Below, in pieces: positions 1 through 64,000 of a stretch of 64,000 nt of DNA (within the stretch, counting starts at the first letter, position 1; each line of letters begins with the position of its first letter). Made by a program: the position numbers and the translations under genes. The notes beneath the pieces were generated by a model. The model was given only the letters and a program-made list of their open reading frames with translations, was not told the DNA's origin and ran no database searches. Source of the DNA: Flavobacteriaceae bacterium (GTDB lineage Bacteria > Bacteroidota > Bacteroidia > Flavobacteriales > Flavobacteriaceae); NCBI GenBank assembly GCA_024640565.1, contig JAHEET010000002.1, forward strand, positions 186,001 through 250,000, written 5' to 3'.

Positions 1-627
1 ATCTACTTTTGGAATGTAAATGTCTGAGATTGGTGTTCTTGTGGAAGCCACCAATAGATCTTTTAAAGACAAACGGCCTTTTAGTTTACCGCGATCATCT
101 ACAACATAAATTGAATGCACTCTTGTTACCTCTTCTGCTTGAATACGCATTTCTTTTACGCACTTCAAAACACTCCAGTTTTCATTGACTTGCACCAGTT
201 CTTTTGCCATCAAACCTCCTGCAGAATTTTCATCATAAGAAAGTAACTCTTCAATTTCCTTTACATGTTCCTCGTCTTCTATCTTAGACATTACTGCTTC
301 TTGTCTTTCTTCAGGCAATTCGGCAATCATGTCTGCTGCATCATCTGAATCTAGTTCAGCAATCTCTTCAGCAATCTCTTTTGCAGTAAGGTTTTTAAGA
401 ATCTTTTCACGCGTGTCTTCGTCCGTTTCCGTAAGAACGGCTGCCGTAGTTTCACTATCTAAAAGTTTGATAATATAAACAGCTTCTTCAAACTTAATTT
501 CATCTAAAACTTCTGCAATATCAGCATAGTGTACCTCTGCAAAAAGGGCACTAATCGCTGCATCATTTTTTGTATTGATGAAGGTTGTTAGGTTTTCTAA
601 AAGTGTATTTGTGATTTCAAATCCCAT
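1..627 (-). CDS. mgtE: Magnesium transporter MgtE, N-terminal part (runs off the window)
   Basis: The visible 209 codons start [10 protein letters not shown] and are still open at base 1. They show the acidic helical MgtE N domain (for example the stretches [15 protein letters not shown] and [17 protein letters not shown]) followed by the beginning of the CBS pair ([17 protein letters not shown], then [17 protein letters not shown]). In this family the N and CBS domains sense cytoplasmic Mg2+ and gate a membrane channel; the channel part lies outside the window. The ATG at 625-627 lies inside the end of rsmA (11-base overlap), so the gene is translationally linked to rsmA and is probably the last gene of the DUF4286-rsmA-mgtE run. 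Confidence 0.93.
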
Positions 628-1420
628 TGCTTGTGAGTTTTTTCGTCAATTCTATAAAATCGTTTACAGATAATTGTTCGGGTCGTTTTGCGAAGATAGC
701 TTGTTCTTTTAAGGAATCCGAAAGATTAAAGCTTTTTAAACTACTTCGCAACATTTTTCTGCGTTGATTAAAGGCTGTTTTCACAACTCTAAAAAATAAT
801 TTTTCATCAACAGGAAGTGAATACTCTTTTTTTCTAATCAATCGAATAACGCCTGAATCTACTTTTGGTGGTGGGTCAAAAACAACAGGAGGTACCGTAA
901 ATAAATACTCCACATCAAAAAATGCCTGTGTCAATACCGAGAGGATTCCATAAACTTTGCTACCCTCTTTTTCCGCAATTCTTTTGGCAACTTCTTTTTG
1001 AAACATGCCCGCAAACTCCGGCACGAATTCTCTGTGTTCAATTGCTTTAAAAACTATTTGAGTAGAGATGTTATAGGGGAAATTTCCAATAATGGCTGTT
1101 TGTTTTTTGTTAAATACAGTCGCTAAATCAAATTTTAGAAAATCACCTTCGATAATTTCAAATTTTTCTTTTGAAGTATTGAGTTGGATGTGTTCGCTTG
1201 GAAAGATATCCTGCAAATAAGCAACGGACTCTCGATCAAGTTCCATCACCGTAATTTTTTGGTTTTTTTCAAGTAAATACTTGGTTAAAACCCCCATACC
1301 TGGACCAATTTCTAATACATTTTCGTAATTAGTTTCTGTTAAAGAGTCTGCAATGTTTTTTGCAATCCCTTCGTCTTTTAAAAAATGTTGCCCTAAATGT
1401 TTCTTTGCTTTAACGTCCAT
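617..1420 (-). CDS. rsmA: 16S rRNA (adenine1518/1519-N6)-dimethyltransferase RsmA
   Basis: A 267-residue protein of normal length. RsmA (KsgA) dimethylates two adjacent adenines in the 3' hairpin of 16S rRNA using S-adenosylmethionine during 30S maturation. Visible motifs are the N-terminal KKHLGQHFL, the SAM-binding loop [11 protein letters not shown] (about residues 36-46), the acidic ME-L-D after the next strand, and the catalytic motif NFPYNIS (113-119), where the second residue is F instead of the more common L. The small C-terminal domain contains [13 protein letters not shown]. It starts 3 bases after the stop of the DUF4286 gene and overlaps the start of mgtE by 11 bases, so these three are one transcription unit. 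Confidence 0.97.
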
Positions 1421-1423
1421 TTT

Positions 1424-1753
1424 TTAATTTCTTATTGCGGTTGGAAAAAACTCTTTTATCACTTTCAACTCGGTGCTAAAAGTAACCATTTTATCGCCAA
1501 ATTTTTCAAGCGCCTTTTTTTGCAATCGAGCATTATCATATTGATAAAAATCGTCTAAATCAGTCCTAGTATTTGCAGTATATTGTATTGAGTATGTTTT
1601 TCCACCCAGTTGTTCTTCTACCAACACTTCTGTAAATTTTGCAGATAAAAAACGACCGGTATCCATGACTTCCGCAATGTGTGTGTGTATCCAGGAAAGC
1701 CACTCTTTATGAGCACTTTCGTCAATATTTATGGTTATGTTATAGATGTACAT
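1424..1753 (-). CDS. DUF4286 family protein
   Basis: A 109-residue protein beginning MYIYNITINID. The pattern (short strand, EWLSWI...HIAEVMDTGRF, later YSIQYTANTRTDLDDFY) fits the DUF4286 family, a small ferredoxin-like-fold protein of unknown function common in Bacteroidota. No signal peptide or membrane segment is visible, so it is probably cytoplasmic. It lies 42 bases after the TPR gene and 3 bases before rsmA. That placement suggests co-expression with ribosome maturation but does not prove a shared role. Confidence 0.8.
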   Translation of the reverse strand: MYIYNITINIDESAHKEWLSWIHTHIAEVMDTGRFLSAKFTEVLVEEQLGGKTYSIQYTANTRTDLDDFYQYDNARLQKKALEKFGDKMVTFSTELKVIKEFFPTAIRN

Positions 1754-1795
1754 CTTCTGTTCTTAATGGTTTGTGAATACTACTTTCTTTTGATA

Positions 1796-3565
1796 TTAAA
1801 GGGCATCGCCCCGTAATTTTCTATATTTCTTTCGGGCATCTATCAAATAAATACTCGATGCGAAGTCAAAAATAATCTTTTGATAATGTTCTGACGCCTT
1901 TTCGGGATTATTAAGTTGATAATTATACAATTCTGCCAATGCATAGTGCGCATCATCTCTTAGAATACCTTTAGGGTCTCCCTGAATTATTTTTTTAAAA
2001 TTTACAATGGCATTTTCAAATGCCTGTAGTTTTATAAAAAGAGTTGCTTGCTTAAAAAGCGCTTCATCCTCGATGGGTTGTCCTTTGAACTTATTTAGAA
2101 TGTCTTTTAACACCGCAACCGCTTCTTGATTTTTATTTTGAAATGCCAGTAAGTCTGCTTTTGCATATGCCGTCAATCCAGAAGGAATAGCATCTACCGG
2201 TTCATTGTCTGTGATTGTTAGAAAGAGGGCGATGGCATCGTTTGCAATTAGTTGAGTTGTGGCGCTTTTTAAAATTTTTAATTGGGCTTTTGCCCAGGTG
2301 AAATCGCCATTAAAATAACTTGTTTGCGCCACTTTAAATGTGGCTTGCTGTGCCAAAGGATGGTTTTTTAATTGTGTTTGAATTTGTGAAAAGTAAATGA
2401 GTGCTTTGTTCTTTTTTCCAGTAAACACCAATACTTCACCAAGCTTTAGTTTTATCCTTGCTTTGTCAAACTTTGAATTTGAAAAACCTAAGGCATTTTT
2501 TAACACTTCAATAGCTTTCGAGGCGTTGTTTTTTTGGAATGTTAAATAGTCTGCATATAAAACTTGTAGTTTTATAGTCGCTTGGTTTTTGCCAAAAGTA
2601 GAAAATAGTCTTTGAAATAGCTCTTCTGTTTGATTGCTTTTCGTTTTCATAGCAATTTTTGCGAGATACAAGTTGGCTTCCAATTTTTCTTCATCAAAAA
2701 GTGCGTTCTCATTGACAAAGGAAAAAATTTGTTTTGCGGAGTCATAATCAGTATTCTCAAAAGCAATCTTTCCCAAAAGGAAGATCTGTGAAAGATCTTC
2801 GGAGTTTCTTTGGTACAATGCACGTTCTTGAAGAAATGCTTTCCCGTATTCTTTTTGTTGCGCAAACAACCAACTTAAGAGTAGGTTCCATTCATCCTTT
2901 GGGTTGCTCGCGGACTTTCTTAAAAGGGTTTTTCGAAACAATATATTGTTTTTGCTTTCGGCGTCGTTTCTAAGATACCTGCTGACATACCGTTGTACAT
3001 TTTTAACATAATCAGGGTTTTTATCGATAAGGTCAATATAGGATTGAAACATTTTTTTAAAAGCACCTTTTTCTCCATAAAGCTGCGCAATTTGAAAATT
3101 GTAATTCGCTTTTGGGTTGTTTTTCATTGCTTTTTCATAGGCAGTAATTGCATATTCTATGAGCGAATAGTGCTTAAAAATGGCCGCAATAAGACCACTG
3201 TAATTTGATTTTTCATCAATTGCCGAGAGTGCCTTTTGGTAATAAATGGTTGCTGTTTCTTTCTGTTGCTGTCGTTCGTAATTGTAGCCCAGGTACACAT
3301 ATAAAAAAACTTGTGAAGGGTTTGATTGAATTTTTGCTTTTAGCAATTCTTCTGCCCGAACAAATTGCGTTGTTTCTTGATAACAAGAAATCAATCTTTG
3401 TAAATAAGTAGTGTTAAAAGGACTTTTCTCGTAGAGTTTTTTGTAAACCGTTGTTGCTTTTTCATATTCTCCGGCTCTAAAGTAGTTTTCTGCGAGTAGG
3501 TATTCGTTTTGAGCATACCCAAAACTACTAACAAGCAACACAACAAAGAGGATCTGTTTTTTCAT
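1796..3565 (-). CDS. Exported tetratricopeptide-repeat protein
   Basis: A 589-residue protein with an N-terminal signal peptide (MKKQILFVVLLVSSFGYAQ, likely cleaved after the AQ). The rest is almost wholly helical TPR-like repeats: AENYFRAGEYEKATTVYKKL near the start, several divergent copies in the middle, and DDAHYALAELYNYQLNNPEKA near the end. Such proteins scaffold protein complexes in the periplasm; no enzyme motif is seen. It heads a minus-strand run with DUF4286, rsmA and mgtE. A -7 box sits only 8-15 bases upstream of the ATG, so the mRNA leader must be very short. Confidence 0.85.
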   Translation of the reverse strand: MKKQILFVVLLVSSFGYAQNEYLLAENYFRAGEYEKATTVYKKLYEKSPFNTTYLQRLISCYQETTQFVRAEELLKAKIQSNPSQVFLYVYLGYNYERQQQKETATIYYQKALSAIDEKSNYSGLIAAIFKHYSLIEYAITAYEKAMKNNPKANYNFQIAQLYGEKGAFKKMFQSYIDLIDKNPDYVKNVQRYVSRYLRNDAESKNNILFRKTLLRKSASNPKDEWNLLLSWLFAQQKEYGKAFLQERALYQRNSEDLSQIFLLGKIAFENTDYDSAKQIFSFVNENALFDEEKLEANLYLAKIAMKTKSNQTEELFQRLFSTFGKNQATIKLQVLYADYLTFQKNNASKAIEVLKNALGFSNSKFDKARIKLKLGEVLVFTGKKNKALIYFSQIQTQLKNHPLAQQATFKVAQTSYFNGDFTWAKAQLKILKSATTQLIANDAIALFLTITDNEPVDAIPSGLTAYAKADLLAFQNKNQEAVAVLKDILNKFKGQPIEDEALFKQATLFIKLQAFENAIVNFKKIIQGDPKGILRDDAHYALAELYNYQLNNPEKASEHYQKIIFDFASSIYLIDARKKYRKLRGDAL

Positions 3566-3572
3566 TTGATCT

Positions 3573-3580
3573 CAAAGATA
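3573..3580 (-). promoter_or_regulatory. Bacteroidota -7 box for the TPR gene
   Basis: On the minus strand this reads TATCTTTG, an exact TAnnTTTG. Its end is 7 bases from the ATG (3565), which predicts a leader of only a few bases. No clear -33 TTTG was found at the usual distance. Confidence 0.5.
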
Positions 3581-3642
3581 GCGAACCATTGGCTAATTTT
3601 TCATGAATCAGTGTTATTTTCAACAGTGCAATTGTAACATTT

Positions 3643-3657
3643 TGGCACGGAAATTGT
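3643..3657 (+). promoter_or_regulatory. Sigma-54-type (-24/-12) promoter
   Basis: The -24 element TGGCACG (3643-3649) matches the sigma-54 consensus exactly. It is followed by the required four-base spacer GAAA and TTGT (3654-3657), which differs from the consensus TTGC at one base. The GG to G(C/T) spacing is the canonical one. Transcription would start near 3669, about 20 bases before the small gene at 3690. Sigma-54 promoters need an ATP-dependent activator; none is encoded in the window. Confidence 0.65.
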
Positions 3658-3689
3658 CTTTATATAAAGAACAACAAAACAAAAAATGG

Positions 3690-3833
3690 ATGAAAGAACT
3701 AACCTACCGCTACGAAAACGCAAAAAAAAACGCGTTAAAATTAATGAAAGCAGGCAAGATAAACGCGTATTTTAAGACCTTGTTAGAAATGAAAAAATAC
3801 AAGCGATTAATGATCGCTATCGTATCGAATTAA
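3690..3833 (+). CDS. Small conserved-looking protein of unknown function (47 residues)
   Basis: It starts at the ATG giving MKELTYRYENAKKNALKLM; an upstream in-frame ATG (3603) would lie before the sigma-54-type promoter and adds a Cys/Gln-rich stretch unlikely to be real. The protein is basic and predicted almost entirely helical, with AGKINAYFKTLLEM and KYKRLMIAIVSN at the end. It looks like a short flavobacterial family, but I cannot name a function. Its stop codon shares bases with the stop of the convergent serS (the TTAA at 3830-3833). Its own promoter of an unusual class is the main support that it is a real gene. Confidence 0.7.
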   Translation: MKELTYRYENAKKNALKLMKAGKINAYFKTLLEMKKYKRLMIAIVSN

Positions 3834-5104
3834 TTGATAAGGTCAAACCCACAATACGGCACCAATACTTCGGGTATTTGAATACCGTCTTCTGTTTGGT
3901 TGTTTTCTAATATTGCCGCCAAAACACGCGGTAAAGCCAAAGAACTCCCATTTAAAGTATGAGCCAATTCGCTTTTCCCATCTTTATTTTTAAAACGGAG
4001 CTTTAATCTATTGGCTTGAAAGTTCTCAAAATTTGAAGCAGAACTAATTTCTAACCAACGGTCTTGCGCAGTAGAAAACACTTCAAAATCGAAGGTGATT
4101 GCAGCAGTAAAACCAGTATCTCCACCACACAAACGTAAAATTTTATAAGGCAATTTCAACTCTCGTAAAATGTCTTTAATGTGAGCTACCATTTCGTTTA
4201 AGGCTTGGTAAGAGTTTTCGGGGTGTTCTACACGTACAATTTCCACTTTATCAAATTGGTGTAGACGATTTAAACCACGAACATGTGCGCCATAACTTCC
4301 TGCTTCTCTTCTAAAACAGGGCGTGTATCCTGTGTATGTAATTGGAAAATCAGCCTCTTGTACTAAATTTCCTCTAAAAATATTGGTAATAGGCACTTCT
4401 GCTGTAGGAATTAAATACAGATCATCTTCTCCTACATGATACATTTGCCCTTCTTTGTCTGGCAATTGCCCGGTGCCAATTCCAGAAGCTTCATTTACCA
4501 AATGTGGTACTTGAATTTCTGTATAACCCGCTTTGGTGTTTTTGTCTAAAAAATAATTGATTAAAGCACGTTGCAACCTTGCTCCCTTTCCTTTGTATAC
4601 TGGAAAGCCAGCCCCTGCAATTTTGGTACCTAATTCAAAATCGATAATGTCATATTTTTTTGCCAATTCCCAATGTGGAAGTGCGTTTTCTCCTAAAACA
4701 GGAATGCTTCCTTCTGAATAGATTTCTTCATTATCTGCTTCAGAATTCCCTGCTTTTACGGAGGCATGTGGAATGTTCGGAATCAGATATAGTAGGCGTT
4801 GCAGTTCGTCAGAAAAAGCGTGTAATTTTACGGCCAGTTCTTTCGTTTGTTCTTTTAATTGTCCTGATTTTTCTTTGAGTAAGCCTGCTTTTTGTTTTTC
4901 ACCCATCTTAAAAAATGCACCAATTTCTTTTGATAATTTATTAGATTCTGCCAGTGCTTCGTCCAAGGAAACTTGTGTTTTCCTTCGGTTTTCATCAGCA
5001 GTTAATACCTGATCAACAATGGTTTCTGCATCAGCAAAATTACGTTTTGCCAATCCTTCTAAAACTTTTTGCTTGTTTTCTCTAATAAAGTGTACTTGTA
5101 ACAT
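3830..5104 (-). CDS. serS: Seryl-tRNA synthetase
   Basis: A 424-residue class II synthetase that charges tRNA-Ser (and tRNA-Sec where present). The ATG at 5102-5104 gives MLQVHFIRENKQKVLEGLA, the usual start of the family; an upstream ATG adds eight residues and lies closer to the -7 box. Residues 1-110 form the long coiled-coil tRNA-binding arm. The catalytic core has motif 2 (CFRREAGSYG) and motif 3 (LNGSSLALPRVLAAILE), and the serine site TAEVPITN is present. It ends head-to-tail against the 47-residue gene, sharing 4 bases. Confidence 0.97.
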   Translation of the reverse strand: MLQVHFIRENKQKVLEGLAKRNFADAETIVDQVLTADENRRKTQVSLDEALAESNKLSKEIGAFFKMGEKQKAGLLKEKSGQLKEQTKELAVKLHAFSDELQRLLYLIPNIPHASVKAGNSEADNEEIYSEGSIPVLGENALPHWELAKKYDIIDFELGTKIAGAGFPVYKGKGARLQRALINYFLDKNTKAGYTEIQVPHLVNEASGIGTGQLPDKEGQMYHVGEDDLYLIPTAEVPITNIFRGNLVQEADFPITYTGYTPCFRREAGSYGAHVRGLNRLHQFDKVEIVRVEHPENSYQALNEMVAHIKDILRELKLPYKILRLCGGDTGFTAAITFDFEVFSTAQDRWLEISSASNFENFQANRLKLRFKNKDGKSELAHTLNGSSLALPRVLAAILENNQTEDGIQIPEVLVPYCGFDLIN

Positions 5105-5125
5105 TTTTGTAAGAATTATGAAATG

Positions 5126-5133
5126 CAAATATA
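5126..5133 (-). promoter_or_regulatory. Bacteroidota -7 box for serS
   Basis: On the minus strand this reads TATATTTG, an exact TAnnTTTG ending 21 bases from the serS ATG. The -33 region is not recognisable. Confidence 0.5.
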
Positions 5134-5273
5134 TAATTTGTAGGCGATTTTTGCGGCGAATTCCCTATTTAAAATGATTGGCTTGTTGTCGCAATTTTAC
5201 ACCTTATTTCTAAAAGCGCTTGAAACCACAAGATCAAATGAAGCTGTGAGAAAAGGGATGTGTTTAAAAAAGA

Positions 5274-6206
5274 TTATTGTGCTTTTTTTAAATAATCTCG
5301 GGCGATTTTTTCGTCTTTTTTAAGTTGAACAATCAAACTTTCGACTGTGTCAAACTTATACTCATCTCGTAAAAAGAAGAGCAATTCAATAGTTAAAAAA
5401 GTATCGTATAAGTTGGTGTTAAAATCAAAAAAATGCACTTCAATGGTTTGATGTGTTCCAGAAACAGTAGGCCTATTTCCAATATTCATCATTCCAAAAA
5501 TGGTTTTATTATGAATTTTTGACTGTACGACATACACTCCTGTTTTGGGAATTAGTTTGTAGTTTTCAAGGATATCGATGTTTGCCGTTGGGAATCCTAT
5601 TTGACCCCCTAGTTTTTTTCCGTTGACTACTTTTCCAGACAGCATAAACGGACTTCCTAAATAACGGTTTGCGGTTTTTAAGTTTCCGGCAGCTAAAGCC
5701 CTTCTTATTTTGGTGGAGCTTACCGAAACATCATCAATATCTTGTGCTAGAATTTCTTCTACAGAAAAGCCATAGGTATGGCTGTACTCCCTGAGTTGTT
5801 CTATGTTTCCCTCTCGGTTCTTCCCAAAATGATGATCGTATCCGATAATCAATTTTGAAATGTTTAATTGTGCTACGAGAAGATCTCTAACAAAATCCAG
5901 GGCAGTTAGTCTAGAAAATGCAATGCTAAACGGATGAATGATTAAGTAGTCCAGGCCTGTTTTTTCTAACAGTGCGGTGCGTTCTGCAATGGTATTAATC
6001 AATGCAATTGTAGTCCCTTTTTGGAGCACCATTCTTGGGTGTGGAAAAAAGGTAAGTAACACGGATTTTTTCCCGGCCAATTTGGCGTCATCAACCAGTT
6101 TGTTGATGATTTCTTGGTGTCCAAAATGAACGCCATCAAAAGTGCCGATTGTCACAAAGGTTTTTTCGTTGGTTCTGAAAGAGGAAATGTCGTGAAAGGT
6201 TTTCAA
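5274..6206 (-). CDS. ribF: Bifunctional riboflavin kinase / FAD synthetase
   Basis: RibF phosphorylates riboflavin to FMN and adenylylates FMN to FAD. The N-terminal nucleotidyltransferase has VTIGTFDGVHFGHQEII and VSSTKIRRAL; the C-terminal kinase has GKVVNGKKLGGQIGFPTANI. The start is chosen at TTG 6204-6206 (LKTFHDISSF), because homologues begin at this point and because a good promoter (6227-6255) lies downstream of the only other in-frame start, a TTG at 6254. No in-frame ATG exists in the N-terminal region. The product is 310 residues, normal for the family. Confidence 0.93.
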   Translation of the reverse strand: MKTFHDISSFRTNEKTFVTIGTFDGVHFGHQEIINKLVDDAKLAGKKSVLLTFFPHPRMVLQKGTTIALINTIAERTALLEKTGLDYLIIHPFSIAFSRLTALDFVRDLLVAQLNISKLIIGYDHHFGKNREGNIEQLREYSHTYGFSVEEILAQDIDDVSVSSTKIRRALAAGNLKTANRYLGSPFMLSGKVVNGKKLGGQIGFPTANIDILENYKLIPKTGVYVVQSKIHNKTIFGMMNIGNRPTVSGTHQTIEVHFFDFNTNLYDTFLTIELLFFLRDEYKFDTVESLIVQLKKDEKIARDYLKKAQ

Positions 6207-6226
6207 AAAGGGGCCATTTATAAATA

Positions 6227-6255
6227 CAAAGGTACAATTTGTTCGATGTATCAAA
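6227..6255 (-). promoter_or_regulatory. Bacteroidota promoter of ribF
   Basis: On the minus strand: -33 TTTG (6255-6252), 17-base spacer, -7 box TACCTTTG (6234-6227). Both elements match the Bacteroidota consensus. The predicted transcript starts near 6220 and excludes the TTG at 6254, which supports the internal TTG start of ribF. Confidence 0.7.
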
Positions 6256-6385
6256 GTGTTTTTTTTGAATTATCGTTTCTCTAATAAATCTAGGTGCTTT
6301 TATTAATAAATGAAAAAAAGTGTTAAAATAATTAACAAATGAAAAAATATTGTATTTTCGTGACAGTTAACAAATAATTCAAATT

Positions 6386-9220
6386 ATGATAAAAAAGATT
6401 TTACTACTTGCGTTTGTGGTTTTTGGAAGTGCGGCAATGTTTGCACAAACAACGATTACTGGAACCGTTAAGGACGCGAAAACAGGTGAGACACTTCCTG
6501 GCGCAAACATTAAAGTGGCGAGAAAAGCTGTGGGAACAAACACAGATTTTGATGGAAATTTTGTATTGAATGTGGCGGATACCCCTCCGTTTATTTTAGA
6601 ATTTTCTATGATTGGTTATCAAACGGCCAAAGTAGAAATTACTGAAAACAACCAAAAAGTATCAGTGAACCTTTCGGAAAATGCGACTTCTTTAGATGAA
6701 ATTGTTGTTTCTGCTTCTAGAACTCCAGAACGTATTATGGAGTCTCCGGTAACGGTAGAAAGAATGGATTCTAGAGCCATTAAAAACACCTCTGCTCCTT
6801 CATTCTATGATGGATTAGAGAATTTAAAAGGGGTGGATGTGAATACCAACAGTTTAACATTTAAATCTGTCAATACACGTGGTTTTGCAACTTTTGCAAA
6901 TACACGTTTTATGCAATTGGTAGACGGAATGGACAATTCTTCTCCAGCATTAAACTTTGCTTTGGGAAACTTGTTAGGAATGTCTGAATTGGATGTAAAA
7001 ACAGTAGAATTATTGCCTGGAGCTTCTTCTGCATTGTATGGTGCAAATGCCTTTAACGGTATCATGTTCATGACGAGTAAAAGTCCTTTTGAAGAGCAAG
7101 GAATTAGTTTTTCTTACAAAGATGGATTAACGAGTCAGGATGCAGCTGGAGACAACAAGTTTTATGATGTAAACATCAGAATGGCGCATGTTTTTTCTGA
7201 GAAGTTTGCAGCAAAAGCAACTTTGTCTTATTTAGACGGTACAGAATGGTTTGCTACAGATTATAGAAACACATTAAATGGAGGATACACTTCAGGAGAC
7301 AGAAACTCAGACAGAAACTATGACGGATTAAACGTTTATGGTGATGAGGTTTCTACCAATATCAAAGGAGTTGCAGAAACCTTAGAATCGTTAGGAATTT
7401 TTCCAAACGGTGCTGCTGCTTTAATTCCAAGTGAATCAGTTAGTAGAACTGGATATGATGAAAAAGACTTAATGTCTTATGACGCGAAAAGCATGAAATT
7501 TGGCGCTTCGTTAAACTACCGTCCTTTAGGAGATGATCGTTTGGAAGTTATCTGGAATTCGAAGTTTGGTAATGGAAACACCATCTACCAAGGAACGAAC
7601 AGGTACAACATCAAGAACTTCTTTATGGAGCAACACAAACTTGAGGTGCGTGGGAAAAACTTTTTTGTAAGAGGGTATATGACGAGTGAAGACGCAGGAG
7701 ATTCCTATGACACGCGTTTTGCAGCCATCAATATCAACAGAGCATGGAAAGATGACAATACTTGGTTTGGTGAATATGCGGGTGCTTACCTTCAAGGAAC
7801 CTTGGGAGGAATGAACTCAGATCAAGCGCATGCCTTGGCAAGACAAACTGCTGAAACAGGGAGATTGTTACCAGGAACTGCAGGTTTTCAAGCTGCTTTT
7901 GATCGTATAACAGCAGATCCAGATTTAGTAACAGGATCAAAGTTTCAAGACAATACGAAATTGTATCATGCAGATGCAAACATGAATTTCAACGAATATA
8001 TTGATTGGGCAGAGATTCAAATAGGGGGGTCTTTTAGAACCTACTCTTTAAATTCAAATGGAAGTATTTTTACCGATTATGACGGCCCTATAAACTACAG
8101 TGAATACGGAGTTTATTCGCAAATTCAGAAAGGGTTTTTAGAAGAAGATCGTTTAAAGTTAACGGCTTCTGTTCGTTATGACAAAGCACAAAACTTTGAT
8201 GGAAACTATTCTCCAAGAGTTTCTTTTGCATATGCAGGAGGTGAAAATAAAAACAAAAACTTTAGAGCTTCTTTTCAGACAGGTTTTAGAAATCCAACAA
8301 CACAAGATCAATACATTGGGTTAAATGCAGGGAGAGCCTATTTAATTGGTTCTGCACCAGATAACTTAGATCGTTTTTCTACACCTGCATTAAATGTAAG
8401 TGGATTGGGTCAAAACTTTACAGGAAGTGCTACCGTTGCCGTTTCAGGTAGAGCTGCTTATGAAAACGCTTTTTCTGCAGCATCTGTTGTAGCAGGCGCT
8501 CCAGTAGCAGCAAATGTAGAATTGGTAAAATCAGAAAGAGTAACTGCTTATGAAGTAGGGTATAGAGGCTTGGTAGATGCGGGTTCTTCACGAATTACAT
8601 TAGACCTAAGTGTATACTACAATGCTTATGAAGACTTTATTGCTGGTAAAAACGTAATTGTTCCTTTTTATGGAGACGTTGCTGGTACGCAAACGGCTCC
8701 AGTAGGTCCAGGGGGTGCTCCGGTTCCATTGTCACTTGTAGCATTGTCACAAGGAGATTATACTGTTTTTGCCACTTACACAAACACAGCAGCTGAGATC
8801 AACTCTTACGGAGCAACAATCGGATTAAACACCAAAGTTTTTAACGGGTTTAATTTAGGGTTGAACTATACCTTTGCGAAGTTTGATTTTGATCAAGCAT
8901 CTGATCCTGATTTTGAAGCAGGATTTAATACGCCAGAACACAAAGTAAAAATTCAATTTGGAAAACAAAATGTATTTAAAAACTTTGGGTTCAACATCAA
9001 TGCGAGATGGCAAGATGAGTACCGTTGGGAATCTACATTCTTAGATGCAGACATTGCTTCTAGAACTGTTATAGATGCGCAAATGAACTACAGTGTTCCT
9101 GCATGGAAATCGGTATTTAAAGTGGGTGGAGCGAATTTAACAGGTCAAGAATACCTAAGTGCACCAGGAGTTGGCGCCATAGGTTCTCAGTACTATGTTT
9201 CTTGGACAATTAATAACTAA
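6386..9220 (+). CDS. TonB-dependent outer-membrane receptor with carboxypeptidase-like N domain
   Basis: A 944-residue outer-membrane transporter. A signal peptide ends at AAMFAQ (about residue 21). It is followed by a carboxypeptidase-regulatory-like beta-sandwich (TITGTVKDAKTGETLPGANI), a plug domain (LDEIVVSASRTPERIMESPV, later VELLPGASSALYGANAFNG) and a 22-strand-type barrel ending in an aromatic-rich strand. The substrate is not evident. The next gene, 14 bases downstream, encodes an SGNH-type lipoprotein instead of a SusD protein, so the pair is probably not a classical polysaccharide locus. The -7 region is an imperfect TATTTTCG near 6353, and a 9-base direct repeat TTAACAAAT (6332 and 6367) flanks it. 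Confidence 0.9.
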   Translation: MIKKILLLAFVVFGSAAMFAQTTITGTVKDAKTGETLPGANIKVARKAVGTNTDFDGNFVLNVADTPPFILEFSMIGYQTAKVEITENNQKVSVNLSENATSLDEIVVSASRTPERIMESPVTVERMDSRAIKNTSAPSFYDGLENLKGVDVNTNSLTFKSVNTRGFATFANTRFMQLVDGMDNSSPALNFALGNLLGMSELDVKTVELLPGASSALYGANAFNGIMFMTSKSPFEEQGISFSYKDGLTSQDAAGDNKFYDVNIRMAHVFSEKFAAKATLSYLDGTEWFATDYRNTLNGGYTSGDRNSDRNYDGLNVYGDEVSTNIKGVAETLESLGIFPNGAAALIPSESVSRTGYDEKDLMSYDAKSMKFGASLNYRPLGDDRLEVIWNSKFGNGNTIYQGTNRYNIKNFFMEQHKLEVRGKNFFVRGYMTSEDAGDSYDTRFAAININRAWKDDNTWFGEYAGAYLQGTLGGMNSDQAHALARQTAETGRLLPGTAGFQAAFDRITADPDLVTGSKFQDNTKLYHADANMNFNEYIDWAEIQIGGSFRTYSLNSNGSIFTDYDGPINYSEYGVYSQIQKGFLEEDRLKLTASVRYDKAQNFDGNYSPRVSFAYAGGENKNKNFRASFQTGFRNPTTQDQYIGLNAGRAYLIGSAPDNLDRFSTPALNVSGLGQNFTGSATVAVSGRAAYENAFSAASVVAGAPVAANVELVKSERVTAYEVGYRGLVDAGSSRITLDLSVYYNAYEDFIAGKNVIVPFYGDVAGTQTAPVGPGGAPVPLSLVALSQGDYTVFATYTNTAAEINSYGATIGLNTKVFNGFNLGLNYTFAKFDFDQASDPDFEAGFNTPEHKVKIQFGKQNVFKNFGFNINARWQDEYRWESTFLDADIASRTVIDAQMNYSVPAWKSVFKVGGANLTGQEYLSAPGVGAIGSQYYVSWTINN

Positions 9221-9234
9221 AAAAAGATATTTCA

Positions 9235-10707
9235 ATGAAAAATTATAAATATATAGGGTTATTCCTACTGTCATTAGGACTTGTTTCTTGTGATGTAGAC
9301 AACGAGTTAGACGTAATTGAACCAGCGATGGTTGAAGTGGTTGCTTTAAACACCAATGGATTAGACTTTTCTAATTATGTATCTGTAGGAGCTTCTTTTA
9401 CTTCAGGATATACAGATGGTGCATTATTTATTGCAGCACAAGAGAGTTCTTTTCCAAATATCTTAGCGGGTAAATTTGGGACAGATTTTACACAGCCTTT
9501 AATGAATGATAATATTGGAGGAATGGTTTTTGGACCTGCTGTTGTGGTAGAACCAAGGTTGTATTTTAATGGAGCAGGACCTGCGCGTTTAGACGCAACT
9601 CCTACAACACAGTTTGGGGAAGTAATTTCTGGACCTTTCAATAACATGGGGATTCCAGGAGCAAAAAGTTTTCATTTAGGCGTTGCTGGTTATGGCACTC
9701 TAAACCCTTATTTTGGGAGAATGGCTTCTAGTCCTGGTGCGACTGTATTGGGAGACGCGTTAGCGCAAAGTCCAACATTCTTTACCTTATCTGAAATTGG
9801 AGGAAATGATGTTTTGGGCTATGCAACTTCTGGAGGAGTTGGAGTAGATCAAACAGGAAATTTTGATCCTGCAACTTATGGAGGAAATGATATTACAGAT
9901 CCAAACGTATTTGCAGCTGTATTTAGCGACATGACTAATGCATTGACTGCAAACGGAGCCAAAGGAGTTGTAGCGAACGTACCATATGTAACCTCATTAT
10001 CGTATTTTACAACGGTACCTCACAACCCAATTCCTCTTGATGCGGCAACTGCAGGAGCTTTAAATGCAGGATATGCTGCTTACAATGGTGGATTATCGGT
10101 AGCACAATCCTATGCCATGATTGACGCTGCAGAAGTTGCCAAAAGAACAATCAACTTTGTTGAAGGTCAAAATGCGGTTGTCATTATTGATGAAGACTTA
10201 ACAGATTTATCTGCATTAGGAATTCCTTCATACAGACAAGCAACGGCGAATGATTTATTAGTCTTAACAAGTTCTTCTTTTATAGGAACTTTAGCAGATC
10301 CAAGCAACCCAACGAGTGTCAATGGTGTTGGTGTTCCTTTAGCAGATCAGTGGGTATTAACCGATACTGAGCAAGCCAAAGTAAAAACAGCAACCGATGC
10401 ATACAACATGACAATAGAAGCAGTTGCGGCTGCGAATCCTAATATAGCGCTAGTAGACTTTAAAGGTGTTTTACAAGAAGCGTCAACAGGAATTCAGTTT
10501 GATGAGTATGTAATGAATACCAGTCTTGTTATGGGTGGATTGGTTAGTTTAGATGGTGTTCACTTAACCGGTAGAGGGTATGCTTTAATGGCAAACAAAA
10601 TCTTAGCCGCTATAGATGCTGAATTCGGGTCTAACTTTACAACTGCAACAGGTGGTTTAGCCAAAGCTGGAGATTACACAACGAATTATTCTCCTTCATT
10701 GAGATAA
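9235..10707 (+). CDS. SGNH/GDSL-type lipoprotein, partner of the upstream TonB receptor
   Basis: A 490-residue lipoprotein (lipobox GLVSC, Cys19). The SGNH-hydrolase blocks are visible: block I VSVGASFTSGY with the likely nucleophile Ser54 (GAS in place of GDS), block II NMGIPGA (about 138-144), block III IGGND (Asn191-Asp192), and block V DGVH with Asp440 and His443. The family cleaves ester or thioester bonds, usually of lipids or acylated glycans. Being translated right after the receptor, it likely works at the cell surface on the same substrate before or during import. The change of the GDS Asp to Ala is worth noting but leaves Ser, Gly, Asn, Asp and His in place. Confidence 0.82.
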   Translation: MKNYKYIGLFLLSLGLVSCDVDNELDVIEPAMVEVVALNTNGLDFSNYVSVGASFTSGYTDGALFIAAQESSFPNILAGKFGTDFTQPLMNDNIGGMVFGPAVVVEPRLYFNGAGPARLDATPTTQFGEVISGPFNNMGIPGAKSFHLGVAGYGTLNPYFGRMASSPGATVLGDALAQSPTFFTLSEIGGNDVLGYATSGGVGVDQTGNFDPATYGGNDITDPNVFAAVFSDMTNALTANGAKGVVANVPYVTSLSYFTTVPHNPIPLDAATAGALNAGYAAYNGGLSVAQSYAMIDAAEVAKRTINFVEGQNAVVIIDEDLTDLSALGIPSYRQATANDLLVLTSSSFIGTLADPSNPTSVNGVGVPLADQWVLTDTEQAKVKTATDAYNMTIEAVAAANPNIALVDFKGVLQEASTGIQFDEYVMNTSLVMGGLVSLDGVHLTGRGYALMANKILAAIDAEFGSNFTTATGGLAKAGDYTTNYSPSLR

Positions 10708-10723
10708 TTTTTTGATACGATAT

Positions 10724-10757
10724 AAAAAAAGGTTGCGCAATTGCGCAACCTTTTTTG
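10724..10757. terminator. Bidirectional intrinsic terminator
   Basis: A perfect palindrome with GC-rich core GGTTGCGCAA and its complement, flanked by A-run and T-run. It sits between the converging SGNH lipoprotein and sufS genes and can serve both. Confidence 0.9.
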
Positions 10758-10782
10758 TTTATAAGCTATTTTTTAGCAGGGT

Positions 10783-11997
10783 TTAAGAAAGCATCATCAC
10801 GGCTCTTTTCAATCCAGCAACAAACACTTCAATCTCTTCTTTGGTATTGTAAAAAGAAAAGGAAGCTCTGATGGTTCCGGGGATTTTATAGAAATCCATA
10901 ATCGGTTGTGCACAGTGGTGTCCTGTTCTCACGGCAATGCCGAGTTTATCTAAAATAACGCCAATATCATAGGGATGAATTTCACCTACATTGAAAGAAA
11001 TTATCGCTGTTTTTTCTGCGGTGGTTCCATATATTTTTACGCCTTCAATTTTTAATAGCTCGGCTGTTCCGTATGCTAAAAGTGCTGCTTCATAGCTAGC
11101 GATATTGTCAAAACCAATTGCATTCATATAATCCAATCCTGCACCAAAAGCGATGCCTCCACAAATATTGGGAGTTCCTGCTTCAAACTTATGTGGCAAT
11201 CCAGCATAGGTGGTTTTTTTAAAGGTAACGACATCAATCATTTCTCCACCTCCTTGGTAGGGCGGGAGTTTTTCTAACCATTCTTTTTTTCCATACAACA
11301 TCCCTACGCCTGTAGGGCCACATAACTTGTGGGCCGATGCTACATAGAAATCGACATCTAAAGCCTGTAAATCTGGTTTTATGTGCGGGGTTGCTTGTGC
11401 ACCATCGATTAAAACAGCAGCGCCAAATAGATGTGCTTTTTTAATAATTTCATCAATTGGGTTTACAACACCTAAGGCATTAGAAACATGGTTGCAAAAA
11501 ACAATTTTTGTTTTTTCGTTTACCAAAGTATGATACACATCCATTTGCAAAGATCCGTCCAGGTTCATGGGAATGACCTTTAAAAGGGCTCCTGTTTTTT
11601 CACAAAGCATTTGCCAAGGAACAATGTTTGAATGGTGTTCTAAGGCAGAAACAATAATTTCATCTCCTTTATGGAGCAGGCTCGTAAAACCCGAGGCGAC
11701 CATATTGATGCTGTGCGTGGTCCCTGCAGTTAAAATAATTTCATAGGCATGTTTTGCATTAAAGTGCTGTTGTACTTTTATACGTGCTGCTTCGTATTTA
11801 TCTGTTGCTTCTTGACTTAGCGCATGCACACCTCTGTGAATATTTGCATTGTAGTTGCTGTAATAGTCTACAATTGTATCGATTACTACTTGCGGGGTCT
11901 GCGAGGTGGCAGCGTTGTCAAAATACACCAAAGGTTTTCCGTTTATCGTTCTTTTTAGAATTGGGAAATCTTCACGAATTTTATCAATCTGTATCAT
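10783..11997 (-). CDS. sufS: Cysteine desulfurase SufS (class II)
   Basis: A 404-residue PLP enzyme that takes sulfur from cysteine as an enzyme persulfide and feeds Fe-S cluster assembly. The PLP lysine is Lys224 in SAHKLCGPTG and the persulfide cysteine is Cys362 in RTGHHCAQP; both are intact. The N-terminus MIQIDKIREDFPILKR fits the family start. It is separated from sufABCD by a serine hydrolase gene on the other strand and has its own -7 box, so it is transcribed apart from sufABCD. No sufE or sufU partner is seen in the window. Confidence 0.96.
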   Translation of the reverse strand: MIQIDKIREDFPILKRTINGKPLVYFDNAATSQTPQVVIDTIVDYYSNYNANIHRGVHALSQEATDKYEAARIKVQQHFNAKHAYEIILTAGTTHSINMVASGFTSLLHKGDEIIVSALEHHSNIVPWQMLCEKTGALLKVIPMNLDGSLQMDVYHTLVNEKTKIVFCNHVSNALGVVNPIDEIIKKAHLFGAAVLIDGAQATPHIKPDLQALDVDFYVASAHKLCGPTGVGMLYGKKEWLEKLPPYQGGGEMIDVVTFKKTTYAGLPHKFEAGTPNICGGIAFGAGLDYMNAIGFDNIASYEAALLAYGTAELLKIEGVKIYGTTAEKTAIISFNVGEIHPYDIGVILDKLGIAVRTGHHCAQPIMDFYKIPGTIRASFSFYNTKEEIEVFVAGLKRAVMMLS

Positions 11998-12016
11998 ACC
12001 AAATGTATTTATAGTG

Positions 12017-12024
12017 CAAAGATA
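12017..12024 (-). promoter_or_regulatory. Bacteroidota -7 box for sufS
   Basis: On the minus strand this reads TATCTTTG, an exact TAnnTTTG, 19 bases from the sufS ATG. A second match (TACATTTG, 12007-12000) lies too close to the start to be functional. Confidence 0.45.
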
Positions 12025-12095
12025 AACGATGCATTTTTAAAGTTTTACAAAAGACAATATGTTTTTCTTATTTTTACATCATTAAATCATTGGCT

Positions 12096-13415
12096 ATGAA
12101 AACTTTTCAGAGAATACTTCTTTTGTTGGCTGTTTTAATGCTGGTTGTTGTTATTTACAATTATCCGAAATTAAACATTTTAGCAGGCTATTCTGCAAAA
12201 AGCACTGCAACGTCTGTTTTTCTAGGTGAAAGAAGTTTGGCCTTTACCGATGCAACCGACAACAACTTTTCTCCGGTACATTTAGCAACCGATGCGATGG
12301 ATACCACCACAAAGTCAGCCACTGCTTCGGTATTTGGATTGCTCACACGGAAAGCAATTATAAGAGAAGGTTTGGGATCTGTTTTAACTTTAAGTAAAGC
12401 AGACGAAAACAACCCTTATTTAACCCCTAAGCGAACAATAAATAAAAATAAAGCATTGCCCTACCCTTTCGGGGATGCGCCTCAAAAAGACACTGTTTTC
12501 CCCAATGTTGATTATGAAAAATTAAACACTGCTGTCAGTTCTATTTTTGGGGAAAGAAAATCAAGAGCTGTTCTGGTGCTTTACAAAGATCAAATAATTG
12601 CAGAAAAATACTCAGAAGGGTTTCATAAAGACTCCAAAATTTTAGGCTGGTCGATGACCAAAAGTATTCTAAGTACTGTTTTCGGAGTTTTAGAACATCA
12701 GCAAAAAATACGACTACAGGACAAAGCCGCTATTGCTTCTTGGCAAAATGATCCAAGAAAAGAGATTACAATTCACAATTTGTTACAAATGAATTCGGGA
12801 TTGGAATGGGACGAAAATTATGATGAAATTTCGGACGCGACCAAAATGCTCTTTTTAGAACGCGATATGACGAAGCTCCAAGCAGCCAAACCATTGGTAG
12901 GAAAACCCAACGAAAGCTGGTATTATTCTTCGGGCACTACAAATTTATTATCCGGTATTTTAAGAGATCAGTTTGAGACGCATCAAGAATATTTAGATTT
13001 TTGGTACACCGATTTGATTGATAAAATTGGCATGAATTCCATGACGTTGGAAGCAGATTTAGCAGGAAATTACGTAGCCTCCTCTTATGCTTGGGCGACG
13101 GCTAGAGATTGGGGAAAATTTGGATTGCTCTACCTTCACAACGGAGCTTGGAATGGCGAACAGCTGTTTACCAAAGATTGGGTAGCGTATGCAACGACCC
13201 CCACACCTACTTCGGAAGGAGTCTATGGCGCACAATTTTGGTTAAATGCTGATGGCGGTTTTAAAGACGTACCGGAAAACATGTACTATGCAGATGGCTA
13301 CAAGGGGCAACGTGTTTATGTGTTGCCAGATCAAGAAATGGTCATTATTCGTTTCGGGATGTCTAACTTTAACGAGAATGCTTTCTTGAAAGGGATTTTA
13401 GAGGTTGTTAAGTAA
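12096..13415 (+). CDS. Serine hydrolase of the beta-lactamase / penicillin-binding fold
   Basis: A 439-residue protein with one N-terminal hydrophobic segment (ILLLLAVLMLVVVIYNY), probably a membrane anchor, then a linker, then the catalytic domain. The nucleophile motif SxxK is SMTK (Ser186-Lys189 counted from the ATG), followed by WYYSSGTTN as the YxN-like motif and ADGYKGQ near the third motif. The family covers carboxylesterases, D-aminopeptidases and class C-like enzymes; the substrate cannot be told. The ATG at 12096 is preferred to a TTG two codons upstream. The gene is divergent from sufS and convergent with sufD, so it breaks up the suf cluster. Confidence 0.88.
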   Translation: MKTFQRILLLLAVLMLVVVIYNYPKLNILAGYSAKSTATSVFLGERSLAFTDATDNNFSPVHLATDAMDTTTKSATASVFGLLTRKAIIREGLGSVLTLSKADENNPYLTPKRTINKNKALPYPFGDAPQKDTVFPNVDYEKLNTAVSSIFGERKSRAVLVLYKDQIIAEKYSEGFHKDSKILGWSMTKSILSTVFGVLEHQQKIRLQDKAAIASWQNDPRKEITIHNLLQMNSGLEWDENYDEISDATKMLFLERDMTKLQAAKPLVGKPNESWYYSSGTTNLLSGILRDQFETHQEYLDFWYTDLIDKIGMNSMTLEADLAGNYVASSYAWATARDWGKFGLLYLHNGAWNGEQLFTKDWVAYATTPTPTSEGVYGAQFWLNADGGFKDVPENMYYADGYKGQRVYVLPDQEMVIIRFGMSNFNENAFLKGILEVVK

Positions 13416-13416
13416 T

Positions 13417-13447
13417 AAAAAACCACGCAATTTGCGTGGTTTTCTCT
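13417..13447. terminator. Bidirectional intrinsic terminator
   Basis: The stem AAAACCACGCA pairs with TGCGTGGTTTT around a three-base loop, with A-run and T-run on both sides. It lies between the converging serine hydrolase and sufD genes. Confidence 0.9.
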
Positions 13448-13472
13448 TTTTTATAAAAAGCAACATAATTGC

Positions 13473-14786
13473 CTATAAATCAAAGCCAATATCAACGCCC
13501 AATTTTTTGGCAATTAATTGGGTGATCCGTTGTTTTACTTCGGGAATTTTTACACTTTCTAATACCGTGTTGGCAAATGCATACATTAATAATGCTTTTC
13601 CTTCTTTTTTTGGAATTCCACGTTGTTGCATGTAAAATAAAGCTTCTTCATCCAATTGACCAATGGTACAACCGTGCGAACATTTTACATCGTCTGCAAA
13701 AATCTCTAGTTGAGGTTTTGCATTAATGGTGGCTTTATCACTTACTAAAACATTGTTGTTTTTTTGATACGCATTGGTTTTTTGCGCTTCTTTTTCAACA
13801 ATAACCTTCCCGTTAAAAACACCTGTAGCACGCTCGTCGAAGATTCCTTTGTAATCTTGATGACTTTCACAATTTGGTGCTATATGATGTACCAATGTGT
13901 GGTGATCTACATGCTGTTTACCTTCAATAATGGTAATTCCTTTTAGGATAGAATCAATATGTTCTCCACGCTGAAAGAAGTTTAAGTTGTTTCTGGTGAT
14001 ATTTCCACCAAAAGAAAAGGTGTGTACAGAAACAATACTCTTCGATTTTTGCTCTATGTAAGAATTGTCTACCAATGAGGCGTTTTCTGCATCATTTTGA
14101 ATTTTATAAATGTCTACGGTGGCATCTTTTGCTGCAAAAACTTCAGTGACTGAATTTGTTAAAACAGGGTTGGAAGTTAAACTTTGATTGCGTTCTATAA
14201 TTTGAACATGTGCATTTTGCTCTACAACAATTAAGTTTCTGGGTTGTAACAATGTTGCTGCCTCAGATCCAGTGGTAAAATTAATAATTTGGATAGGCTT
14301 TTCTACTTCAACATTTTTTGGGATGTGAATGTAAGCTCCTTCCGAAGCGAAAGCCGTATTTAGTGAAGTGAGGTTGTCTTTCGTTGCTATTTTGTCAAAG
14401 TAATTTTCAATAACCGCTTTGTATTTTGGCTTTACCAATGCTGAAGACATCAAACAAACATCAAACGTATCGTGGGTAGTTTCCGACAAAAAAGAACTGT
14501 ATTTTCCATCGATAAACACTAGCTTGTAGGCATCGATATCATGAATAAAATACTTTTTTACATCTGCTAATTGGATGTTGTTTTCTTTGTTTGGAAACAA
14601 ACTATAGTCTTGCTTTAAAACAGCGTTTAAAGAAGTGTATTTCCATGCTTCTAACTTTTTAGTAGGAAACCCTAGCGCTTCAAAGTTTTGAAGTGCTCTA
14701 GAACGAATTTCGTGAACCTCTGAATCGGTTTCTACTCGATTTTCAAAAGCTACATATGAGGATACTAATTTATCTTTTAATTCCAT
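13473..14786 (-). CDS. sufD: Fe-S cluster assembly protein SufD
   Basis: A 437-residue member of the SufB/SufD family. It pairs with SufB and two SufC subunits to form the SufBC2D scaffold on which Fe-S clusters are built. Typical features are KKLEAWKYTSLN near residue 42, the right-handed beta-helix in the middle, and the C-terminal KCSHGCTIGQLDEEALFYMQQRGI followed by ALLMYAFANTVLESV. It starts 64 bases after sufC and is the last gene of the sufABCD unit; the terminator at 13417-13447 follows. Confidence 0.96.
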   Translation of the reverse strand: MELKDKLVSSYVAFENRVETDSEVHEIRSRALQNFEALGFPTKKLEAWKYTSLNAVLKQDYSLFPNKENNIQLADVKKYFIHDIDAYKLVFIDGKYSSFLSETTHDTFDVCLMSSALVKPKYKAVIENYFDKIATKDNLTSLNTAFASEGAYIHIPKNVEVEKPIQIINFTTGSEAATLLQPRNLIVVEQNAHVQIIERNQSLTSNPVLTNSVTEVFAAKDATVDIYKIQNDAENASLVDNSYIEQKSKSIVSVHTFSFGGNITRNNLNFFQRGEHIDSILKGITIIEGKQHVDHHTLVHHIAPNCESHQDYKGIFDERATGVFNGKVIVEKEAQKTNAYQKNNNVLVSDKATINAKPQLEIFADDVKCSHGCTIGQLDEEALFYMQQRGIPKKEGKALLMYAFANTVLESVKIPEVKQRITQLIAKKLGVDIGFDL

Positions 14787-14850
14787 TTTTTTAGTATTCG
14801 GCAGGTAGTTTTTAGTAAGTAATTATCTGTACTGTTGCTACCAACTTAAT

Positions 14851-15600
14851 TTAAACCAATTCTTGCTTAATCCAATCATACCCTTTTGCTTCTAATTCTA
14901 AAGCTAAGGAAGCATCTCCAGATTTTACAATTTTTCCATCATGTAAAACATGAACAAAATCTGGAACGATGTAATCTAACAAACGTTGGTAATGCGTAAT
15001 CACGATGACCGCATTGTCTTTCGATTTTAATTTGTTTACGCCGTTTGCAACAATTCGCAATGCATCAATGTCCAAACCAGAATCGGTTTCATCTAAGATG
15101 GCTAATTTTGGTGCTAACATTGCCATTTGAAAGATTTCATTTCTTTTTTTCTCACCTCCGGAAAAACCTTCGTTTAAAGAACGTGACAAAAACTTACGAT
15201 CTATTTCTAATAATTCTGATTTTTCACGAATCATTTTCAACATATCTTTTGCCGGCATGTCTTCCAAACCTTTGGCCTTTCGTGTTTCGTTTATGGCCGT
15301 TTTGATAAAGTTGGTTACAGAAACTCCAGGAATTTCTACAGGATATTGAAAAGATAGAAAGACACCATTGTGTGCTCTTTCCTCAGGAGCAAGCTCACCA
15401 ATATCTTCTCCGTCCAATTCAATGTTTCCAGCAGTAACCTCATATTCTTCTTTTCCAGCAATAATATTAGCCAAGGTACTTTTACCTGCACCATTTGGTC
15501 CCATAATTGCGTGAACTTCACCTGCTTTGACTTCTAAGCTCAATCCTTTTAAGATTGATTTGTCTTCGATACTTGCGTGTAAATTTTCTATTTTTAACAT
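14851..15600 (-). CDS. sufC: Fe-S cluster assembly ATPase SufC
   Basis: A 249-residue ABC-type ATPase of normal length, soluble, powering the SufBCD scaffold. Visible are Walker [10 protein letters not shown] (34-42), the Q-loop [12 protein letters not shown], the signature [11 protein letters not shown], Walker [13 protein letters not shown] and the switch histidine in VIVITHYQ. It lies between sufB and sufD (80 and 64 bases), in the usual order. Confidence 0.97.
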
Positions 15601-15680
15601 GGTTGTCTTTTATATGCCCTCAACTCCAGGCGTTTCTTTTTTAATATTTTTCTAGTTTAGAACCTCGAATTCCGAGTTAT

Positions 15681-17129
15681 CTATCCTACTGAGCCTTCTA
15701 ACGAAATTTCTAATAATTTTTGCGCTTCTACCGCAAACTCCATAGGGAGTTTGTTTAAAACTTCTTTGCTAAATCCGTTTACAATTAATGCAATTGCTTT
15801 TTCGGTATCAATTCCACGTTGGTTGCAATAGAAAAGTTGCTCTTCACCAATTTTACTAGTGGTTGCTTCATGTTCTACTTGCGCAGTTTTATTTTTTACT
15901 TCAATGTATGGAAAGGTGTGCGCACCACATAAATTTCCCATCAATAAAGAATCACATTGTGAGAAGTTTCTTGCATTTTCTGCTCTTGCGCCAATTTGTA
16001 CCAAACCACGGTAACTGTTTTGGGAGCTTCCAGCAGAGATTCCTTTCGAAATAATTGTTGATTTTGTATTTTTTCCAAGATGAATCATCTTGGTTCCGGT
16101 GTCTGCTTGCTGATAATTGTTGGTAACTGCAATTGAGTAAAACTCGCCAACAGAATTATTTCCTTTCAAAATACATGAAGGATATTTCCAAGTTACTGCA
16201 GAGCCTGTCTCTACTTGTGTCCAAGAAATTTTCGCATTGTTTTCACACAAACCTCTTTTGGTTACAAAGTTGTAAACCCCTCCTTTTCCCTCTTTATTTC
16301 CGGGATACCAATTTTGTACTGTAGAATATTTAATTTCGGCATCGTCCATAGCTATGAGTTCTACAACCGCAGCGTGCAATTGATTTTCATCTCTACTTGG
16401 GGCAGTACAACCTTCTAAATATGAAACATAACTCCCTTTGTCTGCAACCACTAAAGTTCTTTCAAACTGTCCGGTTCCACCTTCATTGATTCTAAAATAC
16501 GTAGACAATTCCATTGGGCATCGAACGCCTTTTGGAATGTAACAGAATGATCCATCTGAGAAAACGGCCGAATTTAGTGCTGCATAAAAGTTGTCGGTTG
16601 TTGGCACAACGGTTCCTAAATATTTACGCACCAATTCTGGATGTTCTTGAATTGCTTCTGAAATAGGCATAAAAATAATCCCTTTTTCACCCAATGTTTT
16701 CTTAAATGTAGTGGCAACAGAAACCGAATCCATTACAATATCTACGGCTACATTGGCTAATTTTTTTTGTTCGTCTAAAGAAATCCCTAAACGCTTAAAA
16801 GTATCCAGTAATTCTGGATCAACTTCGTCTAAAGAATTTAATTTTGGTTTTTCTTTTGGAGCAGAGTAGTATGCAATGTCCTGAAATTTTGGTTTCTCAT
16901 ACTGCACATTTGCCCATTCTGGTTCTTCCATTTTTTTCCAAACCCTAAAAGCTTCTAAACGCCAATCGGTCATCCATTGGGGCTCGTTTTTTTTCTTAGA
17001 AATTGCAATTACAACTTCTTCGCTTAGCCCTTTTGCAAAAGTTTCACTTTCTATATCTGTATAGAAACCATATTTGTACTCTTGGGTTTTTAACTCTTGT
17101 TCTAACTGTTCTTCTGTATACTTTGACAT
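15681..17129 (-). CDS. sufB: Fe-S cluster assembly protein SufB
   Basis: A 482-residue scaffold subunit of the SufBC2D complex. Recognisable parts are the N-terminal [47 protein letters not shown], the conserved [18 protein letters not shown] and the C-terminal cysteine region [17 protein letters not shown]. It starts 13 bases after sufA and is followed by sufC, giving the order sufA-B-C-D. Confidence 0.97.
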
Positions 17130-17142
17130 CTTTTTCTAATTT

Positions 17143-17472
17143 TTAAAGCGAAAAACTTTCTCCACATCCACAAGTTCTATTGGCATTCGGATTGTTAAAA
17201 ACAAAACCTTTTCCATTTAAACCGCCAGAATATTCCAACGTAGTTCCCACTAAATATAAAAAACTTTTTTTGTCAACGATAATTTTCACATCGTTCTCCT
17301 CAAAAACCTTATCGCTCTCTCTTCTTTCGTTATCAAAAGTCAAATCGTAAGACAAACCTGAGCAACCACCGCTTTTTACACCAACTCTTACAAAGTCATT
17401 GGTCGCGTCGAAGCCATCATCTGTCATTAACTGTATGACTTTCTTCTTCGCTGTGTCTGAAACTTTTATCAT
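17143..17472 (-). CDS. sufA: A-type Fe-S carrier (SufA/IscA/HesB family)
   Basis: A 109-residue A-type carrier that passes Fe-S clusters from the Suf scaffold to target proteins. The three ligand cysteines are present: Cys37 in KSGGCSGLSY and Cys101/Cys103 in RTCGCGESF near the C-terminus. The start is placed at the ATG 17470-17472 (MIKVSDTAKKK), since a longer open frame upstream would run through the -7 box. It is the first gene of sufABCD and 13 bases upstream of sufB. The name sufA is by context; the family is certain. Confidence 0.94.
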   Translation of the reverse strand: MIKVSDTAKKKVIQLMTDDGFDATNDFVRVGVKSGGCSGLSYDLTFDNERRESDKVFEENDVKIIVDKKSFLYLVGTTLEYSGGLNGKGFVFNNPNANRTCGCGESFSL

Positions 17473-17503
17473 AATTTTAAATAGATTAAATCTAAATTGC
17501 TTG

Positions 17504-17511
17504 CAAATATA
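17504..17511 (-). promoter_or_regulatory. Bacteroidota -7 box for sufABCD
   Basis: On the minus strand this reads TATATTTG, an exact TAnnTTTG, 31 bases from the sufA ATG. The -33 element is weak. I see no palindrome here that resembles the one ahead of feoA. Confidence 0.55.
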
Positions 17512-17577
17512 CAATATATGTCTTAAAAAGAAGGGAACTTTCATTAACAAGAACAATGCGGCTATTGGTTTTTTTAA

Positions 17578-18636
17578 TTATTCTCTAAAGGCTGGATTGT
17601 TGACAAAATTTGAATCACTAAGGGATAATAAAAAGGCTTTCAAATTTGCTTTCTCTTGTAGGGATAAACCCACACCGCCTTGATTCACTTTTTTCATCAA
17701 TGGATCAATGGTTGCAGAGGGCTGCAGGCCTTCCGAATAATGTTGGATAACTTCGTCTAGAGTTGCAAAACGCCCATCGTGCATGTAGGGTGCGGTAAAT
17801 TTTAAATTCCGAAGTGATGGCGATTTAAACTTACCATTGTCGTTTGTATCTCCAGTAACAGCACCTAAGCCCAGGTCTGAAAAGTTGCTATCCAATCCGT
17901 TGTTGTGAAATTTATTGTCCGTCCAAAGAGGATTGTTATCGCTCCCATGACAATGAAAGCAATCTCCTTTGGCTTCGTCCATAAAAACATTAAAACCAGC
18001 TAATTCTTGGGGTGTTAACGTAGTTTCGCCATTTAAATACCGATCAAATTTTGAGTTTCCAGAAATTAAGATTCTTTCAAACTGAGCGAGTGCCCTTGTG
18101 ATTAAAACCGAGTCAATTTCAGAACTTCCAAAAGCTTGTAAAAATAAATCTGGATATTCAGGACTTGCTTGTAGTTTTTCTGCGACAGTTTCCCAATTAG
18201 CATGCATTTCTATGGGGTTTCTTACAGGTTCTAAGGCCTGTTTTTCCAAACCTACTTCTTTACCATCCCAAGCGAAGCGTTCGTCAAAATTCCACGCCAA
18301 ATTGAATAAAGGCATTGAATTTCTGGTTCCTAAAATTCCTTGAATCCCTTCGTTAAATTGTAGGTTGTTGGTAAATGATTTCTGTGGACTGTGGCAGGTA
18401 GCACAGGATTGTGTGTTGTTTCCAGAAAGTTTTCTGTCAAAAAATAATTTCTTTCCTAAGGCAACCCCTTCTTCTGTCAGTGGGTTGTTTGCAGGAATTA
18501 TAGGAGCAATTAATTTGTTGGTAAATTGCGTTGGAACTTCCAAGGTATAAGGAACAGGGGTGTACACTGTTGCTTCTTTTGATGAGCATTGCATCAAAAG
18601 AAAAACAGCAAGCAGAAAAAGACAGTTGTTTTTCAT
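17578..18636 (-). CDS. Di-heme cytochrome-c peroxidase / MauG-family lipoprotein (MbnH-like)
   Basis: A 352-residue lipoprotein (lipobox LLMQC, Cys17) with two c-type heme sites: CATCH (Cys78-His82) and CFHCH (Cys226-His230). Spacing and length fit bacterial di-heme peroxidases and their MauG/MbnH relatives; further landmarks are KKLFFDRKLS, NSMPLFNLAWN and APYMHDGRFATLDEV. The upstream neighbour in the same operon (32 bases) is an MbnP protein. In characterised MbnP/MbnH pairs, the di-heme partner oxidises a tryptophan of MbnP to kynurenine to create a copper site. I therefore infer an MbnH-like role, although simple peroxide removal is the alternative. Confidence 0.9.
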   Translation of the reverse strand: MKNNCLFLLAVFLLMQCSSKEATVYTPVPYTLEVPTQFTNKLIAPIIPANNPLTEEGVALGKKLFFDRKLSGNNTQSCATCHSPQKSFTNNLQFNEGIQGILGTRNSMPLFNLAWNFDERFAWDGKEVGLEKQALEPVRNPIEMHANWETVAEKLQASPEYPDLFLQAFGSSEIDSVLITRALAQFERILISGNSKFDRYLNGETTLTPQELAGFNVFMDEAKGDCFHCHGSDNNPLWTDNKFHNNGLDSNFSDLGLGAVTGDTNDNGKFKSPSLRNLKFTAPYMHDGRFATLDEVIQHYSEGLQPSATIDPLMKKVNQGGVGLSLQEKANLKAFLLSLSDSNFVNNPAFRE

Positions 18637-18668
18637 TCTTTTTTTCTTAGAAATAGGGTGCTTCTATT

Positions 18669-19424
18669 TTATTCTTGTACAGTACCCAAACTAAAAACCG
18701 ATTTTCCATTTTGATGCATTAAAATTTGCGCATCGAAATTTGGCATTAAAACGGTATTTAGGACATTTAAATCCCATGTATTTGGGTTTTTAAACCATTC
18801 GGCAATGTTCATTTTTATTTCAATTTCAGTAGTTGCGGATATGCTAACGACTCCAAGATCTACTTTAAAGGAAGTGTCTTGAAAGATTAAATTGTTGGGA
18901 TCTGCGGTATTAACAGCGCTAATAACGTGGTAATTAAATCCTGCTGGGGGTAAATTTTGAGCGGTATATTTTCCATCAAATTGCATAAAATGGTAGCCCC
19001 CACCAAGCATTGCAGGCACGTTAAACGAAGCCGTATTTAAATCGGGATACCCCCCATCAATATTTTCGGTATCTGTAAATCCAAAAACAAAGGAGAGTTT
19101 ATAATCTCCTGCAGGCACTTGGGTGCTTTCAATACTGACTTCCTCATCGCCAAGGTTTACCAATTGATAGGGTGAAAGTTCGTAGGTTTCGTTGTCTAGA
19201 TTTGTTAGTATTACATTTGAAATGAGATATCTCAACCTTTCGATACTGAGCATTTCACCATTGTCATTGGTAAATTTTAGGATATTAAAATCTGCAGCGC
19301 TCACGGGTGTGTTTTCCCAATTGTGAGAAAATCGGATAGCCACATTTGCGATTTGCGCTTCCTCTGGAGAACTGCAAGCACTCCATGTTAGTAGTCCGGT
19401 TAAGAGAAATAATAGTACTCTCAT
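18669..19424 (-). CDS. MbnP-family putative copper-binding lipoprotein
   Basis: A 251-residue lipoprotein (LTWSAC, Cys17) with the MbnP-family pattern: VAIRFSHNWENTPV near the mature N-terminus, ERLRYLISNVILT, YQLVNLGDEE, a YKLSFVFGFTD strand, GGYHFMQFDGKY with the conserved histidine, and FKVDLG. MbnP proteins bind copper through histidines and, in the studied case, a kynurenine made from tryptophan. Candidate tryptophans are in the HNWEN motif and in AEWFKNPNTWDL. The gene lies 1 base after the propeller-like protein and 32 bases before the di-heme enzyme. Confidence 0.85.
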   Translation of the reverse strand: MRVLLFLLTGLLTWSACSSPEEAQIANVAIRFSHNWENTPVSAADFNILKFTNDNGEMLSIERLRYLISNVILTNLDNETYELSPYQLVNLGDEEVSIESTQVPAGDYKLSFVFGFTDTENIDGGYPDLNTASFNVPAMLGGGYHFMQFDGKYTAQNLPPAGFNYHVISAVNTADPNNLIFQDTSFKVDLGVVSISATTEIEIKMNIAEWFKNPNTWDLNVLNTVLMPNFDAQILMHQNGKSVFSLGTVQE

Positions 19425-19425
19425 A

Positions 19426-20751
19426 TTAGTTTGTTTTTATAATTAAAGCGTCAGAAAACCCTTTGTTTTCGGTTAAGTCTCCATTGGAACTATTGGTTTC
19501 TCCCACGGCAATGAGTGTTGTATTGTTGAGTTGCACGGCATCGTAAAAAAAGTCAATTTCAGTACCGCCAATAGTTTGCTTCCAAATGAGATTTCCTTCG
19601 GAATCTATTTTCAAAAGGAGGGCATCATTTTGACCTTGATTTGTAAAACCGTCATCCAAGCTCCGAGAACTTCCTGAAATAATAAAACCATTGTCTTGTG
19701 TTTTAGTAACCGAACGAGCAACATCAAAACTGCTTCCACCAATTGTTTTTTCCCAAATTAAGTTTCCATCCGTATTCATTTTTATGATCCAGACATCTGC
19801 TGCACCATGATTATTTGATACATCTTTATCTGCACTTCTGGTGTCGCCAACAATGATAAAGTTTCCATCATTTGTGGATGTAATGGCTCTAGCCTCGTCA
19901 ATTTCTGACCCTCCAAAACTTCGTTCCCAGAGCAAACTACCTTCGGAAGTTATTTTAAGTACCCAGAAGTCATACGAACCGTTGTTCTTTGAAATATCCA
20001 CATCGGCACTGTCTGATGAACCAGCGATTATAAAGTTCTGATCTTCCGTTTCGACAACTCCAAAAGGAGCGTCTGTAAAAGAGCCACCAAAATATTTACT
20101 CCATTGCAGGTCGCCGTTTTCACTTAGTTTTATCGCCCAAATATCACCTCCGGCATGTCTTTGAGAATTTCTTGAATTCCCTTGTCCTCCAGAAGCTGTA
20201 ACGTCTAATATGCCTGTGATTAAATAGCTCTTGTCTGCTGTTTGTAATAAACTTGTGCCGGAGTCTGCTCCTAAATATCCAAAGGTTTTACTCCAAGAAA
20301 TTGCGCCGTTTGCATCTAGTTTTACCATCCAAAAATCTTGCGAACCCGCATTTCCCGGAACATCTAGATCGGAACTTGTACTGTAACCTAGGATAGCATA
20401 ACCACCATCGTTAGTTTGTAGGATGTCATTTCCGCGATCATCTTCTGACCCACCAAAGGTTTTATTCCATTGAAGGTTACCATCTGCATCCAATTTTAAC
20501 ACCCAAAAATCAAAACCTTCGGTAGTTTTGTCAGAAATATCGCCATTGATACTTTGTGTATAGCCTAAAACAGCTGCTCCTCCATCTTGGGTTTTTACGA
20601 CTGCATTGGCAACATCATTTTTAGAACCACCATAGTTTTTGATGTTTGTGATTTCTCCCAAATCCCCTCCTGAAATAGGAAATGAAAGTGCTTCCTCTTT
20701 CGAACAATTCAATAGCATAAGGCAACTCACAAAAAAGTAAAATGCTTTCAT
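19426..20751 (-). CDS. Seven-repeat, probable beta-propeller lipoprotein
   Basis: A 441-residue lipoprotein (LMLLNC, Cys16). The mature part consists of seven tandem repeats of roughly 57-66 residues. Each has the pattern (F/I)GGS-x-D, then T-x-DGG(F/Y)-I-GxT, then D(F/V)WV(I/L)K(L/I)-x2-xGxLxW. The third repeat carries a Gly/Ser/Asn-rich insertion (GGQGNSRNSQRH). Seven similar blades of about 60 residues suggest a seven-bladed beta-propeller; this is inference. Similar DGG-repeat domains occur in many Bacteroidota surface proteins, but there is no C-terminal sorting domain here, so surface or periplasmic anchoring is by the lipid. It belongs to the MbnP operon; function unknown. Confidence 0.8.
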   Translation of the reverse strand: MKAFYFFVSCLMLLNCSKEEALSFPISGGDLGEITNIKNYGGSKNDVANAVVKTQDGGAAVLGYTQSINGDISDKTTEGFDFWVLKLDADGNLQWNKTFGGSEDDRGNDILQTNDGGYAILGYSTSSDLDVPGNAGSQDFWMVKLDANGAISWSKTFGYLGADSGTSLLQTADKSYLITGILDVTASGGQGNSRNSQRHAGGDIWAIKLSENGDLQWSKYFGGSFTDAPFGVVETEDQNFIIAGSSDSADVDISKNNGSYDFWVLKITSEGSLLWERSFGGSEIDEARAITSTNDGNFIIVGDTRSADKDVSNNHGAADVWIIKMNTDGNLIWEKTIGGSSFDVARSVTKTQDNGFIISGSSRSLDDGFTNQGQNDALLLKIDSEGNLIWKQTIGGTEIDFFYDAVQLNNTTLIAVGETNSSNGDLTENKGFSDALIIKTN

Positions 20752-20766
20752 TTTTAGGTTGTAATT

Positions 20767-21978
20767 TTAGCTACCGCTTTTTCTGATAATAAAGAACCCT
20801 CGATTGATGTCACTGAGAATAATATTACCACTTGGGAAATAAGGATACACATTCCAGGTGCCTCTAAAGCTAGGCAAATCATTTTCTGGATAGGTATCGA
20901 AAGAACCAATTTCAGTAAAGCGTTTCGCTTCGATATTGCTGATATCAATCATGCGCACTCCAGCAGTATAATTTGCTTGAAAATAAGTACTTCCTTTTGT
21001 ATAGCCGTTGTGATCTATTGCGGCAGTGGGCCCAACATATTCTGTATGATAAATAGGGTTGTCCAAATCGGTAAAATCGAAAACAATTGTTCTTGTATTT
21101 CCTCCAAAATCACGTTCATCCAATTCATCACCTAAAATAAAGTATCGTTGGTTTTCAGTAAACCAGCCTTGGTGGGTGTATCCTATATTTTGATAGGTGA
21201 TTGTTGAAATTGTTATAGGAGCCGATTTGTCGGTAACATCTACAATAACAACTTGGTTTGCGTTACTGCCAATTAAAATTTCTTTGTCTGTATAATCTGT
21301 ATCAGGGCCTTTGTAAGTAACCACTTGTGCATCATGAGAATACCCCCCGCCAGAAAATCCTCCTGCGGCTATTGGGTTCAGCGGGTCGTTTATATCTATA
21401 AAGTGAGGACCGCCCGAAAAGCTTCTTGTTCCCACCGCATAGGCAAAACCACTGTCTTCGTTAATGACAATGTTGTGTGCTTTTCCAAACCCTGAATAAT
21501 AAGCATCGTTTGAAAAGGTTTCGGGAGCATCTACAACGTCTCGTAATCGCGTTAAATCAAAAACCTGCATTCCATGCCCTGCCGCTTCACTGACCACATA
21601 GGCATAGTTGTTAAAAACCTTTACGTCTCGCCAAGAACTTGAAACGGTTTGTGTGTCTAAAAAGCCCATTATTTTAGGGTGTATGGGATCAGAAATGTCT
21701 ATAAAGCTAAGTGTTTTGTTTGTACCTACTAATGCATATTCATTGTTGGTCAGCGGATCTGTCCAGCCCCAACAATCATTTCCAGCAGTAGAAAGGTTTA
21801 AATCGGTTAAAGAAATGTGTGCCAATAAATCGTAGTCATTACAAGGGTATTCGCCTGCAAAACCGTTGATGCATTTTGCCAAAGGTTCTCCAATAAAGGG
21901 AGTTTCTTCTTCGAAAACATCTTTTTTGGTACAACCAATTAGGAAGAGTAGTGATAGAAATAGCGCTTTCTTAAACAT
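20767..21978 (-). CDS. Choice-of-anchor B family lipoprotein (LVIVD-type repeats)
   Basis: A 403-residue lipoprotein from the ATG at 21978 (MFKKALFLSLLFLIGC, lipobox Cys16); an in-frame TTG 12 codons upstream is less likely. The sequence has repeated strands of the form (A/V)(F/I)V(D/S)(I/V)(S/T)DP-x-P, for example LSFIDISDPIHPKIMGFLDT, FIDINDPLNPIAAG and VVIVDVTDKSAPITIST. These are the LVIVD-type repeats of the choice-of-anchor B family. The function of the family is not known. It is the first gene of the four-gene lipoprotein operon that ends with the MbnP and di-heme genes. Confidence 0.82.
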   Translation of the reverse strand: MFKKALFLSLLFLIGCTKKDVFEEETPFIGEPLAKCINGFAGEYPCNDYDLLAHISLTDLNLSTAGNDCWGWTDPLTNNEYALVGTNKTLSFIDISDPIHPKIMGFLDTQTVSSSWRDVKVFNNYAYVVSEAAGHGMQVFDLTRLRDVVDAPETFSNDAYYSGFGKAHNIVINEDSGFAYAVGTRSFSGGPHFIDINDPLNPIAAGGFSGGGYSHDAQVVTYKGPDTDYTDKEILIGSNANQVVIVDVTDKSAPITISTITYQNIGYTHQGWFTENQRYFILGDELDERDFGGNTRTIVFDFTDLDNPIYHTEYVGPTAAIDHNGYTKGSTYFQANYTAGVRMIDISNIEAKRFTEIGSFDTYPENDLPSFRGTWNVYPYFPSGNIILSDINRGFFIIRKSGS

Positions 21979-22281
21979 GGGTTTGAGGGTTTGTTGAAAA
22001 CGATTTTTTGACAATCGTCTCGTTTATTTTACTAAAATAATTATCTCTTTTCAAGGTTTCTTAATGCAAAACGTATTGCAGGGTATTTATATTTTCTTTC
22101 CCAGATATTTTTTGAACCTGTAAGGTAAAAATAGGTAGAATAAAAATAGCAATTCCAAAGAAAACAATGAAGTGCCTATTTTTTATAGAGATAAATCGTT
22201 AATAAACAAAAGTACTATTATTCTTTCCATTTCATGCGCTAACAATGTTAAAGTAAGTAGGTGTGTTCTTCGGAATGTTTT

Positions 22282-22289
22282 TATCTTTG
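22282..22289 (+). promoter_or_regulatory. Bacteroidota -7 box abutting thiL
   Basis: TATCTTTG is an exact TAnnTTTG and ends 4 bases before the thiL ATG (22294). The transcript would be leaderless or almost so. In the same intergenic stretch (21979-22293) a minus-strand TACTTTTG (22214-22207) is the best candidate for the lipoprotein operon, but it would leave a leader of over 200 bases. Nothing else stands out there. Confidence 0.5.
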
Positions 22290-22293
22290 TGGC

Positions 22294-23343
22294 ATGTTAG
22301 AAGATAAAAACCCACAAAAAACGTCATTGGCTGAGCTTGGAGAGTTTGGTTTAATCCATCATATTACACAATATTTTACGGTTAAGAATGCCTCAACAAT
22401 ATATGCTGTAGGCGATGATGCTGCGGTGATTTCCAATCAAGATGAGACCCTAGTTACTACTGATTTACTCATCGAAGGGGTGCATTTTGATTTGAGTTAT
22501 ATGCCTTTAAAGCATCTTGGTTATAAGGCGGTCATGGTAAATCTATCGGACGTCTATGCTATGAATGGAAAAGCAACTCAAATTACGGTTTCGATTGCCG
22601 TTTCTAATCGTTTTCCATTGGAAGCAATTGAAGAATTGTATGCGGGAATCCAGTTGGCTTGTGATACCTATCAGGTAGATTTAGTGGGTGGAGACACTAC
22701 TTCTTCTACCAAAGGAATTCTAATTTCTGTAACGGCTATTGGAACTGCAAAAGCGGAAGATATTGTATACAGACATGGTGCAAAAGCAACCGACTTAATA
22801 GTGGTTACGGGAGATTTAGGAGCTGCTTATCTAGGATTGCAGGTCTTAGAAAGAGAAAAACAAGTATTTGCGGTGAATCCAAAGAATCAGCCAGATCTAG
22901 ACAATTATACGTATTTAATTGAGCGACAATTAAAACCGGAAGCTCGAAAAGATGTCGTGGGTTGGTTGAAAGAATTGGAAGTAAAACCAACAGCTATGAT
23001 TGATATTTCTGACGGTCTTTCCTCAGAAATCATGCACATTTGTTCGCAAAGTAAGGTGGGATGTAAAATTTATGAAGAAAAATTACCTTTAGATCCTCAA
23101 GTAATTTCTGCTTGTGAAGAGTTTGAATTGGATTCGACCATGGTCGCTTTAAGTGGCGGTGAAGATTACGAATTGCTTTTTACGGTGCCGATTGCCGATT
23201 TTGAAAAGATAAAAGGAAACCCAAATTTTTCTATTATTGGGCACATTACGGAGCAAAACCAAGGATTGAACCTGGTGACAAGAGCCAATCAAGAAATTGA
23301 GTTGAAAGCTCAAGGGTGGAACTCTATGAAAGAGGAAGCATAA
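22294..23343 (+). CDS. thiL: Thiamine-monophosphate kinase
   Basis: A 349-residue kinase that makes thiamine diphosphate from thiamine monophosphate and ATP, the last step of the pathway. The ATG gives MLEDKNPQKTSLAELGEFG, the usual flavobacterial start. Typical parts are AVGDDAAVI, TTDLLIEGVHFD, VNLSDVYAMNGKA, LVGGDTTSS, the AMIDISDGLSSE loop and ALSGGEDYELLFTV. No other thiamine gene and no TPP riboswitch is seen nearby. A hairpin with a T-run follows. Confidence 0.96.
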   Translation: MLEDKNPQKTSLAELGEFGLIHHITQYFTVKNASTIYAVGDDAAVISNQDETLVTTDLLIEGVHFDLSYMPLKHLGYKAVMVNLSDVYAMNGKATQITVSIAVSNRFPLEAIEELYAGIQLACDTYQVDLVGGDTTSSTKGILISVTAIGTAKAEDIVYRHGAKATDLIVVTGDLGAAYLGLQVLEREKQVFAVNPKNQPDLDNYTYLIERQLKPEARKDVVGWLKELEVKPTAMIDISDGLSSEIMHICSQSKVGCKIYEEKLPLDPQVISACEEFELDSTMVALSGGEDYELLFTVPIADFEKIKGNPNFSIIGHITEQNQGLNLVTRANQEIELKAQGWNSMKEEA

Positions 23344-23366
23344 AAACAGATAACAAAGAGACACAA

Positions 23367-23399
23367 AAAACCCGCAAATTTTTAATTTGTGGGTTTTGT
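23367..23399 (+). terminator. Intrinsic terminator of thiL
   Basis: The arm AAAACCCGCAAATT pairs with AATTTGTGGGTTTT (one wobble pair) and is followed by a T-run. Confidence 0.8.
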
Positions 23400-23442
23400 T
23401 TTTTAAGGAATCTTTCTACATCAACTGTGCAAAAGTGACTGA

Positions 23443-23500
23443 CCTTGAGCAGTTATCATTCTCGGCGAAGCGGGGATCTTTTCTAGAGTGGGTTTCTCAA
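23443..23500. repeat. Degenerate copy of an interspersed palindromic repeat (tentative)
   Basis: Within the 293-base gap between thiL and an alpha/beta hydrolase, the minus strand reads GATCCCCGCTTCGCCGAGAA and continues with TGATAA. This resembles the GATCCCCGC...GCGGGGATGA type of intergenic repeat found in many Flavobacteriia. The palindrome is imperfect. A GC-rich patch in an otherwise AT-rich gap supports a decayed repeat, but only a genome-wide search would settle it. Confidence 0.35.
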
Positions 23501-23636
23501 TAAAATTAAGACAAAAAAGGGTGCTATTTTCATACCAATAAACAAACAGGCGTATCTGAGAATAACTGGGCGTTATTTAGGAATAACTGTCTTGGAAGGA
23601 TGTTAAAATACAGAAATTTTTGAAGTAAATTGTTTG

Positions 23637-24422
23637 TTAACAATGCTTTACAAAGGAAGTTAAGGCAAGGTTTAGTGCTGGTGCGTTTTCAATATGACTC
23701 ATATGCCCTTCTGGAAAAACAAGTACTTCCGAGTTGGTTTTTTTTGCTTCGTTTAAAGAAGTTTCAAGATCCAAAACAGGATCTTTTTCACCGATAATAA
23801 TCAGTTTTTTAAACTTGTTTTCAGTCAAAACCGCTGTTCGGCTGGGTCGAATTCGCATTCCTTCCTGTCCAGCAATATAGCCTTGTATGGGTGTTTTTAA
23901 GGCTTCTTGCAATGCTGCTTTTATTTCGGCTTTAAATAGACTTCGGCTTTTTTCACCAAACAAGTTGGTAAAAGACATGCGGACCATGTTTTCAAAGTTT
24001 TTTTGAATCATTTTGTTGGCACGAAGGCGTAGTGTTTTTCGCTCAGCATCATCTTCAATCGACGTAGCGTTCATTAGGCAGATCCCTTTTATTTTTTGTG
24101 GGTATTTCTCTGCAAAAGCCAAGGCTACATAACCGCCCAACGAATGCCCAACAACCACACATTTTCGGATGCGCAAGTGTTTTAATACGGCTGCAACACT
24201 TTCTGCAAACAGCTCCATGCTATGCACATAGCCCAAACAATCAGATTTTCCATGGCCCAGTAAATCAATGGCAATGATTCGATTTCGTTTCGAAAGTTGC
24301 GGAATCACGTCTTTCCACATGCTTGTGTTTTCTAAAAAACCATGCAGAAGGACCACCGCAGTTCCTTTTCCAATATCCGAAAAAGAAATGGTTGCCTTTT
24401 TAAAAGAGATTGATTTTTGCAT
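23637..24422 (-). CDS. Alpha/beta-fold hydrolase
   Basis: A 261-residue hydrolase from the ATG at 24420-24422 (MQKSISFKKATISFSDIG). The oxyanion-hole region is VVLLHGFLENTSMW, the nucleophile elbow VVGHSLGGYVALAFA, the acid likely in EKDPVLDLE, and the histidine in PEGHMSHIENAP. Relatives act on esters, C-C bonds or thioesters; the substrate cannot be told from sequence. A -7 box ends 4 bases upstream of the ATG, predicting a nearly leaderless transcript. Confidence 0.9.
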   Translation of the reverse strand: MQKSISFKKATISFSDIGKGTAVVLLHGFLENTSMWKDVIPQLSKRNRIIAIDLLGHGKSDCLGYVHSMELFAESVAAVLKHLRIRKCVVVGHSLGGYVALAFAEKYPQKIKGICLMNATSIEDDAERKTLRLRANKMIQKNFENMVRMSFTNLFGEKSRSLFKAEIKAALQEALKTPIQGYIAGQEGMRIRPSRTAVLTENKFKKLIIIGEKDPVLDLETSLNEAKKTNSEVLVFPEGHMSHIENAPALNLALTSFVKHC

Positions 24423-24426
24423 CGTA

Positions 24427-24434
24427 CAAAAATA
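24427..24434 (-). promoter_or_regulatory. Bacteroidota -7 box abutting the hydrolase start
   Basis: On the minus strand this reads TATTTTTG and ends 4 bases before the ATG at 24422. The rest of the gap to the next gene (24435-24710) contains short open frames on both strands without recognisable products; I see nothing else there. Confidence 0.45.
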
Positions 24435-24715
24435 GATATATTTCAAGAATAAAAGCCGCCAAATGAGTATTTAGAAGCCTGGTGTTGGGCTCCTTTTTGT
24501 CTAACATCCCTAATTATTTTGGCGTTGGAATTTCGAGCAGCTATTTTCATAGATCTAAAAAATTTGATTTTCTTGGCAAGCGACCTTTGGGCGGTATGGT
24601 TTCCTATTTTTTGGTTTTTATGGGAAGGAATGTTTCTGCTTTCAAGACCAAGGCTTGCCGTTAAAAGCACGTTAAAAAAGAGTTTTTGCGGTTATAAAAT
24701 ATAAATAGGTTATTT

Positions 24716-25522
24716 TTGACCATTATTAAAACACCGCTTTTGTTAAATTACTACACATATCTACATACCTCTTCCAAATATTGGGTGACCTTTGTTCATG
24801 GAGCTGGCGGTAGTAGCTCTATATGGTTCAAACAAGTGCGCGCTTTTAAAAAACAATTTAACGTGTTAATTCTTGATTTGCGAGGACACGGAGATAGCAA
24901 ACCCTCTTTAAAAGACACCTTCAACCCAAAATATACTTTTGATGCAATTACAGATGATATTGTGGAGGTTCTTGCGCATTTAAAAATAAAGAAATCGCAT
25001 TTTATTGGTATTTCTTTAGGTACGATTTTGATTCGAAACCTTGCCGAAAAAAAGCCAGCGATGGTCCAAAGCATGATTATGGGAGGGGCAATTATAAAAA
25101 TGAATTTTCGCTCTCAAGTGTTAATGAAAGTGGGTAATATTTTTAAATCTGTGGTGCCTTATATGCTATTGTATAAGCTCTTTGCGTTTATTATTATGCC
25201 AAAGAAGAATCATAAAAAATCGAGATTACTATTTGTCAACGAAGCGAAGAAATTGTATCAAAAAGAATTTATTCGATGGTTTAAACTCACCTCTGAAATC
25301 AATCCCCTTTTAAAACTTTTTAGAGCCAAAGACATTAAAATTCCTACTTTTTATGTGATGGGTGCAGAGGATCATTTGTTTTTACCTTCGATTAAAAACA
25401 TTGTATCAAAACACACCAACGCTTCTCTTTTTGTGATTAACAATTGTGGGCATGTGGTCAATGTAGAACAGCCAGAAATGTTCAACACCCGTAGCATTCA
25501 ATTTATTAATTCTTTGGGATAA
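24716..25522 (+). CDS. Alpha/beta-fold hydrolase, second copy
   Basis: A hydrolase of up to 268 residues, divergent from the one at 23637 and only distantly similar to it. It shows TFVHGAGGSSSIWFKQ, LILDLRGHGDS, the elbow FIGISLGTILIRN (GxSxG as GISLG), an acid in MGAEDHLFLP and the histidine in NNCGHVVNVEQP. There is no ATG near the N-terminus. The first available start is TTG 24716, but it overlaps a perfect -7 box (TATTTTTG, 24711-24718), so translation may begin a few codons later at a non-ATG codon. The start is therefore uncertain. Confidence 0.85.
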   Translation: MTIIKTPLLLNYYTYLHTSSKYWVTFVHGAGGSSSIWFKQVRAFKKQFNVLILDLRGHGDSKPSLKDTFNPKYTFDAITDDIVEVLAHLKIKKSHFIGISLGTILIRNLAEKKPAMVQSMIMGGAIIKMNFRSQVLMKVGNIFKSVVPYMLLYKLFAFIIMPKKNHKKSRLLFVNEAKKLYQKEFIRWFKLTSEINPLLKLFRAKDIKIPTFYVMGAEDHLFLPSIKNIVSKHTNASLFVINNCGHVVNVEQPEMFNTRSIQFINSLG

Positions 25523-25524
25523 AA

Positions 25525-25552
25525 AAAAACGAGCTTTTCAACTCGCTTTTAA
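25525..25552. terminator. Weak hairpin between converging genes
   Basis: An A-run with CGAG, an eight-base loop, CTCG and a T-rich run lies between the second alpha/beta hydrolase and the aminopeptidase P gene. The stem is short and imperfect, so this is a tentative bidirectional terminator. Confidence 0.45.
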
Positions 25553-25554
25553 GG

Positions 25555-26847
25555 TTAGGTGTTCATAATCTCTTCAATTTCATCTGCTTCAATAGGAATA
25601 TTTCCCATTAGATTAAAAGGAGCTCCGTTTTCTTGAACAACGACATCGTCCTCCAATCGAATTCCAAAACCTTCTTCAGGAATGTAAATTCCAGGTTCTA
25701 CTGTAAAAACCATGTTGGCTTCCATTGGTTTGTGAAGCAATCCGTAATCATGGGTGTCCAAACCGATATGATGGCTGGTACCGTGCATGAAATACTTTTT
25801 GTATGCAGGCCAGTTTTTATCTTCATTCTGAACATCTGCTTTGTCTAACAATCCCAATTTTAACAATTCTGCGGTCATTATTTCGCCAACTTCAACATGG
25901 TAATCTTTCCAAATTGTTCCTGGTATCAAGAGCTTAGTTGCTTTTTTTTTCACGTGGTTTACTGCGTTGTACACTGCTTTTTGTCTTTGAGAGAATCTTC
26001 CAGAAACAGGGAATGTCCTTGTTAAATCTGAGGAGTAGTTTGCATATTCTGCAGCTACATCCAATAAGATCAAATCTCCCGCGTTACATTGCTGATTGTT
26101 TTCGATATAATGCAATACATTGGCATTGTTTCCACTGGCAATTATGGGTGTGTAAGCAAATCCTTTTGAACGATTTTTTATGAATTCATGAATCAATTCT
26201 GCTTCAATTTCATACTCCCAAACACCGGGTTGTAGAAAGTTTAAAACGCGTCGAATCCCCTTTTCTGTGACATTACAAGCTTGTTGCATTAGCTCTAATT
26301 CTATCGGATCTTTAACAGCACGCAAGCTTTGTAAAATAGGATTGCTTTTGGCAACTCTATGTGCCGGATACTTTGCCAACAACCATTTTGTAAAACGATC
26401 TTCACGCGTTTCAGTTGCTACATTGGCTCTGTAATGTTCATTGGTATTGATGTAAAAAGTATCACAGTAAGTTGTCATTTCAAACAATACTTTTTCTAGG
26501 TCTTGAAGCCAAAATACCGTTTGAACCCCCGAGGTATTAAAGGCTGCTTCTTTGGTTAATTTTTCACCTTCCCAAACAGCAATGTGCTCGTTGGTTTCTT
26601 TTAGGAAAAGCACCTCTCGTAAGTTTTCATTGGGACAATCTGGAAACAGCATTAAGACACTTTCTTCTTGGTCTACCCCACTTAAATAAAAGAGATCTCG
26701 ATGCTGCTCAAAGGGCATGGTGCTGTCTGCGCTAATCGGATAAATATCATTCGAATTAAATATAGCCATGCTGTTTTTTTGCATTGAGGAGGCAAAATTT
26801 TTGCGATTCTTTATAAAAAGTGCTGAATTTATGGATTGGTATTTCAT
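25555..26847 (-). CDS. pepP: Aminopeptidase P family metallopeptidase
   Basis: A 430-residue M24 peptidase that removes N-terminal residues ahead of proline using two Mn2+ ions. The N-terminal creatinase-like domain covers about the first 170 residues (QHRDLFYLSGVDQEESVL). In the catalytic domain the metal ligands are Asp in LLDVAAEYANYSSDLTRTF (two Asp), His in MHGTSHHIGLDTHDYG, and Glu in FTVEPGIYIPEEGFGIRLEDD (two Glu). All five are intact. No signal peptide, so cytoplasmic. A -7 box TACCTTTG precedes it. Confidence 0.94.
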   Translation of the reverse strand: MKYQSINSALFIKNRKNFASSMQKNSMAIFNSNDIYPISADSTMPFEQHRDLFYLSGVDQEESVLMLFPDCPNENLREVLFLKETNEHIAVWEGEKLTKEAAFNTSGVQTVFWLQDLEKVLFEMTTYCDTFYINTNEHYRANVATETREDRFTKWLLAKYPAHRVAKSNPILQSLRAVKDPIELELMQQACNVTEKGIRRVLNFLQPGVWEYEIEAELIHEFIKNRSKGFAYTPIIASGNNANVLHYIENNQQCNAGDLILLDVAAEYANYSSDLTRTFPVSGRFSQRQKAVYNAVNHVKKKATKLLIPGTIWKDYHVEVGEIMTAELLKLGLLDKADVQNEDKNWPAYKKYFMHGTSHHIGLDTHDYGLLHKPMEANMVFTVEPGIYIPEEGFGIRLEDDVVVQENGAPFNLMGNIPIEADEIEEIMNT

Positions 26848-26866
26848 GAGAAATCTATTTAGAATT

Positions 26867-26874
26867 CAAAGGTA
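26867..26874 (-). promoter_or_regulatory. Bacteroidota -7 box for the aminopeptidase gene
   Basis: On the minus strand this reads TACCTTTG, an exact TAnnTTTG, 19 bases from the ATG at 26847. Confidence 0.5.
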
Positions 26875-26957
26875 ACAATAATAAACAGCAACTTAAAACG
26901 ATGCTGTTTTCGATGTTTTTATGTGGTTTTTAATTTATAGAAGAGAAACACTGTTTT

Positions 26958-28259
26958 CTATGTCCGTTTTCTCTTTGGAGTACCTGTTCTTCCACGTCCC
27001 GAAGTTGGCGTATTGTTGTTTCTTTTAAAATGCGGTTTGTTTTTGGGTCTGTTTCCACTCGGGGTGTTTTTTTTCTTCCCAAAAGAACCTTTACTTTGCG
27101 TAGCTGCTCTTTTTGGAGGCGCTGTATCTGTTGGTTCGAAACCTGCTACAATATGTGAGTTTAATTTTTCTTTCAAAAGCTTCTCTATCTCACTTTGATA
27201 TTCGACTTCTTCACTACAAACCAAAGAGATTGCCTCTCCAGCAGCACCGGCTCTTCCTGTTCTTCCAATTCGATGTACATAATCCTCAGGCACATTTGGC
27301 AATTCAAAATTAATGACATGAGGCAATAACGGAATGTCTAAACCCCGTGCAGCAATATCGGTAGCTACTAAAATCTTAATGGTATTGTCTTTAAAATTCC
27401 GAAGGGCTTTTGTTCTAGCTCCTTGACTTTTATTTCCGTGAATTGCAGCGGCAGAAATCCCCGCTTTTATTAGTTTTTCAGTCAATTTGTTTGCCCCATG
27501 TTTGGTTCTTGTAAAAACCAACACCTGCGTCCAGTTGTTGTCTTTAATTAATTTAATGGTAAACTCGGTTTTCCTTTTTTTATCCACTTTATAAACCTTG
27601 TGTGTTACTTTTTTTGCTGTTGAATTTTGGGGCGCCGTTTCTACAGAAACAGGATTTCTTAAAATTCCAGCAGCGAGCTTTTTAATATCGTTTGAAAAAG
27701 TAGCAGAAAACATCAAGTTTTGACGTTTTTCTGGCATAAAACGAATGATTTTGTTGATATCTCGTACAAAACCCATATCCAACATTCTGTCTGCTTCGTC
27801 TAAAATTAAAACATCTACACGTTTAAAAGAGAGCGCTTTTCGGTCATGTAAATCCAACAATCTTCCGGGAGTTGCCACTAAAATATCAACACCATTTTTC
27901 AAAGTTGCTATTTGTGGATTTGCATTTACGCCACCAAAAATAACCGTCGATTTTATGTTTACATACTTACTGTATTCTCGAACATTGTCATGTACTTGTG
28001 CTGCGAGTTCTCTTGTTGGGGTTAAAACCAACGCGCGCAAAGGCCTGTATTTTGGGTGTTTTGTTTCTGATAAATACTGTAAAACAGGCAGCGTAAATCC
28101 TGCTGTTTTTCCAGTTCCTGTTTGCGCAGAAGCTAAAATATCTTTTCCTTGTAAAATATGTGGGATTGCTTTTTCTTGTATGGGAGACGGTTTGGTGTAT
28201 CCTTTCTCTTCAACGGCTTTAACCAATGCTGAAGACAAACCTAAATCTGAAAATGTCAT
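26958..28259 (-). CDS. DEAD-box RNA helicase, RhlE type
   Basis: A 433-residue ATP-dependent RNA helicase for ribosome assembly or RNA turnover. Motifs in order: Q-motif [11 protein letters not shown], motif I AQTGTGKT (45-52), [19 protein letters not shown] in [21 protein letters not shown] and [10 protein letters not shown]. The last 55 residues form a basic low-complexity tail rich in Lys, Asn, Pro and Gly ([19 protein letters not shown]), typical of cold-adapted RhlE-type enzymes and likely an RNA-binding tail. A -7 box (TATCTTTG, 28311-28304) is 45 bases upstream. Confidence 0.95.
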
Positions 28260-28303
28260 AGAAATTATTTAAGAAAACCACTTTATGTAGCGGTTTCTGA
28301 GGG

Positions 28304-28311
28304 CAAAGATA
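28304..28311 (-). promoter_or_regulatory. Bacteroidota -7 box for the helicase gene
   Basis: On the minus strand this reads TATCTTTG. Just upstream of it an inverted repeat ACACTC-N9-GAGTGT (28311-28331) lies between the divergent helicase and BNR-protein promoters and could bind a regulator. Confidence 0.45.
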
Positions 28312-28366
28312 CACTCTTTTAAGTTGAGTGTTTGTAAAGTTTTTGATGGCTTTTTTGTGGAATTCT

Positions 28367-28397
28367 TTTGTGGTTGAATTTACATGTAGTATTTTCA
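28367..28397 (+). promoter_or_regulatory. Bacteroidota promoter of the BNR-repeat gene
   Basis: -33 TTTG (28367-28370), 19-base spacer, -7 TATTTTCA (28390-28397; two mismatches to TAnnTTTG in the last two bases). It lies 27 bases ahead of the preferred ATG and rules out the longer open frame starting at 28328. Confidence 0.5.
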
Positions 28398-28423
28398 TCT
28401 TTTCAATTCAAATTATGCCCTTT

Positions 28424-31255
28424 ATGAAAGCTGTTTTAAATCTTATTCTTATTCTTTTTTCAGTAAGTTTTTTTGCACAACAACCTACAGATGCTGCGCT
28501 TATTCAAGAAGCATTGCTTCAAAAAACAACACTGGCAAACAATTCGTTGGTTAAAAATATAAATTTCACCAATATTGGTCCAACAATAATGAGTGGACGT
28601 GTAGCGGATGTTGCAGTAAATCCAGAGAACACCACAGAGTTTTATGTTGGGTATGCTTCAGGAGGGTTGTGGTATACCAATAATAATGGAACAACTTTTA
28701 CGCCAGTGCTTGATAATGCTCCCACGCAAAATGTAGGAGATATTGCAGTTGACTGGAGTTCTGGAACTTTATGGGTAGGTACTGGTGAGAAAAATTCTTC
28801 CCGTTCTAGTTATGCTGGAATTGGAATTTTAAAATCTACTGACCAAGGGAAAACCTGGATCAATATTGGTTTGCCAGATACACATCATATTAGTAGGATT
28901 TTAATCAATCCAAAGAATGCCGATGAGGTGGTGGTAGGTGTTATTGGTCATTTGTATTCTTCCAATGATGAAAGAGGGGTTTTTAAAACTACCGATGGGG
29001 GGAAAACATGGACAAAATCATTGTTTATTAATAATGCAACGGGGATTATAGATATTGCGGCAGCGCCTGGAAATTTTAATGTGATGTATGCTGCTTCTTG
29101 GGAACGAGTTCGTCAAGCGTGGAACTTTGATGGTGACGGCAGTGGCTCTGCCATTTATAAAAGTACGGATGCGGGTAGCTCATGGACAAAGATTGCAGAC
29201 AACAGCGGTTTCCCAACGGGGCACGGCGTGGGTAGAATTGGCTTGGCTGTTTTTAATGAAAATACGGTCTATGCCCTACATGACAGTCAATTTAGGAGGC
29301 CAAAAGAGACTGCCAAAAAACCCTCAGAGGATCTTACTAAAGAAGATTTTAAAACCATGTCTTCAAGTAATTTCTTACAATTAACCGATAAAAAATTGAA
29401 TGCCTATCTAAAAAACAACGGCTTTCAAGAGAAATACCGCGCCGAAAACGTAAAACAAATGCTGCGTGTTGGTACTGTAAAACCGATAGATTTGGCAAGT
29501 TACTTAGAAGATGCCAATTCGATGCTCTTTGACACACAGGTAATTGGCGCAGAGGTTTTTAAAACAACCAATGGTGGAAAATCTTGGAAGAAAACACATA
29601 AAAACTTCTTGGATGGGGTGTATAGTTCTTACGGCTATTATTTTGGTGAGATACGTGTAGATCTTCAAGATGAAAACGGGATTTATGTGATGGGTGTTCC
29701 CATTATAAAATCGAAAGATGGCGGAAAAACATTTACATCGATTAGCAAAGAAAATGTGCATTCAGATCATCAAGCGCTTTGGGTAAATCCAAACAAACCT
29801 GGGCATCTTTTAAATGGAAATGATGGTGGATTGAATCTTTCTTATGATGATGGTAAAAATTGGACAAAGTTAAACGATCCTGCTGTGGGGCAATTTTATT
29901 CGGTATACGCAGACAATCAGAAAAACTACAATGTTTATGGAGGCCTGCAAGACAACGGTGTTTGGGTAGCTCCAAATAATGCAAAAATGAATAAAGGGTG
30001 GAAACAAACGGGTAAGAATCCCTATGAGTCTATTATGGGGGGAGATGGAATGCAAGTGCAAGTAGACGATCGAAATCCAGACATTGTATATACAGGATAT
30101 CAATTTGGAAATTATTATCGAATTAATAGAGGTTCGGGAAAGAGAACTTACATTCAGCCAAAACACACCTTAGGAGAAACTCCTTACCGATTTAATTGGC
30201 AAACCCCAATTCATTTATCAAAACACAACCAAGATATTTTATATCTGGGGGGCAATAAATTGCACCGTTCTCTTAACAAAGGAGCTCTTTGGGAAACCAT
30301 ATCTGGCGATTTAACCACTGGCGGAAAGAAAGGAAACGTAGCCTATGGAACGCTAACGTCAATTTCTGAAAGTCCCTTTCAATTTGGATTGATTTATGTA
30401 GGTTCCGATGATGGGTACCTGCATGTTACAAAAAATGGTGGTGGAAGTTGGACACGAATTTCAAATGATTTTCCTCAAAACTTATGGGTCTCTAGAGTCA
30501 TCGCTTCAAAACACAAAAAAGAACGCGTGTATGTTACTTTAAACGGATATCGTTTTGATGACTTTACTTCTTATGTGTATGTTTCTGAGGATTATGGGCA
30601 AACCTGGAAAAGCATTTCGGCAAACCTTCCCATGTCACCGGTAAATGTGGTAAAGGAAGATCCGGAAAACGAAAAACTTTTGTATGTCGGAACGGATAAC
30701 GGAGTGTATGTTTCCTTGAATTCAGGGGAATCTTGGGAAGTGTTCTGTAAAAATATACCCAATGTTGCCGTGCACGATTTGGTGATTCAACCCACAGCAA
30801 AACATTTGATAGTGGGAACGCATGGGCGAAGTTTGTACAAAGCAGACATAGCTCCTTTACAAAAAATGTCGGCGAAGATTTTGGCAAAGAAAACGCATGT
30901 TTTTGCGATAAAAAACATTCGAAAAAATAATTCTTGGGGACGTTCTTGGAGTCCGTGGAGAAAGGCGAATACTCCAGCATTGAAAATTCCATTTTATTCA
31001 AATTCCTCTCAAAAGATAACGCTCGCAATTTTTAAAGATACCGTCCAAGTAAATACGATACATGTTTTGGCAGACAAAGGGTACAACGAAGTGATCTTTG
31101 ATGTGTCTTTCTCTAAAAAAGGAAAAAGAGCCTACGAGAAGAAAAATCCTAAAACCAATACTTTACAGGCGGCTAAAAATGGTGTTTTCTATCTTCCAAA
31201 AGGAAAATATGTTGTAAAAATCGAGGGCGCAGAGAGTGCGTTTGAGGTAAAATAA
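28424..31255 (+). CDS. Secreted BNR/sortilin-like repeat protein (glycosyl-hydrolase-like)
   Basis: A 943-residue exported protein. The ATG at 28424 gives MKAVLNLILILFSVSFFAQ, a clean signal peptide; an ATG three codons upstream is equally possible, while longer starts precede the promoter. The mature part has many BNR (Asp-box) repeats, for example KSTDQGKTWINIG, KTTDGGKTWTKS, KSTDAGSSWTKI, LSYDDGKNWTKL and VSLNSGESWEVF. These form beta-propellers as in sialidases and VPS10/sortilin domains. Such Bacteroidota proteins are often labelled glycosyl hydrolase without proof. No catalytic set can be assigned here. It lies upstream of sdhC but is separated by a 141-base regulatory gap. Confidence 0.85.
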   Translation: MKAVLNLILILFSVSFFAQQPTDAALIQEALLQKTTLANNSLVKNINFTNIGPTIMSGRVADVAVNPENTTEFYVGYASGGLWYTNNNGTTFTPVLDNAPTQNVGDIAVDWSSGTLWVGTGEKNSSRSSYAGIGILKSTDQGKTWINIGLPDTHHISRILINPKNADEVVVGVIGHLYSSNDERGVFKTTDGGKTWTKSLFINNATGIIDIAAAPGNFNVMYAASWERVRQAWNFDGDGSGSAIYKSTDAGSSWTKIADNSGFPTGHGVGRIGLAVFNENTVYALHDSQFRRPKETAKKPSEDLTKEDFKTMSSSNFLQLTDKKLNAYLKNNGFQEKYRAENVKQMLRVGTVKPIDLASYLEDANSMLFDTQVIGAEVFKTTNGGKSWKKTHKNFLDGVYSSYGYYFGEIRVDLQDENGIYVMGVPIIKSKDGGKTFTSISKENVHSDHQALWVNPNKPGHLLNGNDGGLNLSYDDGKNWTKLNDPAVGQFYSVYADNQKNYNVYGGLQDNGVWVAPNNAKMNKGWKQTGKNPYESIMGGDGMQVQVDDRNPDIVYTGYQFGNYYRINRGSGKRTYIQPKHTLGETPYRFNWQTPIHLSKHNQDILYLGGNKLHRSLNKGALWETISGDLTTGGKKGNVAYGTLTSISESPFQFGLIYVGSDDGYLHVTKNGGGSWTRISNDFPQNLWVSRVIASKHKKERVYVTLNGYRFDDFTSYVYVSEDYGQTWKSISANLPMSPVNVVKEDPENEKLLYVGTDNGVYVSLNSGESWEVFCKNIPNVAVHDLVIQPTAKHLIVGTHGRSLYKADIAPLQKMSAKILAKKTHVFAIKNIRKNNSWGRSWSPWRKANTPALKIPFYSNSSQKITLAIFKDTVQVNTIHVLADKGYNEVIFDVSFSKKGKRAYEKKNPKTNTLQAAKNGVFYLPKGKYVVKIEGAESAFEVK

Positions 31256-31292
31256 TTTAAGGGAGCTACTTGGCTTTTAAGGGTAGTTCATA

Positions 31293-31313
31293 AGAATTAT
31301 TTAAAATAATTCT
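31293..31313. promoter_or_regulatory. 21-bp perfect palindrome upstream of sdhC
   Basis: Half-site AGAATTATTT, central A, and its exact complement. It lies 28 bases upstream of the sdhC -33 element, where an activator or repressor dimer could act. Its core ATTATTT-N-AAATAAT recurs in the leader of the DUF2911 gene at 58072-58086, and its outer AGAAT/ATTCT recalls the feoA operator. Confidence 0.6.
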
Positions 31314-31340
31314 AAATAGTTTCGAAAACGATGTAAATTC

Positions 31341-31372
31341 TTTGTTTTACGACTTGTTTCGGCGTATTTTTG
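31341..31372 (+). promoter_or_regulatory. Bacteroidota promoter of sdhCAB
   Basis: -33 TTTG (31341-31344), 20-base spacer, -7 TATTTTTG (31365-31372), 24 bases ahead of the sdhC ATG. Both boxes match the consensus. Confidence 0.75.
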
Positions 31373-31396
31373 CCTGAAATTTTAATAAATTATACA

Positions 31397-32074
31397 ATGC
31401 CTGGATTTTTTAAATCTTCAATTGGAAGAAAAGTAGCAATGGCGCTTTCGGCCTTTTTTTTAATGTTCTTTTTACTGCAGCATTTAGCGATTAATATTTT
31501 ATCGGTTTTTAGCCCAGAAACTTTTAATGAAGTTTCTCATTTTATGGGAACAAATCCAGTTGTTCAATTTGCGTTACAGCCGGTTTTAATTTTTGCGGTT
31601 GTTTTTCATTTTGTTATGGGTTTTATTTTAGAGCTAAAAAACAGCAAAGCAAATGGCGTATCGTATGCCAAGAACAATGGTGCAGCAAATTCAACGTGGT
31701 TCAGTAGAAATATGATTTACAGCGGAATTACAATTTTGGCCTTTATCGTTTTGCACTTTATTGATTTTTGGTTTCCAGAAATCAACACAAAATTTATTCA
31801 AGGCGATTGGTCTGGAATGCTAGACGGTGTTGATGGGTTTCGTTATCATGAAGAATTGAAGCACAAATTTGTGAGCCCAATTAGAGTAGGCGCTTATGTG
31901 TTGGCTTTTGTTTTTTTAGGGTTGCACTTAGCGCACGGTTTCACTTCTGCTTTTCAATCGATGGGAGGGACTGTAGGAAGAAAGAAGGCAGCACAAAATA
32001 TAGGAAAGGCGTATTCAATTATAATTCCAGCAGGATTTATTTTTATTGCCCTTTATCATCACTTCAACCATTAA
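31397..32074 (+). CDS. sdhC: Succinate dehydrogenase cytochrome b subunit
   Basis: A 225-residue integral membrane protein with five hydrophobic segments, the single-subunit cytochrome b type found with Bacteroidota and epsilon-type complex II. It anchors the enzyme and passes electrons through heme b to menaquinone. Candidate heme histidines are in LLQHLAINIL, VVFHFVMGF, FIVLHFIDF and LGLHLAHGF. The ATG at 31397 (MPGFFKSSIGRK) is used; the TTG nine codons earlier overlaps the -7 box. It is 12 bases upstream of sdhA. Confidence 0.94.
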   Translation: MPGFFKSSIGRKVAMALSAFFLMFFLLQHLAINILSVFSPETFNEVSHFMGTNPVVQFALQPVLIFAVVFHFVMGFILELKNSKANGVSYAKNNGAANSTWFSRNMIYSGITILAFIVLHFIDFWFPEINTKFIQGDWSGMLDGVDGFRYHEELKHKFVSPIRVGAYVLAFVFLGLHLAHGFTSAFQSMGGTVGRKKAAQNIGKAYSIIIPAGFIFIALYHHFNH

Positions 32075-32086
32075 TCGCAAAATAGT

Positions 32087-34084
32087 ATGGCTTTAGATTC
32101 AAAAGTACCACAAGGTCCATTGAAAGATAAATGGACAGATTATAAAAATCATATCAACCTAGTAAACCCTGCCAACAAGCGTCATATTGATGTTATTGTT
32201 GTGGGTACAGGATTGGCAGGAGGGTCTGCTTCTGCAACTTTAGCAGAATTAGGCTACAATGTAAAATCATTTGCTTACCAAGATTCTCCACGTAGAGCGC
32301 ATTCTATTGCAGCACAGGGAGGAATTAATGCAGCAAAAAATTACCAAGGAGATGGAGATTCTACGTACAGATTATTTTACGATACTGTAAAAGGAGGAGA
32401 TTACCGTTCTCGTGAAGCAAACGTTTATAGATTGGCAGAAGTTTCTGCAAACATTATCGATCAATGTGTGGCACAAGGGGTTCCTTTCGCACGTGATTAT
32501 GGAGGTCTTTTGGACAACCGATCTTTTGGAGGAGTTTTAGTTTCTAGAACTTTTTATGCAAAAGGACAAACAGGACAACAATTATTATTAGGTGCTTATT
32601 CTGCAATGAACCGTCAAATTGCCCGTGGTAAGATTGAAATGTTCAATCGTCATGAAATGCTAGACGTAGTGCTTGTTGATGGAAAAGCAAGAGGAATCAT
32701 TGCACGAAACTTAGTCACTGGAGAAATTGAACGTCATGCTGCACATGCAGTAGTGATTGCTTCTGGAGGTTATGGAAATGTTTATTTCTTGTCTACCAAT
32801 GCCATGGGATCGAATGTGACTGCAGGATGGAAAGTGCATAAAAAAGGAGCGTACTTCGCAAATCCTTGTTATACGCAAATTCACCCAACCTGTATTCCGC
32901 GCTCAGGAGATTATCAATCAAAATTAACCTTGATGTCTGAGTCTTTACGAAATGATGGGCGTATTTGGGTTCCTAAGAACTTAGAAGATGTGAAAGCCAT
33001 TCGTGAAGGAAAATTAAAACCTACTCAGTTAACAGAGGATCAAAGAGATTACTATCTTGAAAGAAGATATCCTGCTTTTGGAAATTTGGTACCGCGCGAT
33101 GTAGCTTCTAGAGCCGCAAAAGAACGTTGTGACGCAGGATTTGGTGTAAATGCAACTGGAGAAGCTGTATATTTAGATTTTGCTGCTTCTTTTGAACGTT
33201 ATGGTTCAGAACAAGCGAAGATTCAAGGGATCACAAACCCATCGGCGGCAAAAATTAAAGAATTAGGACAGGAAATTGTACGTGCGAAATATGGAAACCT
33301 ATTTCAGATGTATGAGAAAATTGTCGATGAGAATCCATACGAAACACCAATGATGATTTATCCAGCAGTTCACTATACGATGGGTGGTGTCTGGGTAGAT
33401 TATAATTTGATGACGACCATACCGGGCTGTTATGCAATTGGAGAAGCAAATTTTTCTGATCACGGAGCAAACAGATTGGGAGCTTCTGCATTAATGCAAG
33501 GGTTGGCAGATGGTTATTTTGTATTGCCATATACGATTGGAGATTATTTGTCAAATGATATACGTACTGGTAAAATTTCAACAGATACTCCAGAGTTTGA
33601 TGCAGCAGAAAAAGAAGTTTCTGAAAGAATTGCGTTTTTTGTGAATAATAAAGGAACACATTCTGTAGATTATTACCACAAGAAATTAGGAAAAATTATG
33701 TGGGATAAATGTGGAATGTCCAGAAACAAAGAAGGTTTAGAAGAAGCGATTGAAGAAATATCTGCTTTAAGAAAAGACTTCTGGGAAAATGTGATTGTTC
33801 CAGGTACGGCCACAGAATACAATGAACAATTAGCCAAGGCGGGAAGAGTAGCAGATTTCTTAGAATTGGGAGAATTGTTTGCTAAGGATGCTTTGGTGAG
33901 AGAAGAATCTGCTGGAGGACACTTTAGAGAAGAGCACCAAACTGAAGACGGAGAAGCCAAGCGAATGAAAGAGTTTCAATTTGTTTCTGCTTGGGAATAT
34001 AAAGGAGAACCAAAAGAGGCTGTTTTACATAAAGAAGCACTGGTGTACGAGAATATAGAAGTTAAAGAAAGAAGTTATAAATAA
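32087..34084 (+). CDS. sdhA: Succinate dehydrogenase / fumarate reductase flavoprotein subunit
   Basis: A 665-residue flavoprotein, longer than the mitochondrial type and typical of the Bacteroidota/epsilon-like class. It oxidises succinate to fumarate in the TCA cycle. FAD-binding [18 protein letters not shown] lies near residue 36, the FAD-linking histidine in [18 protein letters not shown], substrate residues in [11 protein letters not shown], the catalytic arginine in PRDVASRAA, and [18 protein letters not shown] near residue 460. It lies between sdhC and sdhB (12 and 10 bases). Confidence 0.97.
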
Positions 34085-34094
34085 AAAAGATAGA

Positions 34095-34835
34095 ATGAAT
34101 TTAACACTTAAAATTTGGAGACAAAAAGACTCAAACGCAAAGGGTCAAATGGTGGATTATAAAGTGACTGAAATTTCAGAGCACATGTCTTTTTTAGAAA
34201 TGATGGATGTGTTGAACGAACAGTTGGTAAATGCAGGGGAAGAGCCTGTTGCTTTTGACCACGATTGTAGAGAAGGAATTTGTGGAATGTGTTCTATGTA
34301 TATAAACGGAGAGGCACATGGTCCAGACAGAGGTGTAACAACCTGTCAGTTGCATATGCGTATGTTTAAAGATGGAGATACCATTACCATAGAGCCTTTT
34401 AGAGCAGCTGCTTTTCCTGTGATTAAAGATTTAGTAGTAGACCGTTCGGCATTTGATAGAATTCAACATTCAGGAGGATATATTTCTGTAAATACTTCAG
34501 GAAATACTCAAGATGCCAATGCAATTCCAATTGCGAAACAAGCGGCAGATCAAGCGATGGATGCAGCAACTTGTATTGGTTGTGGTGCTTGTGTAGCCAC
34601 CTGTAAAAACTCCTCTGCAATGTTATTTGTTGGGGCCAAAGTATCCCAATACGCATTGTTACCACAAGGACAAGTAGAAGCGGCAGATCGTGTTAAAAAC
34701 ATGGTGGCTCAAATGGATTTAGAAGGTTTTGGAAACTGTACCAATACCGGTGCCTGCGAGGTAGAGTGTCCAAAAGGAATTTCTTTAGACAACATCGCAA
34801 GAATGAACAGAGAGTTGATGAAAGCTTCTATTTAG
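34095..34835 (+). CDS. sdhB: Succinate dehydrogenase iron-sulfur subunit
   Basis: A 246-residue subunit with three Fe-S clusters linking FAD to heme b. The [2Fe-2S] ligands are in [15 protein letters not shown] with a further Cys in VTTCQLH. The [4Fe-4S] ligands are in [13 protein letters not shown] and the last group in [15 protein letters not shown]. It is the last gene of sdhCAB and is followed by a strong terminator. Confidence 0.97.
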
Positions 34836-34868
34836 AGTTTAATCTCTTCCCCTTTCTTATAATCTTAC

Positions 34869-34910
34869 ACCCCTGAAAAATGATATTCATTTTTCAGGGG
34901 TTTTGTTTTT
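34869..34910 (+). terminator. Intrinsic terminator of sdhCAB
   Basis: A perfect 15-bp stem (ACCCCTGAAAAATGA and complement) with a three-base loop, followed by TTTGTTTTTT. Confidence 0.93.
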
Positions 34911-35074
34911 TATAATTTTAAATACTGAAAATCATGATGTTGAATTTCTATACAACCCTCGAAAAGGGCTAAAAATGGGCTATTTGCATTAAAAAAAAAG
35001 TTAGATTTACGTTCTAATTAAAAACCCATTTGATAAACAAAGCATATTGAGTGGTTTCTAATAAAAAAGAAGGT

Positions 35075-35410
35075 ATGGTAGCTGCTAAAAATTTTCCTGT
35101 AATTCTCACCGATTTAATGGTAAAATGGCTTGATTCTTTTGAGCGAGACACTGTCGATGAAATTATGAATTTAGGACTTTTCACTTGGAAAGATACGGGT
35201 AAAAAAAGATCTAAAAAGAAACTAGTGATAGACGCGGACCACAAGATTTTTATTCGGACGCTCCCTTCAGAATATAGTATTTACTTCAACGAAATAAGTG
35301 AATCCTGTCTTCAAGTACTCACTATTAAGGATGTTGAAGTTAGACGAACTGTTTTTGAATATTTCTACAGTAATGGAGTCTTTAGTAAAGGAAAAAAAAT
35401 ATTGATTTAA
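35075..35410 (+). CDS. Hypothetical protein (111 residues), orphan
   Basis: From the ATG at 35075 the product is MVAAKNFPVILTDLMVKWL... and ends VFSKGKKILI; a GTG at 35051 would add eight residues. There is no signal peptide or membrane segment. A helix (ILTDLMVKWLDSFERDTVDEIMNLG) precedes a Lys-rich turn (KDTGKKRSKKK) and a beta-rich half. I do not recognise a family. It stands alone after the sdh terminator and converges on the FG-GAP gene with an 18-base gap. The 239 bases upstream hold the sdh terminator and a possible -7 box TAGATTTA near 35013, otherwise nothing clear. Confidence 0.65.
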   Translation: MVAAKNFPVILTDLMVKWLDSFERDTVDEIMNLGLFTWKDTGKKRSKKKLVIDADHKIFIRTLPSEYSIYFNEISESCLQVLTIKDVEVRRTVFEYFYSNGVFSKGKKILI

Positions 35411-35428
35411 AACAGCGATGCAATTCCT

Positions 35429-38400
35429 TTACTTTTTAAAAGAGTAGGATTGTAAAGAATCATTATTTGAAACCACCAACAGTCTTTTTTCATTTTTCAT
35501 TTCGACTACTTTTACCGATTTTATTTGTTTGCTAAAAGGCGTCATTCCGAGATCGGATACAAATTGATATTCTGAAATGGAGTTTAATAGAATTCCTTTT
35601 AAGGAAGTGTACCCTCCGTGATAGGTGTTTACGCGGAGTGAATTTCCAGAAAGAATAAGCGCATCTTTACCTTTAAATTGCAGCTCATTGAAGTTTGTAA
35701 TTGGCGCTACTTGCAGTTCTTTAGGAAACTGTTTAAAGAGGGTAAAAGTACCCTTGTTATTTTCGAGATAGCCGGATGCGAGGGTATTTACGGTAAATTT
35801 TGTGGCTTTGTTTACAGCATCTTGCGTTAGTACTTCCTCAACTGTTTTTAATGCATAGTTTTTGTGGGTTACAAATTGGGTGCTAATACGATTCATTTGT
35901 GCCGCCAATTCATTTTTTGAATTTACAGGATATTCTTTTCCTTTTTTAGAATAGGTGAGTACGGTTTCTTTTTTATTATTGGCATCAAAATCACCATAAT
36001 ACAATCGGAGTGGATTTTCTGGGGTGGCTTTAAACTTAGTGTTCAATCCCCAGTTTCCTAACAAAATATCTTTATCACCATCCTTATCAATATCAAAAGC
36101 AGTGATTGCTTGCCACAAACCTTCTAAATTTTTAGGAATTTCTAACAAGGATAATTTTCCCTTTTTATTGATAAAAACCTGGGGAGTCCCCCATTCTGTT
36201 GCCACTAACAAATCTTTTTGATTGTCACCATTAATATCTATCCAACTTGCATCGGTAACCTTCGCATTCAATCGAAAATCATAATCTGCAGTAAAGTTTC
36301 CTTTACCATCATTGACCAATATGGCCGCATTTACATTGGCACCAAAACTTTTGGGATTTGAGAGATTACCAATAAATAAATCTACATCTCCATCACCGTC
36401 ATAATCATAAGCAGCCACACAGGAAGTATTCAAAGGATTTAATAAAGTTTGATTGCTAGATTTAATAAAGCTTCCTTTTTGGTTGAGGTACAAACGGTCT
36501 ACTTCCAGTCTCCTATTTCTTGTTTTATGAATTCCTGTTGCAACATATAAGTCAAGATCACCATCATTATCAGCATCAAAAAATACAGCATCATTATCTT
36601 CATAGTCGGCATCTTTTTCAAATTGTCTTTGCAAACTTTTCTGGAAGGAAGTTCCGTTGTTTAGGTATAATTCGGCCGCATTTCCAGATCCATTTCCTAC
36701 ATACACATCTTCAAAACCATTTCCATCCACATCGCCTACAGCAATTGCAGGACCTAGTTTTGAAACTTGATACGGAATGAGTTTTTCGTTGTTAAAATCG
36801 TAATAACCATCTTCTTTGTGTTTAAAAGAGATGTTTTTAGAGGCTTTAAAAACAGGTTTTTTATTTTTTGAATAAATATAAGATGGGTTGTTGGACTCAT
36901 AGCGCACCAATACGGTTTTGTTTAGGGGAAGTTTGCGGACTTTCTGAACGGTATTGTCTGGCCAAATAATTGCAATTGAATCTACTTTTGAAACCGTATC
37001 CAGTCCGAAATGAATTTGTGGCGCTACAGCTGAAATAAATCCTCTTGAAGAAAATAATTGTTTGAATTGACTTTTCCCTTTGTTGTACAAAATAGCCTTT
37101 GTCCCAATTCCGTTTTTGTTCCCTTCTTTGTAGCTAAAACGCAAACTAATAGCATTCTTTTTGCCATTGGTTGTGTTTTCATAAACTCCGGCAAAGTCAT
37201 TTAAGTTATTGGTTACAATATCCAAATCGCCATCCAAATCTAAATCTACATAAATAGTTCCGTTAGAAAGTGAGGGCTTTTCTTCTATCCACTCTCCGGT
37301 TTTCTTTATAAATTGGCTTGAATTTCCGCGATAAATTTCATTCGAAACTCTTCCAGAAGGCATTTCATTAATAGACTCATAAAGCCATTTCAAACTCTCC
37401 GCTTCATTTTTTTGCTTGAAGGTATTTGAAATATAGTTCTTAAAATCTAAGCCATTTGGTCTTCTATAAATACCATTGCTAATAAACAAATCTTGATGCC
37501 CATCATTGTCGAAATCAGCAAATAGTGGCGCCCAACTCCAATCTGTATCAGCCACATTATTCAACAAAGCTGTTTCATAAAAATAGCCCCCTTTTTCGTT
37601 TATTTGAAGCATGTTTCTGGAGTATTGATCTTTGTACCCTTGCTTTCTTAGCTTTTCTTGCATATTGTACATGGCATCATCCCCTTCTGTTTCCTTTAGT
37701 ACACGCTCGTCATTGGGCAGCATGTCTAAAGTAATCAAATCTTGGAAGCCGTCCCCATTAATATCGGCGACATCACTCCCCATTGAGAATCTGGATAGTG
37801 TAGAAAAAGACGCTTTTAGCGCTTCTCTAAAAGTTCCGTCTTGATTGTTGATGTAATAATAATCATCTTCATGAAAGTCATTACAAACATAAATATCGTC
37901 CCATCCATCGTTGTTAAAATCTGCAATAGAAGCGCTTAGTCCATATCCGTTTACGCCACCATAAATTTGTGCTTTTTCACTAATATCGGTAAACTTTCCG
38001 TTGTTGTTCTCTAGCAAAACATCGCCAACCAATGGGACTCGATTATTTCTTAAGGCTGCGTTCCCGTGTGAAGTAACAGTGTGTGTTGCATGGTTTACAA
38101 TGTAGACATCCAAGTCGTTGTCTTTGTCAAAATCAAAAAAGTATGCCTGGGTTGCATATGCAGAAAAATCGAGGCCATATTCGCGAGCACTTTCGGTAAA
38201 CGTAGCATCACCATTATTGATAAAAAGTTCGTTTTTACCCTTAAAATCTAGGAGCCCAGAAACTGCACATACATAAATATCTAACAAACCATCGTTGTTA
38301 ATGTCTACCATAGTCACTCCAGTATTCCAGTCGGAAGCGCTGTCGATATTTGCCTTTTGTGAAATGTCTTCAAATTGTAAGTTCCCTTTGTTGAGGTAAA

Positions 38401-38677
38401 GCTTGTTTTCGCCTTGATTTGACACAAAATAAAGATCAACCAGACCGTCATTATTAATGTCACCAGCACTTACCCCACCTCCGTTATAAAAGTAGATGTA
38501 ATTAATAATGCTGTGCGCTGCATCTTCTGTAAGTGTGTTTTTAAAGTCAATACCTGTTGCTTTCTCAGAACGCTTTTTCAGAAGATAGTTTTGCTTTGAT
38601 GTTTTTGTTCCTTGACTACAACCCATGCAGAGCAAAATGAAAAAAAATGAATGGATGAAGTGTCTAGCGCTGGACAT
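35429..38677 (-). CDS. Large FG-GAP/VCBS-repeat lipoprotein with ASPIC/UnbV-type region (CRTAC1-like)
   Basis: A 1082-residue lipoprotein (signal ending LLCMGC, Cys20). Calcium-binding FG-GAP loops D-x-(D/N)-x-DG-x-x-D recur through two blocks: DINNDGLVDLYF, DFDKDNDLDVYIV, DFDNDGHQDLFIS in the first, then DVDGNGFEDVYVG, DADNDGDLDLYVA, DYDGDGDVDLFIG and DIDKDGDKDILLG in the second. Between them lies an ASPIC/UnbV-like stretch (SRGFISAVAPQIHFGLD and IIWPDNTVQKV). This is the architecture of CRTAC1-like, integrin-propeller-type surface proteins. The substrate is unknown; such proteins often accompany SusC/SusD loci, but none is adjacent here. A -7 box (38710-38703) precedes it. Confidence 0.88.
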   Translation of the reverse strand: MSSARHFIHSFFFILLCMGCSQGTKTSKQNYLLKKRSEKATGIDFKNTLTEDAAHSIINYIYFYNGGGVSAGDINNDGLVDLYFVSNQGENKLYLNKGNLQFEDISQKANIDSASDWNTGVTMVDINNDGLLDIYVCAVSGLLDFKGKNELFINNGDATFTESAREYGLDFSAYATQAYFFDFDKDNDLDVYIVNHATHTVTSHGNAALRNNRVPLVGDVLLENNNGKFTDISEKAQIYGGVNGYGLSASIADFNNDGWDDIYVCNDFHEDDYYYINNQDGTFREALKASFSTLSRFSMGSDVADINGDGFQDLITLDMLPNDERVLKETEGDDAMYNMQEKLRKQGYKDQYSRNMLQINEKGGYFYETALLNNVADTDWSWAPLFADFDNDGHQDLFISNGIYRRPNGLDFKNYISNTFKQKNEAESLKWLYESINEMPSGRVSNEIYRGNSSQFIKKTGEWIEEKPSLSNGTIYVDLDLDGDLDIVTNNLNDFAGVYENTTNGKKNAISLRFSYKEGNKNGIGTKAILYNKGKSQFKQLFSSRGFISAVAPQIHFGLDTVSKVDSIAIIWPDNTVQKVRKLPLNKTVLVRYESNNPSYIYSKNKKPVFKASKNISFKHKEDGYYDFNNEKLIPYQVSKLGPAIAVGDVDGNGFEDVYVGNGSGNAAELYLNNGTSFQKSLQRQFEKDADYEDNDAVFFDADNDGDLDLYVATGIHKTRNRRLEVDRLYLNQKGSFIKSSNQTLLNPLNTSCVAAYDYDGDGDVDLFIGNLSNPKSFGANVNAAILVNDGKGNFTADYDFRLNAKVTDASWIDINGDNQKDLLVATEWGTPQVFINKKGKLSLLEIPKNLEGLWQAITAFDIDKDGDKDILLGNWGLNTKFKATPENPLRLYYGDFDANNKKETVLTYSKKGKEYPVNSKNELAAQMNRISTQFVTHKNYALKTVEEVLTQDAVNKATKFTVNTLASGYLENNKGTFTLFKQFPKELQVAPITNFNELQFKGKDALILSGNSLRVNTYHGGYTSLKGILLNSISEYQFVSDLGMTPFSKQIKSVKVVEMKNEKRLLVVSNNDSLQSYSFKK

Positions 38678-38702
38678 GTATCTGTAGCATAATTGATGAA
38701 CC

Positions 38703-38710
38703 CAAAGGTA
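38703..38710 (-). promoter_or_regulatory. Bacteroidota -7 box for the FG-GAP gene
   Basis: On the minus strand this reads TACCTTTG, an exact TAnnTTTG, 25 bases from the ATG at 38677. Confidence 0.5.
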
Positions 38711-38725
38711 AGAAAAAATTAACGT

Positions 38726-39361
38726 TTACTTTCTACCAAAATCTGCTGGAATTTCTCCCCATGCTTTGGTTTCCCATTTAAGAATAGGGTTTTTAAAAGT
38801 ATTTTCTTTCAACCAGTTTTCTGCTCTTTTAATAAGGGCCAACAAGTCTTTGTTGGAAGCATCAAAATGAAGGTTTGTTTTACACTTTTTTTGTTTGACC
38901 CAACTCATTGCAGTTCGAGAATCGGAATAAATAGGAACAGTTTCTTTGTTTTTACGTTTCAACAAAGCGATTCCGTGAACCAATGCTAAAAACTCACCAA
39001 TATTATTAGTTCCATTAGGGTAGGGCCCTTTTAAGAAAAGTTGTTTTTTGTTGTGTGTAAGTACGCCTCTGTATTCCATTTTTCCGGGATTTCCGGCACA
39101 AGCGGCATCTACCGAAATACTTTCTAAGATTGGCGATCCAATTGCTGCTTTTTTGGAAGCGCTTAAGGTTGATTTTGTAGTATTTTTTCCTTTGTAGTCC
39201 TCATATTTTTTAGAAAAAGCGATCTCGGCTTCGTCTAAGCTTGCAAAAGATTTGTATTGTGCGGCTTCAAAACTGTCAACTTGTTGCTTGCAGACATTCC
39301 AGGAAGTATAAATTCCTTTTTTTCGCCCATTCCAAACGACATAAAACTTTTTTTTACTCAT
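38726..39361 (-). CDS. rnhA: Ribonuclease H with N-terminal viroplasmin-like (RHBD) domain
   Basis: A 211-residue RNase H that degrades the RNA strand of RNA-DNA hybrids. The first 50 residues (KKFYVVWNGRKKGIYTSW, then YKSFASLDEAEIAF) are the hybrid-binding RHBD/caulimovirus-viroplasmin domain. The catalytic domain has Asp in SVDAACAGNPGKMEYRG, Glu in NIGEFLALVHGIALL, and Asp in PIYSDSRTAMSW. The start codon overlaps the end of purN by 8 bases, so the two are translationally coupled. Confidence 0.92.
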   Translation of the reverse strand: MSKKKFYVVWNGRKKGIYTSWNVCKQQVDSFEAAQYKSFASLDEAEIAFSKKYEDYKGKNTTKSTLSASKKAAIGSPILESISVDAACAGNPGKMEYRGVLTHNKKQLFLKGPYPNGTNNIGEFLALVHGIALLKRKNKETVPIYSDSRTAMSWVKQKKCKTNLHFDASNKDLLALIKRAENWLKENTFKNPILKWETKAWGEIPADFGRK

Positions 39362-39926
39362 TTACATCCAATATTACAGTTTCAATGACTCTTGGGAAAT
39401 AGTGCTGCTCTAACACATGAATTTTTTCAGCAATTATTTCGGGAGAATCTTCTTTTGAAAGGGCTGTTTTTTCTTGAAAAATAACAGCTCCTTCGTCATA
39501 ATTTTCATTCACATAATGAATTGTAATTCCGGTTTCTATTTCGTTGTGTTGCTTTACAGCCCTGTGAATATGCATACCATACATTCCTTTGCCGCCGTAT
39601 TTTGGGAGCAAAGCAGGATGGATATTGATGATTTTATTTGGAAATGCAGCCACTATTTTTTCAGGAATTTTCCATAAAAACCCTGCTAAAATAATAAAGT
39701 CTGCTTCTTGTTGCAGAAAATGAAGTACCGTATCCTCTTTAAAAAAAGCGTCTTTATCGATCAACGAAGCCGGTACGTTTAGTCGTTCACATCGATCAAA
39801 AACCTTGGCAAGCTTGTTGTTGCACAATACTTGGGTGACTTTTGCCGTTTTAGACTGATTAAAAAATTGTATAATATTTTCTGCATTCGAACCCGAACCA
39901 GAAGCAAAAATAACAAGACGCTTCAT
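39354..39926 (-). CDS. purN: Phosphoribosylglycinamide formyltransferase PurN
   Basis: A 190-residue enzyme of purine synthesis that transfers a formyl group from 10-formyl-THF to GAR. Visible are the N-terminal IFASGSGSNAENII (GAR phosphate loop), the catalytic core NIHPALLPKYGGKGMYG (Asn and His) and the aspartate in NENYDEGAVIFQE. It is divergent from acpP across a 171-base AT-rich gap, and purN, rnhA form one unit. The pairing purN next to acpP-fabF-rnc is common in Flavobacteriia. Confidence 0.96.
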   Translation of the reverse strand: MKRLVIFASGSGSNAENIIQFFNQSKTAKVTQVLCNNKLAKVFDRCERLNVPASLIDKDAFFKEDTVLHFLQQEADFIILAGFLWKIPEKIVAAFPNKIINIHPALLPKYGGKGMYGMHIHRAVKQHNEIETGITIHYVNENYDEGAVIFQEKTALSKEDSPEIIAEKIHVLEQHYFPRVIETVILDVNE

Positions 39927-40058
39927 AAACTCTATTTATAGACTACAAAAAAAGCAATAAATATTAACAATAAGATTATTTTAGTAAGATTAAACAATTT
40001 TAATTACTTTTAAAAGCGATTTTTTTTAACAAAAATTAGATAAAACTAATAAGAATTG

Positions 40059-40066
40059 TATTTTTG
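40059..40066 (+). promoter_or_regulatory. Bacteroidota -7 box for acpP
   Basis: TATTTTTG, an exact TAnnTTTG, 31 bases ahead of the acpP ATG in a very AT-rich region that suits a highly expressed gene. No clear -33 TTTG is at the usual distance. Confidence 0.55.
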
Positions 40067-40097
40067 TCCCCGATTTTAATTTAAAAAATAAACAATT

Positions 40098-40334
40098 ATG
40101 TCAGACATTTCATCAAGAGTAAAAGCTATTATTGTAGACAAATTAGGTGTAGACGATAATGAAGTAACAACAGAAGCTAGCTTCACAAATGATTTAGGAG
40201 CAGATTCTTTGGATACTGTTGAGTTAATTATGGAGTTCGAAAAAGAATTTGATATCCAAATTCCAGACGATCAAGCAGAAAATATTGGGACTGTAGGACA
40301 AGCAGTAAGCTATATTGAAGCAGCAAAAAAGTAA
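40098..40334 (+). CDS. acpP: Acyl carrier protein
   Basis: A 78-residue acidic carrier of growing fatty acids. The 4'-phosphopantetheine attachment serine is Ser37 in [12 protein letters not shown]. It lies 7 bases before fabF, its main partner, in the conserved acpP-fabF-rnc order. Confidence 0.98.
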
Positions 40335-40341
40335 TTTAAAT

Positions 40342-41595
40342 ATGCAATTAAAACGAGTAGTTGTAACAGGACTTGGAGCATTAACACCAATAGGGAATAC
40401 TATTGAAGAATATTGGAATGCTCTAGCAAACGGAGTTAGCGGAGCTGCCCCTATTTCGCATTTTGACGCTTCCAAGTCCAAAACTCGTTTTGCATGTGAA
40501 GTAAAAAACTTTAATCCTACTGATTTTATTAACAGGAAGGAGGCTCGTAAAATGGATAAGTTTACGCAATATGCCATGGTGGCTTCTGACGAAGCAATCG
40601 CAGATGCGAATTTAGATTTAGAAACCATTGATAAATTACGAGTGGGGGTTATTTGGGGAGCTGGAATTGGGGGCTTAGAAACACTTCAAAATGAAGTTTT
40701 AAACTATGCTGCTGGAGATGGAACGCCAAGATTTAATCCTTTTTTTATCCCAAAAATGATTGCAGATATTGCACCTGGTAATATCTCCATAAAAAATGGT
40801 TTTATGGGACCAAACTTCACCACTGTTTCTGCTTGTGCATCTTCTGCCAATGCAATGATAGATGCGTTAAACTATATTCGATTAGGGTATTGTGACGTGA
40901 TTGTTACCGGGGGAAGTGAGGCTGCAGTTACCATCGCAGGAGTTGGTGGCTTTAGCGCGATGCAAGCATTATCTACCAGAAATGACAGTCCAGAATCTGC
41001 CTCAAGACCCTTCGATGCTACCAGAGAAGGTTTTGTTTTAGGAGAAGGAGCGGGAGCTCTTGTTTTAGAAGAGTACGAATACGCCAAAGCAAGAGGCGCA
41101 AAAATTTATGCAGAGGTAATAGGAGGGGGTATGTCCTCCGATGCGTATCACATTACAGCACCTCACCCAGAAGGAGTGGGTGTTATGGCAGTAATGAAAA
41201 ATTGCCTAGAGAATTCGGGCATTCAACCTGAAGATGTAGACCATATCAATACCCATGGTACTTCTACGCCGCTTGGAGATGTTGCCGAGTTAAAAGCTAT
41301 TTCAGCTGTTTTTGGAGCGCATGCCAAAAACATTAATATCAACTCTACCAAATCAATGACAGGGCATTTATTGGGCGCTGCAGGGGCTATAGAGTCTATT
41401 GCTACTATATTAGCTATGAAACACGGTATGGTTCCCCCTACAATAAATCATTCTACAGTTGATGAGAACATCAACCCAGCATTGAACTTAACGCTAAACA
41501 AGCCTCAAAAAAGAGAGATTAAAGTAGCAATGAGTAATACTTTTGGTTTTGGAGGTCACAACGCATGTGTAGCATTTAGAAACCTAGACGAATAA
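40342..41595 (+). CDS. fabF: 3-oxoacyl-[acyl-carrier-protein] synthase II
   Basis: A 417-residue condensing enzyme that elongates acyl-ACP with malonyl-ACP. The ATG at 40342 gives MQLKRVVVTGLGALTPIGN; a start nine codons earlier would overlap acpP. The catalytic triad is intact: Cys in VSACASSANAM, His in NTHGTSTPLGD and His in SMTGHLLGAAG. The C-terminal FGFGGHNACV is also present. It sits between acpP and rnc, 4 bases before rnc. Confidence 0.97.
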   Translation: MQLKRVVVTGLGALTPIGNTIEEYWNALANGVSGAAPISHFDASKSKTRFACEVKNFNPTDFINRKEARKMDKFTQYAMVASDEAIADANLDLETIDKLRVGVIWGAGIGGLETLQNEVLNYAAGDGTPRFNPFFIPKMIADIAPGNISIKNGFMGPNFTTVSACASSANAMIDALNYIRLGYCDVIVTGGSEAAVTIAGVGGFSAMQALSTRNDSPESASRPFDATREGFVLGEGAGALVLEEYEYAKARGAKIYAEVIGGGMSSDAYHITAPHPEGVGVMAVMKNCLENSGIQPEDVDHINTHGTSTPLGDVAELKAISAVFGAHAKNININSTKSMTGHLLGAAGAIESIATILAMKHGMVPPTINHSTVDENINPALNLTLNKPQKREIKVAMSNTFGFGGHNACVAFRNLDE

Positions 41596-41599
41596 CTGT

Positions 41600-42337
41600 A
41601 TGAATTTTATTCGTAAAATAGTTCATTCACATTCCGAAGAAGAAATTGAGCTTTACAACGAATTAAAAAAATTACTTAACTTTTCTCCACGAGACATTAA
41701 GATTTATAGAAAAGCATTTACACATCGATCTGTTCAGTTACTAGACAGCAAAGGAATTCCTATAAATTATGAACGATTAGAGTTTTTAGGAGATTCTATT
41801 TTAGGATCCGTAATTTCCTCCTACCTGTTTAAAAAAGTTCCAAAAGGTTCTGAAGGCTATCTTACAAAAATGCGCTCTAAAATTGTAAGTAGAAAGCATT
41901 TAAATGAATTGGGGAAAGATTTAAATTTACTTCGATTTGTGAAAAGTAATTTCGATAAATCGAATGTTGGCGATAATATTCACGGAAACATTTTTGAATC
42001 TTTAATAGGCGCGATCTACTTAGACAAAGGATATAACTTTTGTCAAAAGTTTGTCCATGAAAACGTCATAACACCCTATGTCGACATTCAAAAATTAGAA
42101 GGGAAAATTACCAGTTATAAAGGGTTAATTATCGAATGGTGTCAGAAGCAGAAAAAAAGATATTCTTTTGATATTTACGAAGATTCTGGCAATGAACCTG
42201 TCAAACACTTTAGTGTAAAAATCAGTATTGATGCTGAGGTAATTGCAAAAGGGCGCTCAACTTCAAAGAAAAAGGCAGAAGAGCAAGCTGCCAAAAGAGC
42301 TTATTTTGCGTTTCAGGATCAAATTACAAATTCGTAA
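41600..42337 (+). CDS. rnc: Ribonuclease III
   Basis: A 245-residue double-strand-specific RNase for rRNA processing. The signature ERLEFLGDSILG is near residue 60, the second catalytic acidic group in NIFESLIGAIYLDKG, and the C-terminal dsRNA-binding domain ends with KGRSTSKKKAEEQAAKRAY. About 20 residues precede the usual start of the catalytic domain. Gene order fabF-rnc with acpP is conserved across many bacteria. Confidence 0.96.
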   Translation: MNFIRKIVHSHSEEEIELYNELKKLLNFSPRDIKIYRKAFTHRSVQLLDSKGIPINYERLEFLGDSILGSVISSYLFKKVPKGSEGYLTKMRSKIVSRKHLNELGKDLNLLRFVKSNFDKSNVGDNIHGNIFESLIGAIYLDKGYNFCQKFVHENVITPYVDIQKLEGKITSYKGLIIEWCQKQKKRYSFDIYEDSGNEPVKHFSVKISIDAEVIAKGRSTSKKKAEEQAAKRAYFAFQDQITNS

Positions 42338-42431
42338 ACTTAGCGACATCGTTTTCGTTAATTTTATCCTCAGATTGCGAAACAATCCTTAATTTAGCCA
42401 GTAATTGTGGGCTTAAATATGAAATAATACG

Positions 42432-42902
42432 ATGCAAGTACACGCTCTAGATTTAAATGATTTCCATGAAGAAAAATATTCTTTAATAGGAATTCATACA
42501 ACCTTAGAGGACTACAAATTAGCGTATGTATTAAACCACCATTTAAAAGTTCGTTTTAACAGAGCAGGGTTTAATTTAGATTTTGAAAACGAAAAAAGGG
42601 ATGCTTCTTTTTCAATATATACCTATGAAAATTCAATACATGATTCAGAATGGTATCTAATTGCAAACAGTGAAAAAAAAGAAAACAAAGTTCAAGAAGA
42701 AGGATTGTTGTTAAGTACAGAAATAAAAAACTACTTAGTACCAGAGAAAAAGAAGATTGATTTTTTTATAAAAATTGTGGAGGACATCCGTTTGGAAGAA
42801 ATCCAAAAATTAGTTAATAAAATTAAGAACATCAATCAGGTTATTACCGCGTATACAATAGATGCAAATACATTAAAGTCGAAAGACATTTTAATATTTT
42901 AG
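42432..42902 (+). CDS. IPExxxVDY family protein
   Basis: A 156-residue protein of the Bacteroidota-specific IPExxxVDY family. The name-giving motif appears as the variant VPEKKKIDFF (about residues 103-112). It starts with a beta-rich N-terminal half (LAYVLNHHLKVRFNRAGFNLDF) and has no signal peptide. The function of the family is unknown. Its fixed position between rnc and pyk, 3 bases ahead of pyk, suggests co-expression. The 94 bases between rnc and this gene show no hairpin. Confidence 0.85.
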   Translation: MQVHALDLNDFHEEKYSLIGIHTTLEDYKLAYVLNHHLKVRFNRAGFNLDFENEKRDASFSIYTYENSIHDSEWYLIANSEKKENKVQEEGLLLSTEIKNYLVPEKKKIDFFIKIVEDIRLEEIQKLVNKIKNINQVITAYTIDANTLKSKDILIF

Positions 42903-42905
42903 AAA

Positions 42906-44333
42906 ATGCCAAATAATAAAAAAACAAAGATAATAGCAACTTTAGGGCCTGCTACAAGTTCAAAAGAAGTGCTGTATCAATTAGCAAAACAAGGAGTAAA
43001 TGTTTTTAGAATTAATTTTTCACATGCCGATTATGAAGATGTAAAAACACGCATTAAGCTAATTCGAGAAATCAATGCAGAAAACGACTACAATGTAGCA
43101 ATTTTGGGAGATTTACAAGGGCCAAAATTACGTGTAGGAGTCATGGAAGAAGGCGTTGTTTTAGAAGATGGTGCTACTTTTAAGTTTACTACAGAAAAAT
43201 GTATTGGAACAAAGGAAAAGGCTTTTATGACGTACCAACGTTTTCCAAAAGATGTAAAAGTTGGAGAGCGCATTTTAGTTGATGATGGAAAACTAATGTT
43301 CGAAGTAGTTTCTAGCAATAAAGAAACAGAAGTTGTCGTAAAAGTTATAGTAGGAGGACCTTTAAAATCTAAAAAAGGAGTCAACTTGCCAAACACTGCA
43401 ATTTCTTTACCCGCATTAACGGAAAAAGACAAGGAGGATGCTGTATTTGCACTCGAGCAAAATGTAGATTGGATTGCGTTGTCTTTTGTAAGAACTCCAG
43501 AAGATTTAAGAATGTTGCGCGATTTAATTGATCAACATTCAGCATACAGAGTTCCGGTAATTGCAAAAATAGAAAAGCCAGAAGCGGTAGAAAATATTGA
43601 TTCCTTAATTGCGTATTGTGATGGATTAATGGTTGCTCGTGGAGATCTAGGTGTTGAAATTCCAATGCAGGAAGTTCCGTTAATTCAAAAAATGTTGGTA
43701 AGCAGAGCGAAAAAAGCAAGAATCCCGGTAATTATTGCAACGCAAATGATGGAAACAATGATTGACAACCCAGTACCCACTAGAGCGGAGGTGAATGACG
43801 TTGCCAATTCTATTATGGACGGTGCAGACGCTGTAATGCTATCTGGTGAAACTTCTGTTGGGAAATTTCCAGTAAAAGTAATTCAGAAAATGACGGAAAT
43901 TATTAAAAGTGTTGAAAATTCTCATTTAATTAAAGTTCCTCAAACACCGCCACATATTAGAACCAATCGCTTTATTACCAAAGCAGTTTGTCATCATGCA
44001 GCGCAAATGGCAAACGATATAGATGCTACGGCAATTTCAACGTTAACCAATAGCGGATATACTGCTTTTCAGATCTCTGCTTGGAGACCAACATCTCATG
44101 TATTGGCATATACCTCAGAAAGAAGAATTTTAGGAAAGTTAAACTTGCTATGGGGAGTAAAAGCGTTTTATTACGACAAAGAACTAAGCACAGATGATAC
44201 CGTTGTAGACATCAACAGAATTTCTAAAGAAAAAGGATTTGTACAATCAGGGGATTTAATGATCAACTTAACGTCGATGCCAGTAGAAGCAAAAGGAATG
44301 GTAAACACCTTACGTGTTTCTGAAATCGATTAA
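42906..44333 (+). CDS. pyk: Pyruvate kinase
   Basis: A 475-residue glycolytic enzyme making pyruvate and ATP from phosphoenolpyruvate. Visible are KIIATLGPATSS and NFSHADYED at the N-terminus, ILGDLQGPKLRVG, the catalytic lysine region VIAKIEKPEAVENID, and the signature MVARGDLGVEIP, then MDGADAVMLSGETSVGKFP. The C-terminal domain is present and full length. It ends the acpP-to-pyk run and is followed by a terminator. Confidence 0.97.
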   Translation: MPNNKKTKIIATLGPATSSKEVLYQLAKQGVNVFRINFSHADYEDVKTRIKLIREINAENDYNVAILGDLQGPKLRVGVMEEGVVLEDGATFKFTTEKCIGTKEKAFMTYQRFPKDVKVGERILVDDGKLMFEVVSSNKETEVVVKVIVGGPLKSKKGVNLPNTAISLPALTEKDKEDAVFALEQNVDWIALSFVRTPEDLRMLRDLIDQHSAYRVPVIAKIEKPEAVENIDSLIAYCDGLMVARGDLGVEIPMQEVPLIQKMLVSRAKKARIPVIIATQMMETMIDNPVPTRAEVNDVANSIMDGADAVMLSGETSVGKFPVKVIQKMTEIIKSVENSHLIKVPQTPPHIRTNRFITKAVCHHAAQMANDIDATAISTLTNSGYTAFQISAWRPTSHVLAYTSERRILGKLNLLWGVKAFYYDKELSTDDTVVDINRISKEKGFVQSGDLMINLTSMPVEAKGMVNTLRVSEID

Positions 44334-44353
44334 TAAGGTTTTTTAATAACTTT

Positions 44354-44390
44354 AAAAAAGCATTCTACTATTGTAGGATGCTTTTTTTAT
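44354..44390 (+). terminator. Intrinsic terminator of the acpP-pyk run
   Basis: The stem AAAAAAGCATTCTAC pairs with GTAGGATGCTTTTTT (one G-T pair) around a four-base loop, followed by more T. It may also stop the convergent M28 peptidase gene. Confidence 0.88.
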
Positions 44391-44425
44391 GGGTTTTTTT
44401 AAACGATTCCTTCTTTGAAATATCT

Positions 44426-46726
44426 TTATAGGTGTAGTTTTTTAGTGACAATAATGGCATCATTGGTAACAAACGGCATGGGCATCATTTCTTCAGATCT
44501 TGGTGTCAACGAAAAAGCCTTGTTTGTAAGTAAGTCATAAGAAATTTCATTGATCATAATTTCCAATTTTTCTTCTTTTTTTATAGAGAAAGAAAGGGTT
44601 ACCGCTTTGTCTTCATTACCTAAATGATAAATTAAAAAAGTACCGCCTCTTGTTTTGTGAGGCTTTCCATTGTTCACCAAAACATCGTTTACTTTAAATT
44701 GATTGAGTTGAATGGCTCCTTTGGAAAGAAATTCGATTTTATTTAGTGCTCTTTGCGGTGAAAGTACCACTTCTACAAACCTATTACTGTTAATCACAGT
44801 ATCGAGTTCAATGCGGATGTTTGACGTTTTAAATGCTTTAAAATCCGTTTCTTTATGATATTGAAACCGTGTGTTGTATTTGCTTTTTGTTTCTGCTGCC
44901 GGAATGCTTCCTTTGGTGTATTCCGTATTGAAAATTTGTTTTGTATAGCTGTCTAAAACGGTATTATAGGTTCCATAATAAGCCTTTTTTGTGTCCGAAT
45001 TTTGAATATAGACCAAGCTGTTGGGTTTTTTATTGTCTACAGAAAAACCTGCATTATAAGTAGCCATTCCGAAGAAAACGATTGTTAAAAATCCAGAAAT
45101 TTTTTGCAACCAATGATTGGATTCTTTTTGATGGAACGTTGCAATCATTAAACCGAAAATTAATGCTACGAAGAGGCCACTTATGTACAGTTTACTTAGG
45201 CCTAAACCCACTGGAAACATTTTTATCATAGGAGCAAAAATGTACAAAAGAGGGATAGAAATCAATATAAAAAGAATAGATTCTGTACTTTTTTTAAGAT
45301 TCATAAAGATAGAGATCCCTAAAATAAACAAGGCCCCAAAAACGGGGAGAATGAAAAAAGCTGCGCCCTGTAATTCCTTAAAAACAAAGACATTGATGAG
45401 CAACCAAATAAAAGTTGGCGCTACCAATAGCTCGGTTGTTTTTGCATTGCCTGTAAAATAGCGGTAAACTTTAAAGAGGATCCAAATATTTAAAAGAACA
45501 ACCGTAGTAATATATAAATACCCATTGTAGGTAAAACCTTGTAATATGTCTGTATACGACGGATGCAGTTTTAGTATCAATTTCCAAAATCCGTAAGAAA
45601 CAACACCACACAAAATCAAGGACACCAAAAAGGGAACAAAGCCCTTTAACATTCCTTTAATGGTAATTTTGTTCCAAAAGATTCCAAAAACAAGTAAAAT
45701 TAAAAATCCCAATCCTGCAAGAATTATCATGGGCAAAATCCATGAAAAGGGATAGGAAATAATTTTTACAAAAGGGAAGTTGACATACACCAAATCTTTT
45801 TCTGAGTTGAGGTTTTCAAGATCAGAATTTGCAAAGTAATTTACCGAAGTCGTAAAATAATCTGCTTGGTGTGCTAAGCTTTCTCTGTCTAAACGCTCGT
45901 AAGAATCTTGCGCTGTATGGTAATCAAAATGATCACCAATAAAGGCAAAATTAAATCCGTTAATGTTAGCTTCTTCTCTAAAAACGGTTAAATCAGTATC
46001 GTTTGGCAACATTTTATAAACACTATACATTAAAGAACTTGCGGCAGGATAGTTGGGTTTCGAAGCCATAAATTCACTCATCAACTGGCTATTTTTACCA
46101 TTGGTTTCCAGTAACATATAGCTTGGCCCACCACTTCCTCTAGCCTCAAAATTGAGAACTAAACCCACGTTTTTTGCCAATTCGTGTGCAGCTACAAAAG
46201 CTTTTGCGCCCAACAACCCCAATTCCTCAGCATCAGAGATAAGAATAATAATATCGTTTTTAGGGGGGGTGTTTTTCGCTAAAAAAGCTCGAATTCCTTC
46301 TAGGATTGTTACAACTCCAGATCCGGCGTCACTAGCACCTAAAGAAGAATGTGGGTTGGAATCGTAATGTGTTAACAGCAACAAAGATTTTCCAGAAGAA
46401 GTTCCTTCTATTTTTGCAATAATATTTTCTGTTGTTGTAGCTGCAAACCATTTTTTATTGACGGCAGTTTGAATTTGAACTTCAGTTTCTAATCCTAGTT
46501 TTTCTAATTCGCCAACAATATATTGTTGTACATTTTTATGTTCTTTAGTGCCAACATGGTGTGTTTTTTGAGAAATATTTTTCAGATGATACAGTGCATT
46601 GTCTAATGAAAAATCTGTTGGGGTGACTTGCTTTTTTTTAGAAATAGAAGGTTGTAAATCTGAAAAACTCCAAAAGAGGACGCTAATAACGATGAAAACG
46701 GATAAAAGAGATGTGCCTTTTTTCAT
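44426..46726 (-). CDS. M28-family metallopeptidase with C-terminal membrane domain
   Basis: A 766-residue membrane protein. An N-terminal hydrophobic segment (LLSVFIVISVLFWSFS) is followed by an M28 peptidase domain outside the cytoplasm. Zinc ligands and catalytic residues are His and Asp in THYDSNPHSSLGASDAGSG, Glu-Glu in SDAEELGLLGA, Glu/Asp in LNFEARGSGG and His in FDYHTAQDSYERLD. From about residue 325 to 560 there are eight or nine hydrophobic helices, then a C-terminal soluble domain of about 180 residues. This architecture resembles Fxna/ERMAP-like peptidases and is common in Bacteroidota. The substrate is unknown. Confidence 0.9.
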   Translation of the reverse strand: MKKGTSLLSVFIVISVLFWSFSDLQPSISKKKQVTPTDFSLDNALYHLKNISQKTHHVGTKEHKNVQQYIVGELEKLGLETEVQIQTAVNKKWFAATTTENIIAKIEGTSSGKSLLLLTHYDSNPHSSLGASDAGSGVVTILEGIRAFLAKNTPPKNDIIILISDAEELGLLGAKAFVAAHELAKNVGLVLNFEARGSGGPSYMLLETNGKNSQLMSEFMASKPNYPAASSLMYSVYKMLPNDTDLTVFREEANINGFNFAFIGDHFDYHTAQDSYERLDRESLAHQADYFTTSVNYFANSDLENLNSEKDLVYVNFPFVKIISYPFSWILPMIILAGLGFLILLVFGIFWNKITIKGMLKGFVPFLVSLILCGVVSYGFWKLILKLHPSYTDILQGFTYNGYLYITTVVLLNIWILFKVYRYFTGNAKTTELLVAPTFIWLLINVFVFKELQGAAFFILPVFGALFILGISIFMNLKKSTESILFILISIPLLYIFAPMIKMFPVGLGLSKLYISGLFVALIFGLMIATFHQKESNHWLQKISGFLTIVFFGMATYNAGFSVDNKKPNSLVYIQNSDTKKAYYGTYNTVLDSYTKQIFNTEYTKGSIPAAETKSKYNTRFQYHKETDFKAFKTSNIRIELDTVINSNRFVEVVLSPQRALNKIEFLSKGAIQLNQFKVNDVLVNNGKPHKTRGGTFLIYHLGNEDKAVTLSFSIKKEEKLEIMINEISYDLLTNKAFSLTPRSEEMMPMPFVTNDAIIVTKKLHL

Positions 46727-46828
46727 AATAATAATTTTTATAAATGTAATAAATAAAAAAAACTCCGTTTTCTATCCTAGAGAATAAGGCTTACAAACTT
46801 GGAAAAACGGGCTGTTTTTAGAGACGAA

Positions 46829-46855
46829 AAAACCAGGAGCTGTACTCCTGGTTTT
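46829..46855 (-). terminator. Intrinsic terminator of the YccA gene
   Basis: A perfect 11-bp stem (AAAACCAGGAG and complement) with a five-base loop and T-run on the minus strand, 24 bases after the stop at 46880. Confidence 0.85.
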
Positions 46856-46879
46856 AAAAATTAGCTTCATTATTTTCAC

Positions 46880-47584
46880 TTAATCTCTCGACATAAAGAT
46901 GCTTAATACATACCAAAAAAGGAGCATTAATGAGGCAAACAATCCCAGAGAAGCAGGGATGTAATCTTCCACACCAAATTTACTGACCAAATTTGATGTT
47001 TGGTACAAAATACTTCCAGCAGCTAGTGCGCAAATTGCAACAGAAAACCATAAGCCTAAATTAAACCCAAACAAAGCGCCTGCGATAATCAATCCGATGG
47101 CTATAAAAAACCCAACAGAAAGCCCTGCTTTTAAGAAGGAGAAATCTTTTTTTGTGACAAACACAATTGATGAAATTCCGACAAACAACCCCAAGGTAAC
47201 AATGGCTGCTTGTTCTATTAAAGCATTCCCACTCTCTGTGTAAAAAATAGCAATGTACAATAAGGGAACAAAAATAAGTGCTTGCATAAACACATAGGCA
47301 GCATAGGCCAAGTATTGTTTGTTTTTATCGGCCGTTTTTAGTGCGGTATTTTCTGCATAGCTGGTAATAAACATAAATCCGCCCAGCATAATGAGCCATT
47401 TATAGCCTTCTGTCATCGAGAGCATAAACGTTACAACAGCCTCACTTTGTAACAAGAAATATTCAAAAATAATAAAGAGTAAAACCCCTCCAGCAACATG
47501 TTTATAGGTCTTTTTTAAAAATTCGACACGAACGTCATTGGTGGCGTTTATTAATAATGCTTTTTGATGATATGTGTTTTCCAT
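46880..47584 (-). CDS. Bax inhibitor-1 / YccA family membrane protein
   Basis: A 234-residue integral membrane protein with seven hydrophobic helices, as in the BI-1/YccA family. The best-known bacterial member, YccA, modulates the FtsH protease, while BsYetJ is a pH-sensitive calcium leak; which applies is not clear. Typical parts are the N-terminal FLKKTYKHVAGGVLLFIIFEYF and the acidic C-terminal region with VEDYIPASLGLFASLMLLF. It stands alone 63 bases after umuD and has its own terminator. Confidence 0.88.
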   Translation of the reverse strand: MENTYHQKALLINATNDVRVEFLKKTYKHVAGGVLLFIIFEYFLLQSEAVVTFMLSMTEGYKWLIMLGGFMFITSYAENTALKTADKNKQYLAYAAYVFMQALIFVPLLYIAIFYTESGNALIEQAAIVTLGLFVGISSIVFVTKKDFSFLKAGLSVGFFIAIGLIIAGALFGFNLGLWFSVAICALAAGSILYQTSNLVSKFGVEDYIPASLGLFASLMLLFWYVLSIFMSRD

Positions 47585-47647
47585 GCTTTTTTAATTTTAG
47601 TTTAAAGGTATTCTTTTTTCTAAAAAAAAGAAGTTTTAGGTGTAATT

Positions 47648-48085
47648 TTATACTTTTTTTATGACACTGGTTACAATTCCCCAAATGACAAGATCGGTCT
47701 CTTCGGTAATTTTTATTACTGGATAATTGGGGTTTTCTGGCTGTAGCCAAACGTTATCTCCCTCTACACGCAAACGCTTTACGGTAAATTCACCCTCTAA
47801 AAAACAAACTGCTATTTTGTTGTTTTCAGGTTCTAAGCTTCGATCGATTACTAACAAATCGTTATCGTCCAAGCCCGCACCAATCATCGATTGTCCACTC
47901 ACTTTTGCAAAAAAAGTAGCTTCTTTATTTGTAATTAACTCATCATCTAAAGAAATTCGAGTTTCTTTAAAATCGTCTGCTGGCGATGGGAATCCTGCGG
48001 AAATTCCAGCATCAATTAAAATAGCGCCGTTTCCAGAAGTGGTTTTTGGGGTAAAAAAAGTAATTGTTTTATTTTTTGTAGCCAT
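47648..48085 (-). CDS. umuD: Pol V autoproteolytic subunit UmuD
   Basis: A 145-residue S24-type self-cleaving protein, the accessory subunit of the translesion polymerase UmuC. The cleavage site is Ala30-Gly31 in SAGFPSPADDF. The catalytic dyad is Ser66 in SGQSMIGAG and Lys103 in GEFTVKRL. All are intact, so RecA-stimulated cleavage to UmuD' is expected. It starts 1 base after the umuC stop, so it is the second gene of the pair, the reverse of the enterobacterial umuDC order. Confidence 0.95.
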   Translation of the reverse strand: MATKNKTITFFTPKTTSGNGAILIDAGISAGFPSPADDFKETRISLDDELITNKEATFFAKVSGQSMIGAGLDDNDLLVIDRSLEPENNKIAVCFLEGEFTVKRLRVEGDNVWLQPENPNYPVIKITEETDLVIWGIVTSVIKKV

Positions 48086-48086
48086 A

Positions 48087-49343
48087 TTATTTTACAGTAA
48101 TAATTTCTTTAATATTGGTGGTAAATTTTGCCGACAACCTGTTTTGACGCATTTTCCAAGTGCGTTTTAAATCTTGATTTCCTAACTTAATCTTATCAGA
48201 TTTAAATTTTTTGTTTAGGGTATCGATTGCTGCCATTAAAGGCTTGTGTTTTGGGTTTTCGTGGGTAAATAAATTGAGTTGAAAATTGTCATTAGGAACG
48301 AGCCCCGCAACGATAACTCCGGCTCTTTTGTATTTTATTCCTTTTTTGTAAATCGTTTTTATAGCAGCTACTGCAGCATTGGCAATAACCAAAGTAGAAT
48401 CGGTTGGGTATGAAAAAACGATGGTTTTACTTGCGTTATGTTGTGGTAAGCTTGTTTGAAATCGATCGCTAGAAAGCTGCACAATAAGCATGTGGCAACT
48501 AGATTGTTGCGTTCGTAATTTTTCTGCGCCTCTAGCGGCAAAGGTAGAGATACGCTCTTTAATGTCTTCAAGATCCTCATAGGCATGTTCAAAACTACGG
48601 GTGGTTGCAATCATTTTCTTTGAAGAAATTCCTTCCATTGGTATTTTTGAAACCCCTTGTAAATCCTTTTGTAAGCGCCAAAGGACAATGGATAGATTTT
48701 TTAACACCCAATCACTTGGCAATTGTGTAAAATCCCAGGCAGTAGTACATCCTTTTGCGAGCAATCGTTTTTTTAAACGACGACCAATTCCCCAAACATT
48801 TCCAATTTTTGTCCATTTCAATGCTTTAATCCGATTCTCCTCAGAATCGATGACACAAATTCCTTTGGATTGTTTTAAGTTGGATCGGGCAATTTTGTTG
48901 GCTACTTTGCACAATGCTTTGGTGGGTGCAATGCCTACACAAGTAGGTATTCCGGTCCATTTTAAGACCCGACTCCTCATTTTTGTTGCATATTCGGAGA
49001 GGTCATAGTTTTCAAAACCCTCTAAATTCAAAAAAGATTCATCAATAGAGTAGATTTCTATTTCAGGAGAAAATTCTGCCAAAATATTCATTACTCTTGC
49101 GCTCATGTCTCCGTACAAAGGATAATTGGAAGATAATATGGTGATGTTTTTTTCTTTGCAAAAGCGTTCCCATTTAAAAATAGGGGCACCAAAAGGCAAT
49201 TCTAGTTTTTTTGCTTCATCACTTAAGGAAATTACACAGCCGTCATTATTGCTTAAGATAGCCACAGGTTTCCCTTGCAAGCTCGGATTAAAAACCCGCT
49301 CGCACGAAGCATAAAAATTATTGCAATCCACTAAGGCAAACAT
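48087..49343 (-). CDS. umuC: Y-family translesion DNA polymerase UmuC
   Basis: A 418-residue Pol V catalytic subunit. The N-terminus FALVDCNNFYASCERVFNP carries the first catalytic Asp and the steric gate Tyr/Phe region. The second acidic pair is in YSIDESFLNLEG. The helix-hairpin-helix TKIGNVWGIGRRLKKRL and a C-terminal little-finger domain follow. It bypasses lesions at stalled forks together with UmuD'2. A -7 box and a palindrome in the leader suggest damage-controlled expression. Confidence 0.95.
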   Translation of the reverse strand: MFALVDCNNFYASCERVFNPSLQGKPVAILSNNDGCVISLSDEAKKLELPFGAPIFKWERFCKEKNITILSSNYPLYGDMSARVMNILAEFSPEIEIYSIDESFLNLEGFENYDLSEYATKMRSRVLKWTGIPTCVGIAPTKALCKVANKIARSNLKQSKGICVIDSEENRIKALKWTKIGNVWGIGRRLKKRLLAKGCTTAWDFTQLPSDWVLKNLSIVLWRLQKDLQGVSKIPMEGISSKKMIATTRSFEHAYEDLEDIKERISTFAARGAEKLRTQQSSCHMLIVQLSSDRFQTSLPQHNASKTIVFSYPTDSTLVIANAAVAAIKTIYKKGIKYKRAGVIVAGLVPNDNFQLNLFTHENPKHKPLMAAIDTLNKKFKSDKIKLGNQDLKRTWKMRQNRLSAKFTTNIKEIITVK

Positions 49344-49387
49344 GTTATAGGGGTATTTAAAACAAGTAGTGAGTAGAAGATTTATTG

Positions 49388-49401
49388 AAGTAAATTCACT
49401 T
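49388..49401 (-). promoter_or_regulatory. Candidate operator in the umuC leader
   Basis: On the minus strand AAGTGAATTTACTT is a 14-base near-perfect palindrome (one mismatched pair). It lies just downstream of the predicted transcription start, where a damage-responsive repressor would block the promoter. It is not a known LexA box, so this is inference. Confidence 0.4.
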
Positions 49402-49413
49402 AAAATAAAAACA

Positions 49414-49421
49414 CAAAGTTA
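49414..49421 (-). promoter_or_regulatory. Bacteroidota -7 box for umuC-umuD
   Basis: On the minus strand this reads TAACTTTG, an exact TAnnTTTG, about 70 bases from the umuC ATG. Confidence 0.5.
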
Positions 49422-49469
49422 CGTTAGTTTTTGAAATTTTTTAAGACATTTATTACATAAAAAAGAAAC

Positions 49470-50975
49470 TTAAAAACTTTTCATAGCCACTTTATTATAA
49501 GCACTTTTCAATTTTTTAATTACAGGAGCTATTTCATCTTCATTTAGATGCCCAAAACCCAACCGAATCGCACAAGTGTTTTTATTCTGATATAGTACAA
49601 CTTTTGGTAGAAATAAGTCAATCTTTTGAGCCTCTTCAGCAAGTTTTACTAAGGATATTTTAGGTTGAAATTGTACCCAAATCGCCAATCCTCCAGTGGG
49701 AATATTCCAAGTTGCTGTTTTTGCAAAGTATTTTGTTAATTGCTCACACAAAGTATCTCTTCGCTGCTTGTATATTAGAATGTTTTTTTTCATCAGGCGA
49801 TGAATTTCACCTTCATTAATTAATTCCGACAGTATTTGTTCTTGTATTAAATCTCCTTGTTTGTCTAATAATTGCAGATAATTTTTTGCTTCCAAGATTA
49901 GATTTTCAGGCCCTACAACAAAGCCAGTTTGAAAACTTGGAAATAATGATTGCCCCAGTTTTCCTAAATAAATAACGACCCCCTTATTATCGGCACTTGC
50001 CATCGGTGTCATTGGAGCCTCTTCAAATTGAAAATCATAATCATAATCATCCTCAATAATAGCAAATTCATATGTCTCTGCAAGTTCTAGTAAGGCTAAG
50101 CGGCGTTTTTCACTCAATTTTACTGTGGTAGGATAATCTCTATGTGCGCATACATACACACACCGAATACTTCCTTTTATAAAATGAGTTCTTATGTATT
50201 CAACATCCAATCCTTCATTATCTACAGGAATTGCTCTGATACTGGCTCCTGATTGTTGAAAAATCATATTTGAAGCATAATTGCTCAAATGCCCTACCAA
50301 TACGATATCGTTTTGTTTTATTAACAGTTGCGACACAACGTATAAACTCATTTCTGCACTCCTTGTATTTACTAAGTTCTTGGGAGCTATATGAAAACCT
50401 CTAGTGGCATTTAAATAATTACATAACTGTGTTTGAAATAGTGTTCCCGAAATTTTGTCGGATCTGCTCCATTTTTTTATTAATGTTTTTCGTTTCATTG
50501 CAGCGCTGTACCATCTTATAAATTGATGTACTGGATGCAAACGTAAGTCTGGTTTTCCATCATTAATCGTATACGTTGCATTTGTTAACTGAATTGTTGA
50601 TGCTAAATGAAATGTTTTTTGAAAAGGGAATCCTGTTGTTTTCGCCGCGTTGTATACTTGATTTATTTTTTGTGTAGGGATTTTTATGGTTGCTGTTTTT
50701 TGTACTGGTTTCAAAATAAATGTTCCTTTATTTGGGATTATTTCAACCCAACCAAGGGAGGATAACTCCTCGTAGATGGCGACAGCGGTATTTCTATGAA
50801 TTTTTAATAACTTTCCTAAGACACGAGTTCCGGGCAACATGGTTCCTTCAGATAAATACTGACGTTGTATTGCATGTATAATTTGCTGTGAAACCTGAAC
50901 ATATAAAGGCTGCGAGATCGATTTATCAAAATCAATGAGTTGTTTTAGAAGAATGTTCACCGGACTATCTGTCAT
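49470..50975 (-). CDS. MocR-type transcriptional regulator (GntR HTH fused to aminotransferase-like domain), PLP lysine replaced
   Basis: A 501-residue regulator. Residues 15-88 form a GntR winged helix (QPLYVQVSQQIIHAI, LPGTRVLGKLLKIHRNTAVA, GWVEIIPNKGTFIL). The rest is a fold-type I aminotransferase domain. The aspartate for the PLP ring nitrogen is present (IIEDDYDYDF) and the C-terminal Arg is in AIRLGFGHL. At the place of the Schiff-base lysine, where MocR proteins have G-(S/T)-F-S-K-T, this protein reads GKLGQSLFP, with Gln342; a lysine lies three residues earlier (339). So covalent PLP binding is doubtful. It is divergent, by 67 bases, from a TonB receptor gene, its probable target. 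Three C(C/T)GGAC half-sites lie there. Confidence 0.9.
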   Translation of the reverse strand: MTDSPVNILLKQLIDFDKSISQPLYVQVSQQIIHAIQRQYLSEGTMLPGTRVLGKLLKIHRNTAVAIYEELSSLGWVEIIPNKGTFILKPVQKTATIKIPTQKINQVYNAAKTTGFPFQKTFHLASTIQLTNATYTINDGKPDLRLHPVHQFIRWYSAAMKRKTLIKKWSRSDKISGTLFQTQLCNYLNATRGFHIAPKNLVNTRSAEMSLYVVSQLLIKQNDIVLVGHLSNYASNMIFQQSGASIRAIPVDNEGLDVEYIRTHFIKGSIRCVYVCAHRDYPTTVKLSEKRRLALLELAETYEFAIIEDDYDYDFQFEEAPMTPMASADNKGVVIYLGKLGQSLFPSFQTGFVVGPENLILEAKNYLQLLDKQGDLIQEQILSELINEGEIHRLMKKNILIYKQRRDTLCEQLTKYFAKTATWNIPTGGLAIWVQFQPKISLVKLAEEAQKIDLFLPKVVLYQNKNTCAIRLGFGHLNEDEIAPVIKKLKSAYNKVAMKSF

Positions 50976-51004
50976 TTTAATACTGGACTAGTTTAATCGT
51001 CCGG
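50960..51004. promoter_or_regulatory. Candidate MocR operator: three half-sites
   Basis: CCGGAC (50960-50965, inside the first codons of the regulator) and CTGGAC (50983-50988) form a direct repeat spaced 23 bases. GTCCGG (50999-51004) is an inverted copy, ten bases after the second. Characterised MocR regulators often bind direct repeats plus an inverted half-site at divergent promoters, so this fits autoregulation and control of the receptor. Confidence 0.45.
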
Positions 51005-51042
51005 AAAGTTACCACTTTTGTTGCGTTATAAATCACGATCTC

Positions 51043-52869
51043 ATGAAAATTAAAATTACGTCATTAATTGTTGTATTATTTTGTGCTTTACAGGCAAAGG
51101 CACAATTCCAACCGGTAAAAATAGATACTTTAAAAGAAGTGATTATTACTTCTACTAGAATCGATTTACCATTCAAAGAAAATTCACGCACCCTACAAAT
51201 TATCACTTCAAAAGACATTGCAAACAGTGCGGCGACAAACGTTGCCGATATACTGCAACAGGTGGTTGGGGTAGATATTAGAAGACGAGGAACTGCTGGG
51301 AGTCAGGCAGACTTGTACATTCGAGGAGGAGGTTTTGACCAAACATTGTTGTTAATAGACGGCATAAAAATGGACGATGCACAAACAGGGCATCATACAA
51401 TGAACGCCGCTCTGCCACTTGAGGTGATTGAACGCATTGAGATTATTAAAGGTCCCGCTGCAAGAATTTTTGGTCAAAACGCATTTACGGGTGCCATTAA
51501 TATTGTTACCAAAAAGAAGTTGGCAAATACGCTCTCTGTAAATACTGAAACAGGTTCTTTTGACCAGTTGAATGCGGCTGTAACTGTTGGTTCTGAATTT
51601 GAAAACAGTTCCATTATTGCTCACATTGGCGCACTTACTTCTGGAGGTTATAGAGAGAATTCAGATTATATGAATTACAATTATTTTCTAAAAGGTGTTT
51701 TTAATAAGAAAAAGCAACCCCTTGAAATGATTGCTACTTTTTTTGACAAGAAATTTGGGGCACAAAATTTCTACACCCCTGAGTCTTTTGGATTTAACGA
51801 GTATGAAGAAACTCAAAGTAGTTTGATTGGCGTTTCTACCACTTTTAAAACGGAAAAACTAAAGATTACACCAAGAGTATATTGGAAAAGAGGACAAGAT
51901 ATCTTTTTATTAAAAAGACAGGATCCTAGTTTTTTTAGAAACCAACACATTACTCATAAAGTAGGGGTAGAAACCAATGCTGCTTATACTTCCAATTTAG
52001 GAATTACAGGGTTTGGTTTAGATGTTTCTCGTGTTTCTATTAATAGTAACAACTTAGGAGATCGAAATCGAATGATGGCCAATTTGTTTTTAGAGCACCG
52101 ATTTAAAATTTTTAATGACAAATTAGACATTACACCAGGGGTTGCAGTAACCTATTTTTCTGATTTTAAATTTCATGCATTTCCAGGATTGGACCTTGGA
52201 ATTCAAGTATCGGATAATTTGAAACTTTATGGAAATGTAGGGACTAACTACAGAATTCCAACCTATACCGATTTGTTTTACAATTCTCCAAGCACAAGTG
52301 GAAATCCAGATTTGGCACCTGAAGAAGCGTTTTCAACAGAAATAGGGTTGAAATATAATGCCTCAAGATTTTCTTATTCAGCGGCTTTTTTCAATAGAAA
52401 ATCAGACAATTTAATAGATTATGTACGAGCAAATACGGCTACGAGTGTTTTTACTGCAACCAATATCGCGGAAGTAAAAACAACAGGATTTGAGCTGGAC
52501 GGTTCCTATCGTTTCAAAGCCAACAAATTCAATCAAACCATCGCTTTTGGATACGCGTATTTAAACGATGATATTTTAGATCAAAACAAAGACCTCTCAA
52601 GGTATTCTTTAAATACCTTAAAACATCAATTTACAACACGTTTTAGTTCTCAGTTTTTCAAAAACGTACGACAAAACATCATCTATAAATATGCAGAACG
52701 TACTGTAGGGAGAAGTTATAATGTGCTAGATGCGTCTGTTATTGTAGATTTTAAGAAAACCAGCTTTACGCTTACGGCCAACAATCTTTTTGATGCGGCC
52801 TACATCGAATCTGGTTTTGTGCCGATGCCTCCAAGGGCTCTTTTGTTTGGAATGAGATTTGGTTTATAG
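51043..52869 (+). CDS. TonB-dependent outer-membrane receptor (BtuB/vitamin-type, short)
   Basis: A 608-residue receptor without the carboxypeptidase-like domain. Its signal peptide ends LQAKAQ. A TonB-box-like segment LKEVIITSTRIDLPF is followed by a plug (VADILQQVVGVDIRRRG, LYIRGGGFDQTLLLIDG, and IEIIKGPAARIFGQNAF) and a 22-strand barrel ending MRFGL with a terminal aromatic-rich strand. Size and plug style match the BtuB-like class, which imports cofactors or metal chelates. The substrate is unknown. Divergence from a MocR-type regulator hints at an amine, vitamin B6-like or amino-acid-derived ligand, which is inference only. Confidence 0.88.
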   Translation: MKIKITSLIVVLFCALQAKAQFQPVKIDTLKEVIITSTRIDLPFKENSRTLQIITSKDIANSAATNVADILQQVVGVDIRRRGTAGSQADLYIRGGGFDQTLLLIDGIKMDDAQTGHHTMNAALPLEVIERIEIIKGPAARIFGQNAFTGAINIVTKKKLANTLSVNTETGSFDQLNAAVTVGSEFENSSIIAHIGALTSGGYRENSDYMNYNYFLKGVFNKKKQPLEMIATFFDKKFGAQNFYTPESFGFNEYEETQSSLIGVSTTFKTEKLKITPRVYWKRGQDIFLLKRQDPSFFRNQHITHKVGVETNAAYTSNLGITGFGLDVSRVSINSNNLGDRNRMMANLFLEHRFKIFNDKLDITPGVAVTYFSDFKFHAFPGLDLGIQVSDNLKLYGNVGTNYRIPTYTDLFYNSPSTSGNPDLAPEEAFSTEIGLKYNASRFSYSAAFFNRKSDNLIDYVRANTATSVFTATNIAEVKTTGFELDGSYRFKANKFNQTIAFGYAYLNDDILDQNKDLSRYSLNTLKHQFTTRFSSQFFKNVRQNIIYKYAERTVGRSYNVLDASVIVDFKKTSFTLTANNLFDAAYIESGFVPMPPRALLFGMRFGL

Positions 52870-52892
52870 CCTATAAATTACAATTAATTGCG

Positions 52893-52926
52893 AAATGCCT
52901 CGAGAAGAATTCTCGAGGCATTTTTG
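52893..52926 (+). terminator. Intrinsic terminator of the TonB receptor gene
   Basis: A perfect 14-bp stem (AAATGCCTCGAGAA and complement) with a GAA loop and a T-run. The next 165 bases, up to 53091, show no gene or clear motif. Confidence 0.92.
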
Positions 52927-53091
52927 CATTTTATGAAGTCAATTTTAACTCTAAAAGAATCCTAGTTCTTTAGTATGCTTATCCTATAAAATACGGGTTT
53001 TTTTAAAAATTCTTTGAAGTCAGATACTAGTTTCTCTAATTTAATGAAGTTTATGTACCTTGCTTGCGACTAATTAAAAAAAGACCTCTTT

Positions 53092-53247
53092 ATGAAAGCT
53101 TGTCCACGTTGCAAATCGGTGTCAAAGCACAGAATGAAAAGAAAAGGGATTGCTAGACTCATGCCTGGGAGTAAAGCCTATGCTTGTGATCATTGCAATA
53201 ATCAATATGGATGGATTTCATTTTTAAATAGAAGTTTTTCATCATAA
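53092..53247 (+). CDS. Tiny zinc-ribbon protein (51 residues)
   Basis: The ATG at 53092 opens MKACPRCKSVSKHRMKRKGI and the protein ends FLNRSFSS. Two CxxC knuckles, CPRC (residues 4-7) and CDHC (32-35), are 24 residues apart, a typical zinc-ribbon spacing, with a strongly basic stretch between them. The function is unknown; nucleic-acid or protein contact is a reasonable guess. It is a stand-alone gene, bounded by a terminator on either side (52893-52926 and 53246-53276), which supports its being a true gene. No perfect -7 box is seen; TACCTTGC near 53056 is the closest. Confidence 0.75.
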   Translation: MKACPRCKSVSKHRMKRKGIARLMPGSKAYACDHCNNQYGWISFLNRSFSS

Positions 53248-53276
53248 AAAAACGCTCCATTGGAGCGTTTTTTTAT
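53246..53276. terminator. Bidirectional intrinsic terminator
   Basis: AACGCTCCA and its complement around a one-base loop, with seven-base A and T runs. It lies between the zinc-ribbon gene and the converging rseP. Confidence 0.93.
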
Positions 53277-53293
53277 TTCAAGAAGTTTAAATC

Positions 53294-54643
53294 TTATTTA
53301 AAGAGTTTAAATACATCATTTCCATTTGCAAATAGTAACAAGGCTACTAATAGGAGAAATCCTACAATTTGTGCATATTCCAAGAATTTATCACTTGGTT
53401 TTTTCCCAGTTATCATTTCCCAAAGTGTAAATACAACATGTCCTCCATCTAAAGCAGGTATTGGCAATAGATTCATAAAACCTAACATGATTGATAAGAA
53501 TGCTGTAATATTCCAGAAAGACGCTGCGCTCCATTCTGAAGGAAAAATACTACCGATGGAAATAAACCCACCCAAACCTTTGTAGGCACCAGTACTTGGA
53601 TTAAATATTTTCTTCAATTGCTTAACATAATTGGTTAGTGTTGTCCAAGACTTGTTGAAACCAGCAGGGATTGCTTCAGAAAAAGAATACTCAATTTCTG
53701 CCAATTTGTAGTAGCCCAATTTTTCTAAATCTGAATAAGGAATTGGGCTAAAGACCACTCCAATATACCCAGCATCTGAAACGGCAACCGGTACCTCTTC
53801 TTGAATACCATTTCTTTGTACCGTTATCGAAATGTCTTGACCGCTATAGTTGTCTAAAATAGCTTTTGCCTCATCGTAGTATTTAATTGAATTTCCATTG
53901 ATGGCTGTAATAAAATCTTTCGCTTTTAAATTGCTTTTTGCATTCAAAGAATCTTTTTGAATCTCTCCAATGATAAAAGGATATCTTGGGGTTACAATTG
54001 GACCTTCTGCATTCTTTTTTCGGTCAATTAATTTTGAGATGAAATTTACCGGCAAATCGTTGGTAATTTTTTCTCCTTTTCTTTCTAAGGTAAAACGATT
54101 TCCATTGATAAAACCAATAGTGATCTCGCTGAATTTTCGAACTTTTTCTCCATCAATTGTTAAAATCTTATCCCCATTTTGCAAACCAATTTCTGACGCT
54201 AGTTCGCCTTGCACCCAAACACCATCCTGTACGCTATCGTTTGGTAAGAATTTTTCACCATAGCTCCACATTAAACAGATATAAATAAAAATTCCCAAAA
54301 CGAAGTTTACAAAAACCCCTCCAAGCATAATGATCAAACGTTGCCAAGCGGGTTTAGAACGAAACTCCCAAGGTTTCGGTGCTTCTTTCATTTGTTCTGT
54401 ATCCATGCTTTCATCTATCATTCCAGATATTTTTACATATCCTCCTAATGGAATCCATCCAATTCCGTAAACAGTATCACCAATCTTTTTCTTAAAAATG
54501 GAGAACTTGTAATCAAAGAACAAGTAAAATTTCTCTACACGGGTCTTAAATAACTTTGCAGGAATAAAATGACCTAGTTCGTGTAAAACAATAAGTAAAG
54601 AAAGGCTTAGAATAAATTGAGATGCTTTTATTAATATTTCCAT
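53294..54643 (-). CDS. rseP: RIP metalloprotease RseP (site-2 protease)
   Basis: A 449-residue inner-membrane protease that cuts transmembrane anti-sigma factors and remnant signal peptides. The ATG at 54641-54643 gives MEILIKASQFILS; a longer frame upstream runs through the -7 box. The zinc motif HELGH is at residues 21-25, a PDZ region covers about residues 120-290 (two PDZ-like parts, including KDFITAINGNSIKYYDEA), and the third zinc-site motif is NLLPIPALDGGHVVF near the C-terminus. Four membrane segments are expected. Confidence 0.96.
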   Translation of the reverse strand: MEILIKASQFILSLSLLIVLHELGHFIPAKLFKTRVEKFYLFFDYKFSIFKKKIGDTVYGIGWIPLGGYVKISGMIDESMDTEQMKEAPKPWEFRSKPAWQRLIIMLGGVFVNFVLGIFIYICLMWSYGEKFLPNDSVQDGVWVQGELASEIGLQNGDKILTIDGEKVRKFSEITIGFINGNRFTLERKGEKITNDLPVNFISKLIDRKKNAEGPIVTPRYPFIIGEIQKDSLNAKSNLKAKDFITAINGNSIKYYDEAKAILDNYSGQDISITVQRNGIQEEVPVAVSDAGYIGVVFSPIPYSDLEKLGYYKLAEIEYSFSEAIPAGFNKSWTTLTNYVKQLKKIFNPSTGAYKGLGGFISIGSIFPSEWSAASFWNITAFLSIMLGFMNLLPIPALDGGHVVFTLWEMITGKKPSDKFLEYAQIVGFLLLVALLLFANGNDVFKLFK

Positions 54644-54671
54644 GTGGTGTGTTATCAAAATTTTGAACGAG

Positions 54672-54679
54672 CAAATGTA
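54672..54679 (-). promoter_or_regulatory. Bacteroidota -7 box for rseP
   Basis: On the minus strand this reads TACATTTG, an exact TAnnTTTG, 28 bases from the rseP ATG. Confidence 0.55.
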
Positions 54680-54787
54680 CGTATTTAAAGAGCGTTTTGA
54701 AAACATGTGTTTGGCTAGATGTATAATTTAACACAGATTTTAGAACCTATTTATAATTCCTTCCTTTTTTAGCGTTTTTTTATGTTG

Positions 54788-54795
54788 TAAATTTG
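54788..54795 (+). promoter_or_regulatory. Bacteroidota -7 box for the SCO gene
   Basis: TAAATTTG, an exact TAnnTTTG, 17 bases ahead of the ATG at 54813. Confidence 0.6.
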
Positions 54796-54812
54796 CACAA
54801 ACAGCACTTATA

Positions 54813-55493
54813 ATGAATATCAATTTCTTTAAAAAATCTTTTCCAACACTCATTTTTTTAGGCCTGTTTTCTTTCATTGCACTTCCTGTTTTTTATCACT
54901 TATTGAAAGTGGAAAAAAAATTAAAGATTTATAATCCAGCAGATGTAAACCCTCGTTTGGTTGATAAAAACTTAAAGCACATTCAAAAAAACCATACCAT
55001 CGCTAATTTTGAACTTATCAATCAAAATGGTGAAACCATTACCAATAAGGATTATAAGGATAAAATTTACATTGCCGATTTCTTTTTTACGCGCTGTCCA
55101 TCTATTTGTATTCCCATGGCATTTCACATGGGAGAATTGCAAAAAACATACATTAATGATCCAGATATCATGTTCTTGTCACACTCGGTAACACCCACTA
55201 TAGATAGTGTTTCCGTGCTAAAAGCATATGCCATTGATAAAGGGGTTGTTGATGGTAAATGGAATGTGACTACAGGAAACAAAAAACACATTTATGATTT
55301 GGCGCGCAAAAGCTATTTTGCGGTTATTGATGAAGGTACTGGCGATGAAAATGATTTTATTCATACAGAACAATTTGTATTGATAGACAAAGAAAGACGT
55401 ATTCGGGGATATTATGATGGGACCGAATCGGAAGCCATGGAAAAACTCAAAGAAGATCTTGTTTTGTTAAAAGCAGAATATGCGAAGGAATAA
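54813..55493 (+). CDS. SCO1/SenC family protein
   Basis: A 226-residue thioredoxin-fold protein with one N-terminal membrane anchor (TLIFLGLFSFIALPVFYHL), so its domain faces the periplasm. The copper-binding/redox cysteines are Cys95 and Cys99 in TRCPSICIP and the partner histidine is His184 in FIHTEQF. SCO proteins deliver copper to the CuA site of cytochrome c oxidase or keep its cysteines reduced. It ends just before the feoA operator and has its own promoter, so it is not clearly part of the feo operon. Confidence 0.94.
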   Translation: MNINFFKKSFPTLIFLGLFSFIALPVFYHLLKVEKKLKIYNPADVNPRLVDKNLKHIQKNHTIANFELINQNGETITNKDYKDKIYIADFFFTRCPSICIPMAFHMGELQKTYINDPDIMFLSHSVTPTIDSVSVLKAYAIDKGVVDGKWNVTTGNKKHIYDLARKSYFAVIDEGTGDENDFIHTEQFVLIDKERRIRGYYDGTESEAMEKLKEDLVLLKAEYAKE

Positions 55494-55497
55494 CTTG

Positions 55498-55514
55498 TTT
55501 AGAATCATTCTAAA
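55498..55514. promoter_or_regulatory. 17-bp perfect palindrome, operator of feoAB
   Basis: TTTAGAAT-C-ATTCTAAA, exact on both halves. It ends 4 bases before the -7 box and thus covers the space between the -33 and -7 elements, a classic repressor position. Size and symmetry fit a metal-dependent DtxR/MntR- or Fur-type dimer; which one cannot be told from this window. Confidence 0.7.
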
Positions 55515-55518
55515 TTCT

Positions 55519-55526
55519 TATCTTTG
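55519..55526 (+). promoter_or_regulatory. Bacteroidota -7 box for feoAB
   Basis: TATCTTTG, an exact TAnnTTTG, 18 bases ahead of the TTG start of feoA and adjacent to the palindrome. Confidence 0.65.
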
Positions 55527-55544
55527 CCCATCAAATAAAAAAGC

Positions 55545-55775
55545 TTGAATACAATTGCATCATTAGGTATCGGAGAAATTGGATATATTTCTGAAGGCGC
55601 TTTAGAGCATATTCCCTTGAAATTATTGGAAATGGGATGTTTGCCAGGTGCAGAGGTAGAACTCATTCAAATTGCTCCTTTAAAGGACCCCATATATATC
55701 TGTGTAAACGGAAGTCATTTGGCCATTAGAAAAGAGACGGCTTCACAAATTCAAATTTTAAAAAGCGAATTTTAA
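55545..55775 (+). CDS. feoA: Ferrous iron transport protein FeoA
   Basis: A 76-residue SH3-like protein that supports FeoB. It shows GEIGYISEGA, LLEMGCLPGAEVELI and a C-terminal LAIRKETASQIQI, all typical for FeoA. No ATG is available; translation begins at TTG 55545 (NTIASLGIGEIG), directly after the promoter. Its stop is immediately followed by the feoB ATG. Confidence 0.93.
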   Translation: MNTIASLGIGEIGYISEGALEHIPLKLLEMGCLPGAEVELIQIAPLKDPIYICVNGSHLAIRKETASQIQILKSEF

Positions 55776-57887
55776 ATGGCTAAAAACGACATTAAAGTTG
55801 CTTTAATTGGAAACCCTAATACGGGAAAAACATCCTTATTCAACCAACTTACAGGCCTAACTCAAAAAGTAGGAAATTACCCAGGGGTTACTGTCGATAA
55901 AAAGAAAGGGACTTGCAAATTGTCTGCCACTCAAAATGCGGTGATCACAGATTTGCCAGGAACCTACAGCATCAATCCAACTTCAATCGATGAGAGCATC
56001 GTTTTAAAAACCCTGCTTAAAAAAGACATTAAAGAATCTCCAGATGTAATTTTGGTGGTTGCAGATGTAGAAAATTTGAAAAGAAATTTATTGCTTTTTT
56101 CTCAAATAAAAGACTTAGAAATTCCAACGGTATTGGCAATCAATATGGTTGATCAAATGAGCAGAAAAGGAATTTCGATAGATTTAACTGCCTTAAAAGA
56201 AGAATTAAATACAGAAGTTGTTTTAATAAGTGCTCGAAAAAACAAAGGAATAAGGAATGTGAAAGACGCAATTATTAAGTGTCATGTTGCAGCAAAAGCA
56301 TCGCCAATGTGTGATGCAAATTATAAAATTGATCCTGAATATTTTGATAAGTTAAAAGCCATCAACCCAAATTTTAGTTTGTATGAACTTTGGCTAATGG
56401 TAACACAAAAGAACTTTCCAGCAGCAATTTCAAAAAAAGAAAAGGCCCAATTACTTTCTTTTAATAAAGACGTTTCAAGACTTAAAAAATACCAGCACAA
56501 AGAAACGATTTATCGCTATCAAGAAATTAATAAAGTTTTAAAGAAAACCTACATAGTTGATAAGAGCAAGGCAACAGACTTAAGAAGTAAGTTCGATAAA
56601 GTTTTCACGCATAAAATTTTTGGATACCTTATCTTTTTTGCCGTTTTATTACTCATTTTTCAATCAATTTTTGATTGGTCTTCTTTGCCCATGGATTTGA
56701 TAGATACGACCTTTGCAGAACTCTCAGACTTTGCAAGAAATAATCTGCCGGGGGGTATTTTATCCGATTTAATTGTTGAAGGAATTATTCCAGGTATTGG
56801 AGGGGTCATTATTTTTATTCCCCAAATTGCCATTTTGTTTTTATTTGTTGCTGTGTTGGAAGAAACAGGCTATATGAGTCGTGTGGTGTTTTTAATGGAT
56901 AAAATTATGCGTCGTTATGGGATGAATGGGAAAAGTATTATTCCCTTGATCTCTGGAACTGCATGTGCCATTCCTGCAATTATGGCCACAAGAACGATCT
57001 CTAGTTGGAAAGAACGATTGATTACCATACTAGTAGTACCCTTTACGACCTGTTCTGCAAGATTGCCCGTATATGCAATATTAATTTCGTTGATCATTCC
57101 AAATACTAAAATCTTCGGATTTTACAACTTACAGGCATTTACTTTGTTAATGTTGTATGCTTTAGGATTTGTAACCGCAATTTTAGCGGCTTATATTTTA
57201 CAGAAAACATTAAAAATAAAGAGCAATTCGTTCTTTGTCGTAGAAATGCCAAATTACAAACTTCCTTCTATTAAAAACGTTGCTTTGGATGTTTTAGAAA
57301 AAACAAAAGCCTTTGTTTTTGGTGCTGGAAAAATTATTTTAGCCTTGTCTGTTGTTTTGTGGTTTTTGGCTTCAAACGGTCCAGCATCCTTCAAGAATGC
57401 GGAAGAAAATGTGACCAATAATGTTGAAAATAGGCAATTATCAGCCACCGAGTTACAGCAAAAAATAGGCTCAGCAAAATTAGAGAATTCTTATATTGGG
57501 ATTATGGGGAAAACCATTGAGCCCGCTATAAAACCTTTGGGATATGATTGGAAAGTAGGCATTGCAATCATTACCTCATTTGCAGCAAGAGAAGTGTTTG
57601 TGGGAACTTTAGCAACAATCTATAGTGTAGAGGCCGAAGATGAAAACACCACGACGATTAAAGAAAAAATGCGTTCAGAAATCAATCCAGAGACGGGGAA
57701 ACAGCGATTCAATTTTCCTGCGGGAATGTCTTTGTTAGTCTTTTATGCATTTGCAATGCAATGCATGGCAACATTGGCCATCGTAAAAAGAGAGACCAAA
57801 ACCTGGAAATGGCCTTTAATTCAGTTATTTGGAATGACCGGATTGGCCTATGTTTGCTCATTAATTATCTATCAAATTTTAAGCTAA
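55776..57887 (+). CDS. feoB: Ferrous iron transporter FeoB
   Basis: A 703-residue Fe2+ transporter. The N-terminal GTPase has G1 GNPNTGKTS (12-20), G2 around GNYPGVTVDKK, G3 DLPGTYS and G4 NMVD. It is followed by a helical bundle and a membrane domain with two Gate motifs: FIPQIAILFLFVAVLEETGYMSR-like and the one after ISGTACAIPAIMATR. The C-terminal part includes FAAREVFVGTLATIYS. It begins right after feoA and its stop overlaps the next start (TAATG). Confidence 0.97.
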   Translation: MAKNDIKVALIGNPNTGKTSLFNQLTGLTQKVGNYPGVTVDKKKGTCKLSATQNAVITDLPGTYSINPTSIDESIVLKTLLKKDIKESPDVILVVADVENLKRNLLLFSQIKDLEIPTVLAINMVDQMSRKGISIDLTALKEELNTEVVLISARKNKGIRNVKDAIIKCHVAAKASPMCDANYKIDPEYFDKLKAINPNFSLYELWLMVTQKNFPAAISKKEKAQLLSFNKDVSRLKKYQHKETIYRYQEINKVLKKTYIVDKSKATDLRSKFDKVFTHKIFGYLIFFAVLLLIFQSIFDWSSLPMDLIDTTFAELSDFARNNLPGGILSDLIVEGIIPGIGGVIIFIPQIAILFLFVAVLEETGYMSRVVFLMDKIMRRYGMNGKSIIPLISGTACAIPAIMATRTISSWKERLITILVVPFTTCSARLPVYAILISLIIPNTKIFGFYNLQAFTLLMLYALGFVTAILAAYILQKTLKIKSNSFFVVEMPNYKLPSIKNVALDVLEKTKAFVFGAGKIILALSVVLWFLASNGPASFKNAEENVTNNVENRQLSATELQQKIGSAKLENSYIGIMGKTIEPAIKPLGYDWKVGIAIITSFAAREVFVGTLATIYSVEAEDENTTTIKEKMRSEINPETGKQRFNFPAGMSLLVFYAFAMQCMATLAIVKRETKTWKWPLIQLFGMTGLAYVCSLIIYQILS

Positions 57888-58003
57888 TGCAACAGATCAT
57901 CGCCTATGGAATTCTAGTCATTGCCGTTGGGTATTTGGTAAAAAAATATTTTTTGCCTGCAAAAAAGAAAACCAATTGCGGAACAGATTGCAGTTGTTCT
58001 TAA
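57887..58003 (+). CDS. FeoB-associated Cys-rich membrane protein (38 residues)
   Basis: The start codon overlaps the feoB stop as TAATG, so it is translationally coupled to feoB. The sequence is one membrane helix (IIAYGILVIAVGYLVKKYF) followed by a short basic linker and a Cys-rich tail CGTDCSCS. This matches the small Cys-rich proteins that follow feoB in many bacteria. A role in metal handling at the FeoB exit has been suggested for such proteins; here it is by context. Confidence 0.87.
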   Translation: MQQIIAYGILVIAVGYLVKKYFLPAKKKTNCGTDCSCS

Positions 58004-58044
58004 AGATTAACATAAAATTAGGAGTCTAGCATAGCAAGGGTTTA

Positions 58045-58086
58045 TATTTTTGATAAACGAGATTAACAAACATTATTTTAAATAAT
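58045..58086 (+). promoter_or_regulatory. -7 box and palindromic leader of the DUF2911 gene
   Basis: TATTTTTG (58045-58052) is an exact -7 box. In the leader, ATTATTT-T-AAATAAT (58072-58086) is a perfect 15-bp palindrome that ends 7 bases before the ATG. Its half-sites are identical to the core of the palindrome upstream of sdhC. Confidence 0.5.
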
Positions 58087-58093
58087 TATAAAA

Positions 58094-58627
58094 ATGAAAA
58101 AATCAATTCTATCAATTGCAATTTTTGCAATCACATTATTAGCCACCTCAGAAACAGCAGCTCAAAAATTTAAAGCCTTGGACAAAAGTCCTATGGATGT
58201 TGCAAGTTTTCCAAGTAGTTACAAGGTTTCAGACAAAGTGGTAAAAGTGGTTTATAGTCGCCCACAACTAAAAGGACGTACGGTCTCTAAATTAGCTCCC
58301 GCTGGAAAAGTTTGGAGAACAGGAGCCAACGAAGCAGTAGAAATCACGTTTTATAGAGATGTTACTTTTGGTGGAAAAGCAGTAAAAGCAGGAACCTATT
58401 CGCTATTTACCATTCCATCTGAAGCTGGAGATTGGACGGTAATCATCAATAGCGCAAGAAATGTTTGGGGTTCTTATTTCTACAAACAAGACCAAGATGT
58501 GGTGCGCGTTTCGGGTACGGTTTCTAGATCTGAAAAAAGTATCGAAGCCTTTTCGATACTGATCGATTCAGACATGACTTTGAAAATGGGCTGGGGAAAC
58601 ACCGTTGTTTCTGTACCAATCAAATAG
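58094..58627 (+). CDS. DUF2911 domain-containing exported protein
   Basis: A 177-residue protein with signal peptide (AIFAITLLATSETAAQ). The mature part shows the DUF2911 pattern: VKVVYSRPQLKGR, GKVWRTGANEAVEITFYRDV, AGTYSLFTIP, WTVIINSARNVWGSYFY and the late WGNTVVSVPI. The family is periplasmic, often binds no known ligand, and its function is unknown. Here it is a single gene with its own promoter and terminator. Confidence 0.88.
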   Translation: MKKSILSIAIFAITLLATSETAAQKFKALDKSPMDVASFPSSYKVSDKVVKVVYSRPQLKGRTVSKLAPAGKVWRTGANEAVEITFYRDVTFGGKAVKAGTYSLFTIPSEAGDWTVIINSARNVWGSYFYKQDQDVVRVSGTVSRSEKSIEAFSILIDSDMTLKMGWGNTVVSVPIK

Positions 58628-58654
58628 GCTTACAAATTTCAATCCTTTACAAAC

Positions 58655-58687
58655 AACTGTCTATTGTAAAATTTAGACAGTTTTTTT
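58655..58687 (+). terminator. Intrinsic terminator of the DUF2911 gene
   Basis: The stem AACTGTCTA pairs with TAGACAGTT around a loop of about ten bases, followed by a seven-base T-run. Confidence 0.85.
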
Positions 58688-58715
58688 GTGTCCATAATTT
58701 AAGACAACATTAGCC

Positions 58716-58746
58716 TTTACTCTTTTGTAGAATAAACGTAAATTTG
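58716..58746 (+). promoter_or_regulatory. Bacteroidota promoter of leuS
   Basis: -33-like TTTA (58716-58719), 19-base spacer, exact -7 box TAAATTTG (58739-58746), 22 bases ahead of the ATG. Confidence 0.55.
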
Positions 58747-58768
58747 CCACTTAAATAAAGAAGTTACA

Positions 58769-61700
58769 ATGCAATACAATCATAAGGAGATCGAAGAGAA
58801 TTGGCAAAAATTTTGGGCAGACAACCAAACATTTAAAGCTACAAATCCTGCCCAGAGCTCTGACCAAGGAGATGCTGATAAACCTAAATATTATGTATTG
58901 GACATGTTTCCATACCCTTCAGGAGCAGGCCTGCATGTTGGACATCCTTTAGGATATATTGCAAGTGATATTTATGCGCGTTACAAGCGGCATAAAGGGT
59001 TTAATGTATTGCATCCCCAAGGATATGATTCTTTCGGTTTGCCAGCAGAACAATATGCTATTCAAACAGGGCAGCACCCTGCAAAAACTACCGAAGCAAA
59101 CATTACAACCTACCGAAAACAACTAGATAAAATTGGCTTTTCATTTGATTGGTCTCGAGAAGTAAGAACTTCAGATCCGGCATATTACAAATGGACACAG
59201 TGGATTTTCATTCAACTCTTTAATTCTTGGTACAATAAAGACACCGACAAAGCAGAGGACATTGCTACTTTGATTTCTATCTTTAAAAAGGAAGGTAACA
59301 CAACTGTAAATGCCGCTGCAGATGCAGAAACAAAACCTTTTTCGTCGGAAGCTTGGAAAGCATTTTCAAAGACAGAGCAAGAAGCGATCTTATTGCAATA
59401 CCGATTGACCTATTTATCAGACACTGAAGTAAACTGGTGTCCGATTTTAGGAACGGTCTTGGCAAATGATGAAATTGTAAATGGTGTTTCAGAAAGAGGA
59501 GGTCATCCCGTTGTTCGTAAAAAGATGACCCAATGGTCCATGCGAATTTCTGCGTATGCACAACGGTTGTTAGACGGTTTAGAAAAAATAGACTGGCCAC
59601 AGCCCTTAAAGGATTCTCAAACCAATTGGATTGGACGTTCTCAGGGAGCCATGGTTTCTTTTGATGTCGATGGAGAAACTCATAAAGGAAGTACAGATGT
59701 CAAATTATCCTACAAAGAACTGGAAGCGTTAAAAGAATTGCGTTCGAATTTGTCGAAGGCAGAAGGAATGCTTTGGGGTGAATTAAAAAATAAAAAAGGA
59801 GCAGCAAAATTCAGAAAAAAATATACCATTGGAACATTTTTAGTAGATTATGTCTGTTTGGCAAAAAATACGATTGTAGAATTTTCTGGAAAAGAAGATG
59901 AAGCAGCAAGAACCGCCTTTTTTGCAAAAGAAGGATTCAATGTACTGCGTGTAACTAATGAAGAAGTAACTGAAAGTGTTTTGAAAGTGGTTGCTAAGAT
60001 CAACAATGCATTGCAGTTTCCGACCGTTGTAAAAGTTGAAAAACCAACAGTAAACTTAAAAAGTACAGCCTATAAAATTGACGTTTTTACAACAAGGCCG
60101 GACACCATTTTTGGTGTTTCATTTATGACATTAGCACCAGAGCATCCGTTGGTTTCAAAGATTGTAACGGCCGGTCAAAAAAAGGCTGTAGACGCCTACA
60201 TTACAGCAACAGCAAAGCGTTCTGAACGCGAAAGAATGGCAGATGTAAAAACCATTTCAGGAGTTTTTACAGGCGCCTATGCATTGCACCCTTTTACGGG
60301 AGAAAAAGTGCAAATATGGATTGGCGACTACGTTTTAGCAAATTATGGAACAGGTGCTGTAATGGCAGTTCCGTGTGGAGATCAAAGAGATTATGATTTT
60401 GCAAAACACTTTGGCATTGCCATTCCAAATATTTTTGAAGGGATTGATATTTCTGAAGCAGCACATACAGGTAAGGAAGGAATCACAATTGCAAACTCCG
60501 ATTTCTTATCAGGATTAAAACATAAGAAAGCCCTAAAATTAGCCATTTTTGAAATGGAAAAACGCGGAGTTGGGTATGGTAAAATTAATTACCGTTTGCG
60601 AGATGCAGTCTTCAGTAGACAGCGTTATTGGGGCGAACCTTTTCCCGTTTATTATAAAGACGGAATGCCTCAAATGATTGATGAAAAATATTTGCCAATT
60701 GAATTGCCAGCAGTAGAAAAATACCTTCCTACTGAAGCGGGCGAACCGCCATTAGGAAGAGCAACAAGCTGGGCTTGGGATTCGCGCGGAAAGAAAGTAG
60801 TTTCCAATGAGAAACTAAAAAATAAAACCGTATTTTCTTTAGAATTAAACACCATGCCAGGTTGGGCAGGAAGTTCTTGGTATTTTAACCGATATATGGA
60901 TGCTAACAATCAAGGGACATTTGCAAGCAAGGAGTCTTTGGAATATTGGAAAGAAGTCGATCTATACATTGGCGGGTCGGAGCACGCAACCGGACATTTA
61001 TTATACGCTCGTTTCTGGCAAAAATTCTTATTTGATAAAGGAATTGTTCCCGTAGATGAGTTTGCAAAAAAACTAATCAATCAAGGAATGATTTTAGGAA
61101 CTTCTGCATTTGTATACAGGGCAACTGCTTTTGTGAAAAACGGATGTGATGTTGATAAATCCAACGATGCTGTTTTAGCGAAAATCCCAACCCTATTTGT
61201 TTCCAAAAACAACTTTAGTTCAGATGCTGAATTTGAAACGGTTGTTAAAAATTACTTATTAGACAAAGGATACTTAAATCCGAATTTTGCCGATTTGGTA
61301 ATGATTACCAATACACCATTACACGCAGATGTTTCTTTGGTAAACTCATCGGATGAATTGGACGTTGAAGCATTTAAGAAACAATCAATAAATCAAGATT
61401 ATAAAAAAGCAATATTCCTTTTGAAAGACGGGAAGTATGTGGTTGGTAGAGAAGTGGAAAAAATGTCTAAATCTAAATACAACGTTGTCAATCCCGATGA
61501 TATTGTCGAAGAATATGGCGCCGATGCATTGCGTTTGTTTGAAATGTTTTTAGGTCCTTTAGATCAAGCGAAACCTTGGAAAACCTCAGGTATTTCGGGT
61601 GTGTACTCTTTCCTAAAGAAGTTATGGAAATTATATATTGACGAAAATGGCGTTGCAGTTTCTGACGAAAAAGCGACCAAAGAAGAATTAAAAACACTGC

Positions 61701-62140
61701 ACAAAACCATTAAGAAAGTAGCAGAAGATATTGAGAATTTCTCTTTCAACACCTCTGTTGCTACCTTCATGATTGCTGTCAATGAACTGACTGCTTTAAA
61801 GTGCCATAAAAAAGAAATTTTAGGGCCATTTTTGGTGTTACTATCACCATATGCACCTCATATTACAGAAGAACTATGGAGTAAATTGGGCAATAAGAAA
61901 AGTATTTCAACAGTGGAGTTTCCTATTTTTGAACCAAAATATTTAATAGAAAGCGCGAAGAAGTACCCAATTTCATTCAATGGGAAAATGCGTTTTACTT
62001 TAGAATTACCTTTGGATTTTTCAAAAGATGAAATAGAAGCTGCGGTTTTAGCAGATGAAAAAACAATTGCGCAATTGGCAGGAGTTGCTCCTAAGAAAGT
62101 GATTATCGTTCCTGGAAAAATTGTTAATATTGTTCACTAG
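58769..62140 (+). CDS. leuS: Leucyl-tRNA synthetase with an inserted DUF559 domain
   Basis: A 1123-residue class I synthetase, far above the 860 residues of E. coli LeuRS. HIGH is at 56-59 (HVGH in PYPSGAGLHVGHP) and KMSKS at 898-902. The CP1 editing domain is intact: the threonine-rich TTRPDTIFG (about 441-449) and the editing Asp region GTGAVMAVPCGDQRDYDFA are present. Three insertions explain the length: a Bacteroidota-type helical one near 155-205, a DUF559 domain at about 311-415 at the very start of CP1, and a Bacteroidota-type segment of about 100 residues before KMSKS. The frame is continuous, so the insert is translated as part of the enzyme. It has its own promoter and terminator. 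Confidence 0.96.
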   Translation: MQYNHKEIEENWQKFWADNQTFKATNPAQSSDQGDADKPKYYVLDMFPYPSGAGLHVGHPLGYIASDIYARYKRHKGFNVLHPQGYDSFGLPAEQYAIQTGQHPAKTTEANITTYRKQLDKIGFSFDWSREVRTSDPAYYKWTQWIFIQLFNSWYNKDTDKAEDIATLISIFKKEGNTTVNAAADAETKPFSSEAWKAFSKTEQEAILLQYRLTYLSDTEVNWCPILGTVLANDEIVNGVSERGGHPVVRKKMTQWSMRISAYAQRLLDGLEKIDWPQPLKDSQTNWIGRSQGAMVSFDVDGETHKGSTDVKLSYKELEALKELRSNLSKAEGMLWGELKNKKGAAKFRKKYTIGTFLVDYVCLAKNTIVEFSGKEDEAARTAFFAKEGFNVLRVTNEEVTESVLKVVAKINNALQFPTVVKVEKPTVNLKSTAYKIDVFTTRPDTIFGVSFMTLAPEHPLVSKIVTAGQKKAVDAYITATAKRSERERMADVKTISGVFTGAYALHPFTGEKVQIWIGDYVLANYGTGAVMAVPCGDQRDYDFAKHFGIAIPNIFEGIDISEAAHTGKEGITIANSDFLSGLKHKKALKLAIFEMEKRGVGYGKINYRLRDAVFSRQRYWGEPFPVYYKDGMPQMIDEKYLPIELPAVEKYLPTEAGEPPLGRATSWAWDSRGKKVVSNEKLKNKTVFSLELNTMPGWAGSSWYFNRYMDANNQGTFASKESLEYWKEVDLYIGGSEHATGHLLYARFWQKFLFDKGIVPVDEFAKKLINQGMILGTSAFVYRATAFVKNGCDVDKSNDAVLAKIPTLFVSKNNFSSDAEFETVVKNYLLDKGYLNPNFADLVMITNTPLHADVSLVNSSDELDVEAFKKQSINQDYKKAIFLLKDGKYVVGREVEKMSKSKYNVVNPDDIVEEYGADALRLFEMFLGPLDQAKPWKTSGISGVYSFLKKLWKLYIDENGVAVSDEKATKEELKTLHKTIKKVAEDIENFSFNTSVATFMIAVNELTALKCHKKEILGPFLVLLSPYAPHITEELWSKLGNKKSISTVEFPIFEPKYLIESAKKYPISFNGKMRFTLELPLDFSKDEIEAAVLADEKTIAQLAGVAPKKVIIVPGKIVNIVH
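59675..60058 (+). other. DUF559 (Vsr-like endonuclease fold) domain inserted in LeuRS
   Basis: LeuRS residues about 303-430. The match to DUF559 is clear along its length: LKELRSNLSKAEGMLWGELK (helices), KFRKKYTIGTFLVDYVCL, IVEFSGKEDEAARTAFFAKEG and FNVLRVTNEEVTESVLKVV. The first acidic position of the nuclease fold (Asp360 in VDY) and the next strand Glu371 are kept. The usual following EVDGGQH pattern has become EFSGKED, losing an Asp and the His, so catalysis is uncertain. The flanks GAMVSFDVDG and AYKIDVFTTR are the two strands of a normal LeuRS hairpin, so the domain sits in a loop. Confidence 0.85.
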
Positions 62141-62162
62141 CACATCTATTGTGCCTTTTTTT
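62140..62162 (+). terminator. Intrinsic terminator of leuS
   Basis: GCACA and TGTGC around a five-base loop, followed by a T-run. The stem begins at the last base of the leuS stop codon. The stem is short. Confidence 0.7.
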
Positions 62163-62248
62163 ATTTGGTTATCTTTAGACTAAATTTCAAAATAGGGGTT
62201 GGTCAACTATTTTTAAAGACTTTTAAATCGAAAAAAAAGAAAACAACT

Positions 62249-63706
62249 TTGAATAATCTTAAAAACATTTCCCTTAGAATACGCATCTTTTTGTCCATGA
62301 TTTTATTGGTGCTTATAGCCTCCGTGTTAATTTTAGGAGTTGCCGTATATCAATATGATGAACAAACCAAAGATTATAACATTCAGCGTTTTGAACGAAA
62401 AGAATCAATTACCAAAGAAACCATTGAACTGGAGTTAAAAAACAAGACAAGTTTTCCGGTGAATACTGTAAATTTAGCTAAGATTTTTCAGGATCGGATT
62501 TATGAAATTTCCTCGATCAATAAATTAAATATTTCCTTGTATGATTTGGAAGGAAAACTTTTAAAAACCTCTTTGGGGAATGCCTTCGAAAAGATTGTTA
62601 AAAAACCGCTTTCGAAAGAAGTGATTTCGAAATTGGCTCAAAATTCGAACCATCGAATCTTAAAAACAGCTCAAGAAGATGGGATTAGTTTTCAATCATC
62701 TTACTCATATATCAATGATCCAAAATTTAAGAGGATCGGAATTTTAGAAGTTCAGTTTACCCAGGACAATTCAGAAATCAAAAAGGAACTTAGAGAGTTT
62801 ATGAGTCGATTGAGTTTGGTTTATCTAGTAATGTTTCTCATTGCCATTGCGCTGGCCTATTTTTTATCGAGTTATATTACCCGATCTATCAAAACGATTT
62901 CTGACAAAATGGAGCAAACGAAATTGAACAAACGGAACGAGAAAATTATTTTAAATTCGGCAAGTTCAGAAATTTCAATTTTAGTAGATGCTTACAATAG
63001 TATGATTGATGAATTAACCGAGAGTGCTGTGAAATTAGCAAAAAGTGAGCGAGAACAAGCTTGGCGAGAAATGGCAAAACAGGTGGCACATGAAATTAAA
63101 AACCCGCTAACACCAATGCGCTTAACCGTGCAAAGTTTCGAAAGAAAATTTAACCCTAATGCCGAAGATGTAGAAATAAAATTAAAAGAATATAGCGAAA
63201 CTTTAATACAGCAGATCGACGTAATGAGTTCGATTGCCTCCGCATTCTCTGACTTTGCAAAAATGCCTACTCAGAAAAGAGAGAAAATAGAAGTGATTGG
63301 TGTTGTAAAATTAGCACTGGATATTTTTAATGAAGATTATATTTCATACCAACATTCTGAGAAAGAACTCTTTGCCAATTTAGATAAAACACAGTTAATT
63401 CGGATTGTTACAAATTTAATAAAAAATGCAAATCAAGCTTCTGAAGACAGTAAAAATCCAATTATTGAAGTGAAAGTTGCCTCCGAAGGAAACAATATTA
63501 AGATTTCAGTTTCCGATAATGGAAAAGGAATTTCAGAGGCACTAAAAGATTTAATTTTCGAACCTAAATTTACAACCAAAAGTAGTGGAATGGGATTAGG
63601 TTTGCCAATGATAAAAAATATTGTTGAGGCTTATGATGGCTCCATTTCCTTTACATCAAAAGAAGGAATTGGTACTGTTTTTACAGTAATTATTCCTAAA
63701 ACATAA
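62249..63706 (+). CDS. NtrY-like sensor histidine kinase
   Basis: A 485-residue kinase from TTG 62249 (NNLKNISLRIRIFL); an earlier TTG at 62165 overlaps a -7-like TATCTTTA, and there is no ATG near either. Two membrane segments (FLSMILLVLIASVLILGVAV and LVYLVMFLIAIALAYFLSS) flank a periplasmic sensor of about 160 residues. HAMP follows, then the phospho-acceptor H-box in AHEIKNPLTPMRL. The ATPase domain has the N-box NLIKNANQAS, G1 DNGKGIS and G2 GMGLGLPM. The NPLTPM H-box is typical of NtrY-type kinases, which often act with sigma-54 activators. No response regulator lies beside it in this window. The 16-bp palindrome TGCTTTTATAAAAGCA (63715-63730) follows the gene. Confidence 0.9.
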   Translation: MNNLKNISLRIRIFLSMILLVLIASVLILGVAVYQYDEQTKDYNIQRFERKESITKETIELELKNKTSFPVNTVNLAKIFQDRIYEISSINKLNISLYDLEGKLLKTSLGNAFEKIVKKPLSKEVISKLAQNSNHRILKTAQEDGISFQSSYSYINDPKFKRIGILEVQFTQDNSEIKKELREFMSRLSLVYLVMFLIAIALAYFLSSYITRSIKTISDKMEQTKLNKRNEKIILNSASSEISILVDAYNSMIDELTESAVKLAKSEREQAWREMAKQVAHEIKNPLTPMRLTVQSFERKFNPNAEDVEIKLKEYSETLIQQIDVMSSIASAFSDFAKMPTQKREKIEVIGVVKLALDIFNEDYISYQHSEKELFANLDKTQLIRIVTNLIKNANQASEDSKNPIIEVKVASEGNNIKISVSDNGKGISEALKDLIFEPKFTTKSSGMGLGLPMIKNIVEAYDGSISFTSKEGIGTVFTVIIPKT

Positions 63707-63754
63707 TAATCGGTTGCTTTTATAAAAGCAGGAATTTCAATGCTGGAAAAAAGT

Positions 63755-63830
63755 CTTCGACAAGCTCAGACTGATATTTGGATTGTCAATTGTAATTTAG
63801 CGCCAGAGTGCCATACTGAGCTTTTCGAAG
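63755..63830. repeat. Imperfect interspersed palindromic repeat (REP-like)
   Basis: The left arm CTTCGACAAGCTCAG and the right arm, CTGAGCTTTTCGAAG, are inverted copies with one mismatch, about 45 bases apart. GC-richer than its surroundings and placed between two genes. The sequence resembles the TTCGACAAGCTCAG-type intergenic repeat seen many times in Bacteroidota genomes. Confidence 0.65.
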
Positions 63831-63865
63831 TGAATTGATTACAGAAATTTAAAAACGTACAAAAA

Positions 63866-64000
63866 ATGAAGTTTAATAATATTTTAGTTGAAAAGGAAAA
63901 TGGACTTGCCAAAATAATCATTAACCGCCCTAAGAAGTTAAACGCCTTAAACAAAGAAACTATTGAAGCCATAAGTACTGCTATAGAAGTTCTAGAAGAA
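63866..64000 (+). CDS. Enoyl-CoA hydratase/isomerase, N-terminal part (runs off the window)
   Basis: The first 45 codons are visible, starting MKFNNILVEKENGLAKIIIN and continuing RPKKLNALNKETIEAI. The pattern of a beta strand followed by NRP-x-x-x-NAL is the classic start of the crotonase family (acyl-CoA hydratases, isomerases). The substrate is not decidable from this part. It lies 36 bases after the REP-like repeat. Confidence 0.85.
   Translation, partial: MKFNNILVEKENGLAKIIINRPKKLNALNKETIEAISTAIEVLEE

Follow-up and report, generated by a model that had tools for sequence, protein, structure and literature searches.

The leucyl-tRNA synthetase (LeuRS) gene in the analyzed stretch of Flavobacteriaceae bacterium DNA (64,000 nt, positions 186,001–250,000 of the forward strand of contig JAHEET010000002.1, assembly GCA_024640565.1; hereafter the window) carries an in-frame nuclease-fold insert, which probably (at a rough probability of 0.7) descends from a mobile element of Bacteroidota and has since become immobile and altered in its catalytic site. 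The element would be a nuclease with REP-like ends that enters coding sequence in frame and without splicing. Support at the sequence level comes from (i) unit boundaries recognizable within a single gene, (ii) the ends, (iii) intact active sites, (iv) the many hosts and sites, (v) dispersed copies consisting of ends only, and (vi) the coupling between ends and active site.

The leuS gene (58769..62140, + strand; open reading frame and profile matches) encodes a protein of 1123 aa. The entire insert (approximately residues 303–435; 59675..60073, +), delimited by comparison with LeuRS of the genus that lack it, consists of a left linker (59675..59725, +), a DUF559 (Vsr-like) domain (residues 320–415; 59726..60013, +) and a right linker (60014..60073, +); the linkers occupy the positions of the left and right REP-like ends in intact relatives. 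The sequence-only reading of an in-frame DUF559 domain is borne out by a profile match (E 8.4e-17; 61.5 bits against PF04480, with a curated cut-off of 20.6), by a second analysis placing the domain identically, and by the Vsr-like fold of the domain. The model of full-length LeuRS is poor (pLDDT 63.6, pTM 0.36; low confidence at residues 303–318 and 420–433), and only the local order strand–insert–strand was taken from it. The proposed position in the hairpin preceding TTRPDT likewise holds; empty LeuRS of the genus form a 16-residue hairpin at this site (MVSFDVDG / KIDVFTTRPDT). Also as claimed, splicing motifs are absent, no intein or Hint family being found around the nuclease domain among Pfam matches at E ≤ 1. 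At least 120 proteins (those listed of the 545 matches at E ≤ 0.01 among proteins of 0.55–1.75 times LeuRS length) match this insert and carry LeuRS domain sets, most of the named ones belonging to Polaribacter and Tenacibaculum. Elsewhere in the gene, a second hypervariable stretch before KMSKS (residues 781–893; window 61109–61447), in which nucleotide identity between genus members falls to 0.39, far below the rest of the gene, is possibly another lineage-specific insertion.

Among the active-site residues of intact relatives, assigned as E, D, E, D and H, only E332 (TxAE motif; 59762..59764, +), D360 (VDY; 59846..59848, +) and E371 (VEF; 59879..59881, +) are retained in the window copy, as judged by comparison with relatives. 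In the EVDGxxH motif the D is replaced by S373 (59885..59887, +) and the GxxH histidine lies within a gap of about 8 residues, which confirms the earlier suspicion of an altered EVDGGQH-type motif; moreover, the H found in most intact relatives (RQH) is Y352 here (KKY; 59822..59824, +). Identical changes occur in 17 of 17 domains labelled window-type. Neither the left nor the right linker of the window copy bears a hairpin, and the leader [YW]xTAdPxxYxLLKE is missing, with ETHKGSTDVKLSYKELEAL at the respective position. The medians of dN/dS (from non-independent pairs) amount to about 0.25 in the window-type insert vs. 0.10 in the editing domain; active LeuRS inserts have a similar value of 0.31. 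The suggestion that this copy might still be mobile is unlikely to apply, given the loss of the catalytic D and H and of the ends, the absence of REP-like units from its own genome (neither by the end pattern with ≤2 mismatches nor by a looser hairpin pattern), and a lineage compatible with descent within the genus. The copy is thus probably immobile and most likely a tolerated fossil under folding constraint, an adopted binding domain ranking second.

PF04480 is present in 143 of 299 family genomes and 138 of 247 genomes of a phylum sample, and in Bacteroidota DUF559 is read in frame within, or at one end of, larger proteins. Hosts recognized by profile comprise RecG, MetH, HisD (C-terminal), HemD (N-terminal), LeuRS at a second site, a PurL-type amidotransferase (C-terminal), UvrD/AddA-like and RecB-like helicases, methylmalonyl-CoA mutase with MeaB, M23 peptidase, RNase H (N-terminal) and HutG (C-terminal), as well as the restriction-modification proteins HsdM, HsdR, type ISP, PglX-like and CcrM-like methyltransferases, with the assignments of HemD, HutG and the PglX-like, CcrM-like and RecB-like hosts lying below the curated cut-off. 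Profiles provided the host names for 19 proteins, and the others were named via BLAST to those or by short motifs. A class I synthetase host was named as IleRS in a protein search; the named loci (best 80 of 561 confirmed) include IleRS, RecG, MetH, LeuRS and AddA, in addition to MetRS and ValRS, which were named by motif (ValRS additionally by source names). Searching with the IleRS insert yielded 1102 proteins at E ≤ 1e-10, of which the 120 listed include IleRS, ValRS, RecG and two that are presumably urocanase (HutU); the HutU motif is present in locus L175. The search of other essential proteins, as advised earlier, thus reveals in-frame DUF559 domains in many of them, IleRS, ValRS, MetRS, MetH and RecG included, among loci that are the best-scoring ones rather than a random sample (L102–L129 left out; 40 of 189 classed as other).

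Several observations adjoin this host range. Eleven restriction-modification proteins (type I, ISP, PglX-like; L130–L134, L137, L138, L147, L150, L151, L153) contain DUF559 together with REP-like peptides, and several such inserts carry another leader, LLxNARxLRKNQT. Five synthetases with IleRS-type domain sets (P0121–P0125, 907–1439 aa, four of them 1408–1439 aa) score higher in the DUF559 region than the query does and possibly contain two DUF559 copies per enzyme. Phage-borne spread was rejected, as only 2 of 50,697 phage records match (34–36 % identity); among plasmid records, 38 of 72,556 match, all below 60 % identity (15 of these listed).

Most intact in-frame inserts are bordered by GC-rich hairpins whose 5' arm is made of pyrimidines. 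Applying a stem of 5 or more within 200 nt of the insert, 78 named loci (two of the 80 dropped for want of 200-nt flanks) display a hairpin on the left in 72 cases, on the right in 64 and on both sides in 59, and 64 further loci (three loci being shared by the two sets) display hairpins on both sides in 45 cases; among control stretches 900 nt away hairpins were found in 1 of 146 and 1 of 128, and shuffles gave 3 % per side. With a stem of 6 or more, both hairpins persist in 44/78 named, 33/64 further and 14/30 best-scoring family loci. The left ends (124) and, on the opposite strand, the right ends (114) yield one consensus, in outline and read inward GCCCCnCCnAaCCTCCCC-nAA-GGGGAGG, and hence constitute inverted REP-like ends; the head of this consensus is GCCCCnCCnA, and a GT[AG]G head is absent. 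Direct alignment of left with right flanks gave a weak signal, exceeding every one of 50 shuffles in 12 of 30 cases and in 0 of 30 controls. Translated ends give rise to peptides such as LSPTLSEGKG and LPSGEVGGA. Five stand-alone DUF559 genes (L062, L063, L071, L075, L081) are accompanied by another palindrome, with ACCACC.. heads and CTCCTCC or CCCCTCC hairpins (by eye), which would suit nuclease subfamilies each having its own type of end. Short stand-alone genes of Prevotellaceae and other Bacteroidales (L230–L233, L240, L241, L244, L245), all eight bearing hairpins left and right and most of them the in-frame-type leader, are possibly a free form of the element.

The extent of the unit is evident from MetH of genome G272, which contains two copies (residues 410–548 and 820–958) of 417 bp (139 codons) each, starting with GCCCCCC and ending with GGGGGGGGCT. 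Nucleotide identity between the copies is 82.5 % inside and 17–38 % in the flanks, and the similarity stops at the REP-like ends; a dS of about 1.0 indicates that the copies are old. No target-site duplication was visible at the junctions inspected by eye. For RecG of the genus, a filled (G022) and an empty (G608) protein are 98 % identical outside the insert; the empty site reads TGGAAGAGCT vs. TGGAGGGGCT, maybe a trace of the right end, though too short to count. Ends also occur on their own: among 20 DUF559-rich and 20 DUF559-free genomes hand-picked from the genome list, the end pattern (≤2 mismatches) was found in 10 and 2 genomes, respectively, with a maximum of 13 copies (G183) and with some matches being the ends of in-frame units themselves, while the reversed pattern occurred in 0 of 41 genomes. 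In 20 stretches, 22 of 27 end units lie outside any frame of at least 110 residues and 5 inside, and one inverted pair of ends about 43 nt apart is REPIN-like.

Active site and REP-like ends tend to be retained or lost jointly. All five residues (E, D, E, D, H) are kept in active LeuRS inserts (33/33), MetH (23/23), IleRS (14/14), MetRS (7/7) and ValRS (4/4), with exceptions in RecG (2/21), HemD (1/8) and stand-alone proteins (1/18), duplicates being included in these counts. The 175 distinct domains include 17 stand-alone ones; at least one hairpin accompanies 147 of 154 intact domains (both hairpins in 113; 7 without any under the stem rule) vs. 1 of 21 broken ones, pointing to joint conservation and joint loss; the undeduplicated set of 189 gives 159/167 and 1/22. 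Since 17 of the 21 broken domains belong to the window lineage, this lineage was also counted as one event, whereupon 4 of 5 broken cases lack hairpins (Fisher 6e-5, with rows taken as independent although intact rows are related, and the other four broken domains assumed to be separate events).

Within the genus, 36 genomes (own included) were searched and 33 provided usable LeuRS. The comparison of relatives with and without the insert, advocated in the sequence-only reading, revealed a patchy distribution: 18 loops are of the window type, 4 have an insert with intact site, 9 are empty and 2 contain other short repeats. On a LeuRS tree calculated without the insert (45 rows, other genera included; L146 and L148 dropped), the four states require 13 changes, at least 5 of them for the window type on supported branches. 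The window-type inserts nevertheless form one clade in a partly unresolved tree, compatible with within-genus descent and several losses. Between L013 (intact) and L005 (window type), nucleotide identity of the LeuRS backbones is 91 % (left) and 87 % (right), yet the inserts belong to different lineages (56 %). In the intact inserts of L013, L017 and L022, no excess identity over the backbones was seen, and thus no sign of recent transfer. The same loop holds short repeat-like peptides (VIASETKQSL..PRNDE; DAERSRSDQD) instead of DUF559 in L025 (G015) and L028 (G028) and a solo REP-like peptide in L031 (G041); it looks like an insertion hotspot.

The tree of the DUF559 domain (117 of 189 rows, limited per host; 127 columns; poorly resolved) requires 29 host changes, compared to a minimum of 13 and to 85 after shuffling. 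LeuRS site 2 was entered twice, with differing neighbours (SH-aLRT 98 and 96), while RecG, HemD and window-type LeuRS involve one host change each. Since most host sites are long-standing clusters in the tree, units appear to persist at their sites and to move rarely. Strictly vertical inheritance, the outcome named earlier as fatal to mobility, does not hold for the family (patchy states, host changes, two MetH copies), while the window lineage is compatible with descent in the genus.

At about 0.4 kb, the intact element consists of a single uninterrupted frame between inverted REP-like ends, each a GC-rich head with a pyrimidine/purine hairpin. The frame is predicted to encode a short leader, which reads [YW]xTAdPxxYxLLKE in the main group, followed by a nuclease domain of the DUF559 family (Vsr-like, EDxHD-type). 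Because the ends are read in frame, no splicing would be needed, and entry into a surface loop would add a self-folding domain and leave the host gene unbroken. The nuclease, presumably active, may recognise or cut the ends or the empty allele and thereby bring about its own spread; action on its own ends is suggested by the coupling of active site and ends and by analogy to REPtrons (PMC6006769). In the window lineage, ends and active-site D and H would have been lost, and LeuRS would since have passed the domain on vertically, as a folded unit subject to purifying selection. The proposal of a homing-type nuclease that colonised a permissive loop without splicing is consequently well supported for the family (fold of I-Bth0305I, intact relatives, many hosts, REP-like ends, patchiness within the genus), though not as regards continuing mobility of the window copy. 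Slightly better than even odds are given to the broader view that the family represents a previously undescribed class of transposable elements, i.e., a 0.4-kb unit of two inverted REP-like ends and a Vsr-like (DUF559) frame, which would transpose into coding sequence and be tolerated, without splicing, as an extra domain in essential proteins such as MetH, RecG and four class I tRNA synthetases, with REPIN-like non-coding relatives as non-autonomous forms and broken copies as permanent host domains.

The main rival is classical homing, in which the nuclease would cut the uninterrupted allele of its host gene and be copied in by recombination, the ends being only in-frame linkers or older repeats. 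Spread would then take place within a site, and new sites would be reached by accident. Coincidence of the unit edges with the REP-like ends in MetH of G272, occurrence of the same ends without nuclease (inverted pair and solo copies, mostly outside genes) and the joint loss of hairpins and active site all disfavour this explanation, which we regard as rather improbable on its own, even if homing into empty alleles could work alongside REP-ended transposition. Considerably less credit is due to the idea that a tyrosine (HuH, Y1) transposase mobilises the ends, on the REPtron model, with the DUF559 frame as cargo. TnpAREP/RAYT process REP units elsewhere, and in subclass 2.4, known from Cyanobacteria and Bacteroidetes, REPs lie in frame within the subclass's own genes (both PMC6006769); furthermore, 14 of 20 DUF559-rich genomes have Y1 matches. 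However, the remaining 6 have no Y1_Tnp match at E ≤ 0.001, three of these carrying hairpin-bearing HemD units, and the window genome has 0 Y1_Tnp matches. Five Y1 genes were read: the stretches of four contain no such hairpin, and for the fifth a hairpin lies 635 nt downstream, in the frame of the gene; nor would cargo require the active site to be kept along with the ends. A Y1 transposase as sole driver was therefore rejected. A Y1 (REP-type) domain was also observed N-terminally in HemF (coproporphyrinogen oxidase, named by eye) of three Flavobacteriaceae genomes (L296, L300, L301 in G183, G305, G132; 495–553 aa, one frame), which looks like a fixed fusion.

Concerning the window lineage itself, LeuRS may have adopted the domain, e.g., as RNA- or tRNA-binding appendage or as stabiliser, or for proofreading as proposed in the sequence-only reading; the Vsr-like RAP domains, thought to bind RNA in mitochondria, offer a parallel. 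Yet LeuRS of sister species do without the insert, active inserts evolve at similar dN/dS, and conservation can be explained without function by folding constraint in an essential protein, so that adoption appears doubtful. Least credible is strictly vertical accretion of a domain in LeuRS without any mobile element: the single clade of window-type inserts and their compatibility with within-genus descent would agree with it, but the changes of state on the LeuRS tree, including those forced for the window type alone, as well as the many unrelated hosts and the REP-like ends speak strongly against it. For the family as a whole, a strictly vertical origin was rejected based on LeuRS patchiness, host changes in the domain tree and the two MetH unit copies.

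The preferred reading, a REP-ended nuclease immobilised in the window lineage, has parallels in known systems. With REPtrons and REPINs with RAYT (TnpAREP), the element has in common that its ends are short inverted palindromes preceded by a head sequence, that non-coding copies are dispersed, and that a nuclease gene lies between the ends. REPs may also lie in frame in genes, including tRNA synthetase and recBCD-type repair genes (PMC6006769, PMC3733652). In contrast to REPtrons, the enzyme is Vsr-like DUF559 rather than HuH, the consensus head is neither GTAG nor CGTC, and the nuclease frame sits in frame within a host protein. According to PMC6006769, REPtrons do not seem to transpose as one piece, whereas the 417-bp unit occurs twice in one gene here. 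The window copy itself has neither a HuH Y1_Tnp, its insert being DUF559, nor inverted palindromic ends. Rickettsia palindromic elements (RPE), which are not known to code for a nuclease, are comparable as palindromic repeats. They lie in frame in likely functional proteins and, unlike the ends described here, carry a CGTC tag (PMC3733652).

The EDxHD homing endonucleases (I-Bth0305I) share the fold, as the catalytic-domain comparison showed, and have a proposed role in spread to empty sites; those described in PMC3943268 are phage-derived with long DNA-binding regions, as opposed to a small permanent domain, a putative nuclease with REP-like ends, in bacterial housekeeping proteins. Stand-alone DUF559/Vsr-like proteins (3hrl; Caulobacter VsrA) are of the same family and fold. 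They are stand-alone genes, and neither REP-like ends nor in-frame insertion is mentioned in the passages of PMC12907096 consulted. Cells without a methyltransferase need VsrA for their SOS response, so that damage to DNA by a DUF559 protein in vivo is conceivable (same source). In-frame REPs and RPEs (PMC3733652), REPtrons and Vsr-like homing enzymes (PMC3943268) are already known. Among the open-licence papers searched, 14 mention DUF559 and one PF04480, and no description was found of housekeeping proteins that harbour in frame a Vsr-like nuclease bounded by REP-like ends. The REP-ended DUF559 element is best placed with the REP/REPtron kind, with a fair chance of forming a class of its own.

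If this interpretation is true, a selfish nuclease would have a further way to reside in essential genes, besides introns, inteins and intergenic homing genes, namely as a harmless domain. It would assign a concrete role to DUF559, a common nuclease family of little-known function, and account for GC-rich in-frame repeats in proteins of Bacteroidota. The series from intact element via broken copy to fixed domain, available for one enzyme in one genus, would render domestication testable. Moreover, a nuclease domain annotated in a Bacteroidota enzyme may then be a parasite rather than a new activity.
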